Shown one piece after another: positions 1 to 30,805 of a DNA stretch of 30,805 bases. Each line of letters begins with the position of its first letter. The stretch's first letter is position 1. A model generated the notes under the pieces. It searched no databases, was not told the origin of the DNA, and was given only the letters and a program-made list of their open reading frames with translations. Source of the DNA: a virus. Location of the stretch: IMG/VR virus record IMGVR_UViG_3300022752_003250, positions 1 to 30,805 of that record; one strand, 5' to 3'. The translations under genes and the position numbers were made by a program.

Positions 1-54
1 GGAAAAGATGCTAAAATTAATAAATCACAAGTCGGAGAAAGAAGGTCAATATAA
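1..54 (+). CDS. C-terminal end of an upstream gene (partial)
   Basis: Frame 1 is open from the window edge and encodes 17 residues (ending ...VGERRSI) before TAA at 52-54. The stop overlaps the next ATG by one base (TAATG), the same junction used between several other tail genes here, which supports a real, translationally coupled gene. Too little is present to assign a function; by position it should be another tail component. Confidence 0.55.
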   Translation, partial: GKDAKINKSQVGERRSI

Positions 55-512
55 TGGCAATTACATTACCAGTTGGTTCAGTATTATATATTGATACTTC
101 AACAAACGATACCCCAATTTGGACAAAATTGAGTGAGCATAATAGGGATTCAGTTAGTATCGATAATAATAGAATTGAAAAGCAGCAAAGAATGGCTAAT
201 GGGACAATGCGTAAAATTTTTACTGCCGATAAAAAAACTTTGAGCACATCTTGGAAAATGTTGCCTTCATATAGTTCAATGACAGTAGATGGCGGATATG
301 GAGCAGTAGAGTTAAAAACATTTTACTTAAATAAAGGAGTAGGTTCTTTCAAAATAAAAATATCATATAATGGAGTTTCTGCTAGAGATGAAATTATTAC
401 AGTGATATTTAGTCAATGTAGCCACACCCTAGTAAGACGAAATGTTAAAGAAAAAATGTCAGACTCAGCTCAAGAATTTTGGGATGTTAGTATCGGCCTG
501 GAAGAAGTATAA
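54..512 (+). CDS. Tail-associated structural protein, unknown function
   Basis: This 152-aa protein sits directly before the large tail-hub-like gene and overlaps both neighbours by a single base (TAATG at each end), indicating co-translation. It has no signal peptide, membrane segment or Cys motif. The sequence is rich in Ser/Thr and alternating hydrophobic residues, consistent with a small beta-sandwich. By position before the hub and fibre genes it could be a distal tail or baseplate connector, but I do not recognise a diagnostic motif, so the structural role rests on gene order. An AGAAGG tract at 40-45 serves as the ribosome binding site. Confidence 0.6.
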   Translation: MAITLPVGSVLYIDTSTNDTPIWTKLSEHNRDSVSIDNNRIEKQQRMANGTMRKIFTADKKTLSTSWKMLPSYSSMTVDGGYGAVELKTFYLNKGVGSFKIKISYNGVSARDEIITVIFSQCSHTLVRRNVKEKMSDSAQEFWDVSIGLEEV

Positions 513-3500
513 TGCTAAGCAATTCAGTAGCACTAGATGCCATTAACAAGGCTATTTCTTATTCTTCCACACCAGGGTGTTGGCTAGAATATAACATGAA
601 TGAAATTATTGATGGAGTTTCAATTACATCATCAACAGATGTAACTACTTCATCAGGGGATACTCTGCCTTTTCAAAAGCTATTTCCAGTAAAAACAATT
701 ATTGATCCACGTAGACCAAAAACGGCGGGCATAAAATACTTTATAATGAACTCTAGTGTTAATCAATACCCTACTATATATTCAGCATCCAATGATATGA
801 CATATAGACTATACTACCCAGGAGATAAAACCTACTATAAGTACTGGGTTAGTAAAAGAGCTGTTGGAACAAGTCTATCAGGATGTTTACTTACAGTAAA
901 TTATCCTTCAGCCAAAACTGCATATACAAATAAAATTACTATTAAATTTGAAACATCGCATTCAAAACCAACGGCATGGACTGTAAAATTGACAAACCTT
1001 TCTGGAGTAGAAACAACAATAGGTACAAATATATCTGTGCCAGATTCGGGTGTTGTTGATCTATACTACAACGGTACATCTTGGTCTACAACAGAATTTT
1101 TAAGCCCATCAACACCAGTTGGCGTACAAACAATTAAAGTTGAAGTAACATCAATAAGCGTTGCAAATGAATATTTGGGCGTAATAGAAATAGCAGCTAA
1201 GTATGTTAAAGATGTTACAGATAGACTAGTTACTTTTGATGTAAGAAAACAGTCATCTAATGCATCAGACGGGGTAACTCCAGTAGGTACAGTTACTGCA
1301 AATTCATTGTCTCTTGATCTAAACTGTTATGATGGATCAGGATTTATTTATGATAAAACAGTCGCATTTAATAAAGATAAGATTAACCTTTATAAAAATA
1401 TTTTAATTAAGCCTTTTATTAAAATTGAAAATTCAGACAAGATACCATACGGCATTTTTTATTCAACAGAAGATTTTTCTTTAACTGAATATGGGGATGT
1501 TAGTATAAGTGCCCTTGATGGTGCAGGATACTTACAAAAAATAATGGCCCCAGATATTTTAATGAGAGATTATTCTTCTCAGGCAATTGTAAGAAGACTT
1601 TTAGATAGCGTAGGATTTACTAACTATAAATTTAATGTTGGCACAACCGATTCATCTACAATAACCCCAAAATTTTATTATACAGACAGCACCAAAACAA
1701 TGTGGCAGCACATACAAGATTTATGCAGCGATACTCAAATGATTGCTGTCTTTGATGAAAATGATATCTTGCAGTTTTATACAAGAGAATATATATTTGC
1801 AAACGATCCTGCAGATTTTAAGTTGAGATACGATAAAAAGGGAGATGCTCAACCAAATATAATTTCATTAAAGAAAACTACAGTGCCATCTGCTAAAGCT
1901 ATTAAGGTAAGATATACACCACAATTAACTTCTCAATATGCTTATTCTGCAGACCCTGTGTATCAGTCTGGTTTAATACAATTAGGTGCTGCAGCATTAA
2001 CAAAGACTTTGTTAGCTTCAGCAGGGACAGGCGACTCTATTTATACAGAACCAGTTTCTGTATATGATTCGGCAGTAGATCATGTATTTTATCAAAAGGC
2101 GGGATATCTTTTAATTAATAAAGAGATAATTGAATATGATGCAATCAAGTATACATATCAAATTTATGGAACAACAACAGTAGCAGAACAATGGATAACA
2201 TCTGATGTTGATATTGCAAAGTATCAGGGTATTTCAGTTGCTGGAACATTTAAACCAACTGGAGAATTTAGGATTAAAACAAGAAATGCATTTGGTCTTT
2301 TGTCTGCACCAGCCGATCATGAAGTAAATATTTCAGCAATAAAATCTAGATGGACAACCTATGTATATGATAAAGATGCAAAAACGTCTACTCTAAATAA
2401 TAGTTTAATATCGTTGGATTCATCAGACTCTTCTGCATTAAGTACTCCAAGATCAATGCTTACTGTTAATTCTACAGTTACTGCTACTCCAACATCTACT
2501 AGTGCTACTAAATATACTATAACGAGCACCAATGCTAAAATTATTCAAAGCGGGTATTCTAACTTTGTTGTTGCAACAAGTATGTATTTCCCAGTTGCAA
2601 AAAATGCAGACGGAACATCCACTGGAAATCAGATATGCTCTGGCGGACTTGCTGTATGTTTAAATGAATCTAATACTTCTGGCTATATTGTAAGTGTAGA
2701 GCCTCCACAAAGTGCTGTTGCAAGAAATCTAAAAGAACGATGCGTAAAAATTATTAAGGTTGAAAATGGAGTTGCAACTGCGCTTACAGACGATCAAACA
2801 GATGCAAATCAATTTCAAAATATTCAAGGTGGGCAACTTTATAATATTCAATTAAAGGTTAATAAAACAACCGCAAATTCAGAAACCTTTATGACATTTA
2901 AGTTGATGATTGATAACACAGAAATTGTAGCAATAGATAAATCTCCATTAACTATTACAAATAGGGCAGGACTAATTTCTGGACTAGGTACCGTTAGATA
3001 TGATTATTTCTATACAGCACCAATTACAGATCAGCAGTTTATAACTAAAGAAGTATATAATCCATTAAAATCTTACCTAGGACAAAATTCCTTTTTAGTT
3101 AAAAAGTTTTCTAATTTTGTTTTATCTACATCTTCTCAAACAGAAGATATTGGATATATGGAAGAGTTTGGTCCAGTAGCAAGAGAAATTTTAAAGGTGT
3201 CGTCAAGAATAACATCTGGGGATAATGCTCCAGCTATTCCAAGATATCCTGTAATTACAATGAATCCGTTTGCTACCATAGTTGGTTCTAATATTGATGC
3301 CTTTTCAATGGAGGCCTACGTATTAAATAACTCTGGAACCTACACAATGTTAAGTGATGGGGAAACAAAGTTTTTTAAAGTAATTGGTGATAGTATTGTA
3401 AAGTCAGATTCTTTTGAATATATCGATCCAACTCTTACAGCAATAGATAAAGAAGAACAATTTGCATTTGATTCAAACTGGATACAAAAAGAGTCGGAAG

Positions 3501-3760
3501 CCAAGGCTCTGTCAGACTGGATGAAAACACAATGGTCTAAACAACAGGATGTTCTTGAAATTGAAATTTTCCCAAACCCTTTACTTCAAATTGGCGATAT
3601 TCTAGAAGTGTCTTATCCCAATGTTAACTTGTATTCTTCTGAAGATACAAGCATCCCCGTTGGCCAGTCTGCAGGCAAGTATGTGCTGCTAGATATAAAT
3701 CATGACTGGGTTGATGGGCCATCAACTAAAATTCTTTGTAGGTCGATTTATGTCAGCTGA
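512..3760 (+). CDS. Large tail hub / baseplate protein with lectin-like insert
   Basis: The 1082-aa protein looks like a phage tail-tip (hub) protein of the gp27/Tal type. Around residues 345-430 it has the pattern of tail hub domains (LLDSVGF, then MWQHIQDLC, then FDENDILQFYTREY). The last ~90 residues (DWMKTQW, then NPLLQIGDILEVSYP, then VLLDINHDW) match the usual closing domain of such hubs. Residues ~680-840 look like an inserted LamG/concanavalin-type beta-sandwich, which would bind surface glycans. There is no signal peptide. Start ATG overlaps the previous stop. The hub role is inferred from these patterns and from position between small tail proteins and fibres; assignment to one hub family needs a profile search. 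Confidence 0.7.
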   Translation: MLSNSVALDAINKAISYSSTPGCWLEYNMNEIIDGVSITSSTDVTTSSGDTLPFQKLFPVKTIIDPRRPKTAGIKYFIMNSSVNQYPTIYSASNDMTYRLYYPGDKTYYKYWVSKRAVGTSLSGCLLTVNYPSAKTAYTNKITIKFETSHSKPTAWTVKLTNLSGVETTIGTNISVPDSGVVDLYYNGTSWSTTEFLSPSTPVGVQTIKVEVTSISVANEYLGVIEIAAKYVKDVTDRLVTFDVRKQSSNASDGVTPVGTVTANSLSLDLNCYDGSGFIYDKTVAFNKDKINLYKNILIKPFIKIENSDKIPYGIFYSTEDFSLTEYGDVSISALDGAGYLQKIMAPDILMRDYSSQAIVRRLLDSVGFTNYKFNVGTTDSSTITPKFYYTDSTKTMWQHIQDLCSDTQMIAVFDENDILQFYTREYIFANDPADFKLRYDKKGDAQPNIISLKKTTVPSAKAIKVRYTPQLTSQYAYSADPVYQSGLIQLGAAALTKTLLASAGTGDSIYTEPVSVYDSAVDHVFYQKAGYLLINKEIIEYDAIKYTYQIYGTTTVAEQWITSDVDIAKYQGISVAGTFKPTGEFRIKTRNAFGLLSAPADHEVNISAIKSRWTTYVYDKDAKTSTLNNSLISLDSSDSSALSTPRSMLTVNSTVTATPTSTSATKYTITSTNAKIIQSGYSNFVVATSMYFPVAKNADGTSTGNQICSGGLAVCLNESNTSGYIVSVEPPQSAVARNLKERCVKIIKVENGVATALTDDQTDANQFQNIQGGQLYNIQLKVNKTTANSETFMTFKLMIDNTEIVAIDKSPLTITNRAGLISGLGTVRYDYFYTAPITDQQFITKEVYNPLKSYLGQNSFLVKKFSNFVLSTSSQTEDIGYMEEFGPVAREILKVSSRITSGDNAPAIPRYPVITMNPFATIVGSNIDAFSMEAYVLNNSGTYTMLSDGETKFFKVIGDSIVKSDSFEYIDPTLTAIDKEEQFAFDSNWIQKESEAKALSDWMKTQWSKQQDVLEIEIFPNPLLQIGDILEVSYPNVNLYSSEDTSIPVGQSAGKYVLLDINHDWVDGPSTKILCRSIYVS

Positions 3761-3777
3761 AATGGTAGAATGTTAAT
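3761..3777 (+). promoter_or_regulatory. Extended -10 promoter, leaderless
   Basis: AATGGTAGAAT at 3761-3771 carries a TGn extension and a TAGAAT -10 box, followed by exactly 6 nt and then the ATG at 3778. The predicted transcript start coincides with the start codon. The -35 region is weak (TCGATT at 17-nt spacing). The same motif recurs before other gene blocks in this window. Confidence 0.5.
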
Positions 3778-4143
3778 ATGGCAACCAATAACCCAAAATT
3801 AAAGTTATTTGAAGACGATCCTCTAATCAAGGTTCTAAAAAAAGAACATTATGATTTAGTTGATCCTTTCACATACCAAATTCAAGCGGATGTAGTTGGA
3901 ACTTTGCCTAAGCCAGAAGCTACATTTTCTGCTGTTGTTTCAGATGACAATACAGATGATGAAGAAGCAAATGATCCCGCTACAAAAATTCAAAAACTAG
4001 ATGCACCAAACCTTGAAGATATAACCCTTGTAAAAACAGAAATTTATTATGATCAAAAAAAGGTTCCACATATGAGGTTTGTTTTCAATGTTAAAAATCA
4101 TGTCGGGGACGAGGTAATTGGTGTTTATGGAAAGGGAGGATAA
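3778..4143 (+). CDS. Small acidic tail-region protein, unknown function
   Basis: This 121-aa, Asp/Glu-rich protein lies between the hub and the next baseplate-like gene. The central part (~60-85) is strongly acidic and probably disordered, and the last third (IYYDQKKVPHMRFVFNVKNHVGD) looks like a beta-rich domain. There is no signal peptide, membrane segment or Cys cluster. No Shine-Dalgarno is seen before the ATG; instead a -10 box ends 6 nt upstream, suggesting translation from a leaderless transcript, although read-through from the hub gene would also supply mRNA. I recognise no family; position suggests a tail chaperone or minor structural protein. Confidence 0.6.
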   Translation: MATNNPKLKLFEDDPLIKVLKKEHYDLVDPFTYQIQADVVGTLPKPEATFSAVVSDDNTDDEEANDPATKIQKLDAPNLEDITLVKTEIYYDQKKVPHMRFVFNVKNHVGDEVIGVYGKGG

Positions 4144-4144
4144 T

Positions 4145-5092
4145 ATGAATATACAGGGCGAGTATGTATTTTATGAAGATGGAAAAGAAGTTTGCCGTAC
4201 AAAAAATCTGCTTACCAAGTATGGTAAAAGATTTCTAACCTCCTATTTAGCTGGAGTTGTTCCCTTTGACAATAAAGATATAGCAATTGGAATTGGAAAT
4301 ACTGCTGCTTCGGTAAACAATACACAGCTAGAGTTTGAATTCTATAGATCTGCCGTAAGTTTGGGAAGCATTGATATACAAACAAATAGTCTAACTGGCA
4401 ACTCAACATATTCTGTTGTTTATAAAACAACTATTCCAGCGGATATCGTAGGAACAATATATGAGGTAGGCTTATTTCCAACAGCAACTGATGGCAACTC
4501 TGACTACAGTAGTAGATTTATATCTACATTTGAAAATAATTTGAACTGGTTAGATGATTCAGGAGTTGTTGCATCAACAACTACAACGCCAACACCACGC
4601 ATAGGAAATACTTGGTTTAGTATATCAGCAACATCTAATGCATCCAATAAATATAATCTTGCAACTACTTTTGATCTTTCGGGATATAGCCAAAATGATA
4701 GCCTAACCCTAGCATTTAAACAACAGGATACTAATTTAGATTATGTATTTATAAGATTTTATAGCTCTGCTTCAGATTATTATGAAATGAGGTTTGCAGG
4801 AGACTCATCATTATTGAACAAGGTAAGCACATCAGTTTTAAGTAATTTATATAGCTCAGGATTTACAAGTGGTTCTCCAGACGCTACAGCCATAAATAAA
4901 ATATCTGTAGGAGCTAAAGCTAAATCGACAGGAGGAACAACCGTTCTCCTAGACGGATTAAGAATTAATGATGAAGATACATTCAATACATATTCATCTA
5001 TCATTAGTAGATCTGTTTTAACAACACCAATAACTAAATCTTACGGTAGAGAAATTGACGTAGAATATAGAATAGGGCTTTCATTTTCATGA
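4145..5092 (+). CDS. Baseplate / minor tail protein with C-terminal lectin-like domain
   Basis: A 315-aa protein. The start at 4145 is chosen over an in-frame ATG at 4118 because a strong AGGGAGG (4132-4139 region) precedes it and it begins right after the previous stop. The N-terminal ~120 residues (EYVFYEDGKEV, KNLLTKYGKRFLTSYLAG, IAIGIGNTAA, then IYEVGLFP) resemble the N-terminal domain of phage upper-baseplate or tail-spike attachment proteins. Residues ~135-290 are a Ser/Thr-rich beta-sandwich (WFSISATSN, then LAFKQQDTNLDYVFIRFYS) of LamG-like appearance, a probable glycan-binding module. The stop overlaps the next gene (ATGA), so it is coupled to the fibre gene. Confidence 0.6.
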   Translation: MNIQGEYVFYEDGKEVCRTKNLLTKYGKRFLTSYLAGVVPFDNKDIAIGIGNTAASVNNTQLEFEFYRSAVSLGSIDIQTNSLTGNSTYSVVYKTTIPADIVGTIYEVGLFPTATDGNSDYSSRFISTFENNLNWLDDSGVVASTTTTPTPRIGNTWFSISATSNASNKYNLATTFDLSGYSQNDSLTLAFKQQDTNLDYVFIRFYSSASDYYEMRFAGDSSLLNKVSTSVLSNLYSSGFTSGSPDATAINKISVGAKAKSTGGTTVLLDGLRINDEDTFNTYSSIISRSVLTTPITKSYGREIDVEYRIGLSFS

Positions 5093-7710
5093 GACTTTAT
5101 GACGGACTAGATGGTGGAGATACATCTGTATCAACACCAGATTTACAAAAAAATCCTGAATCTGTAAAGACTTCAAATTCAATTACATCAAAAGATTCTT
5201 ATTCAATAACAATTGAAAATTTGCCAGTAAAGCTTACGGATAAATATAATTTTGTATTTCAATATTATTATGAAAATCCAGATAAGACACAGACAACCCC
5301 AATACTAGGTCCAACATCTGCAACATATTCTGTATCACCAACTATACAAGATCTTTCTACTGCTCCAACTAACGTAGTAGCAACTGGAGGATTTTATTCA
5401 TATCAATTAAAATGGGATACTCCAACATTTGTTAGCTATGGGGATACAATTGTTTATGAAAGCAATAGTAATTCATTTAATTCATCTTCAAAGGTTGTCT
5501 ATGTTGGAACCTCAAATCAATGTACCATTTTAACATCTGACTTATTGCCAAAATATGTATACGTTGTACATAGAGACATGTTCCTTGATGCCAATAAAAA
5601 GGGGACAGTGGCAGGGCCTATTACAATTCAAGATCCAGTTACAGTAGATGCTAATCCTCCAACCAATACATTTTCAGTTGGTACAACAACAGTACAGGAT
5701 GATCCAGATGGATTATTTACTTTTAATAAAAAGATTCTATTTACCTGGACAGAGAACTCAGATGCTACAACATATGGCTATCAAATAAGATTTAGACGGC
5801 TTGGAACAACAGATTATACATATATGTCTGCTCCAGGAAAATCAACAACATCAACATATCTTTATGGAGTTAAAGCTGGACAAACGTACGAGATATCAGT
5901 AACCACTTATGATCAATTTGGAAATGTTAATACCACAGATTGGAAAAGTTATCCAAATATTGTAATTCCAGCAAGCACATCTCTTGCAGCAGATGTAGCA
6001 ATTACTGCAGGCGATATGAAAATGGGTTATGGAATAGGCGGGAATAATGCAAATAAAGGATTGTACTTGGGTCCTGAAAACTATTGGTATATCCAAGGAA
6101 ATACTACAGCTTCATCAGCAGCAAGACTATCTGTTGGAGGAACAAATGACAAGTTAGTTTGGGATGGCACAAACCTATCGGTAACTGGAAATTTAACAGC
6201 AAGAGCTGGTACATTCTCTGGAAATATTTTTATGTCAACTTCAAATGCTTCTATATATAATGGAACAATTGATTCATCAGGTACTCTAACAGGTAATGGT
6301 TTTGCTTTAAATGCCACTGGTCTTAAAGTTGCCAATGGATCTAACTCAGTAACTATTGATGCTGCAAACGGAAGAATTATTGCAAATGCTGGAACTATTG
6401 GTGGATGGTCTCTTACTGATTCTTTATTAAATCAAAATAATGCAAGGCTAAGTAGCACAGGTTATATTGAATTAGGCGGGTCAAATACAGATAATATTAT
6501 TAGATTAGATGCTAATGATGCCACATACAGAATGTGGATCGGAAGAAATTCATCAGCGACTGCCCCATTTAAAGTTACAAAAGAAGGTGCTCTGTATGCT
6601 TCAGGAGCTACAATAACTGGATCATCCACATTTTCTGGAACTATTAATATTGGATCTGGACTTTCAGATGGTGGAACAATTGGAGATGTCAAAACAACAG
6701 CTGCAACAGCAAATAGTACTGCAAATACTGCAAACGCTACAGCAAATTCTGCATCTACTGCAGCAACAAATGCTTATAATAAGGCAGTTGCGGCACAAAA
6801 TGATGCCACTACTGCATATAATAAAGCTGTGGCGGCACAAGATACTGCTGATTTAAAGGTAGCTGCAGCAGATGTTGCTACAGCAATTAATAATAATACA
6901 ACTACAATTAGTGGATCTAAAATAACAACAGGAACATTATCATTAAATAAAATAGAAGTTGTTGGTAACACTATAAATGGTCTTGCAATAGACACATCGG
7001 GAATTCGTGCATATAGTGGTGGTACACAAACCTTTAATTTAAGTTCTACAGGTTCCTTAGCCCTTACAGGTGATATATATTCAGCTACAGGAAGAATCGG
7101 CGGATTTGATATGGGTAATGGAGATCTTACAGCCAGAGCAGCAGATTTGCCTAGAATTATATTTTCAAACAAAATATTAATTGGTTACGATGGTGGCCCT
7201 TATACAATTGCAGCAGGAAACCCTTATACAGATCCAGGTGGATCATTTTATATAAATACAAATTCAAACGTATTTAGATTTGCAGCAGATTCTTCTGCTA
7301 GATCATATGCAGCTGAAATTAGAAATACAGTAAGAGCAACAAACTTTAGATATATTACTGCAGTTGTAGCAGATAGCTCATCTAGAAGATTTAAAGAAAA
7401 TATAACTTATTTGCCAGAAAGTTATTATAAAAAAGTTCTAGATGTTAAGCCAGCATTTTATACATATATAAATAATCATCCAGAAACAGACCCTTCTATT
7501 TGGGGAACACATGCAATGGGTCCAATAGCGGAAGACCTGGAGGAAGCAGGGTTAGGATTTTTTGTTGAAAGAAATTTAGAAGGACAACCAACAGCATTGA
7601 GAAATGAACACAAGCTAGCATTCTTGTTAATACCTTTAGTTAAAGATATGAAAGATAAAATAGATTTACTTGAAACAAGAATTATGGAATTGGAGAATGG
7701 TAATGTTTAA
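5089..7710 (+). CDS. Tail fibre with C-terminal S74 intramolecular chaperone
   Basis: This 873-aa fibre has fibronectin-III-like beta modules at ~90-185 and ~195-300, a repetitive beta region at ~330-520, an Ala-rich coiled coil with duplicated units at ~534-597, and a C-terminal ~110-residue S74 domain. That domain starts at D762-SSSRRFKENI, with Ser763-765 and K769-E-N as in self-cleaving fibre chaperones. It continues with GPIAEDLEEAGL and ends in a trimerising helix. In characterised members the chaperone assists trimer folding and is cut off at the Ser preceding the (R/F)KENI motif. Start ATG overlaps the previous stop by 4 nt. This is the likely host-range determinant. Confidence 0.85.
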   Translation: MRLYDGLDGGDTSVSTPDLQKNPESVKTSNSITSKDSYSITIENLPVKLTDKYNFVFQYYYENPDKTQTTPILGPTSATYSVSPTIQDLSTAPTNVVATGGFYSYQLKWDTPTFVSYGDTIVYESNSNSFNSSSKVVYVGTSNQCTILTSDLLPKYVYVVHRDMFLDANKKGTVAGPITIQDPVTVDANPPTNTFSVGTTTVQDDPDGLFTFNKKILFTWTENSDATTYGYQIRFRRLGTTDYTYMSAPGKSTTSTYLYGVKAGQTYEISVTTYDQFGNVNTTDWKSYPNIVIPASTSLAADVAITAGDMKMGYGIGGNNANKGLYLGPENYWYIQGNTTASSAARLSVGGTNDKLVWDGTNLSVTGNLTARAGTFSGNIFMSTSNASIYNGTIDSSGTLTGNGFALNATGLKVANGSNSVTIDAANGRIIANAGTIGGWSLTDSLLNQNNARLSSTGYIELGGSNTDNIIRLDANDATYRMWIGRNSSATAPFKVTKEGALYASGATITGSSTFSGTINIGSGLSDGGTIGDVKTTAATANSTANTANATANSASTAATNAYNKAVAAQNDATTAYNKAVAAQDTADLKVAAADVATAINNNTTTISGSKITTGTLSLNKIEVVGNTINGLAIDTSGIRAYSGGTQTFNLSSTGSLALTGDIYSATGRIGGFDMGNGDLTARAADLPRIIFSNKILIGYDGGPYTIAAGNPYTDPGGSFYINTNSNVFRFAADSSARSYAAEIRNTVRATNFRYITAVVADSSSRRFKENITYLPESYYKKVLDVKPAFYTYINNHPETDPSIWGTHAMGPIAEDLEEAGLGFFVERNLEGQPTALRNEHKLAFLLIPLVKDMKDKIDLLETRIMELENGNV
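6706..6870 (+). repeat. Ala-rich heptad coding repeat in the tail fibre
   Basis: The DNA encodes repeating 7- and 14-residue units (TANxTAN; AYNKAVAAQ twice). The strongest direct copies begin near 6772 and 6814, 42 nt apart, and differ mainly at third codon positions, so selection is on protein. It encodes a trimeric coiled-coil spacer between beta domains of the fibre. Confidence 0.7.
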
Positions 7711-7900
7711 ATTTTGGTGTTCGATATGCCTAGAAGATAAAGAGCTATATGCCACCACGCTTGATCCATATTTTGCACATACTGATTGTCCAGACTGCGG
7801 AGCAAAATTAAAAGAGGGTTATTCAAGAAAACCAGATATTACAGATGAGGATATGACAACAGAGTCATATAGGGCTTTACACGACCTAGACAATAATTAA
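7703..7900 (+). CDS. Small zinc-ribbon protein
   Basis: A 65-aa protein with two Cys pairs, CSIC near residue 6 and CPDCG near residue 31, giving a four-Cys zinc ribbon followed by an acidic tail. I chose ATG 7703 because TGGAG at 7691-7695 lies 7 nt upstream; in-frame ATGs at 7670 and 7697 lack this spacing. It overlaps the end of the fibre gene by 8 nt. Small ribbons like this can be DNA-, RNA- or protein-binding; placement after the fibre gene gives no clear role. Confidence 0.65.
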   Translation: MFKFWCSICLEDKELYATTLDPYFAHTDCPDCGAKLKEGYSRKPDITDEDMTTESYRALHDLDNN

Positions 7901-7922
7901 CAGTAATGGTATACTGTTAATC
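7887..7922 (+). promoter_or_regulatory. Sigma70-type promoter (TAGACA-N17-TATACT)
   Basis: TAGACA at 7887-7892 is spaced 17 nt from TATACT at 7910-7915, with a TGG extension. The 11-mer AATGGTATACT at 7905-7915 is identical to the one at 26000-26010. Predicted start is near 7922, giving a short leader before the gene at 7940. Confidence 0.65.
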
Positions 7923-7939
7923 TAGACATGGGAGAAAAC

Positions 7940-8098
7940 ATGGAAAAAGTAGAACTAGTTATAGCCGCTTTGCAACAGCGCATCGGCGAAATCGTCTCAA
8001 ATTATGAGACACAAATTGCAATTCTTCGTGCTGAAATTACTCAGCAAATGGAAGAAAAGAAAAATGATTTGTCCGCAGAGGATAAGCAGGGGGAATAA
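7940..8098 (+). CDS. 52-aa coiled-coil protein
   Basis: A short ORF (MEKVELVIAALQQRIGEIV..., TAA at 8096-8098) preceded by GGGAG at 7930-7934 with 5-nt spacing; an in-frame ATG at 7928 would add four residues. The protein is almost entirely helical with hydrophobics at heptad spacing and a charged C terminus (QQMEEKKNDLSAEDKQGE), so it should form a coiled coil. It has its own promoter and ends 3 nt before the next gene. Function unknown; a small tail or neck adaptor or a regulatory oligomer would fit. Confidence 0.65.
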   Translation: MEKVELVIAALQQRIGEIVSNYETQIAILRAEITQQMEEKKNDLSAEDKQGE

Positions 8099-8101
8099 AA
8101 A

Positions 8102-8563
8102 ATGGCATTCAATAATCTAACGTCAATTTCTATCGGAGATGGAGATCCAGTTACAGCTGATGTTCTACGTAAGATTGTTGAAAATATTAATATTATTGCC
8201 AAGGGAGAGACAGTAACTCCAGTTCAGATTGAAAGCAAGACAATAAATGGCGGAACCTCAATTGTATCTAAGAATCAAAATACAACTGTGGGCGGAATAA
8301 TTACTGGAAAGTCACTTACCCCTACAATGAAATCATTCCCAGTTAATCTAAAAAGTTATGGATTTACAGAAACTCCATCAATTAGCCTAACAATTGAATT
8401 TCCTTCAACGTCACAAAATGCTGCATATACACCATATATAATCAATGCAACTAAAGATGGATTTAATATATGGTGTAAATCTGCAACCACAACTACAAAG
8501 TCATTAACAAATGCTAAAATCCACTGGACAGCATCTGGAAATACTTCAAGTTTAACCGAATAA
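8102..8563 (+). CDS. Small structural protein, possible lectin-like receptor-binding domain
   Basis: This 153-aa protein starts after a GGGGGA ribosome site at about 8088-8094. Residues 1-35 form a helix (DPVTADVLRKIVENINIIA), typical of an oligomerising stem. Residues ~75-150 are a beta domain (FPVNLKSYGFTETPSISLTIE, then DGFNIWCKSAT, then KIHWTASG) that recalls H-type lectin folds in phage fibres. Stem plus lectin-like head suggests a small receptor-binding or virion decoration protein. It is the last gene before a terminator, so it closes the tail transcript. The lectin assignment is inference from sequence style. Confidence 0.6.
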   Translation: MAFNNLTSISIGDGDPVTADVLRKIVENINIIAKGETVTPVQIESKTINGGTSIVSKNQNTTVGGIITGKSLTPTMKSFPVNLKSYGFTETPSISLTIEFPSTSQNAAYTPYIINATKDGFNIWCKSATTTTKSLTNAKIHWTASGNTSSLTE

Positions 8564-8567
8564 TCTA

Positions 8568-8606
8568 TTGACAAGCTAAATCAATATGTTACAATTACTG
8601 TAACAT
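8568..8606 (+). promoter_or_regulatory. Promoter with palindromic operator over the -10 box
   Basis: TTGACA at 8568-8573, 16-nt spacer, TACAAT at 8590-8595 with a TGn extension. A perfect 8-bp inverted repeat, ATGTTACA (8586-8593) and TGTAACAT (8599-8606) separated by ATTAC, covers the -10 box and predicted start, the usual position of a repressor operator. No second copy of the palindrome was noticed in the window. Confidence 0.6.
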
Positions 8607-8607
8607 C

Positions 8608-8632
8608 AAAGTCACGCACCCGTGACTTTTTT
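8608..8632 (+). terminator. Rho-independent terminator
   Basis: AAAGTCACG (8608-8616) pairs perfectly with CGTGACTTT (8621-8629) around a CACC loop, and a run of six T follows at 8627-8632. This is the clearest intrinsic terminator in the window and ends the tail-module transcript. Confidence 0.85.
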
Positions 8633-8649
8633 ACATATTAAGGTATAAA

Positions 8650-9450
8650 ATGAGCAACGATTTAAAATGGATGCTATCGTCCGATCAGCAGTTTCCATAT
8701 CAAGATGATAAAATGATTGCCCTTTGGTTTAAGGTAATGAAATGGTTTAAGCCCGATGTGGTTGACTATTTAGGAGATACTGATGATCAAGCTTGCTACA
8801 GCAAGTATACAGAGGGAAGATCAGCAGAGTTTTTAAATCTTCATAAGACAGATAGCAGAGATTTAATTGTTCCAATGATGAGGCATGAGGCAAAAGGTGC
8901 AAGAGATTTTTATGCTAAAACTCGTGAGATGCTGCCAGACGCACAACTATTTTCAGCTCTTGGCAATCACGATGTTAGAATTTTTAATTATATGGATGCA
9001 AAGCTTCCAGACTATTTAAATGAAGTAACTCCTGAGACTTTATGGAACCTAGATTCTTTGGGATACGAATATATATATTATAATGAATTGCCTAAGCGCC
9101 GCTTTGGAGATGTTCACGTACACCATGGAATTTCAATTGCAGCAACAGGCTCTGTGAGAAAAGATATGGAAGATCTTCAAATATCTTTAATCAGAGGACA
9201 CTCACACAGAATTGCTTCACATATGGTAACATATGAGCTTAGAAACAATGGAGATGGAGAAACTCTCCGTGGATATGAAATTGGTCACATGTGTGATGAA
9301 AAGGGGCCAGGAATGAAATATAGCCAGCATCACGATTGGCAAAAGGGTTTTGCTGTCGCACATATTGTTAATGATTATCCTCATATTCAGATGATACATA
9401 TTGCGCCTGATTACTCATGCGTGGTGGACGGGAAGTTGTTTACACTATAA
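8650..9450 (+). CDS. Calcineurin-like metallophosphoesterase
   Basis: The 266-aa protein has the ordered motifs of the dinuclear metallophosphoesterase fold: D12-x-Q14, G42-D43, GNHD 105-108, HVHHG 156-160 and GHSH 183-186. The first motif is normally D-x-H; here the His is replaced by Gln, which could shift metal preference. Family members hydrolyse phosphodiesters or phosphomonoesters, including nucleic-acid ends, nucleotides and phosphoproteins. It opens the replication/recombination module, so a nucleic-acid substrate is plausible but unproven. AAGG at 8640-8643 is the ribosome site. Fold assignment is strong; substrate is unknown. Confidence 0.85.
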   Translation: MSNDLKWMLSSDQQFPYQDDKMIALWFKVMKWFKPDVVDYLGDTDDQACYSKYTEGRSAEFLNLHKTDSRDLIVPMMRHEAKGARDFYAKTREMLPDAQLFSALGNHDVRIFNYMDAKLPDYLNEVTPETLWNLDSLGYEYIYYNELPKRRFGDVHVHHGISIAATGSVRKDMEDLQISLIRGHSHRIASHMVTYELRNNGDGETLRGYEIGHMCDEKGPGMKYSQHHDWQKGFAVAHIVNDYPHIQMIHIAPDYSCVVDGKLFTL

Positions 9451-9635
9451 TGTGGTGCGGTAAATGTCAAGGAAGAGTTTTTGTTGATAGAGTATTTTCT
9501 CAAAAACTACATATAGAATTATTTTGTATACTTTGTGGCAAACGCTGGATGATTAATAAGGAAACGAGTGCTTTCGGAAGATGGTTAGACGAAAAAGAAA
9601 GAGCAAACTCAAGGAATTACGGTATTTCTTCTTAA
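9450..9635 (+). CDS. Small zinc-binding protein
   Basis: A 61-aa protein beginning MWCGKCQGR, with a second pair at CILCG (about residues 29-32), so a four-Cys zinc ribbon in the N-terminal half followed by a basic, charged tail. The start at 9450 overlaps the phosphoesterase stop by one base (TAATG) and is preferred to an in-frame ATG at 9417 that would read deep into that gene. Part of a series of tiny Zn proteins in this operon; probably nucleic-acid or protein binding, role unknown. Confidence 0.65.
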   Translation: MWCGKCQGRVFVDRVFSQKLHIELFCILCGKRWMINKETSAFGRWLDEKERANSRNYGISS

Positions 9636-10063
9636 ACGATAAAGTACATAAAATCCTTCGTGCTTCTAGATCTAAAGATGAAGTAGTTGCTTGGTGCTAT
9701 CCAGATAAAAAAAGAGTTATGTATTCTTATTCTCAAGTTGAGAAATATATGGATCGTGCATATAGCATGAAAGATGTATCTCAGCTATTAAATAAGCATA
9801 CAGTTACCTTACATGATTATATTTTAGAGGGCAAAATAAAGGCTCCTCAAAAAATATATCCGATAGGTGATCCAGATAATAAAAACTGGTCTAAGTATTT
9901 ATTTCACGAAAAAGATATATTAGATTTGCATGAATTTATATTAGATTCAGGTCATTCTTCTAATGTACCTTCAAGGGCAGAATTATTGGGTCTTCTCAAA
10001 CATAACATTATATTGTATACTAAGACCGATAACGGATTCGTACCAGTATGGAAGGCGGAATAG
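9581..10063 (+). CDS. Putative DNA-binding protein with MerR/excisionase-like HTH
   Basis: A 160-aa protein with a very basic N terminus (MVRRKRKSKLKELR) and, at ~60-120, a helix-turn-helix pattern (YSMKDVSQLLNKHTVTLHDYI, then a wing-like loop and HEKDILDLHEFI) as in MerR/excisionase-type winged helices. The C terminus (PSRAELLGLLKHNIILYTK) is a separate helical segment. It overlaps the preceding gene by 55 nt; GGAAG directly abuts the ATG, so the start is less certain than most. It may regulate early transcription or act at a replication site, but no target is visible. Confidence 0.55.
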   Translation: MVRRKRKSKLKELRYFFLNDKVHKILRASRSKDEVVAWCYPDKKRVMYSYSQVEKYMDRAYSMKDVSQLLNKHTVTLHDYILEGKIKAPQKIYPIGDPDNKNWSKYLFHEKDILDLHEFILDSGHSSNVPSRAELLGLLKHNIILYTKTDNGFVPVWKAE

Positions 10064-10173
10064 TGGCAAGTAGCAGAGTTGTAATTTGTCCAGAATGCAA
10101 GCGTGAAATAGAGGTTCGTTCTGGATTTGCATCTGACACATTGAATAACCATATGAGGAAGGAACATAAATGA
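10063..10173 (+). CDS. 36-aa C2H2-like zinc finger, GTG start
   Basis: The GTG at 10063 overlaps the previous TAG, with GGCGGA at about 10054-10059 as ribosome site, and the TGA overlaps the next ATG (ATGA). The product contains C9-P-E-C12 and H30-x4-H35, a single C2H2-type finger (C-x2-C-x17-H-x4-H) spanning nearly the whole protein. Tight junctions at both ends argue that this tiny gene is real. Single fingers of this kind bind DNA or protein; its target is unknown. Confidence 0.65.
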   Translation: MASSRVVICPECKREIEVRSGFASDTLNNHMRKEHK

Positions 10174-10373
10174 CAACGAGAGTTAAAGTAGACCTATCGT
10201 TTACACGCAACCTAGGTAACTATGAGAGCATTAAAATTGGGGTGGGAGTAGAAGATGATCTTCGTGAAGGAGAGAATGTAGATACTGCTACTGAAAGAGT
10301 TTATAAGTTTGTTGAAGACAAGCTTATTCAAAAAACTCGTGAAGTGGAAGAAGAGTTAAAGAGTGGCAAATGA
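10170..10373 (+). CDS. Small conserved phage protein upstream of helicase
   Basis: A 67-aa protein with an N-terminal beta segment (VKVDLSFTRNLGNYESIKIGVGVED) and a C-terminal amphipathic helix rich in Glu and Lys. From memory, similar small proteins occur near replication genes in actinobacteriophages, but no function is established. It overlaps the 36-aa finger gene by 4 nt and the next GTG gene by 11 nt, so it belongs to the helicase/primase transcript. Confidence 0.65.
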   Translation: MTTRVKVDLSFTRNLGNYESIKIGVGVEDDLREGENVDTATERVYKFVEDKLIQKTREVEEELKSGK

Positions 10374-10680
10374 AAAAGAGCCATATGTACTAATTGGATT
10401 ATACCTGTCTCTATATAAAGAGAAGTATAACAAAACTATTACAATTAATAAGTTCCGTGAAAAATGGGCTATGCAAGATGTAATAGATAGTGTAGGATAT
10501 GAACGTGCCAAAGAACTTTTGGTATATTACTTTGCTACTAACAAGCAAGGTCATCCTTTGAACTTCTTTTATAATAATTTTGACAGGATAGATTTGTTGA
10601 ATAAAGAAATTCAGAAAGATAAGATTAATCGCAGCATCTTGTTGGATGCAACGAAGAAGATGGTGGAGGGCGAAGAGTGA
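10363..10680 (+). CDS. Hypothetical protein, possible helicase-loader-like partner
   Basis: A 105-aa protein starting with GTG and overlapping the DnaB-like helicase gene by 4 nt (GTGA). It is mainly helical (YVLIGLYLSLYKEKYNK, then WAMQDVIDSVGYERAKELLVYYFAT, then FYNNFDRIDLLNKEIQKDKINR). A small all-helical gene immediately before a replicative helicase is where several phages place their helicase loader or inhibitor, and tight coupling would support matched expression. I see no AAA+ motif, so this is a context-based suggestion only. Confidence 0.55.
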   Translation: MANEKEPYVLIGLYLSLYKEKYNKTITINKFREKWAMQDVIDSVGYERAKELLVYYFATNKQGHPLNFFYNNFDRIDLLNKEIQKDKINRSILLDATKKMVEGEE

Positions 10681-11945
10681 ATACAGAGGCAACATTAATT
10701 TCTGCTGTATGTAAGAATAAAGATATTAGTACCCTATTGGCGGATAATGTTGATGAGTTATTTACATCTCACAGAGATATCTGGGAAAGTTTAAAGTCAT
10801 ACTATTATAAGTTTAAAGCTGTTCCAGAAGTTGGCGTTTTGATTGAAAGACATAAAGACTTTGAGCCAGTTGAGGCTAAGGCTGAAACAGGATATTATCT
10901 TGATCAATTAAAAAATGAATTCATTTCTAATAAGTTGAAGTCCATCCTTATCAGAGGTGGATCTGCTCTTAAAGAAGATGCCGCTTCAAGAGTGCTTGCA
11001 CAGATGCAAAGCGATCTTGCAAATTTAAGTAGATTTACAAATAATGTTCGTGACTTAGATATTATTGATGTTGAAAGTGCTGCACGACATTATGAAGCAG
11101 TTAAAGAGCGTTCTGCAGTAATGGGCGGAAGCCCAGGAATCCTTACTGGATTTAGCGCAATTGATAAAGCATACCCTACTGGAATGGCACCAGGACATTT
11201 AATTGTTGCTATCGGTTGGCCAGGAAGAGGTAAGACTTGGTTTACCGCATACCTTGCTTGTAAGGCTTGGGAACAAGGATTTAAGCCAATGATTGTGTCT
11301 CTTGAAATGTCTCCAGAAAATATGCGTGACCGTATCTTCACAATGCTTGGCTCAGGCATATTCCGTGCAAGTGATTTATCAAAAGGAGATATTAATATTG
11401 ATGATTTCCGTACATGGGGTAAGAAAAAGTTTGAAGGCAAGAATAGCTTTGTATTGATTTCAAATGAAGGTGCAGCAGAAGTAACACCTGCAACTATTCA
11501 GGGTAAGATTGACCAACACAAGCCAGACCTAGTTATTCTTGATTACCACCAGTTATTTAATGACAATAAGCGAAGTAATTCAGAAGTTGAGCGAAATCGA
11601 AATGTATCTCGTGAATTTAAAATGCTTGCAGTTTCAAATAATATTCCTATTATTGATATTACTGCAGCGACAGCTGACGATGTTTCAGATCAAGATAATC
11701 CGCCTATGATGAGTCAGGTTGCTTGGTCTAAGGCTATTGAATATGATGCAGATATGGCTATGGCTATCCATAGATATCCGCAAACAAATATGATTGAAAT
11801 TGTATCAAGAAAAAATCGTCACGGACATGACTTTAATTTCTATCTAGACTGGGATATCAACCGTGGTATCGTCAAAGAAATTTATGAAAATCCATTCCAG
11901 CAAGATGAATCACAAACAAATAAAAAGATTTCAAGTAAGGGTTGA
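10677..11945 (+). CDS. dnaB: DnaB-like replicative helicase
   Basis: A 422-aa RecA-fold hexameric helicase. The N-terminal ~150 residues form the helical domain. The motor domain carries Walker A GWPGRGKT at ~180-187, motif 1a around EMSPENMRDR, and Walker B LVILDY at ~284-289. It ends with a short Lys/Ser-rich tail. It would unwind DNA 5'-3' at the fork and associate with the phage primase encoded 187 nt downstream. The GTG start overlaps the stop of the upstream 105-aa gene. Length is slightly below bacterial DnaB (~460 aa), typical of phage forms. Confidence 0.9.
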   Translation: MNTEATLISAVCKNKDISTLLADNVDELFTSHRDIWESLKSYYYKFKAVPEVGVLIERHKDFEPVEAKAETGYYLDQLKNEFISNKLKSILIRGGSALKEDAASRVLAQMQSDLANLSRFTNNVRDLDIIDVESAARHYEAVKERSAVMGGSPGILTGFSAIDKAYPTGMAPGHLIVAIGWPGRGKTWFTAYLACKAWEQGFKPMIVSLEMSPENMRDRIFTMLGSGIFRASDLSKGDINIDDFRTWGKKKFEGKNSFVLISNEGAAEVTPATIQGKIDQHKPDLVILDYHQLFNDNKRSNSEVERNRNVSREFKMLAVSNNIPIIDITAATADDVSDQDNPPMMSQVAWSKAIEYDADMAMAIHRYPQTNMIEIVSRKNRHGHDFNFYLDWDINRGIVKEIYENPFQQDESQTNKKISSKG

Positions 11946-12207
11946 GTTCGGTGATGATTCTGGTATTCCAAGATTGAGATACCAGTATGAAAGCATGCTG
12001 ACGCATGATATGAGAAGTAAAGGCTATGCAAGGGTTCTTGACATAGATACTAACTTTTCGGTACAATTTGACGGAGAAACTTGGGTGTTCTTAATGACAC
12101 TCTATGGAGTATATGTAGGAAAGAAGCAGGCATGGCTATCAGAGGGCATAACGCAAGGAAAATTAGTTCCACGCAATATGCGCCCAACCACATTAAGTCA
12201 ATCATAA
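11905..12207 (+). CDS. Hypothetical 100-aa basic protein between helicase and primase
   Basis: The start at 11905 (MNHKQIKRFQVRVEFG) lies inside the last codons of the helicase gene (41-nt overlap); longer versions from 11863 would overlap more. The Shine-Dalgarno is weak (CAGCAAG), so the start is provisional. The protein is basic and beta-rich (RVLDIDTNFSVQFDGETWVFLMTLYGVYVG). It lies in a third frame over the 5' end of the primase gene by 76 nt. Function unknown; the setting suggests a replisome accessory. Confidence 0.5.
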   Translation: MNHKQIKRFQVRVEFGDDSGIPRLRYQYESMLTHDMRSKGYARVLDIDTNFSVQFDGETWVFLMTLYGVYVGKKQAWLSEGITQGKLVPRNMRPTTLSQS

Positions 12208-13130
12208 AAAGCTTAGGACTTGATATTGCGGCGGAACCAGGCAATGAGGTTATGTTTTATTGCCCATTTCATTCTAATAGACATACAGCTTCATGCTGTA
12301 TAAATAAATCTACTGGTGTTTGGCTATGCTTCAACCCTTCATGTGGTGAGTCAGGAACACTGGTAGAACTAGTAAGGCGAGTACTACATAAAAATGATTT
12401 TGAAGCCATAAGATTTATAGCAGCACAAGAAACAGAAATACTAAATAATTTTGATGAGTTGATGGCGGGTATATTTGAAGATAAGCCAGACTTTGAAGAG
12501 TTTTCAAATGAAACTTTAAACAAGCTTCATAAGGATCTATTGGATTCTAACGAGGCTAAGGCCTATTTTAAATCACGAGGAATTGAATTAGATTCAATTA
12601 ATTATTTTGAATTAGGTTATTCTAAAAATATGAATATGGTTACTGTACCAGTTCATAGTCCAGACGGAACACCGATAGGAATTGTCGGAAGGTCAATTCA
12701 GGGCAAGACATTTAAAAATAGTACCAACTTGCCTAAAAGCAAAACATTATTTAATGTACATCGTGCTAAGAAAATTGGCAACCATGTAATTATTGTTGAG
12801 TCAAGTTTTGATGCTATTCGTGTTCATCAGGCTGGATTTCCAAATGTTGTTGCCACATTGGGTGGGTTTCTTTCAACAGAGCAACATGGTATATTAAATA
12901 GATATTTTAATAAAATAACTATAATGACAGATGCAGATTTGGCTGGCAGAGAGCTTGGCTTGAGCGTAGCCAATAGATTAAAAAATAAAGACCTCTTGTG
13001 GGCTTCTTATGAATATGGTAAGATATACCCTCATGATGCAAAAGATGCAGGCGATATGACCGATGAGGAAATTAAAGCTTGTATTATGAATTCAGTATCT
13101 GATATAGAATACAGATCTTGGATTCAATGA
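12132..13130 (+). CDS. dnaG: DnaG-like DNA primase
   Basis: A 332-aa primase. Zinc-binding domain: C44-P-F-H47 with C66-x4-C71, a CHC2-type finger that reads template. TOPRIM catalytic core: the acidic residue E223 in IVESSFD and the D267-A-D269 pair in MTDADLAG, which bind catalytic Mg2+. It lacks the long C-terminal helicase-binding domain of bacterial DnaG (~600 aa), as in other small phage primases. ATG 12132 is chosen for the purine-rich GGAAAGAAG upstream; an in-frame ATG at 12081 has no comparable site. Follows the helicase and precedes the gp32-like gene. Confidence 0.9.
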   Translation: MAIRGHNARKISSTQYAPNHIKSIIKSLGLDIAAEPGNEVMFYCPFHSNRHTASCCINKSTGVWLCFNPSCGESGTLVELVRRVLHKNDFEAIRFIAAQETEILNNFDELMAGIFEDKPDFEEFSNETLNKLHKDLLDSNEAKAYFKSRGIELDSINYFELGYSKNMNMVTVPVHSPDGTPIGIVGRSIQGKTFKNSTNLPKSKTLFNVHRAKKIGNHVIIVESSFDAIRVHQAGFPNVVATLGGFLSTEQHGILNRYFNKITIMTDADLAGRELGLSVANRLKNKDLLWASYEYGKIYPHDAKDAGDMTDEEIKACIMNSVSDIEYRSWIQ

Positions 13131-13163
13131 TATAATGGTAATACAGATGGATCTATACCATCA
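13126..13163 (+). promoter_or_regulatory. Extended -10 promoter with leader hairpin
   Basis: AATGATATAAT at 13126-13136 overlaps the primase TGA stop; the identical 11-mer recurs at 28021-28031. The predicted start is near 13143. In the leader GATGG (13146-13150) can pair with CCATC (13158-13162), and at DNA level ATGGTA (13135-13140) mirrors TACCAT (13156-13161). The following gene has a strong AAGGAG. Confidence 0.55.
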
Positions 13164-13184
13164 ACTACATACAAGGAGAAATAT

Positions 13185-13856
13185 ATGGGTATCGTTAAAG
13201 GTTTAAAAGATTTAAACAAGGTAATGGATAAACCGCAAGCTTCAAGCGGAGATGGAAGCAAAGGTCGCTGGGTCAAACTAGAAGATGGCGAAAGTGTTAA
13301 GATTCGCTTTTTGCAGGAATTAGATCCAGATTCACCAACATATAATCAAAAGAATGGCTTAGGCTTTATTGCTGTTGAGCATACAAATCCAAAGGATTAC
13401 CGCCGCAAGGCTCTTTGTTCTATGGATGATCAAGGCAAATGCTATGGCTGTGAACAACACCGCAAGGACTACAAGGCAGGATGGAAGGGTCGTTCACGAC
13501 TTTATATCAATGTTCTTGTTGATGATGGTAAGGAAGATCCATATGTTGGAATTCTTTCTCAGGGTTCAAGTGGTAAAACAGTAACACCTACACTTATTGA
13601 GTACGCTGGAGAAATGGGTAGCATTACAAATTTAATGTGGCGTATTAAGCGTACTGGTACAAAGACAGACACAAGCTATACAATTATTCCTCTCGCTAAG
13701 GATGAAACACCGTTTGATTCAAGCGAACTTGAGCTTTTCAAGCTTGAGGAAACTGCCGTTCGTGACTTGCCTTATACAGAGCAAGAAGCTTTCTTTGCAG
13801 GAGAAGGTTCACACGGCGAAGAGTCATCTGCTTCAAGTAGCAGCGTAGACTGGTAA
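13185..13856 (+). CDS. gp32-like single-stranded DNA-binding protein
   Basis: A 223-aa protein resembling phage T4-type gp32. It has a basic N-terminal stretch, a core with beta strands (WVKLEDGESVKIRFLQEL), a zinc site C78, C86, C89, H92, and a Glu/Ser-rich acidic tail ending in an aromatic residue (SVDW), the usual partner-recruiting tail of ssDNA-binding proteins. It would coat single strands at the fork and organise helicase, primase and polymerase. It has its own promoter and one of the best ribosome sites here (AAGGAG at about 13172), fitting high expression. A second, OB-type SSB is encoded at 19196. Confidence 0.75.
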   Translation: MGIVKGLKDLNKVMDKPQASSGDGSKGRWVKLEDGESVKIRFLQELDPDSPTYNQKNGLGFIAVEHTNPKDYRRKALCSMDDQGKCYGCEQHRKDYKAGWKGRSRLYINVLVDDGKEDPYVGILSQGSSGKTVTPTLIEYAGEMGSITNLMWRIKRTGTKTDTSYTIIPLAKDETPFDSSELELFKLEETAVRDLPYTEQEAFFAGEGSHGEESSASSSSVDW

Positions 13857-13881
13857 CAGGTTAATAAGGCGGAGAATTAAG

Positions 13882-16800
13882 TTGAACTTCACACATCTTC
13901 ATGTGCATTCTTACTATTCATTAATGGATGGGCTTAATTCTCCTGCCGAACTTGTTAAAGCAGCAAAAGATGCTGGACAGACAGCATTAGCAATTACAGA
14001 TCATGGCACACTTTCATCTCACCGTGAAATGCAAATTGCTTGCAAGGAACAAGGCATAAAGCCGATCCTTGGGGTAGAAGCATATATATCACCTACAGAT
14101 AGATTTGATCGTTCATCAAAAACAGATAAATCAATTCAGGCGTATAATCATATTATCCTTCTTGCAAAGAACAAGAAGGGTTTAGAAAATATAAATATTT
14201 TGCAGGAACTGGCTTGGAACGAAGGGTTTTATCACAAGCCAAGAATTGACAGAGAGGTACTTAAACAATATGCGGAAGGTATTATTGTCCTGTCTGGATG
14301 CCTTAATGGGCTTATTTCTAAAGCTATCGAAAAGAATGAATTCTCTGAAGCTAAAATGGTTCTCAAGGATTTTAAAAAGACTTTCGGTGATGATTTTTAT
14401 ATTGAGGTTCAATCTCACAACCCGCAAGAAATAAATTCAAAACTTCTTGAGTTTGCCGATGAATTAAAAATTAAGGCGGTAGCAACAGGAGATGCCCATT
14501 TTGCTAAGGAAGAAGATAGAGTCCTAGAAGAGGCTATGCTTATTTTATCAACATCCCCTAAAATGGATAAGGATGCTGATTTTGATATGTCTAGACAGAT
14601 TAAAGATATTAATGATAGATTAAATTATCTATATCCAGATCGTAGAATTTCATTTCAAAACTATAATCTATTTATTCAATCACGTTCAGAAATTGAATCT
14701 GATTTTAATCAAGCTGGTATTTCAAGAACAGATATATATGAAAATACCATGGAAATTGCTGATAAAGTTGAAGACTATGACTTTTATCAGGGATTAGACC
14801 TTTTGCCAGTCCCAAAGACTGATGCCGATGAAAGACTAAGGGAGCTGGCTGAAAAGGGCTTAGAGAGCCTTCAGAAGGCTTCAGACCCTATTTATACAGA
14901 GCGTCTAGATGAAGAGTTAGGCGTTATTGCTTCAAAGAATTTTGCCTCATACTTTCTTGTTGTGGCAGATATGATTAATTGGGCTAAAGATAATGGAATT
15001 AAAGTTGGGCCTGGACGTGGTTCAGCAGCAGGTTCCCTTGTTTGTTATGCCCTAGGAATTACAGATGTAGATCCAATTAAATATGATTTGCTGTTCTTTA
15101 GATTTATTAATCCTGAGCGTAATGACTTTCCTGATATTGATACAGATTTTGAAGACCGCCGTAGAAAAGAAGTTAAAGATTATTTAAAGAAGAAGTTTAA
15201 ACATGTTGCTTCTATTTCAACATATACTTATTTTAAGGATAAGGGTGTTGTTCGTGATGCTGCTCGTGTATTTATGGTTCCACTTCAAGAAGTAAATCGT
15301 GCACTTAAGCCAGTAGATACATTTGAAGATTTCATTGATTCTCCAAATACAAAAGAATTTAGAATGAAGTATCCTGAAGTTGTTTGGCTTGCAGAAAGAT
15401 TACGTGGTCGAATTAGATCTGTCGGAGTTCATGCTGCTGGAGTAGTAGTTGCAAAAGATGATATTAGAAAGTTTGCTCCTGTTGAATCTCGTGAGGATGC
15501 ACAAGATAAGGTATCTGGAAGAATTCCAGTTGTTGCATATGATATGGATACAGTTGCGGACATTGGTCTAATTAAGCTTGATGCTTTGGGCCTTAAAACA
15601 TTATCTGTAATATCAGATACAGTTAAATCAATTAAGGAAAGAACTGGAAAAGAAATTAATCTTTCTGATCTTCCACTTGATGATCCAAAAGTTTATAAGA
15701 TGCTAAGTGATGGATATACTAAAGGTGTATTCCAGGCTGAAGCAACACCATACACTAATCTTTTGATTAAGATGGGTGTAGATAAGTTTGAAGATTTGGC
15801 TGCTTCAAATGCTTTGGTACGTCCAGGTGCTATGAATACAGTCGGTGCTTCATATATTAAGCGTAAGCATGGGGATGAAGCAGTGCAATTTATTCATCCT
15901 ATCATGAAACCTTTTACTGAAAATACATATGGTGTTATTATATATCAGGAACAAGTTATGCAGGCTTGCGTACACTTGGGTGGCATGACTTGGTCAGAGG
16001 CTGATAAGGTCCGCAAGATTATTGGAAAGAAAAAAGATGCAAAAGAATTCGACCAGTTCAAGGATCGCTTTATTGATGGGGCTTCAAAACACATTTCTAA
16101 GAAGCAGGCCGAAACGCTATGGCATACTTTCGAGGCTCATGCTGGGTATTCTTTTAACCGTTCTCATGCTGTTGCTTACTCTATGTTGTCTTATTATACT
16201 GCTTGGCTTAAAACTTATTACCCTCTTGAGTTCATGTTTTCAATTCTTAAAAATGAAAATGATAAGGACGCCAGAACAGAATATTTAATCGAATCAAAGA
16301 GATTAGGTCTTCGTGTATCTCTTCCTCATATTAATGAATCAGATGTTTATTTTTCTTTACAAAAAGACAAAATTGTATTTGGATTAGCTGAAGTTAAATT
16401 TATTTCAGATAGTATTGCCAATAAAATTATAGAAAAGAGACCATATGCAAACTACAATGACTTCATTGAAAAGGCTTCTAAAAAAGGTAGTGGTATTAAC
16501 AGTAGGGCTATTGCTGCCCTTAATTCGATTGGTGGCGCTGCCTTCGAAGATAATCCTAGGACGGGAAACGAAAAAGACAACTACTACGAATACTTAGGCA
16601 TACCAACATTTAATCTAGAAGGTATACCACCTAGAATTAAAGCACAGGCACGACCAATTGAAGACTTTGAGGACCTAGGTTCATTTGTTATGTTTGGTAT
16701 GGTTAAATCAATCAAGCGTGGAAATGGATGGGCCAGAGTAGAGTTAGTAGATGAAACTGGATCCATTGGATTATTCCACCACGAACAAACACAAATTGAA

Positions 16801-17151
16801 ACTAATCAAATGTATTTTATTCTAGTAGGCGATAATCGAATTGCTAGATATATTAAGGTTAGCGATATTGATCCTAAGTCAGATGACTTATTTGTTGATT
16901 ATTTATATCGCAAAGAATATAACCTTGAAGAAGATGAATATACTGTTGTAAACTTTACACCATATACGACAAAAGCTGGTAAAACTATGAGCCATATTGT
17001 ATTGTCTAATAGGGATAAAGAATTAACAAGAGTAATTGTCTTCCCAACTATGTATAAGTTTTCTCTCGCTAAAATGCGTGAAGGAATGAAATGTAAGCCA
17101 GTTTTGTCAACCTTAGACGATGGAACGCTTATGGTAAAGGAAATAAAATGA
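13882..17151 (+). CDS. dnaE: DNA polymerase III alpha subunit (C family) with PHP domain, TTG start
   Basis: The 1089-aa enzyme is a full-length DnaE. The PHP domain has HLHVH (H5, H7, H9), D40-H41 and E66, then later GC and GDAHF motifs, so its metal site looks intact and could proofread, as shown for actinobacterial DnaE1. The polymerase core has GPGRGSAAGS near 376-385 and catalytic D418, D420 (PDIDTDF) and D567 (KLDALGL). A tail with helix-hairpin and OB-type segments follows. TTG at 13882 is supported by GGCGGAG ~10 nt upstream and by the PHP motif starting at residue 5. This is the phage's only visible replicative polymerase. Confidence 0.95.
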   Translation: MNFTHLHVHSYYSLMDGLNSPAELVKAAKDAGQTALAITDHGTLSSHREMQIACKEQGIKPILGVEAYISPTDRFDRSSKTDKSIQAYNHIILLAKNKKGLENINILQELAWNEGFYHKPRIDREVLKQYAEGIIVLSGCLNGLISKAIEKNEFSEAKMVLKDFKKTFGDDFYIEVQSHNPQEINSKLLEFADELKIKAVATGDAHFAKEEDRVLEEAMLILSTSPKMDKDADFDMSRQIKDINDRLNYLYPDRRISFQNYNLFIQSRSEIESDFNQAGISRTDIYENTMEIADKVEDYDFYQGLDLLPVPKTDADERLRELAEKGLESLQKASDPIYTERLDEELGVIASKNFASYFLVVADMINWAKDNGIKVGPGRGSAAGSLVCYALGITDVDPIKYDLLFFRFINPERNDFPDIDTDFEDRRRKEVKDYLKKKFKHVASISTYTYFKDKGVVRDAARVFMVPLQEVNRALKPVDTFEDFIDSPNTKEFRMKYPEVVWLAERLRGRIRSVGVHAAGVVVAKDDIRKFAPVESREDAQDKVSGRIPVVAYDMDTVADIGLIKLDALGLKTLSVISDTVKSIKERTGKEINLSDLPLDDPKVYKMLSDGYTKGVFQAEATPYTNLLIKMGVDKFEDLAASNALVRPGAMNTVGASYIKRKHGDEAVQFIHPIMKPFTENTYGVIIYQEQVMQACVHLGGMTWSEADKVRKIIGKKKDAKEFDQFKDRFIDGASKHISKKQAETLWHTFEAHAGYSFNRSHAVAYSMLSYYTAWLKTYYPLEFMFSILKNENDKDARTEYLIESKRLGLRVSLPHINESDVYFSLQKDKIVFGLAEVKFISDSIANKIIEKRPYANYNDFIEKASKKGSGINSRAIAALNSIGGAAFEDNPRTGNEKDNYYEYLGIPTFNLEGIPPRIKAQARPIEDFEDLGSFVMFGMVKSIKRGNGWARVELVDETGSIGLFHHEQTQIETNQMYFILVGDNRIARYIKVSDIDPKSDDLFVDYLYRKEYNLEEDEYTVVNFTPYTTKAGKTMSHIVLSNRDKELTRVIVFPTMYKFSLAKMREGMKCKPVLSTLDDGTLMVKEIK

Positions 17152-17363
17152 CAGAAGATGTTGATGGCTTAATTACTTCAATTAGTATGAATCAAGTCCT
17201 TGTTGCGATACTAGAAGAGTATGGTAAGTTGACTGTTCCAACATTGAGGTTTTTAGATGTTAATGTAAGTAATAAAGAATTAGTTATAGATTATGATGAG
17301 ACAACCCCATCATTTACTTTTAGCTTAAGGGAGAAAAATGGAATCGAATCAGATTCTGACTGA
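17148..17363 (+). CDS. Small acidic protein of unknown function
   Basis: A 71-aa protein coupled to dnaE by ATGA and overlapping the MazG-like gene by 26 nt. An N-terminal helix (SMNQVLVAILEEYGKLTVPTL) is followed by beta strands and an acidic end. Similar small proteins with a 'xxVL..ILe.hG.ltVp...fl' pattern occur in phages, but I know no function. Located between polymerase and a nucleotide pyrophosphohydrolase, so nucleotide or fork related by context only. Confidence 0.65.
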   Translation: MTEDVDGLITSISMNQVLVAILEEYGKLTVPTLRFLDVNVSNKELVIDYDETTPSFTFSLREKNGIESDSD

Positions 17364-17685
17364 GTATGGTTTAGATGCATTGTCAGCAATGCTTCATGAA
17401 ATTGCAAAAGAAAAAGGATTTTGGGATGGAGAATATAACCATGACAAGATTGGAAATAAATTAGCTTTAGTTCATTCAGAGGTAACTGAGGTACTTGAGG
17501 CTATTAGAAAATCAAAAGGCAGTGAAAATATTGTAGAAGAAATGGCAGATGTAATTATTAGACTATTAGATGTTTATGCTGCTATGAGAAATGAAGAGCA
17601 AGTGCTTCACAGCCTAGATGAAATTCTAGAAAAGAAAATTAATATAAATAAAGAGCGACAAAGACTTCACGGCAATTTATTTTAA
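17338..17685 (+). CDS. MazG-like nucleotide pyrophosphohydrolase
   Basis: A 115-aa all-helical protein with the MazG signature E48-x2-E51 ... E68-x2-D71 (ExxE with 16 intervening residues then ExxD), which binds Mg2+ and cleaves NTP or dNTP to NMP plus pyrophosphate. Length matches single-domain phage MazG proteins. In phages these enzymes are proposed to adjust dNTP pools or host (p)ppGpp. GGGAG at 17330-17334 is the ribosome site. It lies between dnaE and recA, consistent with dNTP housekeeping. Confidence 0.8.
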   Translation: MESNQILTEYGLDALSAMLHEIAKEKGFWDGEYNHDKIGNKLALVHSEVTEVLEAIRKSKGSENIVEEMADVIIRLLDVYAAMRNEEQVLHSLDEILEKKININKERQRLHGNLF

Positions 17686-17694
17686 TGCTATACT
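17666..17694 (+). promoter_or_regulatory. Promoter of recA-like gene
   Basis: TTCACG at 17666-17671, 17-nt spacer, and AATGCTATACT at 17684-17694 (extended TGC plus TATACT). Predicted start is about 17701, leaving a short leader with AAAGAAAGAG before the ATG at 17716. It is another member of the recurrent extended -10 motif. Confidence 0.6.
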
Positions 17695-17715
17695 ATAGGT
17701 AAAGAAAGAGTATAA

Positions 17716-18720
17716 ATGACAATAACAATGGATGGAATATTAGCAAAGCTAGATCCTAAAACAAGAGCAAGAGTTCAATCAGCACAAGACGTACAAGTAG
17801 AAAAGCAATTGACCCCAAGTATTGGGCTTAATTTTGCTTTGCGTGGTGGTCTTGGGTATGGTCGTCAGGTACTTGTATGGGGTAATAAGTCTGCTGGAAA
17901 ATCTTCTTTTTGTTTACAAATGATTGCTATGGCGCAAAAAGAAGGAAAGACATGTGCATGGATTGATGCTGAGGCATCTTATGATCAATCATGGGCTGAA
18001 AATTTAGGAGTAGATTCATCTTCCCTTATCTATTCTCCAGCAAAAACAGTTAACGATATGGTTGATGTTGCAACAAAATTAATGGAAGCTGGCGTAGATA
18101 TGATTGTAGTTGATTCAATCTCTGCATTACTTCCTGCAATTTATTTTGAAAAAGATGGAAATGAAATGAAAGATTTGCAAGATACAAAGCAAATCGGCGC
18201 TGAAGCAAAGGATATGACCCACGCAGTCAAAATGTTAAATTATGCAAACAAAAACACATTACTTGTTCTCATCTCACAACAACGAAATCAATTTGGATCT
18301 ATGCATGCTAGTCACATCCCCACAGGTGGCATGGCAGTCAAGTTCTTTTCCTCAACGGTCATTAAACTTTGGTCGTCTGAAGCTGAGGCAAATGCTATTA
18401 AAGCTGGGGTTAAAGTTGGCGACAAAATCATTGAACAAAGAGTTGGACGACCAGTTAATTGGATTATTGATTACAACAAACTCGGCCCCCCAAATTTATC
18501 GGGACAGTACGACTTTTACTACCAAGGGGACACTCTTGGTGTAGATCGTGTTGGAGAAACTCTTGATGTTGCTGAAATGTGCGGCATAGTAGAAAAGGGT
18601 GGAGCATGGTACACAGTAAATGGAGAACGTTTTCAAGGACGTGCAAAGGCTGTAGCATATTTAAAGGAAAATCCAGATGTTGTAGACAGCTTAGAAGAAG
18701 AGATAAATGCCAAATATTAA
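17716..18720 (+). CDS. recA: RecA-like recombinase
   Basis: A 334-aa strand-exchange ATPase. Walker A G56-NKSAGKS (56-63), Walker B MIVVDS with D133, a catalytic Glu region at DAEASYDQ, and LISQQRNQFG-type L2-adjacent sequence. Close to bacterial RecA length (~350) but with a divergent N terminus and a short acidic C terminus (SLEEEINAKY). It would promote homologous pairing for phage DNA repair and recombination-dependent replication, working with the Cas4-like and RuvC-like nucleases downstream. It has its own promoter immediately upstream. UvsX-type recombinase is a possible alternative name. Confidence 0.92.
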   Translation: MTITMDGILAKLDPKTRARVQSAQDVQVEKQLTPSIGLNFALRGGLGYGRQVLVWGNKSAGKSSFCLQMIAMAQKEGKTCAWIDAEASYDQSWAENLGVDSSSLIYSPAKTVNDMVDVATKLMEAGVDMIVVDSISALLPAIYFEKDGNEMKDLQDTKQIGAEAKDMTHAVKMLNYANKNTLLVLISQQRNQFGSMHASHIPTGGMAVKFFSSTVIKLWSSEAEANAIKAGVKVGDKIIEQRVGRPVNWIIDYNKLGPPNLSGQYDFYYQGDTLGVDRVGETLDVAEMCGIVEKGGAWYTVNGERFQGRAKAVAYLKENPDVVDSLEEEINAKY

Positions 18721-18895
18721 TGAATTTCTTAATAAGCCAGAAAAAATATTTGCTCCAGAACTTGAAAAAATAGGTGGAGTTAAACCTTGTAACAAGTGTG
18801 ACAAGGATGCACAAGAATATTTTTGGGATGCAGTCAATATGACTATATCTTGGGAATGTCCAGACGGACATAAGAATGCTTATGTGGTCGGATAA
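18707..18895 (+). CDS. Small zinc-binding protein after recA
   Basis: A 62-aa protein overlapping recA by 14 nt. C28-x2-C31 (CNKC) and a later CPDGH (Cys about 51, His about 55) suggest a C2-C-H zinc ribbon around a hydrophobic core (EYFWDAVNMTISWEC). Acidic N terminus. Co-expression with recA and a putative nuclease makes a recombination accessory plausible; there is no direct evidence for function. Confidence 0.65.
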   Translation: MPNINEFLNKPEKIFAPELEKIGGVKPCNKCDKDAQEYFWDAVNMTISWECPDGHKNAYVVG

Positions 18896-19203
18896 TGTCA
18901 GAAAGATCAGAAGTAAAACGTGATGGCGCTAAAGCTCAAAAAAATAGTGGGCGTGGTGATTATCAAAAGGGTGATGCAAAATGGAAACAGTTCCTTGTGG
19001 ACTATAAAGAAACAAAAGCATCATTTAATTTAAACAAAGATGTATGGGCAAAAATCTGTACAGACACTTTTAAGGTAAGCAGAGATATGCATCCTGCCCT
19101 TAAAATTATAATCGGTGAGGATTCCAAGGTTCGTCTTGGAATCATTGAGTGGTCAGTCTTAGAAGACTTGATCGCATTCTGGGAGGAAAATAATAATGGC
19201 TAA
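18895..19203 (+). CDS. Small protein with PD-(D/E)xK-like pattern, possible nuclease
   Basis: A 102-aa protein beginning one base inside the previous stop. Residues ~17-45 read KNSGRGDYQKGDA then FLVDYKET, a spacing reminiscent of the G..D...(D/E)xK signature of Holliday-junction resolvases and small endonucleases. The second half (DVWAKICTDTFKVSRDMHPALKIIIGE, then LGIIEW) has alternating strand and helix. Between RecA and SSB, such a nuclease would fit, but the catalytic assignment is inference; it could equally be a catalytically dead DNA-binding relative. Confidence 0.5.
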   Translation: MSERSEVKRDGAKAQKNSGRGDYQKGDAKWKQFLVDYKETKASFNLNKDVWAKICTDTFKVSRDMHPALKIIIGEDSKVRLGIIEWSVLEDLIAFWEENNNG

Positions 19204-19591
19204 TCCAACAATTACAATCGTTGGCAGAGTAGGACAGGATCCAGTTAAGCTGAACGGTGGCGGAGTAAGACTTCGTATTGTTTCAAATGATCGTGTTAAG
19301 AATGATGCAACAAATCAATGGGATGATAAAGACACTTCATGGTGGACAGTTAAGGCATGGAAGAGTTTGGCGGAACAGAGTATCAGTACTCTTAAAAAGG
19401 GCCAGGAAGTAGTTATCGTAGGCAAGATCTATGAAGAGACTTGGCAAGATAAAGAAGGAAATAATAGAACATCTTACGATGTAAATGCAGATACCATTGC
19501 AGTAACGACATGGTCTTTATCTAAGGATAAGCCAAAAACATTTAGCCCAATTAAAGATTGGCACATGGATGATGTAGAGGTGCCTTTCTAA
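19196..19591 (+). CDS. ssb: OB-fold single-stranded DNA-binding protein (SSB)
   Basis: A 131-aa bacterial-type SSB. The N-terminal ~105 residues form an OB fold (ITIVGRVGQDPVK, then WWTVKAWKSLAEQ, KKGQEVVIVGKI). The C terminus ends DDVEVPF, matching the acidic DDxxPF peptide through which SSB recruits repair and replication partners. It overlaps the preceding gene by 8 nt. Phage-encoded SSB near recA suggests a recombination role, while the gp32-like protein at 13185 probably serves the fork. Confidence 0.9.
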   Translation: MANPTITIVGRVGQDPVKLNGGGVRLRIVSNDRVKNDATNQWDDKDTSWWTVKAWKSLAEQSISTLKKGQEVVIVGKIYEETWQDKEGNNRTSYDVNADTIAVTTWSLSKDKPKTFSPIKDWHMDDVEVPF

Positions 19592-19749
19592 TGAAAGAAA
19601 TTTTGTATACAACAATTACTGGAATTGCTGTAGGTGGAGTATTTAGCATTTTTAAATTGCCAATCCCTGCCCCACCAGTATTTGCTGGATTAATGGGAAT
19701 CGTTGGTTTGTGGATTGGCTATGCTATTGTTCAAAAGGTGTTGCTATGA
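19591..19749 (+). CDS. XapX-like two-helix membrane protein
   Basis: A 52-aa ORF coupled to ssb by TAATG. Two hydrophobic helices flank a proline-rich turn, KLPIPAPPVFAG, then GIVGLWIGYAIV. The pattern closely resembles the XapX (DUF1427) family of small bacterial membrane proteins, whose function is unknown. Its TGA overlaps the next ATG. In a lysis context this shape would be read as a holin, but it sits inside a replication operon, so a membrane anchor or a moron gene is as likely. Confidence 0.65.
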   Translation: MKEILYTTITGIAVGGVFSIFKLPIPAPPVFAGLMGIVGLWIGYAIVQKVLL

Positions 19750-19850
19750 CAGCATTTCTTTTTGGAATAATGGTTGGTTTTGTTATTGGATACGCACTAG
19801 GTTTATTCGTAGATAAGTGGGATAAGAAAATTAAAAATGGCAGAGGATAA
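19746..19850 (+). CDS. 34-aa single-pass membrane peptide
   Basis: ATG overlaps the preceding TGA (ATGA) and the ORF runs to TAA at 19848-19850, overlapping the next gene by 14 nt. One Gly-rich transmembrane helix (AFLFGIMVGFVIGYALGLFV) is followed by a strongly basic tail (DKWDKKIKNGRG), so the tail should face the cytoplasm. Its coupling to the XapX-like gene suggests that the two work as a membrane pair. No family name can be given. Confidence 0.6.
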   Translation: MTAFLFGIMVGFVIGYALGLFVDKWDKKIKNGRG

Positions 19851-20175
19851 AAATACTCTAGAGCTAATCAGTAATATTACTGAATTTAATGATCTTCATG
19901 AGTTTATGAAGGATGAGCATTTGGATAAGGCTCTAGCAATTGTGGTAAAATTGTTAATGAATCCAGATGTTCCTTCTGCAAAAGCTCCTCATTTAATTAT
20001 GGAACTTCAGGCTATGTCTACAAAGTTTGCAGTGCTTGCATCTGTATACTCTACAATTGCTAAGGACAAGGCTGGAACAGCAAATAATAATAAAAAGAAT
20101 ATATATTATTCAGTAAAAGAGTCCATAGACAAGCTGGTAGATGCACTTAAATATGTTGTGAGGTATAACTCTTAA
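19837..20175 (+). CDS. Hypothetical all-helical protein
   Basis: A 112-aa, almost wholly helical acidic protein (helices around TEFNDLHEFMKDEHLDKAL, then HLIMELQAMSTKFAVLASVYSTIAKD, then YSVKESIDKLVDALKYVVRY). No Cys, signal peptide or catalytic motif. It ends directly before the Cas4-like nuclease gene and could be a partner protein for it. Not recognised. Confidence 0.65.
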   Translation: MAEDKNTLELISNITEFNDLHEFMKDEHLDKALAIVVKLLMNPDVPSAKAPHLIMELQAMSTKFAVLASVYSTIAKDKAGTANNNKKNIYYSVKESIDKLVDALKYVVRYNS

Positions 20176-20967
20176 ATGGGTAGAGATATAGTAAAAAATC
20201 TAAAATTTAAAAAGCATACGGGCAAACATTTTGATCCAGAATTGTTTGCTCAGTTGCTTGATGAGTCATATCGTAATACAAAACGTGCAGATGGCGAAAT
20301 GACCAAGAAGTCTTTTAGCCCCAGTTCTCTTGGGTATGGTCATGGAACATGTCCTAGATACTGGTATATGGCATTCTCTGGCGCAATGTTCATTGATGAT
20401 AATGATGCTGTTGCAGTTGCTAACATGGCGCAGGGTACACAGGCTCACGAAAGACTTCAAAAGCTTATTTCTACTATGCCACAGTTTAGAGCAGAAGAAG
20501 AAGAGATTATTAATGAGTATCCTCCTATCCGTGGCTTTATAGATTTGATTATGGAGTATGACGGAGAAACTGTTATTGGAGAAATTAAAACAGCTAAACA
20601 GGAAGTATGGGATACTCGTCAGTCTGAAATGAAGCCTACGGCAAATCATTTGCTTCAAATATTAACTTATATGAAATTGAAAAATGCTAAAGAGGGATTC
20701 TTTCTTTATGAAAATAAAAATACTCAAGAAGTTTTAGTAATACCAGTTTCTATGAATGAGCGTAACACTAAAATAATTGAAGATACATTCCTGTGGATGT
20801 GTGAGGTATGGGATAACTTTAAAGATGGCGATCTCCCTATGAAGCCAGCTGGAGCAACAAAAACAAAAATGCCTTGTACTTATTGTCCAATTAAGAAAGA
20901 GTGCTATTCAAAAGAAACTCCAGTCGGTACCGTACAGATTGAAAAATTTGAGGTACCATCAATATGA
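20176..20967 (+). CDS. Cas4/RecB-like exonuclease with Fe-S cluster motif
   Basis: A 263-aa nuclease of the PD-(D/E)xK superfamily. H91 (motif I), D123 (GFID), E136-I-K138, then Q161-x3-Y165 (QxxxY). The four cysteines C59 and C234, C237, C243 match the 4Fe-4S cluster layout of Cas4 and AddB-type nucleases. Such proteins resect DNA ends 5'-3' to produce single strands for RecA. There are no CRISPR genes or arrays here, so it is a stand-alone phage recombination nuclease. GTGAGG upstream (20158-20163) is the best ribosome site candidate. Confidence 0.88.
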   Translation: MGRDIVKNLKFKKHTGKHFDPELFAQLLDESYRNTKRADGEMTKKSFSPSSLGYGHGTCPRYWYMAFSGAMFIDDNDAVAVANMAQGTQAHERLQKLISTMPQFRAEEEEIINEYPPIRGFIDLIMEYDGETVIGEIKTAKQEVWDTRQSEMKPTANHLLQILTYMKLKNAKEGFFLYENKNTQEVLVIPVSMNERNTKIIEDTFLWMCEVWDNFKDGDLPMKPAGATKTKMPCTYCPIKKECYSKETPVGTVQIEKFEVPSI

Positions 20968-21242
20968 TTTGTGCAAATTCGGAATGCAAAAAGGAATTCA
21001 ATCCTAAAACTCACAATCAAAAATATTGTACAGATGAATGCTGCCGAATTGCAACTAATAGAAGGATCATGGAAAAGTATTATGAACGCAAGGCTATTAG
21101 AAATGGAGCTTTGCGACCATGTGCTAAATGTAAAATTCAGTTGAGTAGATATAATAAATCTAATTTATGCGCTACTTGTGAAAAGAATATTAATCTAGAA
21201 AATAAATCTAAGCTATTTAGGATGATAGATGACATTAGCTAG
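20964..21242 (+). CDS. Double zinc-finger protein
   Basis: A 92-aa protein with two Cys clusters. The first, CANSEC plus KYCTDECC (~residues 3-28), looks like the short treble-clef often seen in phage and bacterial DNA-associated proteins. The second is C54-x2-C57 and C69-x2-C72, a ribbon. A basic helix (RIATNRRIMEKYYERK) separates them, suggesting nucleic-acid contact. ATGA-coupled to the nuclease gene and overlapping the RuvC-like gene by 14 nt, so probably part of the recombination set. Confidence 0.7.
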   Translation: MICANSECKKEFNPKTHNQKYCTDECCRIATNRRIMEKYYERKAIRNGALRPCAKCKIQLSRYNKSNLCATCEKNINLENKSKLFRMIDDIS

Positions 21243-21795
21243 CCTTAAAAAAACACAAGCAAATAGAGTTTTGGGGATAGATGCCTCTACAAATTCTATT
21301 GCTTTTTGTTTAATGGAAAACGATATTCCACTTAAATGGGGCAAAATAAATTTAGTGGGAAACGATATATATGAAAAAATATATGACGCTAAAGTAAAAA
21401 TGGGATCCATGCTAGATCAGTTAAAGTCTGACTATATTGTTGTTGAGGGTGCAGTATTTGTTAAGTCAGCAGATGCTGTAATTAAATTATCATATGTTTA
21501 TGGAGTGGTTATTGCAGAGCTGATGTCTACTGGAGCTAAGGTTATTACTATTTCTCCTTCCTCTTGGCAGGCATACATAGGAAATAAAAACCCTACAAAA
21601 GAAGAAAAGGCGGCCATCAGAGTAAAAAATCCAGGCTATGCTGACTCCTGGTATCAAAACCAATTACGTAATATGCGTAAACAAAGAACAGTAGACTACT
21701 TTAATAATAAATATGGTCTATCTTTAAATGATTTTGATGTGGCAGATTCATTCGGAATTGCACATTATTCAAATAGTATATTAACGGAACGATGA
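21229..21795 (+). CDS. ruvC: RuvC-like Holliday-junction resolvase
   Basis: A 188-aa RNase H-fold nuclease with the acidic active-site series D18 (VLGIDAS), E73 (YIVVEGA) and D173 (DVADSFGI). RuvC dimers cut four-way junctions symmetrically. A lysine-rich insertion (~119-152) distinguishes it from bacterial RuvC (~170 aa). It follows RecA, SSB and the Cas4-like nuclease, giving a full pathway of end resection, strand exchange and resolution, and it may also clear branched DNA before packaging. Confidence 0.85.
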   Translation: MTLASLKKTQANRVLGIDASTNSIAFCLMENDIPLKWGKINLVGNDIYEKIYDAKVKMGSMLDQLKSDYIVVEGAVFVKSADAVIKLSYVYGVVIAELMSTGAKVITISPSSWQAYIGNKNPTKEEKAAIRVKNPGYADSWYQNQLRNMRKQRTVDYFNNKYGLSLNDFDVADSFGIAHYSNSILTER

Positions 21796-21938
21796 AATAT
21801 TATCAAAGTAAAGAGTGGCTATATCGTAGATATGTCCTACAAAAAAAGACAGTTACGGAAATAGCAAAAGAATGCAATGTATCTGCTATGACTATACAAA
21901 GATACCTGGATCAGTTTGGATTAATTAAAAAACGATGA
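21792..21938 (+). CDS. 48-aa helix-turn-helix protein
   Basis: This small ORF joins both neighbours with ATGA overlaps. Residues ~19-45 form a clear HTH (KTVTEIAKECNVSAMTIQRYLDQFG) preceded by a basic aromatic helix (KYYQSKEWLYRRY). The HTH is of the resolvase/homeodomain-like type. It could be a DNA-binding regulator or a stand-alone domain related to those attached to homing enzymes. No target site is evident. Confidence 0.7.
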   Translation: MKYYQSKEWLYRRYVLQKKTVTEIAKECNVSAMTIQRYLDQFGLIKKR

Positions 21939-22498
21939 AGCTTTATGAAGGAAGTTACAGCCAAGCAGGGCAAGAATCTTTTGTTATTAATACTCTCAGA
22001 GAAAAACAAAATGGATTCTATTTGGAGATAGGCGCTTATGATTCAAAGATAATGAGCAATACTTACTTGCTGGAAACTCAATTTGGGTGGACTGGAGTCG
22101 GACTAGAAATAGATTCATATAGAGCAAACGAATATAATACAAATAGATCTAATAAATGTTTAAATGTAGATGCAACAACATTTGATTACTTAGATTATTT
22201 TATTAAAAATGATTTCCCTACCAGAATAGACTATTTACAAATAGACATTGAGCCAGCATATCAGTCTTTAAATGCTTTAAAAGCTTTGCCTCTTGACAGA
22301 TATAGGTTCTCTGTAGTAACATTTGAACATGATCTATATGCTGATCCAAATAATGCTTTAATAAAGCAAGAAGCTATAGATATATTTGAAAAATTTAATT
22401 ATAAACTTGTTGAAGAAAATGTTATGCATGAAGGTAATGTTTTTGAAGATTGGTGGATCGATGGAGAAATACTAGATAGAGCGGAGATAACATGTTAA
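21935..22498 (+). CDS. FkbM-like SAM-dependent methyltransferase
   Basis: A 187-aa Rossmann-fold enzyme with the FkbM pattern: SQAGQESFV near the N terminus, the SAM loop FYLEIGAYDS (~28-37), the acidic GLEID (strand 2 end), then YLQIDIE (~101-107). Members O-methylate sugars or small molecules; viral copies are frequent but their substrates are unknown. No signal peptide, so cytoplasmic. It could modify host surface glycans or phage glycoconjugates. Overlaps neighbours by 4 and 7 nt. Confidence 0.75.
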   Translation: MKLYEGSYSQAGQESFVINTLREKQNGFYLEIGAYDSKIMSNTYLLETQFGWTGVGLEIDSYRANEYNTNRSNKCLNVDATTFDYLDYFIKNDFPTRIDYLQIDIEPAYQSLNALKALPLDRYRFSVVTFEHDLYADPNNALIKQEAIDIFEKFNYKLVEENVMHEGNVFEDWWIDGEILDRAEITC

Positions 22499-22821
22499 AA
22501 CCAGTATTTGAAGATGTAAATGAATTTAGATGTACAGACCTGTATTTGCATTCTGTTGGCGCCCCAGCAGGACACAGCATTTGGACAGCATGCCATGAAA
22601 TTGCACATATGTTAATTGAAAAAAATATATCTTATGGTAATTCAGCACTTGAACCAGCCAGAATATTTTCAACGGCGGATTCAACAGAACAGCTTAAGGT
22701 TCGTATTGATGATAAATTAAATAGAGTAAAAAATAACCAAGGCTACGCAGGAGATAATGATATTGATGATCTTATTGGATATTTAATTCTGTATAAGATT
22801 TCCAAGGCTAAATCTGATTGA
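22492..22821 (+). CDS. DUF1599-like nucleotide-metabolism protein
   Basis: A 109-aa helical protein with the motif series KNISYGNSALEPARIFS, RIDDKLNRV and DDLIGYLILYKI, which I recognise as the DUF1599 / nucleotide-modification-associated pattern. Such proteins are predicted to bind nucleotides and often accompany phage DNA-modification or dNTP genes; the reaction is not established. It closes the replication transcript; a strong promoter starts within its last codons. Confidence 0.65.
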   Translation: MLKPVFEDVNEFRCTDLYLHSVGAPAGHSIWTACHEIAHMLIEKNISYGNSALEPARIFSTADSTEQLKVRIDDKLNRVKNNQGYAGDNDIDDLIGYLILYKISKAKSD

Positions 22822-22852
22822 CATTTTAGTCGACTGAAAGTATAATATATTA
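22818..22852 (+). promoter_or_regulatory. Consensus sigma70 promoter, leaderless, palindromic spacer
   Basis: TTGACA (22818-22823), 17-nt spacer, TATAAT (22841-22846): both hexamers perfect. Six nt follow, then the ATG at 22853, so the RNA should begin at the start codon. The spacer contains AGTCGACT (22828-22835) inside a longer near-palindrome, TTTTAGTCGACTGAAA (22824-22839), a possible operator. Confidence 0.85.
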
Positions 22853-23389
22853 ATGAGCGAAATAGAATTATCAGAGCATTTTGACCGCATGAATAGGGTT
22901 GTAGAAGAACTTCTTAAAGGGAGTACGCCAACTCAAATCGCCACGATTACAGGAATCCAACGCAAAGAAGTTTTAGAGTTGATTGATGATTGGAAGAATG
23001 TAGTACATAATGATAGCAATATTAGAGACCGTGCAAGAGAAGCAATCTCTGGAGCAGACCAGCATTATGCAATGCTTATTAAAGAGTCATGGAAAACTGT
23101 AGAGGATGCAGATCAGGCGGGTCAGCTAGGAGTTAAGGCTACAGCTTTAAAGCTAATTGCAGATATAGAAACAAAAAGAATTGGTATGCTTCAATCAGTA
23201 GGTGTTCTTGAGAACAATGAAATTGCATCTCAAATTGCTGAAACAGAAAGAAAGCAAGAAATTCTTGTTAAGATTTTAAAAGAAGTTACTTCAACATGTC
23301 CTAAATGTAAGATGGATGTTGCAAAAAGATTATCTCAAATAACTGGAGTAATTGAATCAGTCCCAGCAGAGGAATCAGATGTCGTTTGA
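22853..23389 (+). CDS. terS: Probable small terminase subunit
   Basis: A 178-aa protein ending 11 nt inside the large terminase gene. Residues ~18-48 form an HTH (LKGSTPTQIATITGIQRKEVLELIDDWKN), followed by long helices (~55-145) suited to ring oligomerisation and a CPKC pair at ~149-152. Position, HTH and helical body are those of small terminases that recognise packaging sites, though sequence alone does not prove it. No Shine-Dalgarno is seen; the consensus promoter predicts a leaderless message. Confidence 0.7.
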   Translation: MSEIELSEHFDRMNRVVEELLKGSTPTQIATITGIQRKEVLELIDDWKNVVHNDSNIRDRAREAISGADQHYAMLIKESWKTVEDADQAGQLGVKATALKLIADIETKRIGMLQSVGVLENNEIASQIAETERKQEILVKILKEVTSTCPKCKMDVAKRLSQITGVIESVPAEESDVV

Positions 23390-25181
23390 TTTTAATGATC
23401 TCATCGATATGCTTGATGGAGAGGAATTCGATGAAAAACCAGTCGATCTTAGAACGTTTGTTAGAAGTCCAGAATACCTTGGGCTTCCAGAACTTTCCGA
23501 CTATCAATACACGCTTATCGAAAAAAGTTCGCAGATCTACAAAGAATCAACCCTTGTCAAACTATTCGGAGAAGAAGAAGGAAAAGTAAGATTTAAACAA
23601 ACTGCCAATGAGGTAGTTGCACAGCTTGGCAAAGGTTCTGGTAAAGATTACTGTTCAACAATTGCTGTTGCCTATATTGTTTATTTATTGTTATGTTTAA
23701 AAGATCCAGCAACGTACTATGGCAAACCACCAGGAGATAGCATTGATATTATTAATATTGCTATTAACTCACAACAGGCAAGCAACGTATTCTTTAAAGG
23801 ATTTAAAACACGCATAGATAAATCGCCTTGGTTTGCTGGCAAATATAATGACAAGGCTTCAGAAGTTAAATTTGATAAAGCAATTACAGTACACTCAGGC
23901 CACTCAGAGCGTGAAGCATGGGAAGGTTATAACGTTATTGTAGTTATCCTTGACGAAATTTCAGGCTTTGCAATTGAAAACACAACAGGTCATGAGCAAG
24001 CTAAAACAGGTGCAGCTATTTACGATATGTATCGTGCATCAGTTGATTCTCGTTTTCCAGATTTTGGAAAGGTGATTCTGCTTTCATTTCCTAGATATAA
24101 AAATGATTATATACAACAAAGATACAACGCTGTAGTGGCAGAAAAAGAAACATTAATTCGTGATCATAAGTTTAAAATGGATGAAGATTTGCCAGACGGG
24201 ACGGAAGGCAATGAGTTTACAATAGAATGGGAAGAAGACCATATTGTTTCTTATAAGATTCCAAAGGTGTATGCAATTAAAAGACCTACTTGGGAGATTA
24301 ATCCTGTAAGAAAAATTGATGATTTTAAAGTAGCATTTTTTACAAACCCTTTAGATGCTCTATCAAGATTTGCATGTATGCCACCAGACGCAGTGGATGC
24401 TTTCTTTAAATCAAGAGAAAAGATTGAAAAGGCATTTAATAAAGCTCATCTTGCCGTAGATAATTTTGGTAGACTGGAAGAATGGTTTATTCCAGATCCA
24501 GATAAAGAATATTTTTTACACGTAGACCTTGCACAAAAACATGACCATTGTGCTGTGGCAATGGCGCATGTTAACAAATGGGTTAGCATTAAAGTAACAG
24601 ATACATATTCTCAGCCAGCCCCACTGGTGGAAATAGATGCAGTAAGATTTTGGACACCTACTGCAGATAAATCTGTTGACTTTACAGAAGTAAAAGATTA
24701 TATTTTATCTCTCAGAACTCGTGGATTTAAAATACGAGTGTGTACCTTTGACAGATGGAACTCTCACGATATGATGCAACAACTAAAACAATATGGCATC
24801 AATACAGAGATTCTATCTGTCGCTAAAAAACATTATGACGACATGGCTATGGTTGTGGCGGAAGAAAGATTAACTGGACCACATATTCAATTACTCATAG
24901 ATGAATTACTTCAATTAAAAATTATGAGAGATAGGGTTGATCACCCAAGAAAGGGTTCAAAAGACTTGGCGGATGCAGTTTGTGGTTCTATTTATAATGC
25001 TATTAGCAGAAGTAAATTTGATACAAATCAAGAAATAAATATACATACATATGAATCAATGAGCTATGATAATGATTTCCATACAGAAAATGATGGGGAA
25101 ACAAATTCATATAATATGATAAGGGCACCTAGAATGCCAGAAGAACTTAGAGATGCGATGGATAGGATGATGATAATATGA
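23379..25181 (+). CDS. terL: Large terminase subunit (ATPase and nuclease)
   Basis: A 600-aa packaging motor. ATPase: Q82-L-G84-KGSGK89 (Walker A-like) and VVILD192-E193 (Walker B). RNase H-like nuclease: D383 (HVDLAQKHD), D458 (CTFDRW) and D532 (DLADAV). It cuts concatemers and pumps DNA into the procapsid. The ATG at 23379 is preferred to an upstream in-frame ATG (23352) because GAGGAA lies 5 nt before it. It overlaps terS by 11 nt. The gene lies between replication and lysis modules; portal and capsid genes are not in the window. Confidence 0.92.
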   Translation: MSFDFNDLIDMLDGEEFDEKPVDLRTFVRSPEYLGLPELSDYQYTLIEKSSQIYKESTLVKLFGEEEGKVRFKQTANEVVAQLGKGSGKDYCSTIAVAYIVYLLLCLKDPATYYGKPPGDSIDIINIAINSQQASNVFFKGFKTRIDKSPWFAGKYNDKASEVKFDKAITVHSGHSEREAWEGYNVIVVILDEISGFAIENTTGHEQAKTGAAIYDMYRASVDSRFPDFGKVILLSFPRYKNDYIQQRYNAVVAEKETLIRDHKFKMDEDLPDGTEGNEFTIEWEEDHIVSYKIPKVYAIKRPTWEINPVRKIDDFKVAFFTNPLDALSRFACMPPDAVDAFFKSREKIEKAFNKAHLAVDNFGRLEEWFIPDPDKEYFLHVDLAQKHDHCAVAMAHVNKWVSIKVTDTYSQPAPLVEIDAVRFWTPTADKSVDFTEVKDYILSLRTRGFKIRVCTFDRWNSHDMMQQLKQYGINTEILSVAKKHYDDMAMVVAEERLTGPHIQLLIDELLQLKIMRDRVDHPRKGSKDLADAVCGSIYNAISRSKFDTNQEINIHTYESMSYDNDFHTENDGETNSYNMIRAPRMPEELRDAMDRMMII

Positions 25182-25429
25182 GTACTTATCAAGAAAAGGC
25201 TAAAGAATGTAAATGCTGTGGAAAACATGTTCCGCTACCAACTGTATTAAAAGATTATAATGGAATAGTTTTATGTCCAACAACATTTGCAAATGTGATA
25301 GAATATAAAAGAATATGGAAACTTGCTGGCGTAAGACCAATGGGTAGCGTTAGAAAACATTTTTCCGAATATGTTCAGCAAATTGTAGAAGAAACCATTG
25401 ACAAAAATGAAGATGGCACGATACAATAA
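25178..25429 (+). CDS. Small zinc-binding protein after terL
   Basis: An 83-aa protein joined to terL by ATGA. CKCCGKH near residues 11-17 and a later LCPTTF Cys (~33) hint at an incomplete zinc site (three or four Cys plus His). The rest is helical (FANVIEYKRIWKLAG, then SEYVQQIVEETIDK). Close coupling to terL suggests a packaging or head role, but I recognise no family. A tRNA promoter lies within its last codons. Confidence 0.6.
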   Translation: MSTYQEKAKECKCCGKHVPLPTVLKDYNGIVLCPTTFANVIEYKRIWKLAGVRPMGSVRKHFSEYVQQIVEETIDKNEDGTIQ

Positions 25430-25433
25430 ACCA
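25398..25433 (+). promoter_or_regulatory. tRNA promoter (TTGACA-N18-TACAAT)
   Basis: TTGACA (25398-25403), 18-nt spacer, TACAAT (25422-25427), within the end of the upstream gene. The predicted start is about 25434, four nt before the first tRNA. It would give the tRNA block its own transcription. Confidence 0.6.
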
Positions 25434-25437
25434 CTAA

Positions 25438-25511
25438 GCAACAGTAGCTTAGTTGGTTAAAGCCCCGAACTCATAATTCGGTAATCGTAGGTTCAAGTCC
25501 TACCTGTTGCA
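25438..25511 (+). tRNA. tRNA with CAU anticodon (Ile2 reading AUA, or elongator Met)
   Basis: Acceptor GCAACAG (25438-25444) pairs with CTGTTGC (25504-25510), discriminator A; anticodon stem CCGAA/TTCGG around CTCATAA, anticodon CAT at 25472-25474; T arm GTAGG-TTCAAGT-CCTAC. CCA is not encoded. The anticodon stem lacks the three G-C pairs of initiator tRNA. AUA codons are very common in the window, and the companion tRNAs also read A-ending codons, so a lysidine-modified Ile2 is favoured over Met, by inference. Confidence 0.92.
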
Positions 25512-25523
25512 CAAGGAGAGCAT

Positions 25524-25835
25524 ATGGATGATGATGAAAAGCTATCAATGTATCTAGAAATGGGTGCTGTTGAATTAACAGGAATGGATGAAAGTGGAGA
25601 ATTTATATTCCAAATTACAGAAAAAGCAAAAGAAGTTGCACCAGAGTTATGGCAAGCTCATCAGGATCACGTAGATAGATCATTAATTCAGCTATACGAG
25701 GCTGGACTAATAAGAGTTAGCTATAACGATAATCTTGAAGCAACTATTGAAATGTCAGAAGAAGGACATGCTCTGGCAAAAGAAATGGGCCTTGTTGAAA
25801 TAGACATGCACGAGGATGATATTCCAAACGATTAA
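25524..25835 (+). CDS. Small acidic protein, possible winged-helix
   Basis: A 103-aa protein with AGGAG about 8 nt before its ATG, lying between two tRNA genes. Two repeats of a strand-helix unit (AVELTGMDESGEFIFQITEKAKEVAPELW; then GLIRVSYNDNLEATIEMSEEGHALAKEMG) resemble the C-terminal half of winged-helix regulators of the MarR/PadR type, but a recognition helix is not convincing. Ends in an acidic tail. Not recognised otherwise. Confidence 0.6.
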   Translation: MDDDEKLSMYLEMGAVELTGMDESGEFIFQITEKAKEVAPELWQAHQDHVDRSLIQLYEAGLIRVSYNDNLEATIEMSEEGHALAKEMGLVEIDMHEDDIPND

Positions 25836-25840
25836 GGAAT

Positions 25841-25913
25841 GCCTTCGTAGCTCAGGGGATAGAGCGAGACTCTTCTAAGGTCTGCGTCGCAGGTTCGATT
25901 CCTGCCGAGGGCG
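25841..25913 (+). tRNA. tRNA-Arg (UCU)
   Basis: Acceptor GCCTTCG (25841-25847) pairs with CGAGGGC (25906-25912), discriminator G; anticodon stem AGACT/GGTCT around CTTCTAA, anticodon TCT at 25874-25876; T arm GCAGG-TTCGATT-CCTGC. CCA not encoded. Reads AGA, the arginine codon most often seen in these phage genes. Confidence 0.95.
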
Positions 25914-25917
25914 CAAT

Positions 25918-25988
25918 GCGGATGTTGCATATTGGTAGTGCCTCTGCCTTCCAAGCAGAAGGGGTGAGTTCGATTCTCATCATCCGCT
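25918..25988 (+). tRNA. tRNA-Gly (UCC)
   Basis: Acceptor GCGGATG (25918-25924) pairs with CATCCGC (25981-25987), discriminator T; anticodon stem TCTGC/GCAGA around CTTCCAA, anticodon TCC at 25950-25952; T arm GTGAG-TTCGATT-CTCAT with one G-T pair. CCA not encoded. Only 4 nt separate it from tRNA-Arg. Reads GGA, an abundant glycine codon here. Confidence 0.95.
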
Positions 25989-25999
25989 CAAAATAAAGA

Positions 26000-26016
26000 A
26001 ATGGTATACTTATAGC
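26000..26016 (+). promoter_or_regulatory. Extended -10 promoter, leaderless (Dps)
   Basis: AATGGTATACT at 26000-26010 (TGG extension plus TATACT) is followed by 6 nt and then the ATG at 26017. No Shine-Dalgarno is present. It lies just after tRNA-Gly and begins the Dps/lysis block. No convincing -35. Confidence 0.65.
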
Positions 26017-26460
26017 ATGGACCTATTACTTAAGCTTAAGCAGTTACAGGCTAATACTTTTGTATTTTATACAAAATCACACGGCTACCATTGGAACGTA
26101 GAAGGAATCTTATTTAAACAACTTCACGCATTTTTTAAAGAAATTTATGAGGATGCCTTTGATTCTATTGATACCTATGCAGAGTGGTCAAGAAGACTTG
26201 GCGGACTAGCAACATTTCAGATTGATGAAATACTACAAGCATCTAATATTAAGTATGATTTCCCAACCACATCACCACTAGAGATGATTAGAAATCTACT
26301 AGAATCAAATAATAAAATTATTGCAGATCTAAAAGATGGTTTTGATATGGCTAATGCAGCCAATGAGCAAGGACTTGCAAACTTTATTGCAGAAAGAATT
26401 GACCAACATCAGTTCTGGTCATGGCAACTATCAGCATCTCTTAAGACATCGGTAAACTAA
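26017..26460 (+). CDS. dps: Dps-like ferritin
   Basis: A 147-aa four-helix protein with the full Dps ferroxidase set: H25 (YHWNV), H37 (QLHAFF), D52 and E56 (DTYAE), at the exact family spacing of 12, 15 and 4 residues. Dps dodecamers oxidise and store iron and can bind DNA; the N terminus here lacks a long Lys-rich tail, so DNA binding may be weak. In a phage it could protect DNA from oxidative damage or hold iron during infection. It has a leaderless promoter and ends TAATG into the next gene. Confidence 0.9.
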   Translation: MDLLLKLKQLQANTFVFYTKSHGYHWNVEGILFKQLHAFFKEIYEDAFDSIDTYAEWSRRLGGLATFQIDEILQASNIKYDFPTTSPLEMIRNLLESNNKIIADLKDGFDMANAANEQGLANFIAERIDQHQFWSWQLSASLKTSVN

Positions 26461-26642
26461 TGCCTTGGAAGATAGAACGAGGAGCAGCGGGTTGCGCTGG
26501 ATATGCCGTTGTAAAAGAAGATAGCGGTAAGTTAGTTGGATGTCATCCAACACAATCAGCAGCAAAAGCACATTTAGCCGCCCTGTATGCATCAGAAGCG
26601 GATTCAAAAAAAGTTAAAAAATCAATATTAAGAGGAGAATAA
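26460..26642 (+). CDS. Small conserved phage protein (CxGYAVVK...GCHPT type)
   Basis: A 60-aa protein overlapping dps by one base. The pattern (GCAGYAVVKEDSGKLVGCHPT, then AKAHLAALYASE) is one I recall both as a short stand-alone protein and as a domain near prohead protease genes in phages. It has a two-strand hairpin, a helix and a basic C terminus (KKVKKSILRGE). Function is unknown; two Cys might form a redox or metal site. Confidence 0.7.
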   Translation: MPWKIERGAAGCAGYAVVKEDSGKLVGCHPTQSAAKAHLAALYASEADSKKVKKSILRGE

Positions 26643-26643
26643 A

Positions 26644-27387
26644 ATGGCAGCAAAAGGCACAGCAGAAAAATTAGTTGAAGTAGCACTAGGTGAAGAAGGA
26701 TACGTAGAAGGTCCTAAAGATAACGAAACTAAATATGGTGCATTTACAAAGGCAAACTTCCTACCATGGTGTGGCAGCTTTGTGATGTGGTGTGCAAATG
26801 AGGCTGGAGTTAAGGTTCCTAATACAGTTTCAACAATGGCAGGCGCAGCAGCATTTAAAAAGATGGGGACATGGACTGATGCAAAAGATGCTAAACCAGC
26901 TCCAGGAGATATTGTTTATTTTGATTTTGCAGAAGGCGGAGCCCCAATTGAGCACGTTGGAATTGTAGTTAAAGACAATGGAGATGGCACAGTAACTACT
27001 ATCGAAGGAAACACGGCTGGAGACAAGAAGAAGTCTAATAGCCAAAGAAACGGCGGAGAAGCAGTAGTTAAGATTCGTGCATATAAGACTAATAAGAAGA
27101 AGATCCCAGCATTTATTGTTGGTTTTGGTCGTCCTAACTATAAGGGAAATGAAGTTACAGCAAAGGTTATTCCTGCTGCAAAGCCAGCGTTCCCAGGACA
27201 AATTAAGCCAGGCGATAAGAATGATTCAGTAAAGGTTGTTCAGCATGCCCTTACACTTGTTGAAGACGGAGATTACGGTCCAGCAACAAAGGCTGCTGTG
27301 ATTAAGTTTCAAGACAACCACGGCAACATTGATTCAAATGGAATCATTGGTCCAAAGACATGGGCAGCATTGGTAGAACTTATTTAA
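26644..27387 (+). CDS. Endolysin: CHAP peptidase plus peptidoglycan-binding domain
   Basis: A 247-aa lysin. CHAP domain (~1-155) with catalytic C43 (PWCGSF), H104 (IEHVGIV) and the E121-G-N123 motif; it would cleave peptide bonds in peptidoglycan. The C-terminal ~60 residues (GDKNDSVKVVQHAL, VEDGDYGPATKAAVIKFQ, GIIGPKTWAAL) are a PG_binding_1 domain. There is no signal peptide, so a holin is needed, yet none is adjacent. GAGGAG at about 26632-26637 is a strong ribosome site. It overlaps the secreted nuclease gene by one base. Confidence 0.92.
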   Translation: MAAKGTAEKLVEVALGEEGYVEGPKDNETKYGAFTKANFLPWCGSFVMWCANEAGVKVPNTVSTMAGAAAFKKMGTWTDAKDAKPAPGDIVYFDFAEGGAPIEHVGIVVKDNGDGTVTTIEGNTAGDKKKSNSQRNGGEAVVKIRAYKTNKKKIPAFIVGFGRPNYKGNEVTAKVIPAAKPAFPGQIKPGDKNDSVKVVQHALTLVEDGDYGPATKAAVIKFQDNHGNIDSNGIIGPKTWAALVELI

Positions 27388-28022
27388 TGAAAAAAGTTTT
27401 ATTAATTCTAGGATTATTCATATCATTGACGGTGCCAGCACAAGCTGCTGGTAATTCTTTTCCAACAGTACAAAAAGCAATTGAATCATTGAAGGTTGCA
27501 GATGAAGTACGTGCTGGTTATGTAAGAACAAAGTTTAAGCATTGGGTTGGAGTAGGAAATGGTTGCGATTCACGTAAGGCTGTAATTATTTCTGAAGCAA
27601 TTGTAAAACCAACAGTTGAAAAAGGATGCGTAATTAAAGGCGGGGAATGGCTAAGTATTTATGATAATACTAAGGTCACAGAAGCAGGTAAGTTAGATGT
27701 AGATCATATGGTTCCACTTGCAGAAGCATGGGATTCAGGAGCATCTGCATGGGATGATTTAAAGCGTGAAAAATATGCAAATGATCAAACAGATCCACGC
27801 CATTTAATTGCCGTAACTGGCGCATCAAATAGATCTAAATCAGATCAAGATCCAGCAGAATGGCTTCCAACAAATAAAGCCTACACCTGCGAATATATTG
27901 CAAACTGGGTTTCAATTAAAGTAAGATGGGCATTAACTATTGATGCTAAAGAAAAGGCTGCTTTAATTGCTAATTTAAAGGGTTGCAAAGCAACCAAGAT
28001 AGTTGTAAATCCACTACCATAA
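27387..28022 (+). CDS. Secreted His-Me finger nuclease (DUF1524-like)
   Basis: A 211-aa protein. Residues 1-20 are a Sec signal peptide (KK, hydrophobic core, then AQA before AGNSF). The nuclease motif has D106-H107 (DVDHMVPL), H139 (DPRHLIAVTG) and N148 with KSDQDPAEW, the beta-beta-alpha-metal arrangement of DUF1524/GmrSD-C and secreted actinobacterial nucleases. Four Cys (C60, C81, C168 and near 204) may form disulfides, in keeping with export. The start overlaps the endolysin stop (TAATG), so both are made together. Likely degrades extracellular or wall-associated DNA. Confidence 0.85.
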   Translation: MKKVLLILGLFISLTVPAQAAGNSFPTVQKAIESLKVADEVRAGYVRTKFKHWVGVGNGCDSRKAVIISEAIVKPTVEKGCVIKGGEWLSIYDNTKVTEAGKLDVDHMVPLAEAWDSGASAWDDLKREKYANDQTDPRHLIAVTGASNRSKSDQDPAEWLPTNKAYTCEYIANWVSIKVRWALTIDAKEKAALIANLKGCKATKIVVNPLP

Positions 28023-28031
28023 TGATATAAT
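28003..28031 (+). promoter_or_regulatory. Promoter of HSP20 (TTGTAA-N17-TATAAT)
   Basis: TTGTAA (28003-28008), 17-nt spacer and AATGATATAAT (28021-28031), identical to the 11-mer at 13126-13136. The -10 box overlaps the stop region of the nuclease gene. Predicted start is about 28038. Confidence 0.65.
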
Positions 28032-28033
28032 AT

Positions 28034-28062
28034 ATTAGTACCTGCCTTATGGGGGTACTAAT
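28034..28062 (+). promoter_or_regulatory. Stem-loop / palindrome in the HSP20 leader
   Basis: ATTAGTACC (28034-28042) pairs perfectly with GGTACTAAT (28054-28062) around an 11-nt loop containing CCTT (28045-28048). It spans the predicted transcript start, so it is either a DNA operator or a 5'-terminal mRNA hairpin. The CCTT loop could pair with AAGG of the ribosome site (AAAAGGAG, ~28074-28081). Confidence 0.55.
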
Positions 28063-28087
28063 TTAACTCGCTTAAAAGGAGCACAAA

Positions 28088-28513
28088 ATGGTAAATACAT
28101 TAGCGATGGATCTTTTTAATGATCCATTCTTTATCGGATTCAATAGAGACTTCGAAAGATTGTCAAGAATCCACAATCACGCAACACAATCAACATACCC
28201 ACCTTACAACGTCATCCAGATGGAAGATGAGGATAGTTTCTGCATTGAAGTAGCAGTTGCTGGTTTCTCAAAAGCTGATCTTGATGTTACTGTAAACGAA
28301 CAAACACTTACAGTAAAGGGTGAAATCAAAACTGAAGCAACAGGAGAAAAGGTAATTCATAAGGGTATTGCAGCCCGTAAGTTTACCCGTGAATTTGCAT
28401 TAGCTGAATTCATTGAAGTAACTGGCGCAGAAGTTAAAGACGGCATGTTGCGTATTTCTTTGGAACGTATTGTTCCAGAGGAAAAGAAGCCAAAAACAAT
28501 TAAAATCAAATAA
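28088..28513 (+). CDS. HSP20-family small heat-shock protein
   Basis: A 141-aa alpha-crystallin-type chaperone. N-terminal arm ~1-40 (DLFNDPFFIGF), crystallin domain ~40-130 (YNVIQMEDEDSFCIEVAVAG, VKGEI, RKFTREFALAEFIEV, GMLRISLERIVPEE), and a C-terminal IKIK anchor resembling the IxI motif. It holds unfolded proteins in large oligomers. Phage copies are known from T4-like cyanophages and may aid host protein or capsid stability. It has its own promoter, a 5' stem-loop and an AAGGAG site at 28076-28081, indicating strong and possibly regulated expression. Confidence 0.9.
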   Translation: MVNTLAMDLFNDPFFIGFNRDFERLSRIHNHATQSTYPPYNVIQMEDEDSFCIEVAVAGFSKADLDVTVNEQTLTVKGEIKTEATGEKVIHKGIAARKFTREFALAEFIEVTGAEVKDGMLRISLERIVPEEKKPKTIKIK

Positions 28514-28521
28514 GGTATAAT
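28511..28521 (+). promoter_or_regulatory. -10 promoter element before structured RNA
   Basis: TAAGGTATAAT, with TATAAT at 28516-28521, overlaps the HSP20 stop. Spacing predicts a start near 28528, at the beginning of the GC-rich hairpins. The -35 is not evident, so strength is uncertain. Confidence 0.5.
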
Positions 28522-28525
28522 AGAA

Positions 28526-28606
28526 ATCTGCACCCCGTCACTGGGGAGTCGCAGATAGCGGGCCGCTACCCGCAGGATGGACCTGAGCATGTCCTCAAAC
28601 TGCTCA
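28526..28606 (+). ncRNA. Candidate structured RNA / cis-regulatory leader
   Basis: A GC-rich island (51 of 80 bases G or C at 28528-28607, hand count) in AT-rich DNA. Helix 1: ATCTGC (28526-28531) with GCAGAT (28551-28556), enclosing CCCC/GGGG (33-36 with 43-46). Helix 2: GCGGG (28558-28562) with CCCGC (28569-28573). Then an H-type pseudoknot: GGAC (28579-28582) with GTCC (28591-28594), crossed by TGAGCA (28584-28589) with TGCTCA (28601-28606). It has a -10 box upstream, no ORF of its own, no U-run, and ends ~22 nt before the FmdB-like start, so a leader element is likelier than a free sRNA. It matches no riboswitch core I know. Confidence 0.6.
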
Positions 28607-28627
28607 CCAACATAGAAAGATAAGAGA

Positions 28628-28810
28628 ATGCCATTCTACGAATATAAGTGTCAGTGTTCACCAGATGAAACAAAAACATTTGAGCGGTCAATCAAAGATG
28701 TAGAACCAGAATACAATTGTGAAAAGTGTAACGCTGTAATGACAAGACATTATGGATCATTCGGAATACAGTTTAAAGGTACTGGCTTTTATAAAACAGA
28801 TAACAGTTAA
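28628..28810 (+). CDS. FmdB-type zinc-ribbon protein
   Basis: A 60-aa protein with the FmdB/CxxC_CxxC_SSSS-type layout: MPFYEYKCQC at the start, C31-x2-C34 (CEKC), then the GIQFKGTGFYKTD ending typical of this family. Bacterial members are small putative regulators of unclear function. The preceding ~100 nt contain a structured RNA candidate and a -10 box. The ribosome site is only a purine run (AAGATAAGAGA), so leader structure could affect translation. Confidence 0.8.
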   Translation: MPFYEYKCQCSPDETKTFERSIKDVEPEYNCEKCNAVMTRHYGSFGIQFKGTGFYKTDNS

Positions 28811-28833
28811 CTAATTTAATTTAACAACATTGC

Positions 28834-28887
28834 TATGATATAATTCTTAAGTAAACAAAAATATTGTTTTACTTAGGAGAATCCTAA
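28834..28887 (+). promoter_or_regulatory. Promoter and two mutually exclusive leader hairpins
   Basis: TATGATATAAT at 28834-28844; start near 28851. Hairpin A: TAAGTAAACAA (28848-28858) with TTGTTTTACTTA (28864-28875), one bulge. Hairpin B: TTAGGA (28873-28878) with TCCTAA (28882-28887), loop GAA, which buries the AGGAG ribosome site directly before the TTG at 28888. A and B share 28873-28875, so they compete. Confidence 0.55.
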
Positions 28888-30805
28888 TTGACTAGAATTA
28901 AGATATTATTTGCCAGCCTATTTGTCATGGGCTGGTTGTTTTTTGTAGGACCAACTTATGCATATGCTGATGATCCAGCACCAGTAGAGCAAGTGGTTGT
29001 AAGTCCAGCTCAACAAGCAGTGAATAATGCTTTGGCTACCGCAACTACAGAAGTTAACCAAGCAGTTGATGCTTCAAATAATACTACCACGGTTATACAG
29101 ACTGCTACTACTGCTGTAGCAGCAGCAAATACTGCAATACAGGCACAAAATACTGCAATTTCAACAGCAAATACTGCTATTCAAGCAGCTTCAACAGCAG
29201 TTACAACAGCAAATTCTGCTGTATCAGAAGCTACCACAGCAACAACAAATGTTAATACTGCAGTAAGTCAAGTTACTGATCTTACTCCAACAACTACCAC
29301 AGTTACCACAGCTGCCACTGAAGCAACTCAAGCTGTAAATTCAGCACAAACTGTTGTAAATAATGCTACTACATTATCAGCTGCAAATTCAGCTCAAACA
29401 GCGGTAACATCTGCGGCCTCAACTGTTGAATCATCTACTGCCACAATAATTTCTAGCGTTGCAACTCAAGTTAACCCTGATCCATCTACTCTTACTCAAG
29501 TATCACAGGTGGTATCTGATGCGACTACATCAGTTTCAACAGCTCAAACTGCAATACAAACAGCAAATACTGCAATTACTACTGCATCTACTGCAATTGA
29601 TTCTGCTACGGCTACAATTGCTACAGCAAATACAGCAGTAGAGTCTGCAACAGCTACTGTGGCTGCAGCTAATACAGCAATAACTGCTGCAAATACTGCA
29701 GTAACAGCAGTTTCTACTGCTAGGACAAATGCTCAGACACAGTTAACAGAGGCAAACGTTGCAATTAATAATGCACAAGATGCTGTGAACGCCTTGGCTG
29801 CAACAATTGGAGCATCAACAAATGTACTGGCGAATACTGATGATGCAGGGATACGAATGAACCTTCCATTTAATTTAAGAATGGGTAATACTGTTTATAA
29901 TAATATATACGTTGGATCTAACGCAACAATTACATTTGGGGTTAACGAAGGCGGTAATTACTATTCAACTCCTTCGGCCCCATCTATATCTGTTGCAGGA
30001 TACGACTGGACTACTTGGAGTAATGGATCTGGAGTTACTTATTCAACTACTACTAATACTCTTGCTGTTGCTTGGGATGTTCGTCCATATCCTCAAATGA
30101 CCGCCGATACTCAAATGACACAAATTAGATTTAATGCAGATGTTAATCCAACAGATGGGGCTTGGATGGCAGATGTAAGCGTTACTGGTCCAATCCCCAC
30201 TGGAGCAAGATTTAATTATAGAGAGACCACAAACGGCCCAATTACTGCAATAGTAGATACAAATTCAGGGCCTGGATTTAATGGAACATTAAGTCAGGGA
30301 GCAGCTTTTACCCCTACCCCAGATCCATCGACAGCAGCAATTCAAACAGCAATTGATAATGCTAATGCTCAAATTGCAACATTAAATGCTACTATAACTA
30401 ATGTTGTAGCAACTAATAATGCCAATAATGCAGTATCTGTAACTGCGCCAAGGCCCTCACAAACTACATTACAAACAAATACATTAAATTCAGCTGCCAA
30501 CACATTAGCTCAAGCAAGTACAACTCTTGCAACAAATGTATCTACAGTAGAAACAGCCACAGCTACATTACAAACAAAAACAGAAAGCTTGGCAACAGTT
30601 TCACAGGCTGTAGAAACAGTAACTATTCAATCATCTAATATTCAAAGCATACAATCTAATTTAACTTCGACTATTGAACAAAAAACTGCAGAAGAATCTG
30701 CTAGAGTAGCAGCAGAACAAGCAGCAGCCGCTGCAGCAGCACAAGCCGCTGCAGAAGCACAAGCAGCCGCAGCAGCACAAGCAGCCGCACAAGCCGCTGC
30801 AGAAG
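28888..30805 (+). CDS. Large secreted heptad-repeat protein (3' end beyond window)
   Basis: Open for 639 codons to the window edge. TTG 28888 is fixed by an in-frame TAA immediately upstream (28885-28887) and AGGAG at 28875-28879. Residues 1-28 form a Sec signal peptide (TRIK, long hydrophobic core, AYA before DDPAP). Residues ~35-310 are Ala/Thr/Asn heptads (ANTAIQA-like), a predicted extended coiled coil. Residues ~318-470 form a beta domain (NLPFNLRMGNTVYNNIYVGSN, SVAGYDWTTW, AWDVRPYPQ), then a TPTPDP linker, a second helical region, and an Ala/Gln/Glu stalk. Adhesin-like architecture. It may coat the infected cell or act as an unusual fibre; not recognised. Confidence 0.8.
   Translation, partial: MTRIKILFASLFVMGWLFFVGPTYAYADDPAPVEQVVVSPAQQAVNNALATATTEVNQAVDASNNTTTVIQTATTAVAAANTAIQAQNTAISTANTAIQAASTAVTTANSAVSEATTATTNVNTAVSQVTDLTPTTTTVTTAATEATQAVNSAQTVVNNATTLSAANSAQTAVTSAASTVESSTATIISSVATQVNPDPSTLTQVSQVVSDATTSVSTAQTAIQTANTAITTASTAIDSATATIATANTAVESATATVAAANTAITAANTAVTAVSTARTNAQTQLTEANVAINNAQDAVNALAATIGASTNVLANTDDAGIRMNLPFNLRMGNTVYNNIYVGSNATITFGVNEGGNYYSTPSAPSISVAGYDWTTWSNGSGVTYSTTTNTLAVAWDVRPYPQMTADTQMTQIRFNADVNPTDGAWMADVSVTGPIPTGARFNYRETTNGPITAIVDTNSGPGFNGTLSQGAAFTPTPDPSTAAIQTAIDNANAQIATLNATITNVVATNNANNAVSVTAPRPSQTTLQTNTLNSAANTLAQASTTLATNVSTVETATATLQTKTESLATVSQAVETVTIQSSNIQSIQSNLTSTIEQKTAEESARVAAEQAAAAAAAQAAAEAQAAAAAQAAAQAAAE
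29100..29810 (+). repeat. 21-nt-period coding repeat (heptads)
   Basis: The DNA repeats about every 21 nt units such as GCAAATACTGCAAT or CAACAGCAAATACTGC, most regular at about 29130-29260 and 29540-29720, encoding ANTAI-x-x heptads. Codons vary between copies, so this is an old or protein-selected repeat, not a recent tandem expansion. Confidence 0.75.

Follow-up and report, generated by a model that had tools for sequence, protein, structure and literature searches.

The window analysed here, a stretch of 30,805 nucleotides of viral DNA, carries a compact element between an HSP20/alpha-crystallin gene and a small FmdB-like gene. The respective features are:

28088-28513, + strand: HSP20/alpha-crystallin gene upstream of the element (Pfam PF00011)
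28516-28521, + strand: -10 promoter box TATAAT, directly 3' of the HSP20 stop codon, from the sequence
28526-28556, + strand: leader module 1, helix 1 enclosing helix 2, based on 30 distinct homologues
28526-28531 and 28551-28556, + strand: helix 1, ATCTGC with GCAGAT, from the sequence
28533-28536 and 28543-28546, + strand: helix 2, CCCC with GGGG, from the sequence
28558-28573, + strand: leader module 2, i.e., helix 3 (GCGGG-CCGCTA-CCCGC), with paired arms 28558-28562 and 28569-28573
28579-28605, + strand: conserved H-type pseudoknot core, based on covariation in its stems S1 and S2
28579-28582 and 28591-28594, + strand: S1, GGAC with GTCC, from the sequence
28583-28584, + strand: L1, CU, from the sequence
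28585-28589 and 28601-28605, + strand: S2, GAGCA with TGCTC, from the sequence
28595-28600, + strand: L3, UCAAAC, from the sequence
28628-28810, + strand: FmdB-like small zinc-ribbon gene downstream of the element (60 aa), whose relatives match phrog_1076 (FmdB-like) and PF09723

The GC content is 52.5% in 28520-28639 and mostly 24-46% in the surrounding intervals. According to the ORF list of the window, no ORF of at least 40 aa lies on the + strand of the element region, as an earlier note on this sequence had already stated. The pseudoknot is present as a single copy, i.e., not in a tandem array, and 22 nt separate its end from the FmdB-like start codon. The window's own FmdB-like protein shows no Pfam match at E≤0.001. 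The TATAAT right after the HSP20 stop codon also recurs in many relatives. When folded alone, the nested structure of the element reaches a z-score of -2.2 with 6/200 shuffles being equally stable, which is modest; we judged this value too weak as sole evidence, and the case rests on comparison.

Beside the element, two more TATAAT boxes are found in the window (28025-28060 and 28836-28880), located 5' of the HSP20 gene and of the gene at 28888, respectively. Both are closely followed by small hairpins (GTACC..GGTAC in the former, AGTAAAC..GTTTTACTT in the latter), such that 5' hairpins may be general in the transcripts of this phage. The gene at 28888 is a long, repetitive Ala/Thr-rich ORF with a signal-like start (28888-30804) that runs past the window end and gave no match in a Pfam search. 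Three tRNA genes (for Met, Arg-TCT and Gly-TCC) as well as a ferritin-like gene of the Dps type are located at 25438-25989 and 26017-26460.

We compared 30 distinct homologous leaders with the same module order. Here, 96.3% of cells are paired, compared to 38-46% when the partners are slid, and 35 double-sided changes are observed versus 12.6 in shuffles. That is, the compensatory changes in homologues, which the earlier note had named as a check of its proposed fold, were found. They are located in helices 1, 2, 3 and S1, where leader module 1 shows them in 3/10 pairs and helix 3 in 2/6 pairs, with the outer pair of the latter occurring as UA, GC, GU and AU. Within these closely related leaders, S2 varies only by a change from C-G to U-G at one pair. 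When considering the pseudoknot alone in 64 diverse sequences, 97.9% of the cells are paired with 162 double-sided changes versus 51.5, whereby this set was pre-filtered for pairing such that the unfiltered tests carry the weight.

With regard to S1, 173/174 unique instances collected without an S1 filter form at least 3 bp, while shuffling the 5' flanks among the instances yields a mean of 37. With regard to S2, searching IMG/VR for the core CCTGAGCATG..AAACTGCTC returned at least 120 stretches. The compensated versions CCTGAACATG..AAACTGTTC and CCTGAGTATG..AAACTACTC also returned at least 120 stretches each, whereas the uncompensated combination CCTGAACATG..AAACTGCTC occurs in 5 stretches of the whole collection. 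Furthermore, among loci fetched via HSP20, i.e., without selecting for the knot, all five S2 pairs are formed in 32/40 candidates with S1 and AAACT, compared to a shuffled expectation of 18.9, with the observed set comprising 8 sequence types.

In total, 517 pseudoknot instances were collected, while Markov-shuffled sequence gave 0; related phages among the carriers do not count as independent samples. The second S1 pair is UA in 238, AU in 234, CG in 33 and GC in 12 instances. S2 shows 22 pair types of the form RRRYA/URYYY and accepts a U-G wobble (GAGTA/TGCTC in 49/517). The consensus order of the core is S1, CU, RRRYA, S1', AAAC, URYYY. Constant are the C-G pair atop S1, L1 (CU), the last S2 pair (A-U) and the AAAC before S2, where CU and AAAC are constant in part by construction since the search patterns fix part of the consensus. 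The window's 28579-28605 fits this family with its C-G atop S1, CU in L1, RRRYA/URYYY, an L3 ending in AAAC and intergenic location. The same pseudoknot, with stems changed yet complementary, is found 5' of several FmdB genes in loci fetched via the FmdB protein.

Given that the comparative evidence, i.e., kept pairing and double-sided changes, is decisive, we accept the structure: the element contains an H-type pseudoknot that is under selection at the RNA level, on the sense strand and between genes. The GC-rich, multi-helix RNA with a pseudoknot after a -10 box that had been proposed from the window alone is thereby confirmed by both sequence and covariation.

The earlier note had not recognized a known class in this RNA, and the database search agrees. 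At gathering scores, Rfam 15 reports only tRNAs for the whole window. When lowering the stringency to E≤10 for 28480-28660, four chance-level matches (E 0.8-2.8) are listed, none of which is above its family cut-off, and relatives gave no Rfam match. STAXI (RF01728, cut-off 40.5 bits) and manA (RF01745, 55.2 bits) are both associated with phages or mobile elements. Neither cut-off is reached in 11 element-bearing records, and STAXI shows no match at all in the window record. STAXI is also mainly a pseudoknot but forms a tandem array, in contrast to the phage knot; manA is known from cyanophages and from the vicinity of ibpA chaperone genes. Small H-type pseudoknots borne by phages and plasmids are also known from the RNAs of type III toxin-antitoxin systems (ToxI-like). 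The phage knot differs from these by occurring as single intergenic copies at diverse genes, with no tandem array or adjacent toxin gene noted. In the open-access literature, which was the scope of our search, no description of the pseudoknot was found. We thus provisionally consider the family as new, without an entry in Rfam 15.

To describe the genes next to the knot, protein families were defined as clusters in the pattern-derived loci, with identities taken from PHROG/Pfam scans of representatives and from the sequences. HSP20 is found upstream of the knot in 17/18 units. A family of unknown function (LSVPYPIIKLTNKQKE...; L174:4952-5447 on the - strand and relatives) is located immediately upstream in 18/31 dereplicated units and never downstream, and another unknown family in 11/20 units. 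Further upstream families are DUF932-like proteins (7/13), ribonucleotide reductase (6/13) and a single-strand DNA-binding-like protein (6/22). Recurrent downstream families are fewer, the recognized ones being scaffold protein (7/8) and glutaredoxin (4/6).

The loci fetched via HSP20 provide 66 distinct 3' flanks, of which 40 hold the strict knot and 13 more a knot with one S2 mismatch. Among the others, 3 show apparent variants, and in the remaining 10 another conserved RNA takes the position of the knot. A knot 5' of HSP20 is observed in only 1/66 cases, and the gene 3' of the knot is of many different kinds or missing. For FmdB, the knot is located at most 150 nt upstream of the start codon in 24/76 distinct cases. 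Since the association with HSP20 is far more constant than that with FmdB, calling the window's element an HSP20-FmdB boundary element is more apt than calling it a leader of FmdB.

This bears on the function put forward in the earlier note, i.e., a riboswitch or other sensing leader of the downstream gene. The order within the window, with promoter, leader modules and knot directly 5' of the FmdB-like gene, is what such a leader would look like. However, the knot adjoins many unrelated genes as well as tRNAs, or has no gene downstream, copies recur at different genes within one phage, and FmdB is often found without it. In addition, it overlaps neither a ribosome-binding site nor a terminator: it ends about 20 nt before the start and off the ribosome-binding site, such that no expression platform is evident. 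We therefore rejected the FmdB riboswitch as the main reading due to its failing gene association and regard a sensing leader of the downstream gene as very improbable.

The knot is not restricted to relatives of the window's phage. In the Lactobacillus phages phig1e, KC5a, jlb1 and phiEF-1.1, in Staphylococcus phage StB12 and in Streptococcus phage Javan271, it is located between portal/minor-head and scaffold-capsid genes. In roseophage SIO1, Lentibacter phage ICBM2 and Celeribacter phage P12053L, it separates ribonucleotide reductase from a glutaredoxin-like gene. It is found directly 5' of tRNA genes in Arthrobacter phage Molivia and Nostoc phage NMeng1, about 180 nt before a tRNA in Mycobacterium phage Labelle, and 5' of the primase gene in the crAss-like phage cr7_1. 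Further carriers are the cyanophages S-EIVl and S-RIM4, Paracoccus phage ParMal1 and gut phages, while E. coli phage flopper has an imperfect version. Most named phages hold one copy, and IMG/VR records hold up to six; a reversed control pattern gave none in these whole-record counts. Host assignments cover named phages only, and short BLAST queries are insensitive. Set aside as chance matches were three Pseudomonas loci within coding sequence (L203, L205, L280), BLAST matches lacking the structure (e.g., in Staphylococcus phage Romulus), and the matches in Vibrio and Borrelia. Taken as a whole, the pseudoknot family is distinct and very widespread among unrelated bacterial viruses.

The exact core is also matched by 87 stretches of bacterial genomes, many of which have S1. 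Some of these are CRISPR spacers (L278:930, L224 on the - strand at 4557, and possibly L211:1786), found in Poribacteria and Saprospira between repeats, with 13 and 112 repeat copies in the loci. This suggests that phages of Poribacteria and Saprospira carry the knot. Another group of bacterial loci from several phyla consists of genes for peptides of about 20 aa, (R)F..PR.AHC..GC..S, that take their UGA stop codon from the pseudoknot core (L264:3859, L239:285, L273:1047, L227 on the - strand, L243, L252, L261, L272, L268, L221, L248, L230). Some of these HCxxGC peptide genes have an intrinsic terminator 3' of the knot. Here, the knot appears to be put to another use than in the phages.

We also evaluated the placement relative to ORFs, which were called by a simple script and not by a gene finder. 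Only 3/453 usable instances are located inside a same-strand ORF of at least 150 aa, and for most instances both the upstream and the downstream neighbour are on the same strand. Between the upstream stop codon and the invariant C in S1, the distance has a hard minimum of 7 nt and a mode of 8 nt; between the pseudoknot end and the next ORF start, the mode is 20 nt. This spacing keeps the knot clear of both ribosomes. On the other hand, 124 same-strand instances are located at least 40 nt after the upstream stop, and some have no same-strand upstream gene. An in-frame extension of the upstream ORF passes the knot in 34/153 cases and exceeds 60 nt in 11.

Frameshift-inducing pseudoknots show a spacing similar to the 8 nt between stop codon and knot. 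Those of luteoviruses (e.g., beet western yellows virus) resemble the phage element in layout: they are also H-type, their L1 has 2 nt and begins with C, their junction has 1 nt, and their L3 is rich in A. In contrast to them, the phage element is not traversed by a reading frame but follows stops and precedes starts or tRNAs. Given the missing continuation of the frame, a frameshift or readthrough pseudoknot was rejected. The sharp spacing could alternatively point to a translation insulator. Here, a knot at the mRNA entry of the ribosome on the stop codon would prevent sliding into the next gene or tRNA after termination, or tune termination and re-initiation. The coremin xrRNA of plant viruses, which also stalls scanning ribosomes (PMC10520033), provides a parallel. 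Nevertheless, the distant instances and those lacking a same-strand upstream gene do not fit an insulator, nor does the low share of in-frame extensions beyond the knot, and we consider this explanation unlikely, if still one to reckon with.

With regard to tRNAs, 26 instances end 3-13 nt (mode 4) 5' of a same-strand tRNA. Among the 453 usable instances, none precedes an opposite-strand tRNA and only 1 is found within 80 nt after a tRNA. tRNA-Asp accounts for 18/26 cases, which may share descent, such that there are fewer than 26 independent origins; 8 tRNA types are represented among those with a called identity. Phage self-cleaving ribozymes typically occupy intergenic and tRNA-adjacent positions, too, and a very small ribozyme cleaving transcripts in intergenic gaps and 5' of tRNAs would agree with these sites as well as with a compact fold with conserved unpaired bases. 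However, neither the window nor its relatives match a known Rfam ribozyme class, the classes known to us are all larger than the about 27 nt of the knot, and the flanks do not reveal any conserved position as a cleavage candidate, which renders a ribozyme improbable. The placement also bears on a DNA-level element, e.g., a single-stranded DNA structure or a recombination or packaging site. Several copies per genome and DNA-binding proteins among the neighbours would be in line with such a role, but the fixed sense orientation, the set spacing to stops, starts and tRNAs, and the U-G wobble tolerated in S2, which points to RNA, leave it hardly any probability.

Finally, about 14 HSP20-type loci have 6-8 nt between the end of TATAAT and S1, which places the knot at the predicted +1. 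Such promoter-proximal placement could reflect that a phage regulator or a widely conserved host factor (e.g., a ribosomal protein, RNase or RNA polymerase) binds here, for instance in antitermination or operon regulation. The conserved unpaired C-U and AAAC as well as the invariant closing C-G and A-U pairs might then serve as contacts. Against this, S1 and S2 take almost any paired sequence and leave few bases for recognition, the hosts span many phyla such that the factor would have to be near universal, and triplex contacts within the knot would also explain the conserved bases. A protein site is thus unlikely, but together with the translation insulator it forms the strongest competition for the reading we prefer; a ribozyme or riboswitch is less likely than these two, and a DNA-level role is unlikely.

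We tentatively favour, at somewhat less than an even chance, that the knot acts as a folded barrier between neighbouring messages, i.e., as a boundary for RNA decay or processing. A mechanically stable knot in the untranslated gap would stay folded while ribosomes terminate on its one side and initiate on the other. The knot would have to remain folded in translated transcripts, and limiting the spread of decay or trimming between the segments of a polycistronic transcript appears to be the simplest use of such a knot. In the case of the window, the knot would serve as the 3' border of the HSP20 part of the RNA. Together, knot and hairpin modules would make up the 5' leader of a transcript that starts from the TATAAT box and carries the FmdB-like gene. 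Where a tRNA follows, RNase P cleavage would give the upstream RNA a new 3' end about 4 nt beyond the knot, and the knot could shield this end from 3' exonucleases; at transcript starts, it could shield the 5' end. That is, the tRNA cases favour 3'-end protection and the promoter-proximal cases 5'-end protection. Since the knot occurs in several kinds of context (after genes, between genes and at 5' ends of transcripts), one direction cannot explain all of them, and a two-way boundary could unify tRNA and promoter-proximal cases.

Single-direction versions were thus not adopted. A strictly 3' barrier alone does not cover the promoter-proximal cases. A strictly 5'-to-3' barrier against RNase J alone is at odds with the knot preceding, not following, tRNAs and with its imperfect version in phage flopper, whose host E. 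coli is not known to have RNase J. Nuclease resistance as the purpose, the enzymes and the direction are all inferred. Against a barrier speak the HCxxGC peptide genes, which have the knot shortly 5' of an intrinsic terminator and their stop codon inside it: a barrier before a terminator seems redundant, and with a stop codon inside the knot, translation would disturb the fold.

The more specific reading, i.e., that a new and near-ubiquitous class of phage pseudoknots blocks RNA-degrading enzymes of bacteria and thereby creates independently stable transcript segments, is possible but doubtful. It would make the knot the phage counterpart of the exoribonuclease-resistant RNAs of eukaryotic viruses. 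Among these, the coremin xrRNA (xrRNA-C), found in RNA viruses of plants and fungi, is reported to stall the exonuclease Xrn1 as well as scanning ribosomes; it has a loop of 4-8 nt with a YGAD-type consensus and requires a second hairpin directly after a spacer (PMC10520033). Both RNAs are of similar size, combine a short hairpin with a functional loop and a conserved spacer, and are located in untranslated or intergenic regions of viral RNAs. On the other hand, the consensus of the phage element comprises an explicit S2 of 5 covarying bp but no second hairpin, its loop CUGAGCAU departs from YGNNAD (consensus as stated in PMC10520033), and it is found in DNA phages of bacteria, where Xrn1 is absent. 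We claim no homology.

It is poorly understood how neighbouring genes on the long and compact transcripts of phages come to differ in RNA stability. The knot would be a general-purpose regulatory part that annotation has overlooked, possibly because covariance models omit pseudoknots. If it protects RNA, phage gene order, RNase P, exonucleases and differential expression become linked in a testable manner, and the knot offers itself as a compact RNA-stabilizing tag. Whatever the mechanism, the consensus allows for annotation across many phage genomes at once.

The surroundings of the knot are variable. Related phages exchange the leader modules for others while the knot is kept. Exchangeable modules 5' of the knot are found in HSP20-type phages (L027, L033, L053, L098, L177, L617 and others), with GTCGGGGGAGACAGCGAC..AAATAACTGG and GGACACGGGCTAATAGTTACGCCTTAGGAT as examples; the leader module of L617 has no match in Rfam. 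In L561, L563, L564, L565, L566, L568, L569, L583, L592 and L623, the other conserved RNA replaces the knot after the HSP20 stop. It shows GGATGGATTAGTTACC enclosed by a long outer stem (in L563: AGTCCCCACATGGG..CCCGTGTGGGGCTT) and gave no Rfam match for L563. Tandem pseudoknot cores are rare outside L130, where two to three cores in a row follow one gene (7407, 7485 and ~7540), the third being altered (CCTGAGCATTTAGTTGTAAAACTGCTC).
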